From the NCBI GenBank assembly GCA_017483765.1, contig JAFUVE010000045.1, forward strand, positions 1-51,035: a stretch of DNA of 51,035 nt, in the 5' to 3' direction. Below are positions 1 to 51,035 of this stretch, in pieces. Both the position numbers and the translations under genes were made by a program. Within the stretch, counting starts at the first letter, position 1. Each line of letters starts with the position of its first letter. Origin of the DNA: Bacteroidaceae bacterium. Lineage in GTDB: Bacteria > Bacteroidota > Bacteroidia > Bacteroidales > Bacteroidaceae. Below the pieces are notes generated by a model. It was not told the origin of the DNA and ran no database searches. It saw only the letters and a list, made by a program, of their open reading frames with translations.

Positions 1-1
1 C

Positions 2-217
2 AACTGGGCATATATCAACTTTCTTCAGGTAGGTAAAAACATCATAATGCCTAAATTTGATATTGACGAAGATGCAATAGCCTTACAATATATTCAAACT
101 GCTTTCCCTAATTGCAATATTCGTCAAATAGAAATGGCAGAAATTGCAAAAAAAGGTGGCGCTTTACATTGTTTAAGCTGGAATGTTTATCTTCCAAAAT
201 CACATGTGAAAGCGTAA
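2..217 (+). CDS. agmatine deiminase / peptidyl-arginine deiminase family protein, C-terminal fragment
   Basis: The reading frame is open from the window edge to a TAA at 215-217, giving the last 71 residues of a protein that starts outside the window. The piece contains YINFLQVG, an acidic IDEDAIA stretch and, near the end, KKGGALHCLSWN. The Gly-Gly-x-x-His-Cys arrangement is the catalytic cysteine region of the agmatine deiminase/PAD_porph fold. Agmatine deiminase hydrolyses agmatine to N-carbamoylputrescine and ammonia in the putrescine route that many Bacteroidota use. The fragment cannot separate this from a peptidyl-arginine deiminase, although the short cytosolic-type ending favours agmatine deiminase. 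It converges on mnmE. Confidence 0.75.
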   Translation, partial: NWAYINFLQVGKNIIMPKFDIDEDAIALQYIQTAFPNCNIRQIEMAEIAKKGGALHCLSWNVYLPKSHVKA

Positions 218-416
218 ATCACCACCTATGAGATATTTTTGTCCCTCGGCTATTTTTCGACTATCTCGGGGGTCAATGGGGGACAAAATGGGCGAAAATC
301 TGCAAATATCGAAGTTAAAATTCAAAAATCTGCAAAAACGGGCACAATTCTTAGTGTTTGAAATAAAGCGAATTATGAGCTATATTTGCAGATAGTATGC
401 TTTTCTTTGCATAAAA
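218..416. other. intergenic region with inverted repeat and three ATCTGCAAA copies
   Basis: This lies between two convergent genes and no gene is seen in it. TTTTGTCCC at 237-245 is mirrored by GGGACAAAA at 280-288, which could form a long-loop hairpin. ATCTGCAAA occurs twice in direct orientation (about 298 and 328) and once inverted as TTTGCAGAT (385-393). A TATATTTG at 381-388 fits the Bacteroidota -7 box on the plus strand but has no gene after it. The function is not known. Confidence 0.4.
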
Positions 417-1829
417 TCACTTTCCCACGCAGAAATGCTTGAATATGTTTCCGAGAACTTCGTCTGTGGTCACTTCGCCCACAATCTCTCCCAATGCGGA
501 CACGCACATACGCAAGTCTTCGGCCACAAGGTCTGTGCTCAGACCCTCATCCATTGCACGGGTGGAGGAACGGAGGGCGTCAAGGGCGGATTTTAATGCT
601 TCGACATGACGAAGGTTGGTGACAATCACATCGCCTTCATTTCTCATCACATTGTTTGTGTAGTCCAGCAACTTCGACTCCAGAGCACCTATGTTCTTAC
701 CGGTCTTGGCACTGATGAGGAGTGTCTCGTCGGGATTGATGCCTGTGTGGTCGTATAAATTTGATAATTCGGTATATAATTCTGTGTCGTCTATGAGGTC
801 GCACTTGTTGACCACCAGGATTAAGGTCTTCTCGCCTATGTGGGGTATGATACGTTTGTAAGTACGTTCAAACGACTGCCCTAACTCGGTTGCGTCAGTC
901 ACCCATAGCACAATCTCAGCTTTGTCCGTCTTCTGGAATGTACGGTCTATACCTATGGCCTCTATCGTGTCTTTCGTGTCGCGGATGCCGGCGGTGTCTA
1001 TGAAGCGGAACAGGGTGCCTTCTATGTTGATGGTGTCTTCTATCGTGTCGCGGGTCGTTCCATGAATCTCGCTCACGATGGCGCGGTCTTCATGCAGCAA
1101 CTGATTGAGCAGTGTGCTTTTGCCTACGTTTGTCTCACCGATGATGGCAACGGGAACACCGTTTTTCAGCGCGTTGCCCACTTTGAACGACGAGATGAGG
1201 TGGGAGAGGGTAGATTCTATTTCTTTCGATAAGTTCTTGAGCTCCTGACGGTCGGCGAATTCCAAGTCCTCTTCGCTGAAGTCCAACTCCAGCTCCATCA
1301 GGCTGGTCAGTTTCAATAGTTTGTCGCGAAGCTGGCGCAGCTCCCGGCTGAAACCGCCGCGCATCTGACTCATGGCAAGGCGGTGGGTGGCTGCCGTTGA
1401 AGAGGAAATCAGGTCGGCTACTGCCTCTGCCTGGCTCAAGTCCATCTTCCCGTTCAGAAAGGCGCGCTGGGTGTACTCTCCAGGACGGGCCAGTCTGCAA
1501 CCTTCTGTTATCAGCAGACTCATCACCTTCTCTAATATATAGGTAGAACCATGACACATGATTTCCACACTGTCCTCGCCGGTATAGCTGTGCGGACCTT
1601 TGTACTTCAAAACGACAACCTCGTCTATGATTTCGTCGTTTTCGTCAGGTGAAATCAAGGTACCATATATCGCATGGCGGAACGGGTAGTCAGCAAGTTG
1701 TTTCTCACCATGAGGTGAACGAAACAACTTGCCACAAATCGTAATACTGTCAGAGCCGGATACCCTGACTATGCCTATTGCGCCACCCTGCGCGGTAGAT
1801 ACGGCGCATATCGTCTCTTGATTATTCAA
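417..1829 (-). CDS. mnmE: tRNA uridine-5-carboxymethylaminomethyl modification GTPase MnmE
   Basis: This 470-residue protein is a full-length MnmE (TrmE). With MnmG it installs the carboxymethylaminomethyl group on wobble uridine 34 of tRNAs reading NNA/NNG codons, in the cytoplasm. It begins with the tetrahydrofolate-binding N-domain (ETICAVSTAQGGAIGIVRVSG). A helical domain surrounds an inserted G domain with GETNVGKST (P-loop), DTAGIRDT (G3) and NKCD (G4). It ends in FCVGK, the family's C-terminal Cys-x-Gly-Lys motif, whose cysteine is needed for modification. It lies 60 bp downstream of the nucleoside phosphorylase gene in the same direction and may be read through from it; no strong promoter is seen in that gap. 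Confidence 0.97.
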   Translation of the reverse strand: MNNQETICAVSTAQGGAIGIVRVSGSDSITICGKLFRSPHGEKQLADYPFRHAIYGTLISPDENDEIIDEVVVLKYKGPHSYTGEDSVEIMCHGSTYILEKVMSLLITEGCRLARPGEYTQRAFLNGKMDLSQAEAVADLISSSTAATHRLAMSQMRGGFSRELRQLRDKLLKLTSLMELELDFSEEDLEFADRQELKNLSKEIESTLSHLISSFKVGNALKNGVPVAIIGETNVGKSTLLNQLLHEDRAIVSEIHGTTRDTIEDTINIEGTLFRFIDTAGIRDTKDTIEAIGIDRTFQKTDKAEIVLWVTDATELGQSFERTYKRIIPHIGEKTLILVVNKCDLIDDTELYTELSNLYDHTGINPDETLLISAKTGKNIGALESKLLDYTNNVMRNEGDVIVTNLRHVEALKSALDALRSSTRAMDEGLSTDLVAEDLRMCVSALGEIVGEVTTDEVLGNIFKHFCVGK

Positions 1830-1889
1830 TTTGCCTTTATAACAATTTAGTATTACTAGTCAAACCTCAAATCTCAAATTTCAAAGATT

Positions 1890-2774
1890 TCAAATCTTGT
1901 CTAACACAATCTTGATTAGGTCATCTATCTGATTCTTATAGCCTGTGTTTGCCACTTTGGCCACGCGGTTGGCTATCACCATGCACACCGTTACGGCTTT
2001 ATGACCCAACAGGGCACTCAGACCGGCTATGGCAGACGACTCCATCTCGAAATTGGTGATTTTATGGCCTTTGTATTCAAAGGACTCCACTTTGCTGTTC
2101 TGGTCAGGGTCGGCCAGGGGAATACGTAGTTCACGGCCTTGTGGGCCATAAAAACCGCCGCATGCTATCGTCACGCCTTTCACCATGCCTTTCGACGGGT
2201 CGTAAAGACGCTCTATCAGTTCCTTGCTGTTGTCTATCACGTAGGGGGCACACAACAATTGGGAGTTCCAATTCATGTGTGTTGTGAATGCTTGCTCAAA
2301 GTCCAGGTCGCAGACTTCGTTTCTGCCACCGTAGAAGTTCAACAGACCGTCAAAGCCAATGCTCTTCTCGGATAGGATGAAGGTGCCAGTAGGGCAGTTG
2401 GGCTGTAGGCCGCCGCACGTGCCGATGCGCACGATCTCCAGGCTGGTCAGATGTTCTTTCTCTCTGCGGGTCTCGAAGTCAATGTTCTTCAGGGCGTCCA
2501 ACTCGTTCACGACGATGTCGCAGTTGTCGCATCCGATTCCAGTGGAGGTTACTGTGATACGTTTCCCTTTGTAGATACCTGTGATGCTGTGGAACTCACG
2601 ACTTTCAACTTCACATTCTTTTTCGTCAAAATGAGACGCAATCAAAGTCACACGGCCAGGGTCGCCACACAGTATCACTTTGTCTGCCAGCTGCTCGGGA
2701 CGCAGATGCAGGTGGAATATCGAGCCGTCTTCGTTAATCAGCAGCTCTGAGGCTTCAAATGTCTTTGCTTTCAT
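1890..2774 (-). CDS. nucleoside phosphorylase (uridine phosphorylase-like)
   Basis: This 294-residue cytoplasmic enzyme belongs to the PNP/UDP hexameric phosphorylase superfamily, which splits nucleosides with phosphate into base and ribose-1-phosphate. Recognisable parts are the phosphate-binding ILCGDPGRV near residue 35, STGIGCDN near 95, RIGTCGGLQ near 135, and FEMESSAIAGLSALLGHKA near 245, where the Glu-Met-Glu binds ribose. These features match the uridine phosphorylase branch, but base specificity cannot be fixed from sequence alone. It has its own canonical promoter at 2809-2840 and mnmE follows it. Confidence 0.85.
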   Translation of the reverse strand: MKAKTFEASELLINEDGSIFHLHLRPEQLADKVILCGDPGRVTLIASHFDEKECEVESREFHSITGIYKGKRITVTSTGIGCDNCDIVVNELDALKNIDFETRREKEHLTSLEIVRIGTCGGLQPNCPTGTFILSEKSIGFDGLLNFYGGRNEVCDLDFEQAFTTHMNWNSQLLCAPYVIDNSKELIERLYDPSKGMVKGVTIACGGFYGPQGRELRIPLADPDQNSKVESFEYKGHKITNFEMESSAIAGLSALLGHKAVTVCMVIANRVAKVANTGYKNQIDDLIKIVLDKI

Positions 2775-2808
2775 AGTAGAATAGTTTTTGTTGTTTGCTT
2801 TTATTCCG

Positions 2809-2840
2809 CAAAAATAGCAATTTAAATAAGATTATCCAAA
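2809..2840 (-). promoter_or_regulatory. promoter of the nucleoside phosphorylase gene
   Basis: On the minus strand a TTTG (2840-2837) is followed after 20 bp by TATTTTTG (2816-2809). This matches the Bacteroidota housekeeping pattern of a -33 TTTG and a -7 TAnnTTTG, and lies 35 bp before the start codon. Confidence 0.7.
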
Positions 2841-2966
2841 TTTATGAGGAAAAATCTTCTTGTTGACGGCATATCCTTTCCTGTGTGTGCACACAGCTGA
2901 GCCACGTTTCTTTTTATTATTCCTGGAGTCTCAGGGTGTATCCGTACACTGCGTTGCCAAGACTGT

Positions 2967-3638
2967 CTAAATTTTCAGTCCCTCTCCCTCCTGACTTAAT
3001 ATCTCCATATATTCGTCATAACTGATAAAGTGGCCGCCCATGCTGCGAAGATGGGGAGTCTCAAACTGGCAGTCTATAAGGGAATGGGGGAGCGACTGAT
3101 GAAGTTGTGCCAGGTGGATGAGTGCCAGCTTGCTTGCGCTTGGAACGAGTGAGAACATACTCTCGCCTATGAAGCAGTTGTTGATACGCTCTCCATATAA
3201 TCCTCCCACGAGGCGGTCGCCTTCCCATACGTCTATGCTCATCACGATTCCCATGTCATGCAATTTCGTGTAGGCTTCAATAATCTCATCGCCTAACCAC
3301 GCACCGTCCATGTCGTAACGGCCGTCTACTGTGCCGCAGCCACGGATGACTCCGTCGAAGTCTTCGTCAACACTTACACGGTAGCGGCCGCTGTTCATCA
3401 ACGTGCGCATCGAGTGGGAGATATGGATCTCATTCGGAAATATCACGAAGCGCTCAAGTGGGCAATACCATTTCGGCCCCCATTCATTGCGGAATGAATA
3501 CCATGGAAATATACCCATCTGATAGGCTGCAATCAGCCGCTCCGGGCTCAAGTCTCCTCCTATGGCCAGTAAGCCGTCTGGCTCTCCATAATAGGGGTTG
3601 GGGAAGATGTTTCGCTTCTTACTTAATTTGAATATCAT
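2967..3638 (-). CDS. aat: leucyl/phenylalanyl-tRNA--protein transferase
   Basis: This 223-residue protein is Aat, which transfers Leu or Phe from aminoacyl-tRNA to the N-terminal Arg or Lys of proteins, making them substrates for ClpS/ClpAP. It carries the family's signatures: the N-terminal FPNPYYGEPDGLLAIGGDL, the GIFPWYS segment, the PKWYCPLERFVIFP segment and GESMFS near residue 155. Length is normal for the family. Its ATG lies inside the last codons of clpA: aat starts at 3638 and clpA stops at 3619, a 20-bp overlap, which suggests translational coupling. It is the last gene of the clpS-clpA-aat operon. Confidence 0.95.
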   Translation of the reverse strand: MIFKLSKKRNIFPNPYYGEPDGLLAIGGDLSPERLIAAYQMGIFPWYSFRNEWGPKWYCPLERFVIFPNEIHISHSMRTLMNSGRYRVSVDEDFDGVIRGCGTVDGRYDMDGAWLGDEIIEAYTKLHDMGIVMSIDVWEGDRLVGGLYGERINNCFIGESMFSLVPSASKLALIHLAQLHQSLPHSLIDCQFETPHLRSMGGHFISYDEYMEILSQEGEGLKI

Positions 3639-5835
3639 CGCCGTTTTTTATGATTTTGGCCTTTCCGCCTTTTCTCAGTTTACCATATAATATCTCGCGC
3701 ATCAGCAACGGTTTCAGACGGCTGCCAATCACGCGGTCCATCTCACGGGCGCCGTATTCCTTGCTGAAGCCTTCCTTCAGCAGTTGGGCAAATACCTCCT
3801 CGCTCAGTTCCAACTGAATCCCGCGGCTCTCAACCTTATGCCGCAACTCGCCTATTTTCTTTTCCAGTATCTTCCTTGCCATCGTCTGGTCCATGTCATT
3901 GAACGTAACAACGGACGACAGGCGGTTCAGGAACTCGGGTTTGAACAGCTTCTTCACCTGGGCCTGCATCGCGCTGCCACGGCTGACTCCGCCGCCAAAG
4001 CCGATGTTTGCCTGGCTGGCGTACTGGGCGCCGGCATTGCTTGTCATGATTAACACCACATTACGGAAGTCGGATTTCTGTCCCCGGTTGTCTGTCAGGT
4101 TAGCATAGTCCATCACCTGTAGCAGTATGTTGTAGATGTCGCTGTGGGCCTTTTCTATCTCGTCGAGCAGCAACACGCAGTTGGGATTCCGCCTGATCGC
4201 GTCGGTCAGCAGGCCTCCGTCCTCATAGCCTACATAGCCCGCGGGTGAGCCTATCAGTTTCGCAACCGTGTGTTTCTCTGTGTATTCACTCATGTCGAAA
4301 CGGAGCAGCTCCACGCCTAACTCCCTGGACAACACGCGGGCCACTTCTGTCTTGCCTACGCCGGTCGGACCTACAAACAGCAGACTGGCCAACGGCTTTC
4401 CTTCGTCCGACAAGCCGGCTTTCGACATCTGTATGGCTTCCGATACCAGACGGACAGCTTCGTCCTGGCCGTATATCTGTTTCAATATGCGGTCGTTCAG
4501 CGTCTCTACGGCGTTCTCGCTCTCTTCGTCTATCTTCACGGTGCCTATCTTGCTCACTTCCGACAAAATCTCGGCTATCATTTCTTTGCTCACCTCTTTG
4601 CCTTGCTCGCCGTTCACTTCCATTCGGGCGCCTGACGCGTCAATCAGGTCCAACGCCTTGTCGGGAAGCCGACGGTCGCTCTGGTATTTTTCACTTGCGG
4701 TCACGGCAAACCGGATGACGTCGTCACTGTAACTCACTTTGTGGAACTCCTCGTAGCGGGGTTTCAGTTGCGTCAGGATGTCGATGGCCTCTTCGGTGCT
4801 GGGCTCTTTGATCTCTATCTGCTGGAATCGTCGTACTAAGCTCTGGTTACGCTCCAGGTGACGCTTGAAGTCATCGGGGGTGGTCGTTCCGATGAAGCGG
4901 AGGGAGCCGCTGTCAAGGAAAGGCTTCAGCACGTCGGTGGCATCCATGCTCGAGTCGTTCGAACGGCCGGCGCCCACCATCGTGTGGATGTTGTCAATAT
5001 ACACTATGCTGCCTTCCTCCGAACTGAGTTTGTTCATCGTCTCCTGTAGCTTTTTCTCCATCTCGCCACGGAACTGGCCATTGGCCACAAGGGTGCTCAC
5101 GTCCAGCTGGTAGACCTTGCTGTTCTTCAGTCGCTCCGGAACGTCGCCGTCGGCTATTTTCTTTACCAGTCCCCACACCAGGGCAGTCTTGCCTACGCCT
5201 GGCTCGCCCACATGGAGTGGGTTGTTTTTCTCCATGCGGCAAAGCACTTCTATTGTCCTGCGAAGCTCATCGGCTCTGCCTACAAGCGGTGGACGTCCTT
5301 CAAGTTGGTCGTTCATGCACACCACGATCCCGGAGGACTGTGGATTCTGCAGCTGCTCCAGCATGTCGTCGAAGTCGTCGTCTATGTAGTTTTCTTCTGC
5401 CTCGCCTATGGTTTGGGCATAGTAGGATAGCAGGAGAGGCAGGTTCTTGTCGCCGCCTAATGCATTGCTGAGAATCTGATAGGCACGGGTATCTTTCTCT
5501 TCCAACAACAACTTCAGAAGCAGGTAGCCGCGGTAGGCCGGATCGTAGTTCGGTTTCTCTTGCTCGTATCTTTCTCGTAGCTCTGTGAAGAAATAAGACT
5601 CTCCTGGTTCTGAATCATCGCCTACTGGCAAAATGTCCAGTTTTGAAAAATATTCATTTAGTAGGCTTGCGATGTCGTTCACATGTAAATTAAACAATGC
5701 CAACGTGTTTTCAAAATCCTTTGTGAGCACAAAGGAGGCAAGGACATGCTCTGGCGTCATGTACTCGTGACCCATGTGCTTGCATATTTCCTTGGCTCTG
5801 GATAATATCATTTCTCCGGTTGTCTCGTCTGCCAT
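3619..5835 (-). CDS. clpA: ATP-dependent Clp protease ATP-binding subunit ClpA
   Basis: This 738-residue AAA+ unfoldase feeds proteins into ClpP. It starts with a Clp N-domain (about 1-150: MILSRAKEICKHMGHEYMTPEH) that would dock ClpS. AAA+ module 1 has HVGEPGVGKTALV and no inserted coiled-coil M domain, so it is ClpA rather than ClpB or ClpC. AAA+ module 2 has FVGPTGVGKTEVAR, the Walker B LLLDEIEKAH and the pore loop GYVGYEDGG. ANIGFGGG in module 2 supplies the Ile-Gly-Phe loop that contacts ClpP, so it should be a true protease partner. clpP is not in the window. clpS lies 48 bp upstream and aat overlaps its end. Confidence 0.96.
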   Translation of the reverse strand: MADETTGEMILSRAKEICKHMGHEYMTPEHVLASFVLTKDFENTLALFNLHVNDIASLLNEYFSKLDILPVGDDSEPGESYFFTELRERYEQEKPNYDPAYRGYLLLKLLLEEKDTRAYQILSNALGGDKNLPLLLSYYAQTIGEAEENYIDDDFDDMLEQLQNPQSSGIVVCMNDQLEGRPPLVGRADELRRTIEVLCRMEKNNPLHVGEPGVGKTALVWGLVKKIADGDVPERLKNSKVYQLDVSTLVANGQFRGEMEKKLQETMNKLSSEEGSIVYIDNIHTMVGAGRSNDSSMDATDVLKPFLDSGSLRFIGTTTPDDFKRHLERNQSLVRRFQQIEIKEPSTEEAIDILTQLKPRYEEFHKVSYSDDVIRFAVTASEKYQSDRRLPDKALDLIDASGARMEVNGEQGKEVSKEMIAEILSEVSKIGTVKIDEESENAVETLNDRILKQIYGQDEAVRLVSEAIQMSKAGLSDEGKPLASLLFVGPTGVGKTEVARVLSRELGVELLRFDMSEYTEKHTVAKLIGSPAGYVGYEDGGLLTDAIRRNPNCVLLLDEIEKAHSDIYNILLQVMDYANLTDNRGQKSDFRNVVLIMTSNAGAQYASQANIGFGGGVSRGSAMQAQVKKLFKPEFLNRLSSVVTFNDMDQTMARKILEKKIGELRHKVESRGIQLELSEEVFAQLLKEGFSKEYGAREMDRVIGSRLKPLLMREILYGKLRKGGKAKIIKNGDDIQIK

Positions 5836-5883
5836 GTCGTTTGTGTAATTTAATTTTCTGTTCTTTTATCTGTTCTTGTCTCT

Positions 5884-6192
5884 TTATTCTGCCACAACGG
5901 TTAAGCGAAGTGGATAATTGAATTGGCGGGCCAGACGCATCGTCTGCTCTGCTTTGGTGCGCGCTATGTCATAGGGATACTTCCCCGCGACACCCTTGCC
6001 CTTGATGTGGACTTCAAGCATAATCTGGATTGCCTCTTGTTCTGACTTACGGAAAAATTTCTTCAGCACCATCACGACAAAGTCCATCGTCGTCACTTCA
6101 TCATTGTGTAAGATGACCAGGTATTCTTGAGGCTCTTGGTTTTTCTCCCGTACTTGTGTCGTTTTTCCAGTTTGCGTCTGTTTCTTTTCCAT
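5884..6192 (-). CDS. clpS: ATP-dependent Clp protease adaptor ClpS
   Basis: This 102-residue adaptor recognises N-terminal Leu, Phe, Trp or Tyr and hands the protein to ClpA. The charged, flexible first 20 residues are followed by the core: YLVILHNDEVTTMDFVV with the Asn-Asp pair that binds the alpha-amino group, then IMLEVHIKGKGVAG with the conserved histidine, and TKAEQTMRLARQFNYPLRLTV at the end. It is the first gene of the clpS-clpA-aat operon. A TAAATTTG -7 box lies 20 bp before the start. The neighbouring divergent gene is the asparaginase. Confidence 0.96.
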   Translation of the reverse strand: MEKKQTQTGKTTQVREKNQEPQEYLVILHNDEVTTMDFVVMVLKKFFRKSEQEAIQIMLEVHIKGKGVAGKYPYDIARTKAEQTMRLARQFNYPLRLTVVAE

Positions 6193-6211
6193 AGTTCTTG
6201 AGATTAATATG

Positions 6212-6219
6212 CAAATTTA
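6212..6219 (-). promoter_or_regulatory. -7 box of the clpS-clpA-aat operon
   Basis: On the minus strand the box reads TAAATTTG, matching TAnnTTTG, 20 bp before the clpS ATG. No clear -33 TTTG is seen at the usual distance. Confidence 0.55.
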
Positions 6220-6263
6220 CGAATTTATTCACGAACTACGAATTTATTTCATGAAAATTTCAT

Positions 6264-6271
6264 TAACTTTG
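6264..6271 (+). promoter_or_regulatory. -7 box of the asparaginase gene
   Basis: TAACTTTG, a perfect TAnnTTTG match, sits 26 bp before the ATG in the divergent clpS/asparaginase region. The two -7 boxes are about 45 bp apart, so the promoters face away from each other over shared DNA. Confidence 0.6.
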
Positions 6272-6296
6272 CAAAAACTATCGTTATCTAATTGTC

Positions 6297-7358
6297 ATGA
6301 ACAGCAATTTCACGGTCCATAAACGAAAAATACTATTGATATACACTGGCGGAACGATCGGAATGATCAAGAATCCCGAATCCGGGGCGCTCGAGTCTTT
6401 TGATTTCGAGCATCTCAGCCGCCATTTGCCGGAATTGGCCGAGTTTGATTGCGACATACAAGCTTATCAGTTTAATCCGCCTGTCGATTCGTCCGACATG
6501 TCGCCGGCTCTTTGGTGCGACATAGTCAGGGTTGTTTCTGATTTCCACCCTCTTGTCGACGGGTTTGTCATCCTCCATGGGACGGACACGATGGCATATA
6601 CGGCGTCCGCGCTCAGCTTTATGCTCGAGAACATCGGCAAGCCTGTCATCCTCACGGGGAGTCAGCTTCCCATCGGGGTGCTTCGAACTGACGGCAGGGA
6701 GAATATCATTAATGCAATCGAACTTGCTGCACAATTTGATGAACATGGCAATCCGCTCATCCAGGAGGTGGCTGTCTATTTCGACCAGAAACTTCTTCGT
6801 GGCAACCGCACAACGAAATGCAGTGCCGACAATTTCAGTGCGTTTACCTCGTATAATCTCGAGCCGCTCGCCACGACGGGAATCAACATCAAATACAATT
6901 TCCCGATTCTTCTACGCCCGGATAAGAGTGCTCCCTTTACTCCTCATTTCCATATGGATGCTTCTGTCATCGCCATCACGCTCTTTCCCGGCATCAGTCA
7001 GCGAATCATCCAGCATGTCTTTGATTCCGAGGATGTCAAGGGGATTGTGCTCCGCACTTTCGGTGCTGGTAATGCGCCCAGGCTTCAATGGCTGCTTGAT
7101 GCCGTTCGCAAGGCTACGCTCAAAGGGAAGGTCGTCGTCAACATCACTCAATGCCAACAGGGCACGGTGCAGATGGGGATGTATGCCACGGGCGACCAAC
7201 TGAGAAAAGCGGGAGTGGTCAGCGGACACGACATGACGGTGGAGTGTGCGGTCACAAAGCTCATGTTCCTTTTTGCTCAGAATCTGAATGCTGATGACGT
7301 CCGGCGTCTGATGGAGCAGAATCTTGCAGGTGAGCTTACTGTGGGTGAACTTAGCTGA
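6297..7358 (+). CDS. ansA: type I (cytoplasmic) L-asparaginase
   Basis: This 353-residue protein hydrolyses asparagine to aspartate and ammonia. It has both active-site signatures of the bacterial asparaginase family: ILLIYTGGTIGM at residues 12-23, with the nucleophilic threonine, and FVILHGTDTMAYTASALSFM near residue 90, with the Thr-Asp pair. There is no signal peptide, and the length and the GTVQMGMYATG region near 285 fit the cytoplasmic type I (AnsA) subgroup. It is divergent from clpS and appears to be a single-gene transcript. Confidence 0.93.
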   Translation: MNSNFTVHKRKILLIYTGGTIGMIKNPESGALESFDFEHLSRHLPELAEFDCDIQAYQFNPPVDSSDMSPALWCDIVRVVSDFHPLVDGFVILHGTDTMAYTASALSFMLENIGKPVILTGSQLPIGVLRTDGRENIINAIELAAQFDEHGNPLIQEVAVYFDQKLLRGNRTTKCSADNFSAFTSYNLEPLATTGINIKYNFPILLRPDKSAPFTPHFHMDASVIAITLFPGISQRIIQHVFDSEDVKGIVLRTFGAGNAPRLQWLLDAVRKATLKGKVVVNITQCQQGTVQMGMYATGDQLRKAGVVSGHDMTVECAVTKLMFLFAQNLNADDVRRLMEQNLAGELTVGELS

Positions 7359-7471
7359 CGGTTGCTCAAGCCTTGAGTTTGGATGTATTTGCTTGCCGAA
7401 ACTATGTTCCGATGGCGGTGGGGCAGGCTGGGGCTGATGGCTTGCGGCAATCTGTTAATGTCTATTGACGG
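7359..7471. other. short intergenic stretch, nothing recognised
   Basis: This lies between the asparaginase stop and the 3' element of the first lipoprotein gene. No coding frame or clear terminator is seen. Confidence 0.3.
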
Positions 7472-7545
7472 AAAAAACCTGCTTAGGCTTGCGCCTTGCA
7501 GGTTTCAATTCTCTCGTCGGGGTTAAGTCCCCCTGGCGTTGGTTG
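7472..7545 (-). repeat. conserved 3' element, copy 1 (two hairpins, the last a terminator)
   Basis: Downstream of the first Ala-rich lipoprotein, the minus strand reads AACGCCAGGGG, a short loop, CCCCGACGAGAGAATTG, and then a terminator hairpin with A-rich template. The same order and nearly the same bases occur at 8351-8430 after the second lipoprotein gene. The loop sequence of the GGGG/CCCC stem and the terminator loop differ between copies, while the linker GACGAGAGAATTG is identical, suggesting a conserved structured 3' UTR. Confidence 0.7.
7476..7504 (-). terminator. intrinsic terminator of lipoprotein gene 1
   Basis: On the minus strand AACCTGC and GCAGGTT form the outer stem, AGGC and GCCT the inner stem, and GCAA is the tetraloop. 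A run of T residues follows directly. It ends the conserved 3' element. Confidence 0.8.
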
Positions 7546-7581
7546 ATTTGTTTTCTTGTGTAAGTGTTTTGTTATCCTTAC

Positions 7582-7980
7582 TTATTTTACAGCTTCTGCT
7601 GCTGCGTCTACTGCGTCAGCTGCTGCGTCCTTAGCTGCGTCTACTACGTCAGCTGCTGCGTCCTTAACAGCCTCAGCTGCCTCAGCGCCTGCTTCCTTTG
7701 CTGCCTCAACTGCCTCGCCAGCTGCCTCTGTTGCCTCACCGGCAACTTCCTCAGCCTTCTCAGCTGTTGCCTCAGCACCTGCCTCTACAGCTGCTGCTGC
7801 CTCTTCAACTACGTTTGCAGAGTCTGCTACTACGCTGTCTGTAGCTGTAGTGTCAGCTGTTGCCTCTACTGCTGCGCTGTCTGCTGCAACCTCACCGTTA
7901 GCAGCGTCCTGCTTTTTCTGATCACAAGAAACAAATGTCATGGCTGCTACTGCAGCAATCATCAATACCAACTTTTTCAT
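7582..7980 (-). CDS. small Ala/Glu/Val-rich lipoprotein, paralogue 1
   Basis: This 132-residue protein begins with a lipoprotein signal peptide ending in FVSC (cysteine at residue 19), followed by DQKKQDAANG. The rest is low complexity, built from Ala, Glu, Asp, Val and Lys. Between about 70 and 132 it repeats AAKDAA/EAVKDAA-type 11-residue units that would form a long amphipathic helix like LEA or apolipoprotein repeats. No enzymatic motif is present. It is a clear paralogue of the gene at 8452-8727: the first 27 residues are nearly the same. It probably sits in the periplasm or outer membrane. The role is unknown; a stress-protective or envelope-spacer function is only a guess. Confidence 0.85.
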   Translation of the reverse strand: MKKLVLMIAAVAAMTFVSCDQKKQDAANGEVAADSAAVEATADTTATDSVVADSANVVEEAAAAVEAGAEATAEKAEEVAGEATEAAGEAVEAAKEAGAEAAEAVKDAAADVVDAAKDAAADAVDAAAEAVK

Positions 7981-8032
7981 TTTTTTTGATAAAAATTAAA
8001 TGTTTAAACAATATTGTTACTTAAAAACGATG

Positions 8033-8040
8033 CAAAGTTA
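8033..8040 (-). promoter_or_regulatory. -7 box of lipoprotein gene 1
   Basis: The minus strand reads TAACTTTG, 52 bp before the start codon. The surrounding 95 bp match the promoter region of the second copy. Confidence 0.6.
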
Positions 8041-8085
8041 CGCACTTTTTTCATACGTTGTTCTTTAAAATCTTTTTATTTTTCC

Positions 8086-8119
8086 TTTTTAACGTAAATT
8101 TAACACTTAATTATGTAAC
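8086..8119 (-). promoter_or_regulatory. conserved block upstream of lipoprotein gene 1
   Basis: On the minus strand GTTAC, AGTGTTAAA and ACGTTAAAAA occur in fixed order and spacing, and recur before the second copy (8831-8864). It lies about 50-80 bp upstream of the -7 box, so it is a candidate activator site or UP-like element retained after duplication. Confidence 0.4.
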
Positions 8120-8350
8120 ATTTCTTAAAATTAACAATAAATAGGTAAAATCGTAATATTGTGTACGCACACACAAACAAAATATTCAAAAACCTCATTC
8201 CTGCCGCCTTTTCTTTTTACACACTAAACTCTCAGCTGAAATCCCCTCCGCCTGTCTCTTTCGACTTTAAACATTCATCAACTATTTGTTTCAAAAATCA
8301 ACTACCGGTGTTACTTCACTATTCACTCTTTAATAAATCAGTTTTTTCAT
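8120..8350. other. AT-rich spacer between the duplicated lipoprotein units
   Basis: A 63-codon plus-strand frame (8161-8352) is present but has no recognisable signal, motif or promoter, and is probably chance. Two TTCACT heptamer units (8315-8328) resemble the dispersed arrays elsewhere in the window. Confidence 0.35.
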
Positions 8351-8430
8351 AAAAAAAAAACTGCCGAGGCGTTTCGCCTTGCAGGTTCCAATTCTCTCGT
8401 CGGGGATTTGACGTCCCCTGGCGTTGGTTG
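8351..8430 (-). repeat. conserved 3' element, copy 2
   Basis: This is the second copy of the structured element described at 7472-7545, about 875 bp away and again just downstream of an Ala-rich lipoprotein gene. The GGGGA/TCCCC stem has a different loop, with compensating bases, and the linker GACGAGAGAATTG is identical. Confidence 0.7.
8361..8384 (-). terminator. intrinsic terminator of lipoprotein gene 2
   Basis: On the minus strand CTGC and GCAG, with inner AGGCG and CGCCT around an AAA loop, are followed by a run of ten T residues. Confidence 0.8.
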
Positions 8431-8451
8431 TTTGTAGTCTCTCGCTGAAGA

Positions 8452-8727
8452 TTACTGTGCTACAGAGTCAACTGCCTCAGCTGCGTCTGCTGCTGCGCTG
8501 TCAGCAACTTCCTCAACAGCTGCTGCTGCACTGTCAGCTACTGCTGCAACTGTGCTGTCTGCTGCTGCTTCTACGCTGTCAACAACTGCTGCTGCGCTGT
8601 CTGCTACTGCCTCAACTGCACTGTCTGCTGCTGCAACTGCGTCGCTTGCAGCGTCCTGCTTCTTCTGGTCGCAAGAAACGAATGACATACCTACCAATAC
8701 GGCTGCCATCAATACCAACTTTTTCAT
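8452..8727 (-). CDS. small Ala/Val/Asp-rich lipoprotein, paralogue 2
   Basis: This 91-residue protein has a lipoprotein signal peptide ending FVSC, with the lipidated cysteine at residue 19, then DQKKQDAASDAVAAAD. The mature part is almost entirely Ala, Asp, Ser, Val and Glu in repeated units such as AVADSAAA. It shares signal peptide, start of the mature chain, promoter and 3' element with the gene at 7582-7980, so the two arose by tandem duplication. This copy lacks the Lys-containing helical repeats of its longer relative. The function is unknown. Confidence 0.83.
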   Translation of the reverse strand: MKKLVLMAAVLVGMSFVSCDQKKQDAASDAVAAADSAVEAVADSAAAVVDSVEAAADSTVAAVADSAAAAVEEVADSAAADAAEAVDSVAQ

Positions 8728-8777
8728 CTTTTTTTGATAAATTTGATTGTTAAACGATTTGTTACTAAAAAACGATG

Positions 8778-8785
8778 CAAATTTA
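8778..8785 (-). promoter_or_regulatory. -7 box of lipoprotein gene 2
   Basis: The minus strand reads TAAATTTG, 50 bp before the start codon, at the same place as the box in copy 1. Confidence 0.6.
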
Positions 8786-8830
8786 AGGACTTTTTTAATT
8801 CGTTGTCATCTTAAATCCATTTTTTTTCGT

Positions 8831-8864
8831 TTTTTAACGTCATTTTAACACTCATTTTTGTAAC
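8831..8864 (-). promoter_or_regulatory. conserved block upstream of lipoprotein gene 2
   Basis: This is the counterpart of 8086-8119: GTTAC, GAGTGTTAAA and ACGTTAAAAA on the minus strand in the same order and spacing. Confidence 0.4.
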
Positions 8865-8954
8865 TTCCCGCCTTTAAGCAAAAAATACCTCTTATTTTGC
8901 AATAATTGTCCTGACTTTTTCAACTTCGTTTTTGTAATAAATATGCTTCTTTTT

Positions 8955-10091
8955 TCAGTTGATGAGAAATAAGTCCGACATGACACTGTCTGAAATATAC
9001 AGCCCTTTCCGGCTCAGACGCAAACGGCCGTTTTCCTCCACAAGATTTCCTGCCGACAAATGCAGGTCCAGCAATCGCTCAAATTCTTTTGTCATGATGT
9101 CTTTGCTTTCACTTGAGTGCAAATAGTCAATGTCTATCCCTTTCTTGGTGCGCAGACGTGTCATGATGTACTCGTTGAAATGGTCTGTGGCGCTTAGTGT
9201 TTCTGATCCCCAATAGACGCTTCCGCCATGCACTCCTTCTATGTATTTGTCCAGGGAAGTTATGTTCCATCTTCTATGTACGCCATCGTAGGAATGGGCG
9301 CCGGCTCCCAGGCCAATATAACTTTTGCCTGTCCAGTAACTCATGTTGTGTCTTGATTCCGTTCCTTTCAGGCAAAAATTCGACAGTTCGTAATGCTCAT
9401 AGCCTGCGTCTTCCATTTTATTTATTAATAATGTGTACATCGACAACATGGTTTCGTCGTCAACTACGTTGATCTTTCCGCTATCCTTCAGGCGGGTCAG
9501 AGGCGTGCCTTCCTCATACATCAGGGAATAGGCTGAGATATGGGGAACGCCTAAGCTCAATGCCTTGTCGATGTCGTCCGACCACATCTGAGGGGTCTCT
9601 TCTGGAAAGCCAAACATCAAGTCGATGCTGATATTCTTATACCCTTTCTCTTTTAACAGATAAACTGACTCCAAGGACTTCTCACTGGTGTGTCGGCGTC
9701 GGAGAAAGCGAAGGCGATTGTTGTCAAATGTCTGTAGACCCATGCTTACCCGGTTGACTGGCAGCGTGGTCAGTCCTGCAGCATAACTGGCGGTCACGTC
9801 CTCTGGATTGCATTCTATTGTCACTTCGGCATTCTCGTTGACATCATATATGCTGTATATTCCGTCAAAGAGTCGCTTTAGGTTGTCAATCGACAGTTGT
9901 GACGGAGTGCCGCCACCAATGTAGATGGTCTCTACGCGCTGAGCTGCACTCATTTCCTCCTTGCGGCATAGCATCTCTTGCAGCAGGGCGTCAACATACG
10001 ATTCCTTTTTTGCTGACTCCGTGGTAGAGAAAAAGTCACAATAAAGGCATCGCGATGCACAAAACGGGATATGAACATAGACTCCAGCCAT
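8955..10091 (-). CDS. hemW: radical SAM family heme chaperone HemW
   Basis: This 378-residue protein has the radical SAM cluster motif CASRCLYC at residues 11-18, immediately followed by DFFS. The preceding VYVHIPFC is typical of the HemN/HemW group. YIGGGTPS near residue 57 and ECNPEDVT near 93 are the next family signatures. The length and the very short N-terminus fit HemW, a heme-binding chaperone, rather than the longer oxygen-independent coproporphyrinogen oxidase HemN. It follows the DHH phosphoesterase gene by three bases, so the two are probably one operon. Confidence 0.85.
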   Translation of the reverse strand: MAGVYVHIPFCASRCLYCDFFSTTESAKKESYVDALLQEMLCRKEEMSAAQRVETIYIGGGTPSQLSIDNLKRLFDGIYSIYDVNENAEVTIECNPEDVTASYAAGLTTLPVNRVSMGLQTFDNNRLRFLRRRHTSEKSLESVYLLKEKGYKNISIDLMFGFPEETPQMWSDDIDKALSLGVPHISAYSLMYEEGTPLTRLKDSGKINVVDDETMLSMYTLLINKMEDAGYEHYELSNFCLKGTESRHNMSYWTGKSYIGLGAGAHSYDGVHRRWNITSLDKYIEGVHGGSVYWGSETLSATDHFNEYIMTRLRTKKGIDIDYLHSSESKDIMTKEFERLLDLHLSAGNLVEENGRLRLSRKGLYISDSVMSDLFLIN

Positions 10092-10094
10092 CGT

Positions 10095-11129
10095 CTATTG
10101 ACTTAGGGTCTCCCTGTAGGCTTCCAGGGCTTTCCTGGCTGTATCCAATGCTTCGTCTATCGTGCAGTAGAGCGTGCCGCCTGCTGCATGGAAATGACCG
10201 CCGCCATTGAAATATTTCTCTGCCACTTCCTGAGCGGAAAAGTCGTCATAACTTCTGATTGACACGAAGATACGGTCTTTCTCTGTGTCTTCACGCAGCG
10301 ATATGCTTAGTTTCGTCCCCTTAATTTCAAGTGGAATATTCACAAAGCCCTCTGCGTCTCCTTTCATGTACTTGAATTGTTTCAACTCTTCTCGGCTTAC
10401 GGAAAATATCGAGGCATGAAGGTCGGGATAAAGCTCAAGCTTGTTGAGCAGGATATGGCCAAGCAGGCGGTACCGTCCCTCAGAGTATTGATTGTAGATA
10501 TTTCTGACTATCTTGTCTTTGTCTATGCCTTTCCGCATCAACCCGGCGATTATCTCATATATCTCTGGGTCGTTCGAGTTGTATGTGAAACGGCCTGTAT
10601 CAGTGCACATGCCGGCATACAAATCCTCAGCGCAGTGTAGGCTTATCTGTTTTTCTTCTCCCATTGCGATGAGCAGCCGGTAAAGCAGTTCGCAGGTGCT
10701 GCTCATCTCTGGTCGTGACAGTTGGATCGTGCAGAAATTCTCGGGGTTCTCATGGTGGTCTATCATCAGCTTCTTGCAGCGGCAATGTGACAATGGCAAC
10801 TGCATCTCGTCTACACGATACATGCCGTTATAATCCAGTGCGATGACAAGGTCGGCCTGCTGAAAATAGCTTTTCGACAATGCTCGTCTGCGGTCGTATT
10901 GGATAATCTTGTCTGCGTCGTTCATCCAGCGCAGATAGTCGGGAAAGTAGTTCGGCACAATCACTACCACCTGTTTCCCTTTCCGCTTCAGATATTCATA
11001 CATCGCGAGTGATGAGCCTATCGCGTCGCCGTCTGGACCTGTATGGCATGTTATCACCACATTTCGGCTCTCAGCCAGCATCTCTTTTATTTTCGTCGCC
11101 TCTTGGGCGCTTACAACGGTTCTTAGCAT
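10095..11129 (-). CDS. nrnA: DHH/DHHA1 phosphoesterase, NrnA-type oligoribonuclease/pAp phosphatase
   Basis: This 344-residue cytoplasmic protein has the DHH domain metal motifs: CHTGPDGDAIGSSLA near residue 30, DYNGM near 100, and LMIDHHENP near 124. The C-terminal DHHA1 domain has the substrate-binding FNGGGHFHAAGG near residue 310. This architecture and length match NrnA, which degrades very short RNAs and 3'-phosphoadenosine-5'-phosphate. Related stand-alone DHH-DHHA1 proteins also cleave the dinucleotide pApA, so the exact substrate is open. It is the first gene of a probable operon with hemW. Confidence 0.82.
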   Translation of the reverse strand: MLRTVVSAQEATKIKEMLAESRNVVITCHTGPDGDAIGSSLAMYEYLKRKGKQVVVIVPNYFPDYLRWMNDADKIIQYDRRRALSKSYFQQADLVIALDYNGMYRVDEMQLPLSHCRCKKLMIDHHENPENFCTIQLSRPEMSSTCELLYRLLIAMGEEKQISLHCAEDLYAGMCTDTGRFTYNSNDPEIYEIIAGLMRKGIDKDKIVRNIYNQYSEGRYRLLGHILLNKLELYPDLHASIFSVSREELKQFKYMKGDAEGFVNIPLEIKGTKLSISLREDTEKDRIFVSIRSYDDFSAQEVAEKYFNGGGHFHAAGGTLYCTIDEALDTARKALEAYRETLSQ

Positions 11130-11175
11130 AGTTTTTGAAAATTTTCACGAAGATACGACTTTTTATCCACATTCA

Positions 11176-11183
11176 CAAATTTA
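11176..11183 (-). promoter_or_regulatory. -7 box of nrnA-hemW
   Basis: The minus strand reads TAAATTTG, 46 bp before the nrnA start. No clear -33 element is seen. Confidence 0.5.
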
Positions 11184-11550
11184 TCTTCTTTATCGCTGTC
11201 TTTTGCGGTCTCTTTTCCTTACTTCGACCGACATTTATCTTTTTCCTTGTATGTCTCGGCTCCTTTTTTATTTCTTTTTTTATAGATTCAAATTATCTGA
11301 TAAGAATTTTCATTTATTTTTCTGTCAATTATCTTTCATGAAAAATCGGTTCCTCGTAAATTTGTGCAGATTGCCTCTTTATCGTGAAAACGAACACGGA
11401 GCCAAGCTTGCCCCCGGCTTTGTTGAGTGCAGCCGATAATCATGCCACTAATTTTCAAAGTTTCTCTACGTCTTGATCCTTTCGCAACATGGAATCACTT
11501 TATTAATTTACAAAATAGTGAAAAAATTTTTTTTATATTCTTTTTTTTCG

Positions 11551-11558
11551 TAACTTTA
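11551..11558 (+). promoter_or_regulatory. possible -7 box of the SH3b gene
   Basis: TAACTTTA differs from TAnnTTTG only at the last base and lies 61 bp before the ATG. Confidence 0.35.
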
Positions 11559-11619
11559 CGCAGAATAATCATTTCACTCATAAAATTAAAGTTCAACCTC
11601 TTTAAAAATTATCTTCAAA

Positions 11620-12297
11620 ATGAAAAAACTAGTATCTTTCTTTCTGTGCATACTCGTTACAACCTTTGCTTATGCACAAAACATCTACGTTTGCACCGGC
11701 GACAACGTCAATGTCAGAACTGGTCCAGGAAAACAGTATCCCAATGTCATGCATAACATTGCAAGACCCAGTAGGGCTCAAATCTTCAAAGGACAGGAAG
11801 TGGAGTATCTTGGGGTCACTAAAAACGGCTTTATGAAAGTGTCTCATCCCGATGATATCTGGCAAGGAGGTACGGGATGGGTCTCTGCTCAGTATCTTAG
11901 AAGAAAAGGAGCTCCCAGTCCCGGGGCCGCATCTGCTCTCGAACGGAAAGTGATAGGAAGACATATGCTCAGTCTGCAATGGATTTCATGGGATTATTTC
12001 GGCACTTGCAACATCACGAAGGAAGCGGATGGACGCTTACGCTGTGTCGGTGAGCAACTGTCGAAGGAACATCCCGGCGACTACCTCAAGCTCGACGGCT
12101 ATGTGTCAATCGTCGATGCAAAACATCTTATTTTTGATGGTGACATCTCTATCAGGGTTTACCATCTCAACGATGGCGAGCCTTACACACGCTCTGGACA
12201 GTATGATTTCGTGTCCACTCAGAACCGAAAATACTGGCGTGCACAAAACCTTGAAATAATCGATGCATGCGACTATGTCGACATTTATTTCAAGTAA
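11620..12297 (+). CDS. secreted bacterial SH3-domain protein
   Basis: This 225-residue protein begins with a signal peptide (MKKLVSFFLCILVTTFAYAQ). A bacterial SH3 domain (about 21-95) follows, with the typical NVRTGPGKQYPNV start and the closing GGTGWVSAQYLRRK. SH3b domains usually bind peptidoglycan or peptides in the cell envelope. The C-terminal half (about 110-225) is not recognised; it contains aromatic and Asp-rich segments such as QWISWDYFGTCNI and DYVDIYFK. The first ATGTAAC box of the GH115 control region overlaps its stop codon, so it lies directly beside, but not clearly within, the glycan locus. Confidence 0.75.
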   Translation: MKKLVSFFLCILVTTFAYAQNIYVCTGDNVNVRTGPGKQYPNVMHNIARPSRAQIFKGQEVEYLGVTKNGFMKVSHPDDIWQGGTGWVSAQYLRRKGAPSPGAASALERKVIGRHMLSLQWISWDYFGTCNITKEADGRLRCVGEQLSKEHPGDYLKLDGYVSIVDAKHLIFDGDISIRVYHLNDGEPYTRSGQYDFVSTQNRKYWRAQNLEIIDACDYVDIYFK

Positions 12298-12324
12298 TGT
12301 AACCTCTTAAAAAGATAATGTAAC
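12296..12324 (+). promoter_or_regulatory. direct repeat AATGTAAC x2, 21 bp apart (GH115 operator candidate)
   Basis: AATGTAAC at 12296-12303 recurs at 12317-12324, exactly 21 bp on. The second copy extends to ATGTAACGAAGA. The same pair with the same 21-bp phase stands before the FAS1-Sus operon (17048-17076). Repeats two helical turns apart are what AraC-type DNA-binding domains, including those of hybrid two-component regulators of polysaccharide loci, usually recognise. An inverted GTTAC at 12341-12345 lies nearby. Confidence 0.55.
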
Positions 12325-12360
12325 GAAGACTGTCGCATTTGTTACAATGCGTAAAAATAT

Positions 12361-12396
12361 CGAAATCCCGCGGAAACCCTCTTTCGCGGGATTTCG
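12361..12396 (+). terminator. 12-bp perfect hairpin between operator and -7 box
   Basis: CGAAATCCCGCG and CGCGGGATTTCG form a perfect 12-bp stem with a 12-nt loop. The hairpin ends two bases before the TAATTTTG -7 box of GH115. It could terminate transcription from the SH3b gene, although only TTAATTTT follows it. It could also be an operator covering the -33 zone. Confidence 0.5.
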
Positions 12397-12397
12397 T

Positions 12398-12405
12398 TAA
12401 TTTTG
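12398..12405 (+). promoter_or_regulatory. -7 box of the GH115 gene
   Basis: TAATTTTG matches TAnnTTTG and lies 136 bp before the ATG. This gives a long leader and leaves the hairpin at 12361-12396 where the -33 element should be, so the promoter probably depends on an activator. Confidence 0.5.
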
Positions 12406-12541
12406 CACTGAAAAAATTTTTAGTTCGCGAAGATGAGTTAAAAAAAGTGTTTATTCGCTTTCGGCACGTCTGCCATCTTGTTGATGGAGATCGTTCTGAC
12501 CACTCATCTTTTTCTTTCATTTGAATTAAATTTTACAAGAT

Positions 12542-14983
12542 ATGAGAATACTTAATTTTTTATGTGCAGCTATGTTCGCTTTCGTCGCTACCAATGCTTC
12601 GGCAGCTGAGCAGTTCGTTTTCTTCGGGGAACAACCAAATACCTTGTGTCTTTCCGACAAGCAAGGCGATATTCAAGTCGACGATAAGGACTTCAAGGGC
12701 GTGCTTATCGCAGTAGATAATCTGAAAAAAGACCTCGACAAAGTGCTCTCGCGACATAACCTGCCTATCATGGTGGGAACATACGGAAAGAGTGCGCTTA
12801 TCGATAAGTTGGCCAAGAAAAAACTGATAAACGCCGACGAACTCAAGGGAAAGCGTGAGAAATTCGTTATCTCGTTCGTCAAGAACCAGCTGGTCATCGC
12901 CGGCTCTGACAAGCGCGGCACCATTTATGGCGTCTATGAGTTCTGCGAGCAGATCGGGGTCAGCCCATGGTATGACTGGGCGGACTCACCCGTTGAGCGG
13001 CATGACAAAATCTTTATAAAGAATGGTGTGTTCACCGATGGGGAACCTGCCGTGCGCTACCGTGGCATCTTCCTCAACGACGAGGCGCCCTGTCTCAGTG
13101 GGTGGGTAAAGCAGAACTATGGCGGCATCTTCAACCACGAGTTCTATGCACGTGTCTTCGAGTTGGTTCTGAGGCTAAAAGGCAATTATATGTGGCCTGC
13201 CATGTGGAACTCGGCTTTCTATGCAGAGGACCCGCTCAATATGCAGACGGCTGACGACATGGGTGTGATGATGGGAACCAGCCACCATGAACCGATGGCG
13301 AAGGCGCACAAGGAATGGACGCGCGACAAAAGCCATGGCGCATGGAACTACGACACCAATAAGGCCGAGCTCGACGCATTCTGGAAGAGTGGGGTGGAGC
13401 GGATGAAAAATACTGAGGATGTCGTCACCATCGGCATGCGTGGTAACGGCGACGAACCGATGGGCGAGAACGCAGATGTGGCATTGCTCGAGAGGGTGGT
13501 GTCCAACCAGCGCAGACTCATCGAGGAAGCCACAGGCAAACCGGCGAACCAGACTCCACAGCTGTGGGCCCTATATAAAGAGGTTCAGGAATATTACGAG
13601 AAGGGAATGAAAGTGCCGGATGATGTCATTCTCCTGCTTTGCGACGACAACTGGGGTAATGTGCGCGTTTTGCCTGAACTGGACGGCAACAACGCACAGG
13701 GCGCGTTTGCCAAGCGGCATCCGGGGGGATACGGAATGTATTATCATGTCGATTATGTAGGGGCTCCTCGTAACAGCAAGTGGATAAACATCAGCCAGGT
13801 ACAACGTATGTGGGAACAGCTGCAACTGACTTACGACTATGGAGTCAGCCAGCTGTGGATTCTCAATGTGGGCGACCTCAAGCCTATGGAACTCCCTATC
13901 GACTTCTGGTTCCGTATGGCATGGAATCCCAACCAGTTCAACGCATCTAACCTGCAGAACTATATCGAACGCTTCTGCCGGCAGCAGTTTGGTGAGGAAT
14001 TCGCTGTGGAGGCGGCTAGAATTCTCAACCTCAACTGCAAATACACTCACCGGCGAACGGCTGAGCAAATGGAGGCAAATACCTACAGCCTTACTAACGG
14101 TGAATGGAACACACGCCTTCAGGAGTTCAACCAGCTCAATGATGAAGCCCAGGCACTACGCGCAAAGATGCCGGAGAAATACCACGATGCCTACGACCAG
14201 CTTATCGGCTTCCCTGTGGCGGCCATGGCGAATATCTACAATATGTACTATGCTCAGGCCATGAACCGTTATTTGGCCGACAAAGGCAATATCGAGGCCA
14301 ATGAGTGGAGCAAGAAGGTGAAGGAGTATTTCGACAAGGATGCGGAGCTCTGTGCTTTCTACAACCACGAGATTGCCAACGGGAAATGGAACCATATGAT
14401 GGACCAGGTGCATATCGGCTACAGGTCGTGGAACGACCCGCGTGAGAATGTCCTGCCTCCGACCATCGTCATCGATCAGGAGTCTGCCAAAGAGAATGCG
14501 CCGGGACTCATTATCACTCCGCCTGACAACGTCGTCATCGAGGCGGCCGACTTCAAGGCCAGCAAGGACGCCAAAGAGGCAAAGTGGCAAGTGATTCCTG
14601 ATTTTGGTATTTATAAGGACGCAGTTGGACTTTTCCCCTACACCAAGCCTACTGATGGGGCATCATTGATCTACGACTTCACTGTCCCTCAGACTCTCAA
14701 GACAAAACGCATGGTCATCGCTGTCGCGCCAACCTTCCCGTTCAACAGCGGCAGGGGACAGCGGCTCAAAGTGTCGGTCGACGGCAAGGAAATGACCACA
14801 CTTAATGTCAACGAGGCAAGCAAATACATCGTCAATGCTTTCCACGACCAAAACTACGAATGGGAGAAGACTCGCATCAACAACCAGAAAATCAGTCTGG
14901 AAAACCTTGCGCCTGGGCATCATTCCATCTCCCTTGAGCCTCTTGAACCAGGCATCGTCATCGAGCGAATCACTATCGAATAA
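12542..14983 (+). CDS. GH115 family alpha-glucuronidase
   Basis: This 813-residue exported enzyme has a signal peptide (MRILNFLCAAMFAFVATNASA). The catalytic core carries strong GH115 signatures: RYRGIFLNDEAPCLSGW near 172, the RLKGNYMWPAMWNSAFYAED segment near 215, MGTSHHEPMAKAHKEW near 250, and LLLCDDNWGNVRVLP near 365. A C-terminal beta-rich region (about 660-813) completes the family's multi-domain layout. GH115 enzymes remove alpha-1,2-linked glucuronic or 4-O-methylglucuronic acid from internal residues of xylan; some act on arabinogalactan glucuronic acid. The neighbouring GH67 and XylE favour xylan. It is convergent with GH67 and shares an operator-like repeat with the Sus operon. Confidence 0.93.
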   Translation: MRILNFLCAAMFAFVATNASAAEQFVFFGEQPNTLCLSDKQGDIQVDDKDFKGVLIAVDNLKKDLDKVLSRHNLPIMVGTYGKSALIDKLAKKKLINADELKGKREKFVISFVKNQLVIAGSDKRGTIYGVYEFCEQIGVSPWYDWADSPVERHDKIFIKNGVFTDGEPAVRYRGIFLNDEAPCLSGWVKQNYGGIFNHEFYARVFELVLRLKGNYMWPAMWNSAFYAEDPLNMQTADDMGVMMGTSHHEPMAKAHKEWTRDKSHGAWNYDTNKAELDAFWKSGVERMKNTEDVVTIGMRGNGDEPMGENADVALLERVVSNQRRLIEEATGKPANQTPQLWALYKEVQEYYEKGMKVPDDVILLLCDDNWGNVRVLPELDGNNAQGAFAKRHPGGYGMYYHVDYVGAPRNSKWINISQVQRMWEQLQLTYDYGVSQLWILNVGDLKPMELPIDFWFRMAWNPNQFNASNLQNYIERFCRQQFGEEFAVEAARILNLNCKYTHRRTAEQMEANTYSLTNGEWNTRLQEFNQLNDEAQALRAKMPEKYHDAYDQLIGFPVAAMANIYNMYYAQAMNRYLADKGNIEANEWSKKVKEYFDKDAELCAFYNHEIANGKWNHMMDQVHIGYRSWNDPRENVLPPTIVIDQESAKENAPGLIITPPDNVVIEAADFKASKDAKEAKWQVIPDFGIYKDAVGLFPYTKPTDGASLIYDFTVPQTLKTKRMVIAVAPTFPFNSGRGQRLKVSVDGKEMTTLNVNEASKYIVNAFHDQNYEWEKTRINNQKISLENLAPGHHSISLEPLEPGIVIERITIE

Positions 14984-15016
14984 AAACTGGATTAATCTCC
15001 TTCATAACATAATCAT

Positions 15017-15054
15017 TGACGGCGGACCATGCTCATTGCATCGGTCCGCCGTCA
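15017..15054. terminator. strong hairpin between convergent GH115 and GH67
   Basis: TGACGGCGGACC and GGTCCGCCGTCA form a perfect 12-bp stem, extended inside by ATGC/GCAT around a short loop. It lies between two convergent genes and probably serves as a bidirectional terminator, although neither side has a long T run. Confidence 0.65.
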
Positions 15055-15125
15055 TTGTCTATGCCTGTTTGGGCTGGCTCTCAGTGGGTTTAATTGTAGG
15101 ATGCGTCTCTTTACACTATTCTTGC

Positions 15126-15149
15126 ACGGGAAGATCTGTCTTTTCCCGT
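15126..15149 (-). terminator. weak hairpin downstream of GH67
   Basis: ACGGGAA and TTCCCGT flank a 10-nt loop, 18 bp beyond the GH67 stop. There is no T run, so the role is uncertain. Confidence 0.3.
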
Positions 15150-15166
15150 ACGCGTTTCCTGTCTGA

Positions 15167-16909
15167 TCACTGAGGCAGCTTGCTCATGTCTGCCGCCGTA
15201 TAGTTGTCCATTCTTAGCTTATATGCCATCAGGTCTTTCAGGGAATGGCGAGGTTCTGGACAATCTGCTGGCAACGCCCTGCCTGAGAACTGCTGGAAAT
15301 AGAGCAGGCAGGCATCACGCCACCACCACGCGTCTTTTGCCTGACGCTCAAATCGAACCCGCATGTGCTGATAACGATTTTCGTCAATATAAGGCTTTAC
15401 CGACTCCCAGGTCTTCACGAACGACTCGGCCTGACGTACGCCCCGGTCGTAGGCATAGCACAGATTCTCCCACATCGACAGGCCGTTACGCATCTCATAG
15501 TCCCAGCTTACGTGGTGAAACCAGAGCAGCAAATCCTCTGGACAGGTGTTCAGGTCGTTATACATCGTACGCAATGGTTCTGGATACTGACCAACATTGT
15601 TGGAGCCCTCATTTCCGGTTACGCATGGCTCGTTGTGGTCGCTGCGGTTGAAACCCAGGCCGATGCTGTCGGCACGGTGGTAGAAGCGGGGAAGCCAGTC
15701 CGGGCGGCTACCCTCAACATAGTACCATGGCTCCGGGCCGTAATGGTGGCCGCCGGCAAAGATATGGTGAAGGCCTAATGGCATCATATAGTCTACGACT
15801 GCCTCGCGGCTTTTCATCAGCAGCTGGGTCACCGGTTCTACAAAACGGGGGTCTTCACTATAGCTTTTGCTCAGAAATTCTCTCGCTATCTCACGGGAAC
15901 TGGCATCGCTGTCCTTTGCCAAACGGCCGAACGCCCACCAGTTCACCATCGCCATGTCGCTGCCGGTCCAGTTCGGCGTGTCTCCTATGTTGGCCACACC
16001 GGCGATGCCTTCCAGTGGCACGCCGAAGGTGTCTATCTGACGGAAAAACTCTTTCCACATCGGGGCCAGGTAGCAGGTGTGGATGCTCTCGCCGGTATAT
16101 TCCTGCGTTATCTGGAACTCGGCCATCATCTTCGTCTTTTTCAACTTGAAAAACAATGGAGAGACGGCTTCACGGGGCTGGAAGTCTATCGGGCCGTTCT
16201 TGATCTGGATGATTACGTTGTCAGCGAACTGACCGTCATAGGGCACGAACTCTTCGTAGGCCTGGTTGGCACGGTCGCTGGCCTGTGCGGAATAGACGAA
16301 GGCGCGCCACATCACGATGCCGCCATGGGGAGCCAGGGCCTCGGCCAGCATGTTCGCTCCGTCAACGTGGGTACGCCCATAGTCCATCGGACCAGGTTCG
16401 CCCTCACTGTTCGCCTTCACCAGAAAACCACCGAAATCGGGTATTTTCTTGTATATCTCATCACATTTCTTACGCCACCATTCACGCACTTTTGCGTCCA
16501 ACGGGTCGGCTGTCGACAAATCTCCGAGGGCTTTCGGACTGGCGAAATTCACGGATAAATACACCTTGATACCGTAGCTGCGAAGGATATCAGCTATCTT
16601 CGCTGTCTTGCTCAGCATATCGCTTGTCAGCATCAGTGGCTTGGCGTTCACATTATTCAAGACACTGCCGTTGATACCCAGCTCATGGTTGATGCGCCCG
16701 TACTCCTCATAACGCTGACGAAGGCTGTCGGGCATCTGCTTTTTACCGGACGGAATCAACTCCCATTTCCATATCGAGCGTCCGGCATAGCCGCGCTCTA
16801 CCGTACCGTCTGGATTGTCCCAGTGGTTCAACAGCCGGAGCGGATAACTCTTGCTCCATGAGTTCGTGAATACGAACAATAATAGTGCTAAAATACCTAG
16901 TTTTCTCAT
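15167..16909 (-). CDS. GH67 alpha-glucuronidase lacking the N-terminal domain
   Basis: This 580-residue exported enzyme starts with a signal peptide (MRKLGILALLLFVFTNSW) and enters directly at the TIM barrel with LRLLNHWDNPDGTVERGYAG. The GH67 catalytic set is complete: NSEGEPGP (Glu169, acid), KNGPIDFQPRE (Asp242) and EFQITQEYTG (Glu270). These sit at a constant offset of 123 from the Cellvibrio GlcA67A residues 292, 365 and 393. The helical C-terminal domain has PEDLLLWFHHVSWDYE and WWWRDACLLYFQQFSG. The usual GH67 N-terminal alpha/beta domain is absent, and an in-frame stop lies nine bases before the ATG, so no start was missed. GH67 releases (methyl)glucuronic acid from the non-reducing end of xylo-oligosaccharides. 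Confidence 0.94.
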   Translation of the reverse strand: MRKLGILALLLFVFTNSWSKSYPLRLLNHWDNPDGTVERGYAGRSIWKWELIPSGKKQMPDSLRQRYEEYGRINHELGINGSVLNNVNAKPLMLTSDMLSKTAKIADILRSYGIKVYLSVNFASPKALGDLSTADPLDAKVREWWRKKCDEIYKKIPDFGGFLVKANSEGEPGPMDYGRTHVDGANMLAEALAPHGGIVMWRAFVYSAQASDRANQAYEEFVPYDGQFADNVIIQIKNGPIDFQPREAVSPLFFKLKKTKMMAEFQITQEYTGESIHTCYLAPMWKEFFRQIDTFGVPLEGIAGVANIGDTPNWTGSDMAMVNWWAFGRLAKDSDASSREIAREFLSKSYSEDPRFVEPVTQLLMKSREAVVDYMMPLGLHHIFAGGHHYGPEPWYYVEGSRPDWLPRFYHRADSIGLGFNRSDHNEPCVTGNEGSNNVGQYPEPLRTMYNDLNTCPEDLLLWFHHVSWDYEMRNGLSMWENLCYAYDRGVRQAESFVKTWESVKPYIDENRYQHMRVRFERQAKDAWWWRDACLLYFQQFSGRALPADCPEPRHSLKDLMAYKLRMDNYTAADMSKLPQ

Positions 16910-16939
16910 TTTTTGTTAAATTTCTAAAATAATTTTTTG

Positions 16940-16947
16940 CAAAATTA
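16940..16947 (-). promoter_or_regulatory. -7 box of the GH67 gene
   Basis: The minus strand reads TAATTTTG, 31 bp before the start codon, in the divergent region shared with the FAS1-Sus operon. Confidence 0.55.
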
Positions 16948-17047
16948 ATTTTTTTCTTTTACTTTTACAAAAAAATTAAAGGAAATATTCTAATATCATC
17001 ATTTTGTTACCTAAAAATAATTATTTGAATATCAATGTTTTATGAAA

Positions 17048-17076
17048 AATGTAACATATTTGATAGTCTATGTAAC
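17048..17076 (+). promoter_or_regulatory. direct repeat ATGTAAC x2, 21 bp apart (Sus operon operator candidate)
   Basis: AATGTAAC at 17048-17055 and TATGTAAC at 17069-17076 are exactly 21 bp apart, as before GH115. The second copy reads ATGTAACGTAGA, matching 11 of 12 bases of its GH115 counterpart. The second box lies 39 bp before the -7 box here and 81 bp before it at GH115, a difference of 42 bp or two repeat periods. A lone inverted GTTAC is at 17006-17010. Confidence 0.55.
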
Positions 17077-17107
17077 GTAGATTTTTCAACTATTGTTAAA
17101 TAATGTG

Positions 17108-17115
17108 TAATTTTG
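17108..17115 (+). promoter_or_regulatory. -7 box of the FAS1-Sus operon
   Basis: TAATTTTG, a TAnnTTTG match, lies 60 bp before the first ATG. There is no good -33 TTTG at the normal distance, consistent with activator dependence. Confidence 0.55.
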
Positions 17116-17174
17116 TAGCGGATTTAATATGAACTTTTGATTCATTCGTGATAAATAATAACTAATCATTTTAT

Positions 17175-19712
17175 ATGGCCTTTATGAGAAATTTATTTTA
17201 TCGGAAACGCAGCATCTGCAAATGGATGGCTGCGGCTATCATTGTCACCGGTGGAATGACTTCTTGCGAGGACGGGTACGAACTGGCGAAGGAAGACCCG
17301 TCATGGCTCGGATCCAGTATCTACGACTATCTGCAGTCGGAAGGAGATTTCACCAATATGGTGAACATCATCAACGACCTCGGATATACCGAAGTGCTGG
17401 CTAAGACCGGTAGCAAGACTTTATTCGTTGCCGACGATAAGGCATTTGATAATTTCTACAAAAACAACAACTGGGGAGTCAGAAACTACAACCAGTTGTC
17501 GCTTGCACAGAAGAAACTCATCCTCTACGGAAGCATGATCAACAACTCATGCCAGGTGGCTTACCTCAGCAGCTCCGAAGGACCTACTGAAGGAGACTGC
17601 ATGAGAAGGGTCACGGCTACCAGCGAGTACGACTCCGTGCCGGTTATGAAACCAAGTCAAATGCCGGACAACCCTTATTTCGAAAGATATAAGAAGAACG
17701 GAAAGTCAATTGTGTGCATGAGCGACATCACCGCGCCGCCTATGATTCACTTCGTGGAGCAGTTCCTCGAGAATAAGCTCATCACCAACGCTGACTGTAA
17801 TTTTCTTTTCAATTATAAGAGCGAACGACAGTCGGGCGACGCGAATGTCAACGGATCCATGATGGTGGAGCAGAACATCAAGTGCTCGAACGGATTCGTT
17901 CACAGGATGGAGGATGTCATCACTCCTCTGCCGAACATGGCTGACCGGATTACAAACAACCCACATACACAGGGATACGCAAAGCTGCTTAACCGCTATT
18001 GCGCACCTTACTATGCCGGCGACGAGGCAACAAGGGAATATAACCGCCTCTATAACGCCAATATCGACTCTCTCTTCGAGAAACGCTATTTCTCTGAAAG
18101 AAGCAAGGGGGCACAGCCGCTCGACCTCACGCCGGATGAGGGACCTGTCAACGGACTCCTGAAATTCGACCCGGGGTGGAACAAGTTCTATTCTGCCACC
18201 ACCAACAGCACAACGGCCAACGTGGCACTCCAGGAGAATATGGCTGTCATGCTCGTTCCGAGCGATGAGGCCCTCAACAAGTACTGGAACGAGGGTGCGG
18301 GAAAGGTGCTCAAGGACTACTACGGAAGCTGGGAAAATGTGCCGGACAAGGTTGTGTCCAAGATGATCAATGTCAACATGCTCAACTCTTTCACCAATTC
18401 TGTGCCAAGCAAGTTCAACACCGTGCTCAACGACGCGAACGACGAACTCGGACTTGCTCCTGAATTCGTGGATTCTGTTCTGCTTTGCTGCAATGGAGCC
18501 ATTTACCTTACTAATAAGGTGTTCAACCCGGTGGCTTACATTTCTGTCACATTCCCGGCTCTCGTCAACGAGAACATGAACATCCTCTATTGGGGCGTTG
18601 AGCAGAACGGATTTGATGTGTATCTCAACTCCCAGAACACTTACTACAGCCTCTTTGTGCCGAACAACAACTCTTTGCTCGAGTATATTGACCCGTGTTC
18701 CTATGGAAAGACCTCCACTCAGCTTTTCCGTTTCCACTATAAGCCTACGGCACAGACGGAGAGGGAGCGTGTGTGGGCCAGCATCTGGAACTACGACACC
18801 GAGACCGGCGAGGTGGGTGACTCTATCTCTGAGGCTTCTTACGGCCAGATTACCAACCGCCTGAAGGATATTCTCGACACACATATCGTCATCGGTAACG
18901 TGGAGGACGGTAACACATTCTATCAGACCAAGGGTGGTAGCATGGTGAAGGTCAGCAACCCGGCTGCCGGGGCATCTGGCATGACCGTCCAGGGTGGTCT
19001 TCAGATTGAGAACGGCAAGTCAATTCCCGTTGTGCAGATCTACGATGAGTCCTATGAAGGTAACGGTAAGACATATATCATCGACGAAGAGCCGATTATG
19101 ACGGCTCGTAAGTCGGTGTTCGACGTTCTGGAAGAGCATGAGGAGTTCAGCGCTTTCCGTGACCTCATTCAGAGCTCCTCTCTGCTGGAGACCAAGCATG
19201 TCATCGGTACAGACGAACATGCCTGCGCAAGCGAGAACATTTCTCTCTTCAACACCTACAGATACACCATTTACGTACCGACTAACAAGGCAATCGAACA
19301 ACTCCAGGCTTCTGGAAAACTGCCTACGTGGGAACAGGTGGAATTTGAGCCTGACGAGGAAAGACGCGACAGCCTGCAGAACGAAATCGAGACTTTCATC
19401 AAGTACCACATTCAGGATAACGCCTATTATGTGGGACAGGGCAACGCAAGCGGTGAGTTCGAAACTTCGGCTTACAAGCTCAATGAGGGTGTTCTTTCAT
19501 ATTATAAGCTCAACACCACCGTCAGCAATGATGGAATCACCATCGTCGACGGGAAGGGAAACACCAGGAAAGTCGACACTTCCAGCAATCTCTATAACAT
19601 CATGGCGCGTGAATATCAGTACGACTCAGGAGACGCAACAAGGGCTAACAACCTCTACACCTCTTCTTTCGCTGTCATTCACCTGATTGATGGGGCATTA
19701 ATACATAAATAA
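17175..19712 (+). CDS. lipoprotein with about four fasciclin (FAS1) domains
   Basis: This 845-residue protein has a lipoprotein signal peptide ending MTSC (cysteine 31), followed by EDGYELAKED. Acidic residues right after the cysteine are typical of Bacteroidota surface lipoproteins. FAS1-type strand/helix motifs recur: TLFVADDKAF near 82, AVMLVPSDEALNKY near 356, SLFVPNNNSLLEYI near 492 and TIYVPTNKAIEQL near 698. It closes with AVIHLIDGALIHK, a typical FAS1 ending. FAS1 domains mediate adhesion or ligand binding; no catalytic motif is present. It is the first gene of the operon, 15 bp before susC, in the position of an accessory surface glycan-binding protein. Its ligand is unknown. Confidence 0.8.
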   Translation: MAFMRNLFYRKRSICKWMAAAIIVTGGMTSCEDGYELAKEDPSWLGSSIYDYLQSEGDFTNMVNIINDLGYTEVLAKTGSKTLFVADDKAFDNFYKNNNWGVRNYNQLSLAQKKLILYGSMINNSCQVAYLSSSEGPTEGDCMRRVTATSEYDSVPVMKPSQMPDNPYFERYKKNGKSIVCMSDITAPPMIHFVEQFLENKLITNADCNFLFNYKSERQSGDANVNGSMMVEQNIKCSNGFVHRMEDVITPLPNMADRITNNPHTQGYAKLLNRYCAPYYAGDEATREYNRLYNANIDSLFEKRYFSERSKGAQPLDLTPDEGPVNGLLKFDPGWNKFYSATTNSTTANVALQENMAVMLVPSDEALNKYWNEGAGKVLKDYYGSWENVPDKVVSKMINVNMLNSFTNSVPSKFNTVLNDANDELGLAPEFVDSVLLCCNGAIYLTNKVFNPVAYISVTFPALVNENMNILYWGVEQNGFDVYLNSQNTYYSLFVPNNNSLLEYIDPCSYGKTSTQLFRFHYKPTAQTERERVWASIWNYDTETGEVGDSISEASYGQITNRLKDILDTHIVIGNVEDGNTFYQTKGGSMVKVSNPAAGASGMTVQGGLQIENGKSIPVVQIYDESYEGNGKTYIIDEEPIMTARKSVFDVLEEHEEFSAFRDLIQSSSLLETKHVIGTDEHACASENISLFNTYRYTIYVPTNKAIEQLQASGKLPTWEQVEFEPDEERRDSLQNEIETFIKYHIQDNAYYVGQGNASGEFETSAYKLNEGVLSYYKLNTTVSNDGITIVDGKGNTRKVDTSSNLYNIMAREYQYDSGDATRANNLYTSSFAVIHLIDGALIHK

Positions 19713-19727
19713 TAAAACCGTGAAGAT

Positions 19728-22700
19728 ATGAAAAATTTGAAAGTATTTCTTTTGATGACAATGGCATTTATGCCGTTTGTTGCCCAGGCACAGGCCCCGG
19801 GAACGATGATTCACGGTGTGGTACGAGATGATATCGAACCGCTCATGATGTGTAACGTCGTCGAAATCGACGAGGCTAACCGTATTGTGGCGCACGGACA
19901 GACCGACCTCAACGGTAACTTCTCATTCCGTATCGTCAATCCGAAACATAAGCTCAAAATCTCCTATGTGGGATACAAGACTCAGATCATACCGATCAAG
20001 GGCACTACTTATAACATCAAGCTGGAGGACGCCAACAAAATCGAGGATGTCGTCATCAAGGCCACGAAAAGGACGCAGACCAGCGGTCTGGCTATTCCGG
20101 TCAGGGAAATGTCTGTGGCTCACCAGACTATCGATGCCAAGGAGTTCGAAGGACTCGGAATCACTACTGTCGATGAGGCACTGCAGGGACGTATCTCGGG
20201 TCTCGACATCATCAGCAACTCGGGTAACCTCGGATCCGGTACCAGCATGCGTCTGCGTGGTGTCAGCTCTATCAACGGAAGCAGCGAGCCTCTCATCGTC
20301 GTCGACGGTAACATCTTCGAGAGCGACTACAATTCAAACTTCGACTTTGCCAACGCGACGGAAGACCAGTTCGCAGAACTCCTGAACGTCAACCCGGACG
20401 ACATCGCATCTATTTCCGTGTTGAAGGACGCCGCTGGTACGGCTATCTATGGTTCTCAGGGTGCAAACGGTGTCATCGAAATCAAGACCAAGCGTGGTAG
20501 CAGGGGAAAGACCAAGGTGCAGTACTCTTACCGCGCCATGGCCACATTCCAGCCTCAGGGAATCCGCCTGCTTAACGGTGACCAGTACACCATGCTCATG
20601 AAGGAGGCTTATTACAACCCGACTCTTTCCGATGAGGCAGCCAACATCCGTGAGTTCAACTATGACCAGTCGTGGAACGAATATGAGATGTACAACAACA
20701 ACACAGACTGGCGCAAGGCCATTCGTCAGACTGGTTGGCAGCAGAAACATTATGTGAGCCTCTCTGGTGGTGGTGAGAAGGCCAACTTCCGTATCGCAGG
20801 AGGTTATGACCATCAGACTGGTACCGTCATCGAGCAGAAGCTCGACCGATTCACCACTCGTGCTGCTCTCGACTATTTCGTCAGCGACCGTATCAAGATT
20901 GTCACCAACTTCAACATGACCTATACGGAAAACCAGAAGAACTACAGCGAGCTCCTCAGTATCGCTTACCAGAAAATGCCAAACCTCTCTATCTATGAGC
21001 AGGACGCAAATGGTAAGAACCTCAACGACTACTACCATATGCTCAGCACCTCTAACCCGGAATTCCGTAACGACCAGTACACCTATGTCAACCCCGTGGC
21101 TCTTGCCAAGCAGGCTAAGAACGATGAGTCTACCTATCAGATTCAGCCGGAATTCCAGTTGCACTACGACCTGCTCGGTACTCACGACGATCAGACAAGA
21201 CTGAAGTACGAGGGAAAAATCCTCTTCAACATCTTCAATAAATATAACGACACATTCTATCCTTCAAGCCTCGTGACGGCTGGATGGTCCAACACCAACA
21301 ACAACAAGACCACTGCTGACTCCCATAAGAGTACTGCCATCACGACGACTCACCGCTTCACCATCACACCGGTGTTCAAGAACGAAGACCACTCATTCAT
21401 GGCTTTCGCTCAGTTCCAGCTTACTGACGGTTCTTCCAAGAGCACCAACAAGACCGTATGGGGTCTGCCTTCAGGTGGAATCGAGTCGCCTATCGCCGAC
21501 GGTATCGTGTCTGAACTCGGCACTTCAAGCGGTCAGTGGAGAAGTGTTTACCTCACTTTCTCTGCTCACTACGCATACAAAGGAAAGTACATTGCTGACT
21601 TCAGTTTCCGTCGTGACGGTTCTACCAAGTTCGGTGACGAAAGCAGATGGGGTAACTTCCCGGCACTCTCCTTCAGATGGAACATCAGCGACGAGAAATT
21701 CATGCAGAAAATCAAATGGATCAACATGCTCTCCATCCGTCCGGGATGGGGTATTGTGGGTAACCAGCCGGGTGGTGAGTACCTCTACTTCTCTAAGTAC
21801 TCTAATGCAGCGGCTTATAACGGCAACACATCCGTTGCACCTTCCAATATCCGACTCAGCTCGCTCAAGTGGGAGCAGAAAGAGACTTGGAACATCGGTT
21901 TCGACCTCGGACTCTTCAACAACATGATTACCGCTGACTTCAACATCTATACGCAGAACACCAGCGACCTGCTCATGCTCAACCGCCGAATTCCGACTTC
22001 ATCCGGTTACACGGCCCTCAACTACCAGAACGTGGGCGATATGCGTAACAACGGATGGGAGTTCAACATCAACGGTCAGGATGTCATCAAGGCAGGTAAG
22101 TTCAAAGCCAGCTTCAATGTCACGTTCGCCAACAACAAGAACGAAATCACAAAGATGGACGAGACCGTTCTTGCTTCCCTCAACAGCGATTTCAACAAGA
22201 GCAACGGTTCTTACCTCACACGCGTACAGCTGCATAACGCATTCGGATCTATCTACGGATTCAGGTACAAGGGTGTTTATCAGTACTCCAAATACACGCC
22301 GGAGGAAGTGCCGGGCGTGAGCGGACCTAACGCTCCTGTGGCTCGCGACGAGAATGGCGTGGTCGTAGTCGACAAGAACGGTTACACCATTCCTATGGTA
22401 TTCTGCTACGACAGCAACGACAAGTCATATATCTATAAGTTCAAGGGTGGTGATGCCATGTATGAGGACATCAACCACGATGGTAACATCAACGAGCTCG
22501 ATATCGTATATCTTGGAAGCTCTCTGCCGAAAGTGACTGGTGGATGGGGATTCAAGCTGCAGTACGGCAGATGGAGCTGGAACAACCAGTTCAACTTCCG
22601 TGTAGGTAACAAAATCATCAACCAGGCGCGTATGAGGGCTGAGAATATGTACACCAACAACAACCAGTCCACGGCTGTCAACTGGAGATGGCGTATCGAG

Positions 22701-23015
22701 GGCGATGACGCACAGATTCCAAGAGCTCTCTATAAGTCGGGTTACAACTGGCTCGGTAGCGACCGCTTCATCGAGTCGGGTACTTTCATGCGACTGAACT
22801 ACACGCAGATCTCTTATTCTCTCGACCCGAAACTCATCAAGGGGTGGGGACTCTCTCAGCTCAGCTTCTATCTCTCTGCCAACAACCTCTTCTGTCTCAC
22901 AAGCTACTCTGGAGCTGACCCGGAAGTGGGATACGGCGGATACGGTGTCACATCTGATAACGCCAGGACCCCGAACCCCCGTTCGGTTACTATGGGCGTA
23001 ACGGTTCAATTCTAA
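19728..23015 (+). CDS. SusC/RagA TonB-dependent outer membrane transporter 1
   Basis: This 1095-residue protein has a signal peptide (MKNLKVFLLMTMAFMPFVAQAQ) and a carboxypeptidase-regulatory-like domain (about 25-100, GMIHGVVRDD-type start, then GYKTQIIPI). The plug domain carries the SusC signatures MRLRGVSSINGSSEPLIVVDG and SISVLKDAAGTAIYGSQGAN. A 22-strand barrel follows, ending in the aromatic VTMGVTVQF. With SusD it imports glycan pieces across the outer membrane, powered by TonB. It sits 15 bp after the FAS1 gene and 14 bp before susD. Confidence 0.95.
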   Translation: MKNLKVFLLMTMAFMPFVAQAQAPGTMIHGVVRDDIEPLMMCNVVEIDEANRIVAHGQTDLNGNFSFRIVNPKHKLKISYVGYKTQIIPIKGTTYNIKLEDANKIEDVVIKATKRTQTSGLAIPVREMSVAHQTIDAKEFEGLGITTVDEALQGRISGLDIISNSGNLGSGTSMRLRGVSSINGSSEPLIVVDGNIFESDYNSNFDFANATEDQFAELLNVNPDDIASISVLKDAAGTAIYGSQGANGVIEIKTKRGSRGKTKVQYSYRAMATFQPQGIRLLNGDQYTMLMKEAYYNPTLSDEAANIREFNYDQSWNEYEMYNNNTDWRKAIRQTGWQQKHYVSLSGGGEKANFRIAGGYDHQTGTVIEQKLDRFTTRAALDYFVSDRIKIVTNFNMTYTENQKNYSELLSIAYQKMPNLSIYEQDANGKNLNDYYHMLSTSNPEFRNDQYTYVNPVALAKQAKNDESTYQIQPEFQLHYDLLGTHDDQTRLKYEGKILFNIFNKYNDTFYPSSLVTAGWSNTNNNKTTADSHKSTAITTTHRFTITPVFKNEDHSFMAFAQFQLTDGSSKSTNKTVWGLPSGGIESPIADGIVSELGTSSGQWRSVYLTFSAHYAYKGKYIADFSFRRDGSTKFGDESRWGNFPALSFRWNISDEKFMQKIKWINMLSIRPGWGIVGNQPGGEYLYFSKYSNAAAYNGNTSVAPSNIRLSSLKWEQKETWNIGFDLGLFNNMITADFNIYTQNTSDLLMLNRRIPTSSGYTALNYQNVGDMRNNGWEFNINGQDVIKAGKFKASFNVTFANNKNEITKMDETVLASLNSDFNKSNGSYLTRVQLHNAFGSIYGFRYKGVYQYSKYTPEEVPGVSGPNAPVARDENGVVVVDKNGYTIPMVFCYDSNDKSYIYKFKGGDAMYEDINHDGNINELDIVYLGSSLPKVTGGWGFKLQYGRWSWNNQFNFRVGNKIINQARMRAENMYTNNNQSTAVNWRWRIEGDDAQIPRALYKSGYNWLGSDRFIESGTFMRLNYTQISYSLDPKLIKGWGLSQLSFYLSANNLFCLTSYSGADPEVGYGGYGVTSDNARTPNPRSVTMGVTVQF

Positions 23016-23029
23016 ATTCTTTTCTTGTT

Positions 23030-24748
23030 ATGGAAATAATCAAAAAACATAAAGCTTTCGTAACCAAATTGGTTGCGGCGTCATGCATCGCATTGACTCT
23101 CACAGGATGCAACGATTTCCTCTCCATTGAGCCGCAGAATGATATCGTGCTTGAGAACTACTGGACTGAGGAGGCGGACGTCAACAGTGTGCTCAACTCA
23201 TGCTACGCACAGCTCGAGAGCGTCGACTGCATACAGAGGATGGTCGTATGGGGTGAGTTGCGCTCCGACAACATGACAAATGGGTCGGGTACCAACAACA
23301 ACCTCAACAACATTCTGAAAGAGAATATTCTGGAAACCAATAACTACACCAACTGGCAGTGCTTCTATAATGTGATCAACAGATGTAACACTGTCATCTT
23401 CTACGCACCTGACGTCAACAAGATCGACCCGAACTTCACGGATTCTGAGCTCAGGGCCACTATCGCCGAGGCTACTACCCTCAGGTCACTCTGCTATTTC
23501 TATCTCATCCGTACTTTCAGGGATGTGCCTTATGTCACAGAACCTTCTAACGACGACACACAGGAATATCAGGTGCCTGCGACTCCTTTCAACGAGGTGC
23601 TCGACAAACTCATTGCCGACATGGAGTCTGTCAAGGAGGATGCAGTCAGAAGCTATGGCGAGGAAAGTGTGGAGAATACCTGCAGAATCACAAGATGGGC
23701 TTGCTACGCATTGCTGGCAGACCTCTACCTCTGGAAAGGGGATTACCAGAAGTGTATCAATTATTGCGACCTCGTCATCGAGCAGAAAATCAAGGAGTAC
23801 GAGGAAGACTACGAGGAAAATCCCACGACGCTCACCACCGAGCTCTACGGAAAATATCCGCTCATCTCTGAGTCTTCGGCTAACAGCAATTATGCTGGAA
23901 ACACCTACAACGAGATTTTCGGACAGGGCAACAGCTTCGAGTCTATCTTTGAGCTCAATTTCGTGCATAACCAGTCGGTAACGAACTCTGCAGTTGGTTC
24001 ATTCTATGGGTCTTCAACATCCAAAACCGGACAAATCGGAGCACCCCCATTCCTTTATACGGATGCCTATGCCGGACTGAATGACTATTTCAAAAAGACG
24101 GACTGCAGATACCTTGAGAACATGACTGAAATCAACAGCAAGATTTACATCACGAAGTATGTGAACCAGTCAGTCTCTTTCCGTACCAGCACGACTTCCG
24201 GCAGTCAGCCCTCTGTGAACAGTTCGGTTAGGTCTAACGGCTTTGCCAACTGGATTATTTACCGACTTACTGACGTCATGCTCATGAGGGCTGAGGCAGA
24301 AGTGGAGCTCGCGGGTGATGTCACTGCTGACACACCGCTCACAGAGGAGCAGACGCAGCACTACCGCAATGCGTTCGCGTGTGTCAGTGCCGTATGGAAA
24401 CGTGCGAACAACAAGCGAGTTGCAACAACCGACACCCTCGTCTATGATGATTATGCCACGTCCAGGACTGCCATGGAAAACCTTGTGCTCGACGAGAGAC
24501 AGAGAGAGCTCATGTTCGAGGGGAAGAGATGGTATGACCTCGTAAGAATATCCAGACGTGACGGAGACAACACGAGGATGATTGCAAAGGTGCTGCCGAA
24601 GTTTACGGAGAATGCCAGCGTCATCCGTATCAAACTTGCCACTCAGGACATTCTCTATTGGCCTTACAACAAGGAAGAGCTCAAACAGAACCCTTATCTT
24701 GTGCAGAACCCGGCTTACGAGACGGATAATACTGAACAGAATTTTTAG
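23030..24748 (+). CDS. SusD/RagB surface glycan-binding lipoprotein 1
   Basis: This 572-residue lipoprotein has a signal peptide ending LTGC (cysteine 27), then NDFLSIEPQNDIV, the classic SusD start. TPR-like helices with LRSLCYFYLIRTFRDVPYVT (about 150-170) and WACYALLADLYLWKGDY (about 222) match the RagB/SusD N-terminal region. The C-terminus has LDERQRELMFEGKRWYDLVR near 492, the family's best-kept motif, and YWPYNKEEL. It forms the lid of the SusC transporter encoded just before it and binds the incoming oligosaccharide. Confidence 0.94.
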   Translation: MEIIKKHKAFVTKLVAASCIALTLTGCNDFLSIEPQNDIVLENYWTEEADVNSVLNSCYAQLESVDCIQRMVVWGELRSDNMTNGSGTNNNLNNILKENILETNNYTNWQCFYNVINRCNTVIFYAPDVNKIDPNFTDSELRATIAEATTLRSLCYFYLIRTFRDVPYVTEPSNDDTQEYQVPATPFNEVLDKLIADMESVKEDAVRSYGEESVENTCRITRWACYALLADLYLWKGDYQKCINYCDLVIEQKIKEYEEDYEENPTTLTTELYGKYPLISESSANSNYAGNTYNEIFGQGNSFESIFELNFVHNQSVTNSAVGSFYGSSTSKTGQIGAPPFLYTDAYAGLNDYFKKTDCRYLENMTEINSKIYITKYVNQSVSFRTSTTSGSQPSVNSSVRSNGFANWIIYRLTDVMLMRAEAEVELAGDVTADTPLTEEQTQHYRNAFACVSAVWKRANNKRVATTDTLVYDDYATSRTAMENLVLDERQRELMFEGKRWYDLVRISRRDGDNTRMIAKVLPKFTENASVIRIKLATQDILYWPYNKEELKQNPYLVQNPAYETDNTEQNF

Positions 24749-24773
24749 CTAATTCTAAACTGTTATTGAAGTT

Positions 24774-26756
24774 ATGAAACATAATATGATGCTTAAATTT
24801 TTTGCGGGTGTCTTAGCTCTGGCCCTCTCTGCACAATGCTTTATCAGCTGTTCGGATGAGCCTGACCTCGACAACTATTACACCTTCACCGGACAGATGG
24901 TCAGCGACTATCTCGACAGTAAACCAGAAACTTACAGCGAGTTCACTTCCATTCTCAGAAGGTCCGGACTCTACGGAATGATGGCTACATACGGCACGTA
25001 CACTTGCTTCGCACCTACTAACGACGCAGTGGACAGCTATCTACGCCAGCATGGCCTTTCATCTGTCGATGAACTCACGAAAGAGGAGTGCGACACCATA
25101 TCATGGAACCACATCATTCAGGAGACTTATTTCACCACTGACCTCAGCGACGGAAATATCTCCACGCCGAATATGAACAACCGCTTCCTCACTTTCTCCT
25201 GTGACAGCGACGCGCTGGCGGGAGGAAACGTGATGTACTTCATCAATATGTCTTCCAAAATCGTTGTACGCGACGACTCTGTGGAGAACGGAGTGGTACA
25301 TACGCTTGACCGGGTGATTCAGCCTTCAAGCGCTTATCTGCCTGAGCTTATGCTCGAAGATAAGGCCATTGACCTCTTCACTTCTGCGCTTACTCTCACC
25401 GGACTGAACGACAGCCTTTACGAGTATCTCGACCCGAACTACACCATCGGACGTGACTCTGTATACCAGGGACAGCCCTTCCACCGTACGGGAGCAACGT
25501 ATATGATGTATTATCCGGAAACCAGGCAGAAACGATTCACGGTCTTTGCCGAGACGGACAATGTGTTCCGCGAGGCGGGCATCAATGACCTGGACGACCT
25601 GAAAGCTTACGCCAAGCAAATCTACGATGAGATGTATCCGGCGGATGCTGGACTCTACGACCAGGACTGGACAAACCGCAAGAACCCGCTCAACCGATTC
25701 ATTGCATATCATATGTTGCCGTACTACGGTGCTATCAACGACTTTACAATCTCTGAGAGCGGTATTGACTACAAGACCACTTGTGCCATGCCGAACCTCA
25801 TCGACTGCACAGACTGGTACACGACCATGATGCCAGGAACCATCATGAAGATGTCGTCTCCGTCCGAAGGTCTTTTCATCAATAGAAAAGGTGTTGCGGC
25901 CAGAGCACAGGTACGTGGCGTGAAAGTGTACACTCCTACAGAGATGAAGTCGGTTCATGATCAGGCAATGGCTGAGGCCGGATATGATGCTGATACGCTC
26001 AACCAACAGGCTATCAACGGTATATATCATTATATTGACCAAGTGCTCACTTATAACACCACCACGCGCGATGTCGTCTTCAACGACCGTATCAGATGGG
26101 ATGTGGTAACCATGTCAACGGAGTTCCTCAACGCGGGAGCCAGAGGCAACACCGACGGACAGCATCTCATGGGATTCAAGCAGGTGGAAGGATGGGATTT
26201 CCATGGAATCAACCCTACACTCGCTTTGCGTGAACGTGGAGTCTGGATGGCCACTTACTCTGACGCCGTTGACCTGATCGGACAGTTCGACGTCAGCTTC
26301 AAACTGCCTCCAGTTCCGGCTAACACCTATGAGATCCGGTTTGGATATGGAGCCGGCAACGACCGAGGAGTCGTGCAGATCTACTTCGGTGAGAAGGACA
26401 ACATGCAGCCGATGGGATTGCCGATCGACTTCCGTATCTGGGGTGGCGACCCGTCTATTGGATGGGTGGCTGACACTGACGACGAGGAGGAGAACAGAGC
26501 CATCGACAAGGCTATGCACAACCGTGGATACATGAAGGATATGGACTCTTGGAACCAGGGTGGATCGAACAACCTCAGGGCGAACAACGGTAAATACCGC
26601 AAGATTCTCACCACGCAGGCACTCGACCCGAATAAGGAATACTGGCTGAGAATCAAGCTCGTCATCGAAAATGCTGAGGCGGAATTGCCAATCAACTACT
26701 TCGAATTCTGTCCTAAGAGCGTATATGCAGGTCTTACTGCTGAGGATACCCATTAA
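24774..26756 (+). CDS. FAS1-domain lipoprotein with beta-rich C-terminal domain (A)
   Basis: This 660-residue protein has a signal peptide ending FISC (cysteine 26), followed by SDEPDLDNY, acidic as in surface lipoproteins. The first FAS1 domain has TCFAPTNDAVDSYL near 78 and VVHTLDRVIQP near 173. A second, more diverged unit has FTVFAETDNVFREAGI near 255. From about 435 the chain changes to a beta-rich region with YEIRFGYGAGNDRGVVQIYF and EYWLRIKLVIENAEAELPIN, which looks like a jelly-roll, carbohydrate-binding-type fold, though this is inferred from pattern only. It lies 25 bp after susD and 23 bp before the next FAS1 gene. Probable role: surface glycan binding. Confidence 0.75.
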   Translation: MKHNMMLKFFAGVLALALSAQCFISCSDEPDLDNYYTFTGQMVSDYLDSKPETYSEFTSILRRSGLYGMMATYGTYTCFAPTNDAVDSYLRQHGLSSVDELTKEECDTISWNHIIQETYFTTDLSDGNISTPNMNNRFLTFSCDSDALAGGNVMYFINMSSKIVVRDDSVENGVVHTLDRVIQPSSAYLPELMLEDKAIDLFTSALTLTGLNDSLYEYLDPNYTIGRDSVYQGQPFHRTGATYMMYYPETRQKRFTVFAETDNVFREAGINDLDDLKAYAKQIYDEMYPADAGLYDQDWTNRKNPLNRFIAYHMLPYYGAINDFTISESGIDYKTTCAMPNLIDCTDWYTTMMPGTIMKMSSPSEGLFINRKGVAARAQVRGVKVYTPTEMKSVHDQAMAEAGYDADTLNQQAINGIYHYIDQVLTYNTTTRDVVFNDRIRWDVVTMSTEFLNAGARGNTDGQHLMGFKQVEGWDFHGINPTLALRERGVWMATYSDAVDLIGQFDVSFKLPPVPANTYEIRFGYGAGNDRGVVQIYFGEKDNMQPMGLPIDFRIWGGDPSIGWVADTDDEEENRAIDKAMHNRGYMKDMDSWNQGGSNNLRANNGKYRKILTTQALDPNKEYWLRIKLVIENAEAELPINYFEFCPKSVYAGLTAEDTH

Positions 26757-26779
26757 TCATCTTTAATTCTTTGAATAGT

Positions 26780-28432
26780 ATGAAAAAATTATTATATAAT
26801 TCTGTCTGCGGACTGATTATCGCTGGTGCGGCATGGACTTTCACCGCTTGCTCTGACTCCTGGGACGACCATTACGACGTGGCCGAAACCAATGGTACGG
26901 AGTCAATCTACCAGCTCATCAAGGACAATCCGCAACTCTCTGACTTCATGAAGGTGCTTGAAGCTACTCATATCTATAACAACAGCAAGAGAACACCGGT
27001 CTCCTATGCGCAGCTGGTCAATGCTGACCAGACGCTCACCGTCTGGGCACCTGTCAACGGAACCTTCAACGTGGATTCTCTACTTCAAATCTGCCAGACC
27101 GCCAAGGGAGACTCTGTAGTGTCCAGACATTTCGTCATGAACCATATCGCGCATAATCTTTACAATATGAACGCGGAAACATCCGAGAATGTCAGAATGC
27201 TCAACGACAAGTTCCTCAAGCTTACTCCGAAATCACTCTATAACGCAAGTGTCGTCGGTAATGACTACAACATTCCGGCGCTTAACGGACTATTGCACGT
27301 AGTTGGTGATGACGCACAGTACACGTATAATATTTATGAGGGCATGACTACTGAGTTGGCTTATAGCCACATCGGCGACTTCCTCAAGAAATATGAGAAA
27401 CTGGAACTCGATGAGGAACGCTCCATACAGGCGGATGTGGTCGATGGTATGAAGGTCTATTCCGACTCCGTTATCGTCATCGAGAACAACCTCTTCCGCG
27501 TATTCGACAAAATCATGGAGGAGGACTCTCTCTATGGAATGCTCGTTCCAGACAAAGCCACATGGGACAGGGTCTACAACGAGGCGAAAGCATATTTCAA
27601 TTATGGATCCATCGAAAAAGCGGACTCCGTGTCTGAATACTGGACGAACGTATCACTCATTCGTGACCTTATCTTCAACCGCAATGTACAACGGTCGGAG
27701 ACTGACTCCATCTTCACGACGTCTTACTCTCCACTCACTTGGCCATATCATGTCTACTATCAGCCGTTTGCTGAGGGTGGATATTTCGACCACAACAACA
27801 TCGAGGACTCCCTTCTTTGTTCCAACGGATATATCTATCATCTGAAAGAATGGCCGTTCACACCACAGCAACTCTACTTCCAGCCAATCAATGTGCAGGG
27901 AGAAAGGGAAGCCAACCTCACGGCATACAAGGATTGTACGCTTAACTACCGTATGGCTATCGGAGACACAATCTCAGGAAACGGATATCTCGACATCGTG
28001 CCGAGGGCTAGTACCAGCAACTGGACGGCCACTTTTGAAGTCAGAAACACGCTTTCTGGTACTTACAATATCTATGCGGTCATACTGCCGAAAACCGTAT
28101 ATCTCGCCAACTCGCGTGACTTTAAGCCCAATAAGTTCAAGGCCACACTCAACTATATGGACGAGAACGGAGAACAGCAGTCGATTGCCTTCAACAAGGA
28201 AATCTCAAACAATGCTTACAAGGTTGACTCGGTGCTCATCGGGCAGTTCACATTCCCTGTCTGCAACTATCAGCAGCAGGAAGCTACCGTCAGCCTCCAG
28301 TTACAGTGTTCTATCACGAACCGCCAGACGAACTTCTCACGCGAAATGTTCCTCGATTGTATTTACCTAAAACCTGTCTCGGAAGCGGAAGAGTCGGAAG
28401 AGACTAAAACCAGAAAGGAGGCACGCAGATGA
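26780..28432 (+). CDS. FAS1-domain lipoprotein with beta-rich C-terminal domain (B)
   Basis: The ATG at 26780 is preferred over an in-frame TTG at 26771, because MKKLLYNSVCGLIIAGAAWT starts the signal peptide, giving 550 residues. The lipobox is FTAC, followed by SDSWDDHYD. FAS1 motifs are LTVWAPVNGTFN near 86 and YGMLVPDKATWDRV near 252. From about 365 to 535 the chain is beta-rich (WTATFEVRNTLSGTYNIYAV, EATVSLQLQCSITN), resembling a jelly-roll. It ends in a charged tail. Its stop overlaps the start of the second susC by four bases (ATGA), so translation is coupled. It parallels gene A in layout, although the two sequences are clearly diverged. Confidence 0.75.
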   Translation: MKKLLYNSVCGLIIAGAAWTFTACSDSWDDHYDVAETNGTESIYQLIKDNPQLSDFMKVLEATHIYNNSKRTPVSYAQLVNADQTLTVWAPVNGTFNVDSLLQICQTAKGDSVVSRHFVMNHIAHNLYNMNAETSENVRMLNDKFLKLTPKSLYNASVVGNDYNIPALNGLLHVVGDDAQYTYNIYEGMTTELAYSHIGDFLKKYEKLELDEERSIQADVVDGMKVYSDSVIVIENNLFRVFDKIMEEDSLYGMLVPDKATWDRVYNEAKAYFNYGSIEKADSVSEYWTNVSLIRDLIFNRNVQRSETDSIFTTSYSPLTWPYHVYYQPFAEGGYFDHNNIEDSLLCSNGYIYHLKEWPFTPQQLYFQPINVQGEREANLTAYKDCTLNYRMAIGDTISGNGYLDIVPRASTSNWTATFEVRNTLSGTYNIYAVILPKTVYLANSRDFKPNKFKATLNYMDENGEQQSIAFNKEISNNAYKVDSVLIGQFTFPVCNYQQQEATVSLQLQCSITNRQTNFSREMFLDCIYLKPVSEAEESEETKTRKEARR

Positions 28433-31400
28433 AACGTATTCTTTTAATCGCTGCTCTGGCGTTCACTGCCGGGGTTAACAGCCAGCTCTTTGCGCAGGAA
28501 CAAGAGGAGGAGACCGTGGAGGTGGAACAGCCGAAGAAACCGGTCAGACCACAGGTCAAGCTGGTGCCTACTCATGAAATATGCGGTAGGGTGTTCGACG
28601 CTGCTACCAACCAGCCTGCATCGGGTGTGCAGGTCAAAGTCTATAACGACATGTATCACTCGGCCATGACTGACGAGGAGGGTAATTATTTTATCAATGT
28701 ACCGGACTATGCCACGTCTCTTACCTTCTGGGCCGATGGTTATATCATGATACAACAGCCGCTGGGAAAAGAGAAACAGGTGCAGGACGTCTATATGTAT
28801 CCGGCTCAGTTCGGGGAAATTTACAACAAAAAGACTTCTGCGGTCAGTGGAAAGACTACCATGGTGAACTACAATAACAATGACCTCTCCATCGACAACC
28901 AGATTCAGGCGAACCTGGGAGGTGACATGTTGACTACCATACGAAGCGGACAGGCTGCTCAGGGTGTGAAGATGCTCATGAACGGTATCAACTCACTTAA
29001 CAGCAACGCGCAGCCGCTTGTCATCATCGACGGTGTCATGCAGAACATGCAGTACAACTCACCATCTCTCCACGACGGATTCTTCAACAACATCCTGGCC
29101 AATATCATGGTGGAGGATATCGAGAAAGTATCTGTACTCAAGAATGGTACGGCCATCTATGGAGCAAAGGGTGCGAATGGTGTGCTCATCATCGAGACCA
29201 AGCGCAACAAGTCCATGGCCACCAAGATTGACGTGAGCGTAGGAGGAAGCTTTGAGCTCGTGCCGAAACTGCCGGACATGATGAGTTCGGAGCAGTTCAG
29301 GGTATATGCTTCTGAGTTGATCGGAACGACGGGTACGAAGAGCAATTCGTTCAAGTTCCTTCAGACTGACCCCAACTACTATTATTATAATATGTACCAT
29401 AACTCCACAGACTGGACTGACAAGGTATATAAAGAGGCTTGGACTCAGAACTACAGCATCAATGTGCAGGGTGGTGACGACATCGCAAACTACAACCTCT
29501 CTGTGGGATATGCAGGAGCGGACAACACAATACGGGATTTCTCTTATTCAAGATTCAATCTCAGGTTGAACTCCGACATCGTACTGGCGAAGGGACTCTC
29601 CACAAGGTTCGACGCGGCATACGCCGACGTTACCAGGAACATGAGGGATGACGGAGTCAAGGCGAACGTCACCGACGGAGTCATCTCGGCACCGGGATTC
29701 TTGTCGCTCATCAAGTCACCGTTCCTCTCTCCTTATGCTTACGATATGAAGGGAAACCTCTCGTCTTATCTGGCTGAGGCAGACGACTATCTCTCGGATG
29801 TCGTTACGTCAAGAAGCGACTACACCACGTCTTTGTCCAACCCGCTGGCTATTCTCAATAACGGCGAGGGAACCAACAAGAACTATTTCGGAAACCGTTC
29901 TGTCACTCTCTCCATCATGCCGACTTGGGACATCAACAACAACTGGAAACTTACTGACCAGTTTGCGTTCCAGCTCATCAACACGGACGAGAACTACTAT
30001 CTGCCCACGAATGGCGTTCCGTCATACAAGGTAGAGGGAATCGGTATAGTCGATAACTGTGCCAGCGCTCTCGCGGGAAGACAAATCACCATCATGAACG
30101 ACCTTAACATGGCGTTCACAAAACGCTTCAACAACCATTTCCTTGCGGCGAAAGGGGGATTCCGCTACACACGTGACACATACAACCTCAACACGCAGAT
30201 TGGTTACGACACGGGTAACGACAAGACTCCGAATATGTCGTCTTCTCTCAAATACAAGCAGACCGACGGTATGGACAACAAGGACATTGACCTGACTTAT
30301 TACCTCACCGCTGACTATAACTTCATGGAGAAATACTATCTCTATGCAGCTCTGGCTCTCGACGGTTCCAGCAAGTTCGGTGTCGACGCGGAAGATGGTA
30401 TGAAAATCGGTAACTACGCTTTCGGACTCTTCCCGTCTGTGGAGGCTGCATGGGTCATCTCCAACGAGAAGTGGTTCAAGCCGACAAGGGCCGTCAATTA
30501 CCTCAGACTCAATGCCGGTTTTGACCTCGTCGGTAACGACGATATCAACAGCATCGCCTCGAGAACTTACTTCAAGGCTGGTAAGATGTTCAACACCCTC
30601 ACCGGTATCTCCATGAGCAACATTGGTAACACCAAGCTGCAGTGGGAGACGACAGCACGATTTACTGCTGGTATTCAGGGCGCATTTGCAAACAACCGCA
30701 TATGGATGGCGTTCAACTATTTCAATGCCAACACCTATAATCTCCTCTCCCTCGGTTTGCTTTCTTATGTGTCTGGTCTTGAGACGAACTGGATCAACGA
30801 CGGACGTATTCATAATGAAGGATTTGACTTCAGCGCGAACGCCAAAATCATCAACACCAAAGACTGGAGATGGTCTCTCGGATTCTCTCTCGGACATTAT
30901 GTCAACGAAATCAAGAGACTCCCTGCAGGAAGGGATAACATCCAGACGAATATCTATGACGCTACTGTCATCAATAAGGTAGGTGGTGCGGTCGGACAGT
31001 TCTATGGCTACAAGACCGACGGTGTCTTCTCAACGGTGGAGGAAGCACAGCAGGAAGGGCTCTATCAGCAGACTAAGACGGGAGCCAAGCAATATTACAC
31101 CGCTGGCGACATGAAGTTCGTCGATACCAACAACGACAAGTGCATCAACAAGGAGGATATGCAGGTCATCGGCGACCCCAATCCGGACTTCTACGGAACA
31201 CTCTCTACCATGTTGTCATGGAAGAACCTCACACTCTCTGCCACGATGAATTACTCTGTAGGTGGCGACATCTATAACTATCAGAGAGCTATACTGGAGT
31301 CGGGATCTTTCTTCTATAACCAGACAACCAACATGCTGGCAAGATGGACTCACGACGGTCAGAACACCGATGTGCCTCGTGCCTCTTTCCTCGACACTAT

Positions 31401-31671
31401 GGGTAACAGCCGTTTCTCTGACAGATGGATTGAGGATGGATCTTATCTCAAACTCAAGAACATCACTCTCAGCTACAACATTCCTGTCAGAAGCGCATAT
31501 CTGCAGGGGCTCACCATCTGGGGAGCTGCCAACAACCTCTTCACCATTTCCAAGTATCTTGGATCCGACCCGGAGAATGCACATTCAAATGCGGTCATCG
31601 GTATGGGCATCGACCGCGGACTGCTCCCTGTGGGACGTAGTTTTGCATTTGGACTGAAGATTAACCTCTAA
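28429..31671 (+). CDS. SusC/RagA TonB-dependent outer membrane transporter 2
   Basis: This 1080-residue protein has a signal peptide (MKRILLIAALAFTAGVNSQLFAQ) and an unusual acidic and Pro-rich spacer (EQEEETVEVEQPKKPVRP). A carboxypeptidase-regulatory-like domain begins EICGRVFDAATNQPASGVQV. The plug is more divergent than in the first SusC: the usual SVLKDAAATAIYG is SVLKNGTAIYGAKGANGVLI here, two residues shorter. The barrel ends GRSFAFGLKINL. The divergence suggests a different ligand or partner from SusC 1. It overlaps the FAS1 gene B by four bases and is followed 13 bp later by its susD. Confidence 0.93.
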   Translation: MKRILLIAALAFTAGVNSQLFAQEQEEETVEVEQPKKPVRPQVKLVPTHEICGRVFDAATNQPASGVQVKVYNDMYHSAMTDEEGNYFINVPDYATSLTFWADGYIMIQQPLGKEKQVQDVYMYPAQFGEIYNKKTSAVSGKTTMVNYNNNDLSIDNQIQANLGGDMLTTIRSGQAAQGVKMLMNGINSLNSNAQPLVIIDGVMQNMQYNSPSLHDGFFNNILANIMVEDIEKVSVLKNGTAIYGAKGANGVLIIETKRNKSMATKIDVSVGGSFELVPKLPDMMSSEQFRVYASELIGTTGTKSNSFKFLQTDPNYYYYNMYHNSTDWTDKVYKEAWTQNYSINVQGGDDIANYNLSVGYAGADNTIRDFSYSRFNLRLNSDIVLAKGLSTRFDAAYADVTRNMRDDGVKANVTDGVISAPGFLSLIKSPFLSPYAYDMKGNLSSYLAEADDYLSDVVTSRSDYTTSLSNPLAILNNGEGTNKNYFGNRSVTLSIMPTWDINNNWKLTDQFAFQLINTDENYYLPTNGVPSYKVEGIGIVDNCASALAGRQITIMNDLNMAFTKRFNNHFLAAKGGFRYTRDTYNLNTQIGYDTGNDKTPNMSSSLKYKQTDGMDNKDIDLTYYLTADYNFMEKYYLYAALALDGSSKFGVDAEDGMKIGNYAFGLFPSVEAAWVISNEKWFKPTRAVNYLRLNAGFDLVGNDDINSIASRTYFKAGKMFNTLTGISMSNIGNTKLQWETTARFTAGIQGAFANNRIWMAFNYFNANTYNLLSLGLLSYVSGLETNWINDGRIHNEGFDFSANAKIINTKDWRWSLGFSLGHYVNEIKRLPAGRDNIQTNIYDATVINKVGGAVGQFYGYKTDGVFSTVEEAQQEGLYQQTKTGAKQYYTAGDMKFVDTNNDKCINKEDMQVIGDPNPDFYGTLSTMLSWKNLTLSATMNYSVGGDIYNYQRAILESGSFFYNQTTNMLARWTHDGQNTDVPRASFLDTMGNSRFSDRWIEDGSYLKLKNITLSYNIPVRSAYLQGLTIWGAANNLFTISKYLGSDPENAHSNAVIGMGIDRGLLPVGRSFAFGLKINL

Positions 31672-31684
31672 TTTGTTTACTCGT

Positions 31685-33367
31685 ATGAAAAAGTTTCTTT
31701 ATAATATCGCAGCCATCTGTTCTGCTGCTCTTCTTACACTACCGTTTGCCGGTTGTCAGGAGACTGAGTCTGACCTCGTCTCTTTTGTCGACGACAACAA
31801 ACTCAACACGCCTAACGACACGGTTTACTCTCTCATGGGAATCATCAGTAAGATGCAAGTCGTGGCTGACAGGACGATCATCCTTGGTGAAATCAGAGGT
31901 GAACTGACTGCTCTTACTGAAAATGCCAGCCTCGACCTACAGGAAATCGCCAACTTCACGGCGGGAACGGATAACCCATATAATAACGCAAGGGATTATT
32001 ACGCCATTATCCAGAACTGCAATTACTTCATCGCTAACGCTGACACAGCCCTGACAAAGAGGGGAAGGAAAGTGTTCGAGAAGGAGATGGGGGCTATCAA
32101 GACCTACAGGGCATGGACTTATCTGCAACTCGCCATGAACTATGGTTCCGTGCCGTTCTTCACTGACCCGATTCTCTACGAGAAAAATGCCGACCCGGAT
32201 CTTTATCCGCATTATGATGTAAAACAGATCGCGGATTTCTTTATCAAGGACCTGGCCCCTTATGTCGATACAGACTATCCTAACTATGGATCGGTTAATT
32301 CTCTGGACTCAAGACAATTCTATATTCCGGTAAGAGTTATGCTCGGAGATCTCTGCCTTTGGGCGGAAAGATACCGGGAAGCAGCTATGTATTACCATGA
32401 CTTCTTCACGAAGCAGTCTGACCCACACCCGTTGGGAATAGGAAACGTGCAGTGGACTTCATTTGATTTCCAAGACATTATGGACAGTTATGCTACACAG
32501 TTTACTTCCCAGTCTTTATCTGATTTGCTTACTATAATCCCTATGGAGACTTCTGAGTACGACGGAATTATGTCTGACTTGCAGGATGTCTTCAACTCCA
32601 CTTCGGATAACAACTATTTCTACCAGGCAACCCATTCCAAGGCGTATGACGAACTTTCTCAGGCGCAACAGTATGTGCTGGTCTATACCGACCCTGTTAC
32701 GCTTCTGCCTGACACCATTTGTGCAACTGACACCATCCACTATGACTCTGATCAGCAAAAGGGTGACCTGAGACAGTATAGCATCTTCAAGTTGAGAAAT
32801 AACGCCTCGGCTTCCACCAGCTTCTCATCTATCCGGCAGACTTGTTATAAGTACAGTTCTGATAACGTTGCACTCTATCGCCTTCAGCATGTATACCTGA
32901 GGTTCGCTGAGGCCCTCAACAGGGCGGGATTCCCGCAGGCGGCCTTTGCTGTGCTCAAATACGGTCTCTGGAAGGACAATATCGAGAAGTATATTTCGCA
33001 GCAGGAGCGTGACGAGGCGGGTGACCTCCTCTCTTTCAGTGAATATATGTTCACAAGGGAGAACACCAGCGGAATCCACTCTCGCGGATGTGGTGACGCG
33101 AATGCCGACACAACTTACGTGATTCCGCAGCTCCCGACGAAGAACGACTCTATCAACTTCGTGGAAACAAAAATCTGTGATGAGATGGCGCTCGAGACCG
33201 CGGCTGAGGGATTGCGGTATTACGACCTCATGCGTATTGCTATGCACCGTAATGACCCGACTTTCCTTGCAACGAAAGTTGCGGCAAGGGATGGAGCCAA
33301 TCATTTCAACTCTGAACTTTATTCCAAGCTTTCAGACAATAAAAACTGGTATCTGCCGTTACAATAA
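31685..33367 (+). CDS. SusD/RagB surface glycan-binding lipoprotein 2
   Basis: The ATG at 31685 is chosen over an upstream in-frame TTG at 31673, because MKKFLYNIAAICSAALLTLP then begins the signal peptide; the protein is 560 residues. The lipobox is FAGC, followed by QETESD. SusD-type TPR helices include the AIKTYRAWTYLQLAMNYGSV segment near 140, with PFFTDPILYEKNADP after it, and VMLGDLCLWAERYREAAMYY near 220. VYLRFAEALNRAGFP near 405 and EMALETAAEGLRYYDLMR near 500 correspond to the C-terminal family motifs. It pairs with SusC 2 and is the last gene before the 33394 hairpin. Confidence 0.92.
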   Translation: MKKFLYNIAAICSAALLTLPFAGCQETESDLVSFVDDNKLNTPNDTVYSLMGIISKMQVVADRTIILGEIRGELTALTENASLDLQEIANFTAGTDNPYNNARDYYAIIQNCNYFIANADTALTKRGRKVFEKEMGAIKTYRAWTYLQLAMNYGSVPFFTDPILYEKNADPDLYPHYDVKQIADFFIKDLAPYVDTDYPNYGSVNSLDSRQFYIPVRVMLGDLCLWAERYREAAMYYHDFFTKQSDPHPLGIGNVQWTSFDFQDIMDSYATQFTSQSLSDLLTIIPMETSEYDGIMSDLQDVFNSTSDNNYFYQATHSKAYDELSQAQQYVLVYTDPVTLLPDTICATDTIHYDSDQQKGDLRQYSIFKLRNNASASTSFSSIRQTCYKYSSDNVALYRLQHVYLRFAEALNRAGFPQAAFAVLKYGLWKDNIEKYISQQERDEAGDLLSFSEYMFTRENTSGIHSRGCGDANADTTYVIPQLPTKNDSINFVETKICDEMALETAAEGLRYYDLMRIAMHRNDPTFLATKVAARDGANHFNSELYSKLSDNKNWYLPLQ

Positions 33368-33393
33368 GTGTAAGATAACACTTAATCAAATCA

Positions 33394-33438
33394 ATTTTGG
33401 GTGGGACTCTTTCTGTCACCACCCAAAATATATTTTTT
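33394..33438 (+). terminator. intrinsic terminator or attenuator between susD and the symporter gene
   Basis: ATTTTGGGTGG and CCACCCAAAAT form a perfect 11-bp stem with a 14-nt loop, followed by ATATTTTTT. It ends the 16-kb FAS1-Sus transcript or reduces read-through into the symporter gene 33 bp on. A smaller stem (TAAGTGT/ACACTTA, 33365-33384) overlaps the susD stop. Confidence 0.75.
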
Positions 33439-33470
33439 GAATTTTTTTTTCTGAAACTATTTTTTATATT

Positions 33471-34949
33471 ATGGACGAGAAAAACTATCAATCTGGAAGC
33501 AAGGGATATCTCATATCCATTGTCATGGTGGCTGTGCTCGGAGGACTTCTTTTCGGATACGACACCGCGGTAATTTCAGGTGCTGAGAAAGGTCTGCAGG
33601 CGTTCTTCATTGGGGCTGGCGATTTTCAGTACACCGATTTCTATCATGGATTCACGTCATCCAGTGCGCTTATCGGATGTATCATCGGTTCGGCACTCTC
33701 GGGACTACTGGCATCTAAGCTGGGACGTAAAAAATCACTTATCGTTGCCGGCGTGCTTTTCTTTATCTCCGCTCTTGGATCTATGGAGCCGGAGTTCCTC
33801 TTCTTTGAAAAGGGAAATCCCACATTCTCGCTACTGATCATGTTCAATATCTATCGTGTCATCGGTGGTGTGGGTGTCGGACTGGCATCGGCCATCTGCC
33901 CTATGTATATCGGAGAGGTGGCACCGTCAAAGATTCGTGGTATGCTTGTATCATGGAACCAGTTTGCCATTATCTTCGGTCAGTTAGTGGTCTACTTCGT
34001 CAATTTCCTTATTCTCGGCGACCACACCAATCCGGTCATCGAATCTATTGGACAAGGAGTAAATCAGGTGCTTCCTAATAGCGATCCTTGGACCATCGAG
34101 ACGGGATGGAGATATATGTTCGGATCTGAGGCTGTGCCGGCAGGACTTTTTGCCATTCTCATATGCCTTGTCCCTGAAACACCAAGATACCTTGTCATGA
34201 TCAATCAGGATGAGAAAGCCCTCTCTGTCCTCTCTAAGATCAATGGAGCTGACAAGGCACACCAGATTCTCAATGACATTAAGGAGACCATCACGGTCAA
34301 GACTGAGAAGCTCATGACTTACGGATGGATGTGTATTTTTGTCGGTATCATGCTCAGTGTCTTCCAGCAGGCTGTCGGAATCAATGCGGTTCTTTACTAT
34401 GCGCCGCGTATATTCAATGATATGGGTATGGACAACCCGATGGTCAACACAGTCGTCATGGGTGTCGTAAACATTTTATTCACACTTGTTGCTATCTTCA
34501 CTGTAGAGAAGCTCGGCAGAAAGCCTCTTCTTATTTGGGGATCTATCGGTATGGCCATTGGTGCGATGGGAGTTGCACTTACATTCGGACACGAGGGTAT
34601 GGCTATGCTCACCATGATTTCTATTATGGTCTACAGTGCGTCGTTCATGTTCTCTTGGGGACCTATTTGCTGGGTGCTCATCGCAGAGATTTTCCCGAAT
34701 ACAATCCGCGGAGCAGCCGTAGCTATCGCCGTGGCTTTCCAGTGGATATTCAACTTCATCGTTTCATCCACGTTTGTTCCTATGTTCAATATGCATCTCA
34801 CAGAAGGCGATGACTTCGGACACTGGTTCACTTATGGACTCTATGGCGTGATTTGCATCGTTGCAGCTGTATTCGTATGGAAACTCGTTCCCGAAACCAA
34901 GGGCAAGACGCTCGAGGATATGACAAAACTCTGGAAGAAGGAGAAGTAA
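33471..34949 (+). CDS. xylE: MFS sugar:proton symporter, XylE-like
   Basis: This 492-residue inner membrane protein has twelve predicted membrane segments and all sugar-porter signatures: GGLLFGYDTAVISGA near 23, LGRKKSLIVAG near 84, PETPRYLV near 233, FQQAVGINAVLYYAP near 295, LGRKPLLI near 345 and PETKGKTLEDM near the C-terminus. It is almost the same length as E. coli XylE (491). The long extracellular-side segment near residue 100-115 (EPEFLFFEKGNP) and the loop near 185-205 are also XylE-like. Xylose is the likely substrate because the preceding genes process glucuronoxylan, but arabinose or another sugar cannot be excluded. It follows the Sus operon after a hairpin and has no obvious promoter of its own. 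Confidence 0.88.
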   Translation: MDEKNYQSGSKGYLISIVMVAVLGGLLFGYDTAVISGAEKGLQAFFIGAGDFQYTDFYHGFTSSSALIGCIIGSALSGLLASKLGRKKSLIVAGVLFFISALGSMEPEFLFFEKGNPTFSLLIMFNIYRVIGGVGVGLASAICPMYIGEVAPSKIRGMLVSWNQFAIIFGQLVVYFVNFLILGDHTNPVIESIGQGVNQVLPNSDPWTIETGWRYMFGSEAVPAGLFAILICLVPETPRYLVMINQDEKALSVLSKINGADKAHQILNDIKETITVKTEKLMTYGWMCIFVGIMLSVFQQAVGINAVLYYAPRIFNDMGMDNPMVNTVVMGVVNILFTLVAIFTVEKLGRKPLLIWGSIGMAIGAMGVALTFGHEGMAMLTMISIMVYSASFMFSWGPICWVLIAEIFPNTIRGAAVAIAVAFQWIFNFIVSSTFVPMFNMHLTEGDDFGHWFTYGLYGVICIVAAVFVWKLVPETKGKTLEDMTKLWKKEK

Positions 34950-34980
34950 TCTCTTGCATCATTTACATTATAAGTCATAA

Positions 34981-35030
34981 AGAACGAAAAGCGCGACATC
35001 TGATGTCGCGCTTTTCGTTCTGTTTTTTTT
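34981..35030. terminator. strong bidirectional terminator after the symporter gene
   Basis: AGAACGAAAAGCGCGACATC is followed, after one base, by its perfect reverse complement, then TGTTTTTTTT. It ends the glycan locus on the plus strand and lies downstream of dnaX on the minus strand. A smaller palindrome (CACGATT/AATCGTG) follows at 35031-35045. Confidence 0.85.
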
Positions 35031-35110
35031 CACGATTCAATCGTGTTTTCGTCATCATTTTATTGATGCCTTGTCTTCTGTTTGGCCGTCTTCCAGTTTT
35101 TCCTTCGTTT

Positions 35111-35875
35111 CTACTTCAGCAAAAGCTCCATGGTCTCACGCAGTTTGTTTAGCGATGGGTTTAGCTTGCCCATTTCTTCCAGTTGTTCGTATGAACTCAG
35201 AATCTTCTGCGGACCGGTGTTCTCACTTTGTTTGAACACCAGATCCAGCTTTCCGCTGCCAAGCTCTTGCTTGAAGCCTTCCAAAATGATGGCTTTGTTT
35301 TCGCGGAAGAAGGTCTCTACGTTTTGGTTAGCCACTTCTATCTCTATCTCCGACGTGCTTTTCAACTGGGGGATGATGCTCTCCATGCGGGTCGCTACTA
35401 CCTTGTCTACTGAGTGAAGATTGCTGGCCACCTTACGCCATGCCAGCTCAAGCGTGGTCTGGTCCTTGATCGACAGGGTAGGCTCTTCTTTTACTGTGGA
35501 AGCTTGCTGCTCGGGTATGGACGACGTAGCTGTGGGCCGTCCAAGCCCTATCCCGCCACCACTGAATATGGAGGTGCTGCGTACGGTTTTTGCCGGCTGG
35601 CTATCCGCGTTTGCTGACGACAAAGGATGATGGGACTGGATTCCAACGGATTCCGTAGCTCTTGCAGATGGTGCGGAACCAGCTGGAGGTGTTAACGTAG
35701 CATTAGCCGGCCTCACTGCAGGTGTGGCTGGCGGTTGGGTGGAGTTCGACGTGGATGGAGGGGCTTGACCTCCTGGTTGCGCGCCCGTTTGGGGTGTCCC
35801 AGTTCCTGGCTGGCTGTCTCGCTTAAAGACAGGTCTCAAGCGGGCGCTACGTGGGGGAGATGGGAGCCCCCTGTG
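35111..35875 (-). CDS. dnaX: dnaX 3' part: linker and tau-type C-terminal domain, in the +1 frame
   Basis: This frame is open from 35875, just after a TAG at 35878-35876, to its stop at 35111. It continues the dnaX product in the +1 frame. About 100 residues are a Pro/Ser/Thr/Ala-rich flexible linker. The last 120 or so (from LELAWRKVASNLHSVDKVVA to RETMELLLK) match the C-terminal domain of Bacteroidota DnaX, which should tether polymerase and helicase as tau does. The only early start is a TTG at 35839 without a leader, so separate translation is unlikely. A fused product would be about 616 residues. Confidence 0.8.
   Translation of the reverse strand, partial: HRGLPSPPRSARLRPVFKRDSQPGTGTPQTGAQPGGQAPPSTSNSTQPPATPAVRPANATLTPPAGSAPSARATESVGIQSHHPLSSANADSQPAKTVRSTSIFSGGGIGLGRPTATSSIPEQQASTVKEEPTLSIKDQTTLELAWRKVASNLHSVDKVVATRMESIIPQLKSTSEIEIEVANQNVETFFRENKAIILEGFKQELGSGKLDLVFKQSENTGPQKILSSYEQLEEMGKLNPSLNKLRETMELLLK
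35847..35875 (-). other. dnaX frameshift window (candidate programmed +1 site or assembly indel)
   Basis: This 29-nt overlap of the two dnaX frames holds a G5 run (35871-35867) and a C5 run (35857-35853) on the minus strand. The frame-0 codons read TCC CCC ACG TAG. A proline tRNA on CCC followed by A can slip +1 onto CCA, giving CGT AGC next and bypassing the stop. G5 and C5 can also pair as a small hairpin. A single-base indel in either run would explain the break as well. Confidence 0.6.
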
Positions 35876-36962
35876 CTATCTGGCTTATCTCTATCAGCAT
35901 TAACTCTACGAGCAGACGGCGGTTCTGACTTTGTTTGTAATTCAGGTCGCAGTCTGTGCATTTGCGTAAGGCGCTGTAGAGGAATCGGGCATCACAACGC
36001 TGGGCTTGAGCTGCATATTGCTGACGGATTTCGTCTGATGTCTCAAGCAGTTGTACGGTCATTGCGTCTTTGCTTACTAATAAATTGCGCAAGTGGGTGT
36101 TCAAGCCCCCGATGAAGTAGCTGCCGTCAAATCCTTTGCTCAATATCTCGTTGTAGGTGAGCATCAACTCGGGTATGTTTCCGCTTAGGAAGCAGTCCAC
36201 GATTTTGAAATAATAGGCGGCGTCAAGGACGTTCAGGTCGGCTATCGTCTGTTGGTAGGTGATATTCCCCTGACAGAAGGCTGCCACCTGGTCGAATATC
36301 GACAACGCGTCGCGCATGCCGCCATCGGCTTTCTGGGCTATCACGTTCAGGGCGGCAGGCTCGTAGCTGATTCCTTCCTGCTGTGCCACGTTCTCCAAAT
36401 GGCCGATGATGTCCTGAACCGTCATGCGGTTGAAGTCGTATATCTGGCAACGCGACAAAATCGTAGGGAGCAACTTGTGTTTCTCGGTGGTGGCTAATAT
36501 GAAGATGGCATGTGCGGGAGGTTCTTCCAATGTCTTCAGGAAGGCATTGAAGGCTGCTTGTGACAACATATGAACCTCGTCGATGATATACACTTTGTAT
36601 TTTCCTAACTGAGGGGGTATGTTCACCTGCTCACACAAGTTGCGGATGGCGTCAACGCCGTTGTTTGACGCGGCGTCTAACTCGTGGATGTTGAGCGACC
36701 TTTGTTCGTTGAAGGCCTGGCAAGACTCGCACTGCTCACAGGCATCTCCGTTGGGCAGAGGAGTCAGACAGTTGATGGTCTTGGCGAAGATGCGGGCACA
36801 AGTGGTCTTACCTACACCGCGAGGACCACAGAACAAATAGGCATGGGCCAGCTTGCCACTGCTGATGGAGTTTTTCAGGGTCTGTGTCAGCGACGATTGT
36901 CCTACCACAGAACTGAAGGTCACCGGACGGTATTTTCGTGCGGATACAATATAGTTTTCCAT
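35847..36962 (-). CDS. dnaX: dnaX 5' part: DNA polymerase III gamma/tau clamp-loader domains I-III
   Basis: The frame encodes 371 residues: YIVSARKYRPVTFSSVVGQ at the start, Walker A FCGPRGVGKTTCARIF near 47, the zinc module with CLTP, CEQC and C between 65 and 82, Walker B VYIIDEVHMLS near 125, and sensor/arginine-finger LPTILSRCQIYDF near 165. The collar domain follows to about 365. The chain stops right after the collar, close to where E. coli gamma's essential domains end, so frame 0 alone would give a working gamma-like ATPase. The C-terminal tau part is in another frame (35111-35875). Confidence 0.92.
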   Translation of the reverse strand: MENYIVSARKYRPVTFSSVVGQSSLTQTLKNSISSGKLAHAYLFCGPRGVGKTTCARIFAKTINCLTPLPNGDACEQCESCQAFNEQRSLNIHELDAASNNGVDAIRNLCEQVNIPPQLGKYKVYIIDEVHMLSQAAFNAFLKTLEEPPAHAIFILATTEKHKLLPTILSRCQIYDFNRMTVQDIIGHLENVAQQEGISYEPAALNVIAQKADGGMRDALSIFDQVAAFCQGNITYQQTIADLNVLDAAYYFKIVDCFLSGNIPELMLTYNEILSKGFDGSYFIGGLNTHLRNLLVSKDAMTVQLLETSDEIRQQYAAQAQRCDARFLYSALRKCTDCDLNYKQSQNRRLLVELMLIEISQIAQGAPISPT

Positions 36963-36992
36963 TTATCTTTCTCTCGTTTTCGGAATTTTTAT

Positions 36993-37023
36993 CAAATTTA
37001 CGGCTTTTTTCTGAATTGTGCAA
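36993..37023 (-). promoter_or_regulatory. dnaX promoter
   Basis: On the minus strand TTG (37023-37021) is followed after 20 bp by TAAATTTG (37000-36993), 30 bp before the start codon. Confidence 0.6.
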
Positions 37024-37082
37024 TTTTTTTAGCACATACTTTTCTGTTTGTTTTATTCAGTGCTTGCCATGTATGGGGAAAC

Positions 37083-37117
37083 TACACTATTCACTTTTCA
37101 CTATTCACTATTCACTT
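37083..37117 (+). repeat. TTCACT(T/A) heptamer array 1
   Basis: After ACACTA come four units TTCACTT, TTCACTA, TTCACTA and TTCACTT. The array runs into the 3' end of the M64 peptidase gene, and its last unit supplies that gene's TGA on the minus strand. Confidence 0.75.
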
Positions 37118-38425
37118 ACTCGTATAGAATTCCGTCACTTCTTTCAAAGCACGGGTGCAGACGGGACAGAAGTCTTCCACTTCCAGAACTTTCATCCGGC
37201 ATTCCTGGCATGGACGGTAAACGCCTTTCGACTGATAGCCGCCACCTTCGTATACTCCTATTTTCTGTGTATAAGCTTTGGGCAGGTTCTTGTCCAGCAG
37301 CTCTCTGTAGCTGAGTGGAGTGAAAGGGGTAGGGATGGCGGTGCCTGAAGGGAGCATGTCCTTCCATTTACTTTTGAAGTCCACCATGGTCGTGATATTT
37401 GGCTCCCAGGGTTCTGTGTCCGATGGATATTTCGTCTCGAACTGGTCGTCATAGTAATATTCGTCGGCAAGGCCGCCATAGCCATGACCGAACTCGTGGA
37501 CAAGCAGCGGCTTGAAAGTGGGGTGGTCGGCGGGAAACACGTTGATCTGGTTGTATATGCCGCCACCGCCATACAGGTCGGTGTTCACCAGGATGATGAT
37601 CTGGTCGAAGGGGATGCCGTCAAGTATGTCGTATACGTTCCACATCTTGCTCGTCATCAGGTAGCGGTCTGTGTAGAATGTGTCATAATGGCTGCCGCAT
37701 GGCAGGTCTTTCCATTCTTGCCGGCGTGGTATGGTAGGGCCGCTCTCTCGGCTCGGGCAGTCGACGGCAAGCACGTTGAAGTGTGATTTCATACCGCTGA
37801 ATGGCTCATGGCTGAACAGGGCGTCTACCGTGCGCTGACAGTCTTTGAGAAATTTTTCCTTCTCTGATGAGGTGTAGCCTTCAGGGATAATGGCGATGTC
37901 AACGCAGGAATTGCTCTCACCGCTTTTCAGCACATAGCTGTAGTCATACCTGTTTTTCTCTACCTTGCGGATGAGAATGTCTGACGGGTCTACCACATGG
38001 CATAGTTCCGAGGTCACGCGGGCATGGGTGTCGCGAAGTGTGATTGTCACTTCTATCGGGCGCTTGGGATAGGGGATGACGTAGCTGTTCTCAAAGGATT
38101 TTGACAATTTTGTGGCCTCTTCTTCGGTCTGCCATTCCTGGAACAAGGTGGAGAAACTCGTGCAGTATATCACAGCCTTGGTCAGCGTGTCGCGAACCGT
38201 CAGCTGACCGTTCCCGTTCAATATCTGCTCCGACAATCGGCTTTTGCGGCCGTGCCACCCTGGCGTTTGACGGGCCTCATGAAAAAAGATGTACTGGCTG
38301 CGGTTGTTCCCGCCAAAGATGTAGTCAAGCCGAAGGGTGTTGTCTGTGAAATAATCTTCAAATTCCTGTGCGTTTGTTTGTGCTGCTATAGATATTACTG
38401 CAATCAATAATAATATGTATCTCAT
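37112..38425 (-). CDS. secreted M64 family zinc metallopeptidase
   Basis: The ATG at 38425 is preferred over an in-frame TTG at 38440, because MRYILLLIAVISIAAQTNAQ then forms the signal peptide; the protein has 437 residues. The N-terminal half is the beta-rich M64 pro or N domain. The catalytic half has IAIIPEGYTSSEKEKF, SRESGPTIP and the zinc motif HEFGHGYGGLADEYYY near 305. A C-terminal CQEC...CPVC pair may bind a structural zinc, as in other Bacteroidota M64 proteins. The family includes an IgA-cleaving protease, but IgA activity here is not shown. Its stop codon lies in heptamer array 1. Confidence 0.88.
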   Translation of the reverse strand: MRYILLLIAVISIAAQTNAQEFEDYFTDNTLRLDYIFGGNNRSQYIFFHEARQTPGWHGRKSRLSEQILNGNGQLTVRDTLTKAVIYCTSFSTLFQEWQTEEEATKLSKSFENSYVIPYPKRPIEVTITLRDTHARVTSELCHVVDPSDILIRKVEKNRYDYSYVLKSGESNSCVDIAIIPEGYTSSEKEKFLKDCQRTVDALFSHEPFSGMKSHFNVLAVDCPSRESGPTIPRRQEWKDLPCGSHYDTFYTDRYLMTSKMWNVYDILDGIPFDQIIILVNTDLYGGGGIYNQINVFPADHPTFKPLLVHEFGHGYGGLADEYYYDDQFETKYPSDTEPWEPNITTMVDFKSKWKDMLPSGTAIPTPFTPLSYRELLDKNLPKAYTQKIGVYEGGGYQSKGVYRPCQECRMKVLEVEDFCPVCTRALKEVTEFYTSK

Positions 38426-38504
38426 AATTCCTGTTTTCAAATAATTGCTTTTTATTAAAATTAAAAAGATTTATGGATGCAATCTGTTAACCTCTATTAG
38501 AATA

Positions 38505-38547
38505 AGTAAATACACTTTTCACTTTTCATTTTTCACTCTTCACTTAC
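38505..38547 (+). repeat. TTCACT(T/A) heptamer array 2
   Basis: GTAAATACACTT leads into degenerate heptamer units (TTCACTT, TTCATTT, TTCACTC, TTCACTT) and TACT. On the minus strand the last unit supplies the TGA of uvrA, so both array-linked minus genes end in AGT AAG TGA (Ser-Lys-stop). Confidence 0.75.
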
Positions 38548-41374
38548 TGAGCTTTTCCTTCAGAAAACGTCCTGTGTGCGACTCCGGAATTTTTGCGATC
38601 TCTTCTGGCGTTCCGCAAGCCACCACCTCGCCGCCGGCATTGCCGCCTTCCGGCCCCATGTCGATGATGTGGTCGGCACATTGGATCACTTCCATGTTAT
38701 GTTCGATTATCAGGACGGTGTGACCCCGCTTAATCAATGCGTCGAATGCGCTAAGCAGGCGTTTGATGTCATGGGCATGAAGACCGGTCGTGGGCTCGTC
38801 GAATATAAATAAGGTGGGCTGCACTTTCTCAAGACTCAGGTAATAGGCGAGTTTCACACGCTGGTTCTCACCGCCCGACAGGGTGCTCGAACTCTGCCCT
38901 AACTTCAAATAGCCCAGGCCTACATCCTGAAGCGGCTTCAACTTCGTCAATATCTTTTTCTGCTTTCGCTCGCCGAAAAATTCTATTGCCTGGTTGATGG
39001 TCATATTCAGTATGTCGTTGATGTTCTGCCCGTCATAACGTACTTCGAGAATGTCGCGCTTGAAGCGTTGGCCATGACATGACTCGCATTCCATCACCAA
39101 GTCGTTCATGAACTGCATCTCCACAGTCACCGTGCCTTCACCTTTGCATTCCTCACAACGGCCGCCACTTGTGTTGAACGAGAAGAATGCCGGGGTGTAG
39201 TTCATCTGGAGAGATAGCTGCTGCTGCGACATCAATTGACGGATTTCGTCGTATGCGCCGATGTAGGTCACGGGGTTGCTGCGGCTGGAGGTGCCTATCG
39301 AATTTTGATCCACGAATATCACGCGCTTGATCATGTCCAGGTCGCCTTCCAGCGATGTATGCTGGCCGGGACGGTCGCTCGGCTCGTCAAAATGGCGTTT
39401 CAGTGAGTTGTACAGTATGCTGTTCACCAAGGTCGACTTGCCGCTACCGCTCACGCCGGTTACTACGGTCATCACGTTCAGGGGAAATTCCACATCGATT
39501 CCTTTCAGGTTGTTCTCCCGGGCGCCACGGACTATGATGCGGTTGTTCCATGCCCTACGGGTGGAGGGGGGGAGGATGATGTCTTTTCCCAGCAGATACT
39601 GAAGCGTGTGGGAGCGGTCTATGGCATCGCTCTTGCTAATCTCTGAGTAGTTGCCTTGCCATACCACTTCGCCTCCAAGTCTTCCTGCGTCAGGACCCAT
39701 GTCTATGATATAGTCGGCGGATTTCATGATGTCCTCATCGTGTTCCACCACGATCACGGTGTTGCCCAGTGATTTCAGCTCTTGCAACACATGAATCAGA
39801 CGTTTCGTGTCGCGGGGATGAAGGCCGATACTGGGCTCGTCAAGGATGTATAGCGATCCCACAAGGCTGCTGCCCAGGCTTGATGCGAGGTTCACGCGTT
39901 GGCTCTCTCCGCCTGACAAGGTGTTTCGGGCACGGCTCAACGTCAGATATCCCAGACCGACTTCCTCCAGAAACCTCAACCGGTTACCTATCTCGGTCAG
40001 CAGTCGCTTGCCGATGGAAGCGTCCGTCTCCGACAGTTCCAATGACTGGAAAAACAGGCGTAAGTCGCTGATGGACATATTAATCACCTCACTGATGCTC
40101 TTGCCGCCAATCTTCACGTAGTTGGCGTGTGCTTTCAAGCGGCTCCCATGGCAAACCGGGCAGGTGGTCTTCCCGCGGTAGCGGGCCAGCATTACGCGGT
40201 ATTGAATCTTGTATTGGTTCTTCCTCAGCATCTCAAAGAAATTATCGATGCACACGTTGTACTCGCCTAAGCTGGGATCGCCGTGCCACAACTGGTCTTT
40301 CTGATCCTGGGTCAGGGAGTAGTAAGGGGCGAATATCGGAAAACCCTGAGAGGAATAACGCTGGATAAAGGCATTTTTCCATTCTCCCATCTTCTCGCCG
40401 CGCCAGCAGACAACAGCGCCGTCGTGAAGACTCAGCTCTGTGTCCGGAATCACCAGACCTTCGTCTATGCCGATCACACGGCCGAAACCTCCGCATTCGG
40501 GGCACGCGCCTATAGGAGAATTGAATGAGAACATCTGCTCGCTGGGCTCTTCGAAGGTGATGCCGTCGCACTCAAAATTGGTAGAGAACGTATCAAGGCT
40601 CTCTTCTTCGCTTATGCCAGGTGTGGGAAGAAAATGCAGCATGCAGATGCCTTGACCTTCATACATGGCGGTACGCACGGAGTCAGACAGACGGTCTATG
40701 CTCGACTTGTCTCGGCCGCTTACCATACGGTCAATAAGCAGGTGTATGGAGTCGGACCTGATCTCTGAATCTGAGTCGGACAGGATCGACAGCAAGTCGC
40801 TGATGTTCTTCACAGACCCGTTGACCACTGCCCTTGCATATCCTTCTTTTATATATATGTCCAATTGTTGCGACAAGGTGCGCCCTTCATGTACCACTAT
40901 CGGAGACTCGATCATCAGACGAACACCTTCGGGCTTTCCGGTCACGCATTTTATGATGTCGTCTATCGTATGCTTCTTCACTTCCTTTCCGCTTATCGGA
41001 GAATAGGTGTGGCCGATGCGGGCATAGAGCATACGAAGGTAATCGTATATCTCGGTCGATGTGCCTACTGTTGAACGAGGATTGCGGCTGATCACTTTCT
41101 GCTCTATGGCGATGGCGGGTGGGATACCCTCGATGAAGTCACATTCGGGCTTGTTCATCCGCCCCAGAAACTGACGTGCATAGGTGTTCAGACTCTCGAC
41201 ATAGCGGCGCTGACCCTCGGCGTAAAGCGTGTCGAAGGCGAGCGACGACTTTCCGCTGCCGCTCACTCCGGTCACAACGATCAGTTTGTTGTGGGGGATG
41301 TCAAGGCTGATGTTCTTCAGGTTGTTCACGCGGACTCCGTGCAGACGGATGACTCCTAATTTCTCTGTTTCCAT
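38540..41374 (-). CDS. uvrA: excinuclease ABC subunit A
   Basis: This 944-residue protein is the damage-sensing subunit of nucleotide excision repair, a twin ABC ATPase that loads UvrB at lesions. It has Walker A VVTGVSGSGKSSLAFDTLYA near 32 and again VVTGVSGSGKSTLVNSIL near 640, signature motifs LSGGESQRV near 490 and LSGGENQRV near 830, and zinc-binding cysteines ACPECGGFGR, TCPVCHGSR, CEECKGEG and CESCHGQR. Two Walker B regions read YILDEPSIGLHP and FIFDEPTTGLHA. Length is normal. Its TAACTTTG box is at 41489-41496 and its stop lies in heptamer array 2. Confidence 0.97.
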   Translation of the reverse strand: METEKLGVIRLHGVRVNNLKNISLDIPHNKLIVVTGVSGSGKSSLAFDTLYAEGQRRYVESLNTYARQFLGRMNKPECDFIEGIPPAIAIEQKVISRNPRSTVGTSTEIYDYLRMLYARIGHTYSPISGKEVKKHTIDDIIKCVTGKPEGVRLMIESPIVVHEGRTLSQQLDIYIKEGYARAVVNGSVKNISDLLSILSDSDSEIRSDSIHLLIDRMVSGRDKSSIDRLSDSVRTAMYEGQGICMLHFLPTPGISEEESLDTFSTNFECDGITFEEPSEQMFSFNSPIGACPECGGFGRVIGIDEGLVIPDTELSLHDGAVVCWRGEKMGEWKNAFIQRYSSQGFPIFAPYYSLTQDQKDQLWHGDPSLGEYNVCIDNFFEMLRKNQYKIQYRVMLARYRGKTTCPVCHGSRLKAHANYVKIGGKSISEVINMSISDLRLFFQSLELSETDASIGKRLLTEIGNRLRFLEEVGLGYLTLSRARNTLSGGESQRVNLASSLGSSLVGSLYILDEPSIGLHPRDTKRLIHVLQELKSLGNTVIVVEHDEDIMKSADYIIDMGPDAGRLGGEVVWQGNYSEISKSDAIDRSHTLQYLLGKDIILPPSTRRAWNNRIIVRGARENNLKGIDVEFPLNVMTVVTGVSGSGKSTLVNSILYNSLKRHFDEPSDRPGQHTSLEGDLDMIKRVIFVDQNSIGTSSRSNPVTYIGAYDEIRQLMSQQQLSLQMNYTPAFFSFNTSGGRCEECKGEGTVTVEMQFMNDLVMECESCHGQRFKRDILEVRYDGQNINDILNMTINQAIEFFGERKQKKILTKLKPLQDVGLGYLKLGQSSSTLSGGENQRVKLAYYLSLEKVQPTLFIFDEPTTGLHAHDIKRLLSAFDALIKRGHTVLIIEHNMEVIQCADHIIDMGPEGGNAGGEVVACGTPEEIAKIPESHTGRFLKEKLSK

Positions 41375-41488
41375 CTATTTGCGACCTTTTTTATTAACTG
41401 GGGTAAAAATCTATCGACTTTTTTTCTTCTTGTCTTCTCTTCTACCCATTATTATGAGTAAATATTCGCTTTTCCTTTTTCTATATGC

Positions 41489-41496
41489 AAAGTTAA
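41489..41496 (-). promoter_or_regulatory. -7 box of uvrA
   Basis: The minus strand reads TAACTTTG, 115 bp before the uvrA start. Confidence 0.55.
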
Positions 41497-41545
41497 CACA
41501 ATTTTTACGATTTTCTCTCCTTTTCAACTTTTTTTCAAGGTAAAG

Positions 41546-41579
41546 TAGGGAAAATCCTACCACCCTTTAGGGAAAATCC
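41546..41579 (+). promoter_or_regulatory. direct repeat TAGGGAAAATCC x2, 22 bp apart
   Basis: TAGGGAAAATCC occurs at 41546-41557 and, identically, at 41568-41579. The first copy is also part of a palindrome GTAGG-GAAAAT-CCTAC. The second ends 24 bp before the TAACTTTG box of the downstream gene, a normal place for an activator site. The regulator is unknown. Confidence 0.55.
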
Positions 41580-41603
41580 ATAATTTTTCAATTTTATTAG
41601 ATT

Positions 41604-41611
41604 TAACTTTG
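41604..41611 (+). promoter_or_regulatory. -7 box of the Trp/Gly-rich secreted protein gene
   Basis: TAACTTTG, a perfect TAnnTTTG, lies 77 bp before the chosen ATG. Confidence 0.6.
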
Positions 41612-41688
41612 CATTGGAAAATTCTGTAGAGCAATTTCCAGACCATAATAACTATGTAATTTCATAACTTTTTAAAATGATTATAGAC

Positions 41689-42945
41689 ATGAAAAGACTA
41701 TTTTTACTTTCACTCGCCGCCTTGCCGTTTATCAACATTTCGGCACAGGACGATGATTTGTATTTCACCCCGGACATGAACGGTGTGGTGGAGGAAGTAC
41801 AGGCCAACAAACCGTCCACAGGAAGAGTTGACGACTCTGTCTATGAAAACTCCAAGTACTCTGTCTACAACACGAATGCCAGAGACGAGGATGAATACAA
41901 CAGAAGATACAACTTCTCTGGTGGATATCAGACTGAGGGGGGCTCGGACTACAGTCTCGACTATGAAAGTAACGACACGGTGTTCAACACTGATACGATC
42001 TACGACGACACGGATGATTACGCTTACTCTCGTCGTATCCTCCGATTCCATTCTCCCAGAGTAGCGGTCGCTCTCAGCAGCCCGTACTATTGGGACCTCG
42101 TCTACGGATATGGGGTCTACGACTATCTTTCTGATGCTTACTCCGATCCTTTCTTCTATTCCTGGGGATGGGGATACGGATGGTCATGGGGACCTTGGAG
42201 CTGCTGGTATGGCGGACTCTGGGGATGGCATCACCCTTATCACTGGAGCTACTGGGGATGGGGACCTGGTTGGAGACACCACGGATACTGGGGTGGATAT
42301 GCTTGGAACCACGGACGTTATTCTGATAGAGGTGGAAGAGGCGGTTTCCGTAACCGTTTCGATCACGGCAAGTCAATCAGAACCAGCCACCTGGCTAACG
42401 GAGGAAATTCCAGCTTGTCAAGAGGCACCTTCGGCGGACGGTCCAATGGTATCGCGTCCAGAAGCGTGTCGAGCACTCGCTCACTCAGAGGTGGCGACGG
42501 GGTAGGACTCAGAGCCAACAACAACAGGTCTTCAAGAACGACTGTTTCCCGTGGAAATGTTTCACGCGGCTCATATGCTGACTACTCACGTTCAAGAAGC
42601 GTCACCACACCCGACAGCAGAATTACCAACCGCTCTGTTGGACGGTCTACGACGCAGAACCGCACATCATACAACCGTCCGAGCAGCTCGCGTTCCACTT
42701 ACACACCTTCACGCTCCAGCTACGAGAGCGGACGGTCTGTCTACACTCCTTCAAGAAGCTCTTCTAACAACAGCTACTCTCGTCCCAGCAGGTCTTACAG
42801 TGCACCGTCACGCTCTTCAAGCTCCGGTAGTTTCGGAGGAGGCAGAAGCAGCTTCGGTGGCGGAAGAAGCGGTGGATTCGGAGGTGGCGGCGGTAGCCGC
42901 GGAGGCGGATTCGGTGGCGGCGGTGGCCGTGGAGGACGCAGATAA
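41689..42945 (+). CDS. secreted low-complexity protein, Trp/Gly/Tyr-rich then Arg/Ser/Gly-rich
   Basis: The ATG at 41689 is preferred to 41677, because MKRLFLLSLAALPFINISAQ is then the signal peptide; 418 residues follow. Residues 20-120 are acidic and Tyr-rich (DEDEYNRRYNFSGGY). About 135-210 is strikingly rich in Trp, Gly, His and Tyr (WGWGYGWSWGPWSCWYGG). About 210-390 is Arg/Ser/Thr-rich with repeated SRSS/YTPSRSS units. The tail is Gly-rich and ends GGGGRGGRR. No domain is recognised. Similar proteins in Bacteroidota carry vague names such as vitellogenin-like. The composition suggests a surface or matrix protein, but this is inference. Confidence 0.75.
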   Translation: MKRLFLLSLAALPFINISAQDDDLYFTPDMNGVVEEVQANKPSTGRVDDSVYENSKYSVYNTNARDEDEYNRRYNFSGGYQTEGGSDYSLDYESNDTVFNTDTIYDDTDDYAYSRRILRFHSPRVAVALSSPYYWDLVYGYGVYDYLSDAYSDPFFYSWGWGYGWSWGPWSCWYGGLWGWHHPYHWSYWGWGPGWRHHGYWGGYAWNHGRYSDRGGRGGFRNRFDHGKSIRTSHLANGGNSSLSRGTFGGRSNGIASRSVSSTRSLRGGDGVGLRANNNRSSRTTVSRGNVSRGSYADYSRSRSVTTPDSRITNRSVGRSTTQNRTSYNRPSSSRSTYTPSRSSYESGRSVYTPSRSSSNNSYSRPSRSYSAPSRSSSSGSFGGGRSSFGGGRSGGFGGGGGSRGGGFGGGGGRGGRR

Positions 42946-43048
42946 GCGCCTCTGGCTTTAGCCCGACAAATTCTCTTTCTTGAATTTGTTATCTACCTTT
43001 TTCCAAAACTAATTTTTCTATTGGTCTAAACTTTTAAATTCTATAAAA

Positions 43049-44518
43049 ATGAAGAAAATTCTTATTACGGTGATTTCGCTTGCGACCTCTGCTGCCGCTT
43101 TTGCTCAGACGCAGTATGATGCTGCCGAATTTGCTACCAGCGACCTCAATGGTACGGCACGATATGTGGGACTTGGTGGTGCGCTCGACGCACTCGGAGG
43201 CGATGTGTCCGTTATGAGTAGTAACCCTGCAGGTACTGCCATTTACAAGAAGACCGACATGGCGGTAACCGGATCTCTACTTTTCACCAACGAGGATGGA
43301 CAGATGGGACATGACGCCACCCGCGCTTCTTTCGACCAGGCGGGTATCGTCTTCACCATGAACCAGGGCAACAGAAACAAGAAAGGCCTGCAGTTCATCA
43401 ATTTTGGTGTCAACTACCAAAAGAAGAAGAACCACTTCTCTAATGTCGACTTGGACGTACAGGGACTCAACGGAAATTACTCTCAGACGTTCCAGGCGGC
43501 TAGTCAGGCTAACTATGCCAATGACAACAATCAAAACAACTGGCCCATGTTCCCGGCATTGATGGGAGAGGCGGGCGCTCTCGGATATGATGAGACCAAG
43601 ACCGTGAACGCGTTCTCTGGGATGGGAGCCAATTCTGCCAACTATAGAAGATGTACCTATGGCTCTACAACACAGGGTGACTTCAACGTATCTTTCAATA
43701 TCGCTAACCAGCTTTTCCTCGGTGCGTCACTCGGTGTGTACGATATCAACTATAAGAGAGACTCCTACTACACAGAGTTGGGTGCTGACAATGTTGCTTA
43801 CGATATCAACAACTGGTATGACACCAACGGTGATGGTTTTGACGTGAAACTGGGTATGATCTGCCGGCCAATCGCTGATTCTCCTTTCCGTTTCGGTGTT
43901 TCAGTACACACGCCTACTTGGTACAGGCTTGAGGATGCTAACGGATCGACCGTGCGCACTGAAAAAACTGAAATCTGGGATGCGGCTGACGCTTATGAGT
44001 ATAATTACAGAACTCCGTGGAAGTTCGGATTCTCTCTCGGACACACTTTCGGAAATGTCGTGGCTCTGGGTGCACAGTATGAGATTTCTGACCTCAGCTC
44101 TTGCCATTATGGATCCCTCGATTGGGAAAACGATGAGTATTTCCGTGTGATGAACGACAAGATTGAGGACCAGCTCAAGACCCAGCACACACTCCGGGTG
44201 GGTCTTGAAATCAAGCCTATCACGAACTTCGCTGTTCGATTCGGATACAACTATGTTTCTTCTCCGATTAAGGAGGGGGCATGGAAAGACGGCTCACTCA
44301 ACGGATACAACTGTGAGACTGACTATACCAACTGGAAGGGTACCAACCGCTTTACATGTGGTCTCGGATATCGTTTCAATGGCGGATATGTCGATCTTGC
44401 TTACCAGTTCCAGGCACAGAAGGGTGACTTCTATGCTTTCGACGAAGAAGCTCTCAAGCCTACTGAGATAAAGAATAACAGAAGCCAGGTTATGGCTACA
44501 CTCGGATTCCGATTCTGA
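43049..44518 (+). CDS. outer membrane beta-barrel protein, OmpP1/FadL/TodX-like
   Basis: This 489-residue protein has a signal peptide (MKKILITVISLATSAAAFAQ), then ARYVGLGGALDALGGDVSVM and SSNPAGTAIYKKTDMAV. This Asn-Pro-Ala-Gly segment is characteristic of the Bacteroidota branch of OmpP1/FadL porins. The rest alternates short polar and aromatic strands and ends ATLGFRF, with a terminal Phe as in barrel proteins. FadL-type proteins admit hydrophobic molecules; the Bacteroidota branch is sometimes called hemin receptor without firm proof. A hairpin terminator follows. Confidence 0.82.
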   Translation: MKKILITVISLATSAAAFAQTQYDAAEFATSDLNGTARYVGLGGALDALGGDVSVMSSNPAGTAIYKKTDMAVTGSLLFTNEDGQMGHDATRASFDQAGIVFTMNQGNRNKKGLQFINFGVNYQKKKNHFSNVDLDVQGLNGNYSQTFQAASQANYANDNNQNNWPMFPALMGEAGALGYDETKTVNAFSGMGANSANYRRCTYGSTTQGDFNVSFNIANQLFLGASLGVYDINYKRDSYYTELGADNVAYDINNWYDTNGDGFDVKLGMICRPIADSPFRFGVSVHTPTWYRLEDANGSTVRTEKTEIWDAADAYEYNYRTPWKFGFSLGHTFGNVVALGAQYEISDLSSCHYGSLDWENDEYFRVMNDKIEDQLKTQHTLRVGLEIKPITNFAVRFGYNYVSSPIKEGAWKDGSLNGYNCETDYTNWKGTNRFTCGLGYRFNGGYVDLAYQFQAQKGDFYAFDEEALKPTEIKNNRSQVMATLGFRF

Positions 44519-44583
44519 TTTCGGAGTGTGTAGAGACCTGCTTCACTAAACCTTGACTTGAAACCGACTTTAACTATGAACGT

Positions 44584-44620
44584 GCAGAGGAGTATATTTT
44601 GCCCCTCTGCATTTTTTTTA
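44584..44620 (+). terminator. terminator of the OmpP1/FadL-like gene
   Basis: GCAGAGG and CCTCTGC form a 7-bp stem around a 13-nt loop, followed by ATTTTTTTT. Confidence 0.75.
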
Positions 44621-44635
44621 TTCAGTTTTTTGTCG

Positions 44636-44643
44636 TAATTTTG
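44636..44643 (+). promoter_or_regulatory. -7 box of the twin-ATPase gene
   Basis: TAATTTTG lies 72 bp before the chosen ATG at 44716. This supports initiation at 44716, since the earlier candidate start at 44659 would leave only 15 bases. Confidence 0.55.
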
Positions 44644-44715
44644 CAATGGATTTAATTATTGTTGCCTTGTCGTCTATGCCGCAACACTATTGCGTCCGTC
44701 TCAAATGATCAAATT

Positions 44716-46254
44716 ATGCAGAAAATCATTGATATAAACAACGGCGTTGCCCGCCATCCTCTTTATCGGTTGGCGCAACCGGTTAACTTTACGGCTTGCG
44801 ACGGTGAGTGCCTGGCCATTGTGGGGAATAATGCTTCGGGTAAGTCCATGCTCATCGACATCATCACTGGGAAGCACCCGCTGCTCATGAATCCCGTGAA
44901 ATATGATTTCGCCCCGAGCAAGGCGAAGATGGTCTACGACAACCTCAAGCATATCACCTTCCATGACTCCTATGGAACGGACGACGGCACTTACTATTAC
45001 CAGCAACGTTGGAACCAGCACGATATCGACGATTACCCAACCGTCAGGGAACTCCTGCAGCAGGCGGAGGATAATGCGCGGAAAAGTCTCGACGACGAAC
45101 TTGCCTTGACCGACGAGGAAAAGCAGAAAGTACACTCGCAGAGGGAGGACCTCAAACAACATGTTTCGCGGCTGTTTCATATCGACCTCCTGCTCGACAA
45201 GAAGATTGTCATGCTAAGCAGCGGAGAGCTGAGAAAGTTTCAGTTGACACGGGCACTTCTTTCCTGCCCGCGTGTGCTTATCATGGACAACCCCTTTATC
45301 GGACTTGATGTCAACGCACGCCAACAGCTGCACGACCTCATGCGGGTGTTAGTGACGCAGACAAAGCTGATGCTCATCATCGTTCTGTCGAAGACGGACG
45401 ACATGCCGGATTTCATCACTCATGTCGTGGAGGTCAGAGAAAGGGTGGTGATGCCGAAAATCACCTTACAGCAATGGAATCAGCAGGATCATCTGTCGCC
45501 GGCACATGTCCTTTCGCCGGAGAAGATGCAGCGTATCATCAACTTGCCATATTCCGATGAGTTCAATCTGCCTGAAGAACATCTGGCTGATGAGGTCATC
45601 AAATTCAACAATGTCTGCATAAGATATGGGGAACGGACCATTCTCAAGGACCTCTCGTTCACTGTGCATAACGGTGAGCATTGGGCGCTCTCAGGCGAAA
45701 ACGGGTCGGGAAAGTCAACACTCCTCAGCATCGTATGCGCTGACAACCCGCAGGCTTATGCCAATTCCATCACGCTCTTCGGCTTTAAGCGTGGAACTGG
45801 GGAGAGCATATGGGACATCAAACGCTACATCGGATATATCTCACCGGAGATGCACCGCGCATATCTACGCGACCTGCCTGCCATCGAAATCGTGGCGTCG
45901 GGACTGCGCGACTCCGTCGGTCTCTACCTCAAGCCGAAGCCGGAGCAGATGGACATATGCCGCTTCTGGATGGATATCTTCGGTATCGGGCAGCACGACA
46001 AGACCACCTTCCTCAAACTTTCTGCGGGAGAGCAGCGTCTTGTCCTCCTGGCGCGGGCATTCGTCAAGGACCCCGCTTTGCTCATTCTCGACGAGCCGCT
46101 ACACGGACTTGACCTCTACAATCGCCGACTCGTCAAAGATGTCATCGAGACCTTCTGCAAGCGCAAGAACAAGACGCTCATCATGGTCACACACTACAAA
46201 GAAGAACTCCCAAACAATATTGACCATTCCATATTCCTCAAAAAGCAGAATTAG
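44716..46254 (+). CDS. ModF-like protein with two ABC ATPase domains
   Basis: The start at 44716 (MQKIIDINNGVARHPLYRLA) is chosen over 44659, whose extra residues look noncoding; the protein has 512 residues. There are two ABC domains and no membrane segment. Domain 1 has GNNASGKS, LSSGELRK and a Walker B LIMDNPFIGLD, where the usual catalytic Glu is Asn. Domain 2 has GENGSGKS, LSAGEQRL and LILDEPLHGLD, with Glu intact. This layout is that of ModF/PhrA-type photorepair or molybdenum-linked proteins, whose function is poorly known. Domain 1 is probably hydrolysis-impaired. No molybdate transport genes are nearby. Confidence 0.8.
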   Translation: MQKIIDINNGVARHPLYRLAQPVNFTACDGECLAIVGNNASGKSMLIDIITGKHPLLMNPVKYDFAPSKAKMVYDNLKHITFHDSYGTDDGTYYYQQRWNQHDIDDYPTVRELLQQAEDNARKSLDDELALTDEEKQKVHSQREDLKQHVSRLFHIDLLLDKKIVMLSSGELRKFQLTRALLSCPRVLIMDNPFIGLDVNARQQLHDLMRVLVTQTKLMLIIVLSKTDDMPDFITHVVEVRERVVMPKITLQQWNQQDHLSPAHVLSPEKMQRIINLPYSDEFNLPEEHLADEVIKFNNVCIRYGERTILKDLSFTVHNGEHWALSGENGSGKSTLLSIVCADNPQAYANSITLFGFKRGTGESIWDIKRYIGYISPEMHRAYLRDLPAIEIVASGLRDSVGLYLKPKPEQMDICRFWMDIFGIGQHDKTTFLKLSAGEQRLVLLARAFVKDPALLILDEPLHGLDLYNRRLVKDVIETFCKRKNKTLIMVTHYKEELPNNIDHSIFLKKQN

Positions 46255-46313
46255 TCTTGTCCTATGGAACTGTCATTACAGTTAGTCATCCTATTGATTA
46301 TGATCCATTAGCA

Positions 46314-46350
46314 TCAGTAAATACACTTTTCACTATTCACTTTTCACTTA
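46314..46350 (+). repeat. TTCACT(T/A) heptamer array 3
   Basis: GTAAATACACTT leads into TTCACTA, TTCACTT and TTCACTT-A. It ends 13 bases before the ATG of the small secreted protein, in the same plus-strand orientation as the other arrays. Confidence 0.7.
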
Positions 46351-46362
46351 TCATTGTCTATT

Positions 46363-46770
46363 ATGAAAAAATTATTCTTTTTTCTCTCATTGATACTCAT
46401 GCCGCTCATCATGCAGGCTCAGAATCCATTCCAGGGTAAGTTCATCAACAGCGATTTCAACCTCCGCCTCAATCTCAACCTCTACGAGGCGAACATTCCC
46501 CAGCCGCAGTTCGACGACGAGATGTGCTATGGTATTCTCGCTGGATCCACCAACGGACATTGGGTCATCCTCAAGGTCAATGAAATCGACGAATCCAAAG
46601 CCACAGTCCGTGCTATCTCTGATAGCGGAATAGAAGCGCAGACCCTTGAAATCAAGCTCCTAAAGGACAACAGCATTGAGATCAAGCAGGTCGGCTCCAC
46701 CAACATCCGTGGCGTAAAAAACAGCAAATATGTCAAGCTGCCGAAACCTATTCCGATGACACGTAAGTGA
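46363..46770 (+). CDS. small secreted protein of unknown function
   Basis: The ATG at 46363 (MKKLFFFLSLILMPLIMQAQ) is preferred to an in-frame TTG at 46354; 135 residues. After the signal peptide the mature chain alternates short hydrophobic and charged stretches (FNLRLNLNLYEANIP, GHWVILKVNEID, TLEIKLLKDNSIEIKQVG), suggesting an all-beta fold of about 110 residues. It ends in KLPKPIPMTRK. There is no known motif and no cysteine suited to lipidation. It sits between the ModF-like gene and the helicase gene, with a heptamer array just before it. Confidence 0.75.
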   Translation: MKKLFFFLSLILMPLIMQAQNPFQGKFINSDFNLRLNLNLYEANIPQPQFDDEMCYGILAGSTNGHWVILKVNEIDESKATVRAISDSGIEAQTLEIKLLKDNSIEIKQVGSTNIRGVKNSKYVKLPKPIPMTRK

Positions 46771-46847
46771 CATATAGCCGTTTTCATTAAAGTACCAAGA
46801 AAATTATCAAGTATCCCAAAAATTATTCGTAAATCGTAAATATCTTA

Positions 46848-49217
46848 ATGTCTGACTTCTCCTACCTCAACGACTTGAACGACGTACAGCGACAAGCTGT
46901 GGAATACTGCGACGGACCGGAACTCGTCATTGCCAGTGCCGGGTCTGGAAAAACACGTGTGCTTACATATAAAATCGCCCATCTGCTCAACCTCGGCTTT
47001 CAGCCTTGGTCAATCATGGCACTCACTTTCACCAACAAGGCGGCAAACGTCATGAAGGAACGAATCGACAAGCTGATAGGCGAGGGGAGTTCCAAGGCAC
47101 TCTGGATGGGTACTTTTCACTCTGTTTTTCTGCGCATCCTGAGAATCGAGCACGAGGCAATCGGATTCAGCAATAACTTCACCATCTACGACCAGGCAGA
47201 CTCGGAAAGCCTCATTAAGACCATCGTCAAGGAGATGGAACTCGATGACAAGGTCTATAAACCTTCACTGGTGCTCGGAAGAATAAGCATGGCCAAAAGC
47301 AAACTCATTGCAGCCCTCAATTATTCGTCCGACCAGCAGGTGGCAAGACTTGATGCCGCGGATAATATTCCCGCGGTGGGAAAAATCTATAAAGTCTATG
47401 CGGAGCGCCTCAGGACGGCCAACGCCATGGATTTCGACGACATTCTTTTCTTCACCTTCATCCTCTTCAAAGAACATCCGGATATCCTCAAGAAATACGC
47501 GACGAGATTCCAGTTCCTGCTTGTAGATGAGTATCAGGACACAAACTTCGCGCAGCATGCCATCGTTTATCAGCTTACCTCGGTCAACCGCAGACTCTGT
47601 GTTGTGGGCGACGACGCACAGAGCATATACTCCTTCCGAGGAGCCAGCATTGGCAATATACTTAAGTTCAACGAGGTATATCCCGACTATAAAATCTTCA
47701 AGCTGGAGCAAAACTACCGCTCTACGCAGAATATCGTTAACGCGGCGAACAGCGTCATCTCGAAAAACAAGTTTCGTATCGAGAAAAACGCGTTCTCTGA
47801 CAATGAGGATGGAAAACCGATTTCTGTCTATGAGACAGCATCCGACCAGGAGGAGGGTTATTCGGTGGTCAATAAAATCAAACTTCTCCACGACAAGGAG
47901 CATCTCGATTTCAGCTCCTTTGCCATTCTCTATCGAACAAACTCTCAGAGCCGTATCTTCGAGGAGGCTTTGCGCAAAAACAACCTCCCTTATATCATCT
48001 ATGGGGGACTGTCGTTCTATAAACGAAAAGAAATTAAAGATGTCATCGCCTATTTCCGGCTCGTGGTCAACCACGATGACGAGGAGGCGTTCAAGCGTAT
48101 CGTCAATTATCCGGCTCGAGGCATAGGCAAGACAACCCTCGCCAAGGTCATCGACTGTGCCAACTACGCGCAGAAAAGCTTGTGGACTGTCATCGATGAA
48201 CCGCAGACTTTCGGATTGAATGTGACGAAGGGAACTTATGCCAAGTTACAGGATTTCAAGAAGATGATTGATGAGTTCTCTCTGTTGGCACAAGAGAAAA
48301 ACGCCTACGAGGTGGGGCGGGAAATCATTATGAAGGCGGGCATCTCACAAGACCTCTATTCCGACATGTCGGAGGAGGGGAAGACGAGGCAGGAGAATCT
48401 CGAGGAACTGGTCAATGCCATGAGCACTTTCGTTCAGGACAAGATAGAGGAGGGAGACCCGCATCTGTCCCTCACTGATTATCTCTCTGAGGTGTCACTC
48501 CTGAGCGATGTCGATGCCACCGAAGACGAGGCGAAGGATTCTGTCAAACTCATGACCGTTCACTCGGCGAAAGGACTGGAGTTCCATACCGTTTTCATCG
48601 TCGGTATGGAGGAAGACCTCTTCCCCTCTAAGCGCTCCAACTCGCCGAAGGAGATAGAGGAGGAGAGGAGGCTCTTCTATGTCGCCATCACCAGAGCCGA
48701 GAAATACTGCTTTATCTCGTATGCCAAGTCAAGATACCGATTCGGGAATGTCGAGTTTGCCGTGCCCAGCCGATTCATCCATGAGATCGACAGCCGTTAC
48801 GTCTCCAAAAGCAAAGGGGCTGCGCCGGCATATACATCAAAAAAGAAATCCACCCGATTCGACAGCATATTCTCTTCCTTTGAGAAAAAACCAACCTATA
48901 CGACGCCTTATTCTGATAGTGAATATCCTGACGCAACGGAGTCGGCGAGTCCGTCTTCCCAGCCCGCTCCAAAGCTCAAGCGTGTCGCTCCTGCCGACAA
49001 TCCTTTCAAATCCACTACGGCCAGCCATACGGAATCGACAGAAACCAACAACATCTATGGGCTTTCTGTTGGCGACCGAATCTCTCACACCCGCTTCGGT
49101 AATGGTACCGTCGTCAAGATCGAAGGCAACGACGAGAACTGCAAAGCCACTGTCCAGTTCGACAATCTCGGTTCCAAACAGCTACTCCTCAAGTTCGCCA
49201 AGTTCGTCAAGCTCTGA
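46848..49217 (+). CDS. pcrA: UvrD/PcrA-type 3'-5' DNA helicase
   Basis: This 789-residue superfamily 1 helicase has the Q motif LNDVQRQAVE, motif I IASAGSGKTRVL near 28, motif Ia ALTFTNKAANVM, motif II LLVDEYQDTN near 226, motif III GDDAQSIYSFRGA near 255, motif IV EQNYRSTQNI, motif V TVHSAKGLEF near 570 and motif VI YVAITRAEKY near 615. A disordered Ser/Pro-rich linker leads to a C-terminal Tudor-like domain (about 735-789: VGDRISHTRFGNGTVVKIEG), which in PcrA/UvrD binds RNA polymerase. It unwinds DNA in mismatch and excision repair and removes stalled complexes, linking it to uvrA nearby. Confidence 0.94.
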   Translation: MSDFSYLNDLNDVQRQAVEYCDGPELVIASAGSGKTRVLTYKIAHLLNLGFQPWSIMALTFTNKAANVMKERIDKLIGEGSSKALWMGTFHSVFLRILRIEHEAIGFSNNFTIYDQADSESLIKTIVKEMELDDKVYKPSLVLGRISMAKSKLIAALNYSSDQQVARLDAADNIPAVGKIYKVYAERLRTANAMDFDDILFFTFILFKEHPDILKKYATRFQFLLVDEYQDTNFAQHAIVYQLTSVNRRLCVVGDDAQSIYSFRGASIGNILKFNEVYPDYKIFKLEQNYRSTQNIVNAANSVISKNKFRIEKNAFSDNEDGKPISVYETASDQEEGYSVVNKIKLLHDKEHLDFSSFAILYRTNSQSRIFEEALRKNNLPYIIYGGLSFYKRKEIKDVIAYFRLVVNHDDEEAFKRIVNYPARGIGKTTLAKVIDCANYAQKSLWTVIDEPQTFGLNVTKGTYAKLQDFKKMIDEFSLLAQEKNAYEVGREIIMKAGISQDLYSDMSEEGKTRQENLEELVNAMSTFVQDKIEEGDPHLSLTDYLSEVSLLSDVDATEDEAKDSVKLMTVHSAKGLEFHTVFIVGMEEDLFPSKRSNSPKEIEEERRLFYVAITRAEKYCFISYAKSRYRFGNVEFAVPSRFIHEIDSRYVSKSKGAAPAYTSKKKSTRFDSIFSSFEKKPTYTTPYSDSEYPDATESASPSSQPAPKLKRVAPADNPFKSTTASHTESTETNNIYGLSVGDRISHTRFGNGTVVKIEGNDENCKATVQFDNLGSKQLLLKFAKFVKL

Positions 49218-49220
49218 ATG

Positions 49221-49247
49221 TAGAGACGCGCCGTGGCGCGTCTTCTA
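49221..49247. repeat. GACGCGCC palindrome, REP-like
   Basis: TAGAGACGCGCC-GT-GGCGCGTC-T-TCTA forms a 12-bp hairpin with one bulge, right after the helicase stop. A related palindrome occurs in the tRNA cluster at 50842-50862. It may serve as a terminator, but the T run is poor. A dispersed extragenic palindrome is likely. Confidence 0.5.
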
Positions 49248-49301
49248 ACTTCATCTCATCTACCCTGGGGACTCGCTTTATGTCTGCCTTTCCAAATACA
49301 A

Positions 49302-49329
49302 GGTAAATAAACTATTCACTATTCACTTA
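49302..49329 (+). repeat. TTCACT(T/A) heptamer array 4
   Basis: GGTAAATAAACTA is followed by TTCACTA and TTCACTTA. It ends ten bases before the nspC start codon. Confidence 0.65.
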
Positions 49330-49338
49330 AAACTTTCA

Positions 49339-50481
49339 ATGAACATCCCTTCTCCCTGTTACGTCATGGAGGAATCTCTCCTACGCCGAAACCTCTCTCT
49401 CATCAAAAGTATCTCTGAACGCACCGGCGTTGAGTTCATACTCGCTTTCAAGGCATTTGCCCTTTGGAAGTCTTTCCCTATATTCCGTGAGTTCATCTCT
49501 CATACCACGGCGAGCTCACCCTATGAGGCACGTCTGGCTTTCGAGGAGTTCGGCTCCAAGGCACACACCTATTCACCGGCTTACGAGGACTCTACCTTCG
49601 ACATTATCCTCCGTTGCAGCAGCCACATCACCTTCAACAGCCTCTCGCAGTTCAACCGTTTCAAAGAACGGGTCGCCTCCTATCCTGATCCTGTCTCCTG
49701 TGGTATCCGTGTCAACCCGGAATATTCAGAGATCGAGACGGAACTCTACAATCCCTGTGCCCCGGGCAGCCGATTCGGTGTCATGGCTGACGACCTACCA
49801 GCCAAACTACCCGCACAAATCGAGGGATTCCATCTCCACTGCCACTGTGAGAACAACTCGGATGTCTTCCAGCGCACACTGATGCATTTCGAGCAGAAAT
49901 TCTCCCCTTGGTTCTCACAGCTTAAATGGATAAACTTCGGAGGCGGACATCTCGTCACCCGTAAGGACTACGACATAGAATTACTGATCAGTACGCTCAA
50001 CGACTTCCATAACCGCTATCCTTGGCTCAAGCTCATCATGGAGCCAGGCTCTGCTTTCGCTTGGCAGACGGGTTTCCTCGTGGCCGACATTGTGGACATC
50101 GTCGAGAACAAAGGCATCAAGACGGCCATCGTCAACGTCAGCTTCACATGCCATATGCCGGACTGCCTCGAGATGCCATACCATCCGCAAATCCGTGGTG
50201 CTGTCACAAACGAGGCGCCTGACGCATGGAAACTGCCCGACACCTACCGAATAGGAGGTAACAGCTGCCTTAGTGGCGACTTCATGGGCTACTGGACCTT
50301 CGACCATCCATTGCAGATTGGTGAACAACTCATTTTCGAGGATATGATTCACTACACAACGGTCAAGACCAATATGTTCAATGGCATACATCATCCTTCC
50401 ATCGGCATACTCTGTGAGGATGGCAGATTCGAGCTTTATCGTCAATATTCTTACCAAGATTACCGCGACCGTATGTGTTGA
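49339..50481 (+). CDS. nspC: carboxynorspermidine/carboxyspermidine decarboxylase
   Basis: This 380-residue fold-type III PLP enzyme makes spermidine or norspermidine by decarboxylating the carboxy-precursor. It starts with TPCYV-type MNIPSPCYVMEESLLRRNL. The PLP lysine is in FILAFKAFALW (Lys38). HLHCHCENNSD near 170, NFGGGHLVTRKDYD near 200 and MEPGSAFAWQTGF near 235 line the active site. GGNSCLSGDFMGYW near 315 supplies the catalytic cysteine from the partner subunit. Length and motifs fit NspC rather than diaminopimelate decarboxylase. The partner dehydrogenase gene is not in the window. With the agmatine deiminase-type gene at the left edge it points to polyamine synthesis through putrescine. 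Confidence 0.93.
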   Translation: MNIPSPCYVMEESLLRRNLSLIKSISERTGVEFILAFKAFALWKSFPIFREFISHTTASSPYEARLAFEEFGSKAHTYSPAYEDSTFDIILRCSSHITFNSLSQFNRFKERVASYPDPVSCGIRVNPEYSEIETELYNPCAPGSRFGVMADDLPAKLPAQIEGFHLHCHCENNSDVFQRTLMHFEQKFSPWFSQLKWINFGGGHLVTRKDYDIELLISTLNDFHNRYPWLKLIMEPGSAFAWQTGFLVADIVDIVENKGIKTAIVNVSFTCHMPDCLEMPYHPQIRGAVTNEAPDAWKLPDTYRIGGNSCLSGDFMGYWTFDHPLQIGEQLIFEDMIHYTTVKTNMFNGIHHPSIGILCEDGRFELYRQYSYQDYRDRMC

Positions 50482-50600
50482 AAGCACGTGATTATCCCTG
50501 TTTTTGTTCGTGAAAAGTGGTTTTTATCCGCACTTTCAGCCTATAACTGCCCCCTGACGGCTAAAAACTGAAAACTAAATAAAAAAAAGTCTTCATTTTT

Positions 50601-50631
50601 TTTGTCAAATAAAGAAAAAGTAGTAACTTTG
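50601..50631 (+). promoter_or_regulatory. promoter of the tRNA cluster
   Basis: TTTG (50601-50604) and TAACTTTG (50624-50631) are separated by exactly 19 bp, a textbook Bacteroidota promoter, about 20 bp before the first tRNA. Confidence 0.8.
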
Positions 50632-50651
50632 CACTCGCAAAACGAAAAAAT

Positions 50652-50724
50652 GCGGAAATAGCTCAGTTGGTAGAGCACAACCTTGCCAAGGTTGGGGTCG
50701 CGAGTTCGAGTCTCGTTTTCCGCT
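50652..50724 (+). tRNA. tRNA-Gly (GCC), copy 1
   Basis: This is a full 73-nt cloverleaf: acceptor GCGGAAA/TTTCCGC with discriminator U, D-arm GCTCAGTTGGTAGAGC, anticodon arm AACCT-TGCCAA-GGTT type with GCC anticodon, and T-arm GCGAG-TTCGAGT-CTCGT. CCA is not encoded. Confidence 0.97.
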
Positions 50725-50740
50725 CTTTTCTTATGCAAAT

Positions 50741-50821
50741 GCCCAAGTGGCGGAATGGTAGACGCGCTCGTTTCAGGTGCGAGTGTTGAGAGACGTGCAG
50801 GTTCGATTCCTGTCTTGGGCA
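50741..50821 (+). tRNA. tRNA-Leu (CAG)
   Basis: This 81-nt class II tRNA has acceptor GCCCAAG/CTTGGGC, discriminator A, anticodon stem CTCGT/GCGAG around loop TTCAGGT (anticodon CAG), and a long variable arm TGTTGAGAGACGTG, as expected for leucine. Confidence 0.94.
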
Positions 50822-50841
50822 CATTCCTTTTCATCTTGAAT

Positions 50842-50862
50842 ACGACGCGCAATGCGCGTCGT
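50842..50862. repeat. GACGCGC palindrome inside the tRNA cluster
   Basis: ACGACGCGC and GCGCGTCGT flank a 3-nt loop between tRNA-Leu and the second tRNA-Gly. It may guide processing of the tRNA precursor or belong to the same palindrome family as 49221-49247. Confidence 0.45.
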
Positions 50863-50882
50863 CTATTTGAAAAGAATTTCCT

Positions 50883-50955
50883 GCGGAAATAGCTCAGTTG
50901 GTAGAGCACAACCTTGCCAAGGTTGGGGTCGCGAGTTCGAGTCTCGTTTTCCGCT
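50883..50955 (+). tRNA. tRNA-Gly (GCC), copy 2
   Basis: This is identical over all 73 nt to copy 1 at 50652-50724. Confidence 0.97.
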
Positions 50956-50979
50956 CTACATACACATCCCAATTTCATT

Positions 50980-51035
50980 GCGGAAATAGCTCAGTTGGTA
51001 GAGCACAACCTTGACAAGGTTGGGGTCGCGAGTTC
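50980..51035 (+). tRNA. tRNA with GAC (Val) anticodon on a tRNA-Gly body, cut by the window end
   Basis: The 56 visible nucleotides equal the two tRNA-Gly genes except for one base: C35 is A, so the anticodon reads GAC (Val) instead of GCC (Gly). The 3' acceptor strand and discriminator base lie outside the window. It is called tRNA-Val by anticodon only. Confidence 0.8.

Follow-up and report, generated by a model that had tools for sequence, protein, structure and literature searches.

Whether a short subunit of the clamp loader is required by bacteria in addition to tau is an old debate. In Thermus dnaX transcript slippage takes place on an A/T run. A 2013 paper (Sharma et al., PMC3711429) described dnaX genes of two ORFs that depend on recoding to give tau, mostly with poly-A runs, and these genes are cited in a 2016 review (PMC5009743). 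In the accessible text of the earlier paper the 17 published genes are of the -1 type at the DNA level, 12 of them carry poly-A runs, and transcript slippage is the favoured mechanism (PMC3711429). Elsewhere, Listeria phages shift +1 at CCC_UGA, the Ty1 +1 site is CUU_AGG_C, and in a Roseiflexus IS630 insertion sequence transcript slippage leads to the loss of one C at T5C5 (PMC5009743, accessible text). On CCC, to which it is only weakly paired, the native UGG tRNA-Pro can shift by +1 and by +2 when CG follows (CCC-CG), its +2 complex being a poor donor (PMC4519876, excerpts), and in vitro a hairpin placed upstream, adjacent to the E site, favours the +1 shift (PMC6321510, excerpts). In the open-access papers searched, as far as their text was accessible to us, we found neither a +1 site nor a CCC site reported for dnaX and, within the same scope, no report of dnaX recoding in Bacteroidota beyond PMC3711429 and PMC5009743.

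In this paper we describe a dnaX gene from a Bacteroidaceae bacterium that is divided between two reading frames, and compare it with the genes of relatives. We think it rather probable that this dnaX has a recoding event built in, with gamma as the default product and tau obtained through slippage of tRNA-Pro on a CCC codon. On the best reading what is new here is a CCC +1 type site in dnaX, tau by recoding having already been published for poly-A dnaX genes in the accessible part of PMC3711429.

The divided gene and its conservation

The window, that is, the whole stretch of DNA analysed, is 51,035 nucleotides of contig JAFUVE010000045.1 from a draft genome of 3.13 Mb that is 70% complete (G000). 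The sequence-only reading had described dnaX as split, with frame 0 running to a TAG after clamp-loader domain III and a tau-type region in the +1 frame, and our coordinates agree (Table 1). It had also reported G5, C5 and TCC CCC ACG TAG within the 29-nt overlap of the two frames (35847-35875), and all of these are present there; the gene lies on the minus strand. The +1 ORF has no stop between 35875 and 35111, where it ends, and from the coordinates the fused product would have 616 aa. The predicted tryptic peptide spanning the junction of the shifted product is LLVELMLIEISQIAQGAPISPR, and the unshifted C-terminal peptide would end ...QGAPISPT.

Table 1. Positions of dnaX features in the window
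Feature	Position	Strand	Remarks
dnaX frame 0 ORF	35847..36962	-	371 aa, ATG start; AAA+ clamp-loader domains I-III; predicted default gamma-like product, ends at TAG
tau-type C-terminal region	35111..35875	-	+1 frame open; 246 codons past proposed shift
G5 run	35867-35871	-	sequence; inside overlap
C5 run	35853..35857	-	sequence; C6 in G005
zero-frame stop TAG	35847..35849	-	one codon after CCC (CCC ACG TAG); aligned TAG in G012 and G003
proposed slip codon CCC (P site)	35853..35855	-	followed by A at 35852; +1 slide would give CCA, next codon CGT
candidate G5...C5 hairpin	35853..35871	-	3' arm contains slip codon; putative role; not significant alone
TTG in tau frame just past stop	35837..35839	-	possible reinitiation codon or, as TTGA, third-frame stop

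Frame 0 matches positions 1-364 of the 614-position gamma/tau model NF011531 (E 3.7e-214; 713 bits, cut-off 685) and the +1 ORF matches positions 392-613 (E 3.8e-18); since both ORFs fit this single model, they represent one ancestral protein that has been divided. Frame 0 also matches TIGR02397 (440 bits) and, in Pfam, PF13177, PF22608 and, weakly, PF12169, at 22.2 bits just below the cut-off of 24.4, and at 24.4 when scanned with its neighbours. PF12169 has a single match in G000, and the Pfam scan gave no domain match for the tau ORF. The gene has the AAA+ clamp-loader domains plus domain III, and its tau C-terminal region is homologous to that of in-frame relatives, which is what defines a dnaX of the gamma/tau type. 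By Pfam the neighbouring genes encode an M64 peptidase (37112-38440) and a UvrA-like ABC protein (38540-41374) on the minus strand, and a sugar transporter (33471-34949) and a SusD-type protein (31673-33367) on the plus strand. No second dnaX part is present among these four Pfam-scanned neighbours.

A dnaX match was obtained in 11 of the 13 genomes of the genus, G004 and G008 giving none. The gene is split in four (G000, G012, G003 and G005) and in frame in seven (G001, G002, G006, G007, G009, G010 and G011), in G001 only up to the end of the contig. Amino-acid identity of the split genes to that of the window is 100% for G012, 88% for G003 and 89% for G005; the tau ORF of G003 runs off its contig, leaving the 3' end unseen. 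Between G000 and G012 dS is 0.15 in frame 0 and 0.11 in tau, and among the three split lineages it ranges from 1.4 to saturated in frame 0 and from 2.1 to saturated in the tau ORF. Where it could be computed, dN/dS was 0.14-0.28 for the tau ORF and 0.02-0.06 for frame 0, and both parts of dnaX are under purifying selection. A split shared across near-saturated dS, together with this dN/dS of tau, shows that the division arose long ago and that the tau frame has been maintained since. When run length was compared among relatives, as the sequence-only reading had proposed, a C run shorter by one base was found in none of the four split genomes. Given the conservation of the split in four genomes, we reject assembly error or recent mutation as its source.

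The search at family level matched dnaX in 382 of 399 genomes. The other short frames among the matches listed in the family were G225, the contig ends G001, G213 and G145, and G369; G213, G145 and G001 were rejected as split genes, being short only since their contigs end.

The junction, the slip codon and rival explanations

The junction reads CAG GGG GCT CCC ATC TCC CCC ACG TAG CGC CCG CTT GAG ACC in G000 and G012, GAG GGG GAC ACC GTC TCC CCC AAG TAG CGC CCG TTT GAG ACC in G003, and GGA GGA GAG ACA TCC TCC CCC CAA CTA ACG CCC GCT TGA AAC C in G005. CCC-A is thus common to G000, G012 and G003, in each of which CCC could act as a slippery P-site codon, a +1 slide leading to CCA; G005 has CCC-CA, and G225, from another genus of the family, has CCC_TAA. 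Both the slip codon and the bases that follow it are conserved among the three split lineages of the genus (CCC ACG TAG CGC CCG, CCC AAG TAG CGC CCG and CCC CAA CTA ACG CCC G). CCC-A by itself would not suffice, since 25 ORFs of the window contain 99 CCC codons in frame and 29 of these have an A next to them, but TCC CCC A occurs once in those ORFs, at the dnaX junction. With its C6, G005 has the tau frame at +2/-1 of frame 0. Frame 0 there runs on to a TGA, and the TAA that aligns with the zero-frame TAG falls outside it owing to the C6; a +2 slide lands on CCA, and a -1 slide would also serve. The need for +2 or -1 in G005 weakens a simple +1 claim and is the main point against a pure +1 reading.

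In the window genome ARAGORN found tRNA-Pro with only the anticodons CGG and UGG. When 21 genomes were scanned with a D-arm pattern, 18 of them yielded 30 tRNA-Pro matches between them (20 UGG and 10 CGG) and three yielded none; no GGG tRNA-Pro was among the 30, in these 21 incomplete assemblies and with this one pattern. Of two other patterns, the first was mis-spaced and matched in 1 of 19 genomes, a UGG tRNA, and a GGG-only pattern, wrongly spaced for a short D-loop, matched in 2 of 20 genomes at one mismatch, neither match being a GGG tRNA. With only UGG and CGG proline anticodons found, it is probably the UGG tRNA that decodes CCC, with weak pairing, and it would be able to re-pair on CCA.

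We propose that normal translation would stop at the TAG and yield a 371-aa gamma-like clamp-loader subunit, and that some ribosomes would slip at the proline codon CCC. The peptidyl tRNA-Pro(UGG), paired weakly to CCC, would slide forward and re-pair on CCA, and translation would continue in the tau frame to give the 616-aa tau-like protein. In G005 the same tRNA would have to move two bases to reach CCA. What the genomes show is the split and its conservation, purifying selection in frame 0 as well as in the tau ORF, CCC followed by A, and a tRNA-Pro set in which no GGG anticodon was found; that a shift occurs, that it is ribosomal and that the UGG tRNA is its agent we infer, together with any ratio of the products. 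The G5/C5 hairpin may help. In G000 this hairpin has -8.8 kcal/mol (z -0.91), and the folding z of the junction is -0.79 in G003, -3.58 in G005 and -0.37 in G225, notable only in G005. The earlier proposal of gamma by default and tau by shifting stands as to the conserved split, the shifted frame under purifying selection and the plausible CCC-A context, but not as to a direction that is uniformly +1, given the C6 of G005.

The prfB genes of nine genomes of the genus (L158-L166) are each one uninterrupted frame and lack the CUU_UGA site at which prfB usually shifts, and a pattern of SD plus CUNUGA had no match. To judge from these sequences prfB in the genus has itself lost the shift, and so provides no positive control for +1 shifting here. 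Two other candidates were set aside: poly-A slippage at the window dnaX, the junction having no A run, and a prfB-like, SD-driven +1 shift, the distance from AGGGGG to the slip CCC being 11 nt and the prfB of the genus lacking the frameshift site.

An alternative origin of tau lies in transcription, where RNA polymerase would add or drop a C in the C run, helped by a nascent hairpin, and the altered mRNAs would give tau. The presence of C5 and C6 at one site, with the tau frame reached from both, would fit a role for run length, the sequence could form a C-rich hairpin, and A runs of at least 9 stand at the junction in many dnaX genes of Bacteroidota (53 of 80 loci, 15 of them split). We nevertheless regard transcript slippage as unlikely at this locus, since C5 and C6 are short and no T5 precedes the run, T5C5 without its context gives undetectable slippage (PMC5009743, accessible text), the C run in G000 and G003 is itself an arm of the hairpin and does not lie 3' of it, and G225 has only C4 and then TAA. 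Less probable still is that ribosomes terminate at the TAG and restart at the TTG 8 nt downstream, so that the tau C-terminal region would be a separate protein. The four split lineages (G000/G012, G003, G005 and G225) have TTG as the codon of the aligned Leu, compared with 5 of 96 in-frame relatives, a comparison made after the fact and in which three of the four lineages share ancestry. Against reinitiation stand the weakness of TTG as a start codon and the second role of this TTGA as a stop in the third frame. In addition, G225 has its TTG 15 codons beyond the stop, a C-terminal part made on its own would not be coupled to the clamp loader, and of 28 loci with a +1 split in another family 11 lack any ATG, GTG or TTG between 15 codons before the stop and 25 codons after it.

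The C6 of G005 and the second CCC-A of G000 (CCC ATC, 2 nt after AGGGGG) could be taken to mean that C6 is true everywhere, C5 being an error and the recoding -1/+2, or that the shift in G000 takes place at the upstream CCC (35862-35864). Either is very improbable, as C5 was found in the separate assemblies G000, G012 and G003, and G003 has ACC at the upstream site. It is harder yet to believe that only a gamma-like protein is made, whether because a frameshift mutation has left the tau part to decay or because the split reflects faulty assembly: the assemblies are all draft and probably metagenome-derived, and G005 differs by one C, but four genomes are split across saturated synonymous divergence with a tau dN/dS well below 1, and both overlap features are kept. 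Slippage of tRNA-Pro on CCC remains the reading that we prefer.

Possible recoding elsewhere at the gamma/tau junction

G225 (L167; same family, genus g21) has CAC CCC TAA GG at the junction, with the +1 tau frame open to its ordinary end. A dnaX match was found in 15 of the 17 genomes of g21, and the 14 besides G225 have open frames of 546-647 aa. The CCC_TAA split seems to be separate from that of the window genus, and this is known from one genome of one species. In G030, also of the family of the window, dnaX is split at an A11 run. Among 80 dnaX loci surveyed, 53 have an A run of at least 9 at the junction. Of these, 15 are split, whereas the other 38 are either in frame or truncated at the end of a contig; among the remaining loci four show a split but no A run, and 23 show neither. 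This survey agrees with the two-ORF poly-A dnaX genes in the accessible text of PMC3711429.

The family of G037 has a dnaX match in 74 of 79 genomes, and 32 of its loci were read, namely the best 30 of 75 matches plus L038 and L106. Twenty-eight of the 32 are split (L038, L106 and L241-L267 except L245, which is in frame), with no A run. All 28 have AGG CAA shortly before the stop, resembling the Ty1 site CUU_AGG_C (PMC5009743, accessible text), and their +1 frame is open for 207-294 codons past the stop. An AGG-type +1 shift is possible in this family. A single in-frame UAG followed by I-A-R-[SG]-P is found at the gamma/tau junction in L093, L107, L123 and L268/L309 (G809), the tau frame being open for 189-254 codons after it, and these genes are candidates for stop readthrough or a reassigned UAG.

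Where the frame is intact the junction has a hairpin. From 101 in-frame Bacteroidaceae-type loci, split members and loci of other families being left out, 99 distinct junctions were obtained, among them three truncated where their contigs stop (L010, L168 and L169) and one, L170, that loses its frame farther on. GGGC-N3/4-GCCC is present in 95 of the 99 (for example L007, L016, L043 and L178-L237), in one codon phase and with varying loops, whereas 200 synonymous shuffles gave a mean of 16.1 and at most 26, and of 320 control windows taken upstream one had it. Among the exceptions L023, L027 and L054 keep a pairable stem by eye and L022 does not. A stop in the -1 frame lies within 10 codons past the hairpin in 71 of the 95, versus 60.7 (sd 3.6) in shuffles; within 4 codons there is no excess in these 95 junctions (49 versus 50.3), and early stops in the +1 frame show little (54 versus 49.0). 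These counts hint that gamma could be made by a -1 shift at the in-frame hairpin. In G369 (L170) dnaX leaves its frame a few codons past the hairpin, near CTT AAA CCC ATT and not at the junction; of error and recoding, this frame change may be error.

Tentatively, and giving it rather less than an even chance, one may see the gamma/tau junction of Bacteroidota as a hot spot of recoding, where one means of setting the product ratio has time and again taken the place of another: poly-A slippage across much of the phylum, the CCC slide (+1, or +2 with C6) in this genus, the separate CCC_UAA of G225, an AGG_CAA-type +1 shift in the family of G037, readthrough of an in-frame UAG in other genomes, and the GGGC-N3/4-GCCC hairpin where the frame is intact. 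If this were true, selection would keep two products and not any one mechanism. A lineage with gamma by default, whose essential tau depended on forward slippage at a proline codon, would be a strong natural test of the need for a short subunit. It would also be a case, other than prfB, of a +1 shift serving a housekeeping function in the cell, and would show that unrelated recoding devices can stand in for each other at one place in one gene.

Comparison with known systems

Like the two-ORF dnaX genes in the accessible text of PMC3711429, the zero frame of the window gene is gamma and stops just past the shift site, after domain III, tau is open in another frame, where the longer product would be reached by recoding, and the arrangement is conserved in relatives. 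Unlike them, it has no A run, and the shift would be +1 at CCC-A in three of the four split genomes. A poly-A run of about 7-12 at the junction, as in 12 of the 17 published cases, is absent from the split genomes of the genus, so the window dnaX is a variant and not of the poly-A type.

The dnaX of E. coli, with its -1 programmed ribosomal frameshift, is similarly a single gene with gamma- and tau-type products and a shift just after domain III, but the default product and the direction are opposite and the window has no A_AAA_AAG site. The sequence-only reading had called this the reverse of the E. coli logic; the best reading does have gamma as the default, but this is not new in itself, two-ORF dnaX having been described in 2013 (PMC3711429, accessible text). 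The +1 frameshift of prfB (release factor 2) has the same direction and a stop near the slip codon, but the window has no CUU_UGA, and its possible AGGGGG is 11 nt, not 3, from the slip CCC. Thermus dnaX and the Roseiflexus IS630 element share with the window dnaX a length-variable homopolymer at the junction and a possible nascent hairpin. They differ from the window, where the C run is short, no T5 is present and the hairpin overlaps the run; the T5C5 directly 3' of a stable hairpin in Roseiflexus is replaced by ATCTCCCCC, with the run inside the hairpin arm. The proposed site can also be compared with tsh of Listeria phage, with CCC_UGA, and cps of PSA, with CCC, where the +1 shift takes place at CCC next to or near a stop, and the CCC_UAA of G225 comes nearest to them in form. 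These are structural genes of phages, whereas dnaX has a housekeeping role in replication, and its stop in the window comes one codon later.
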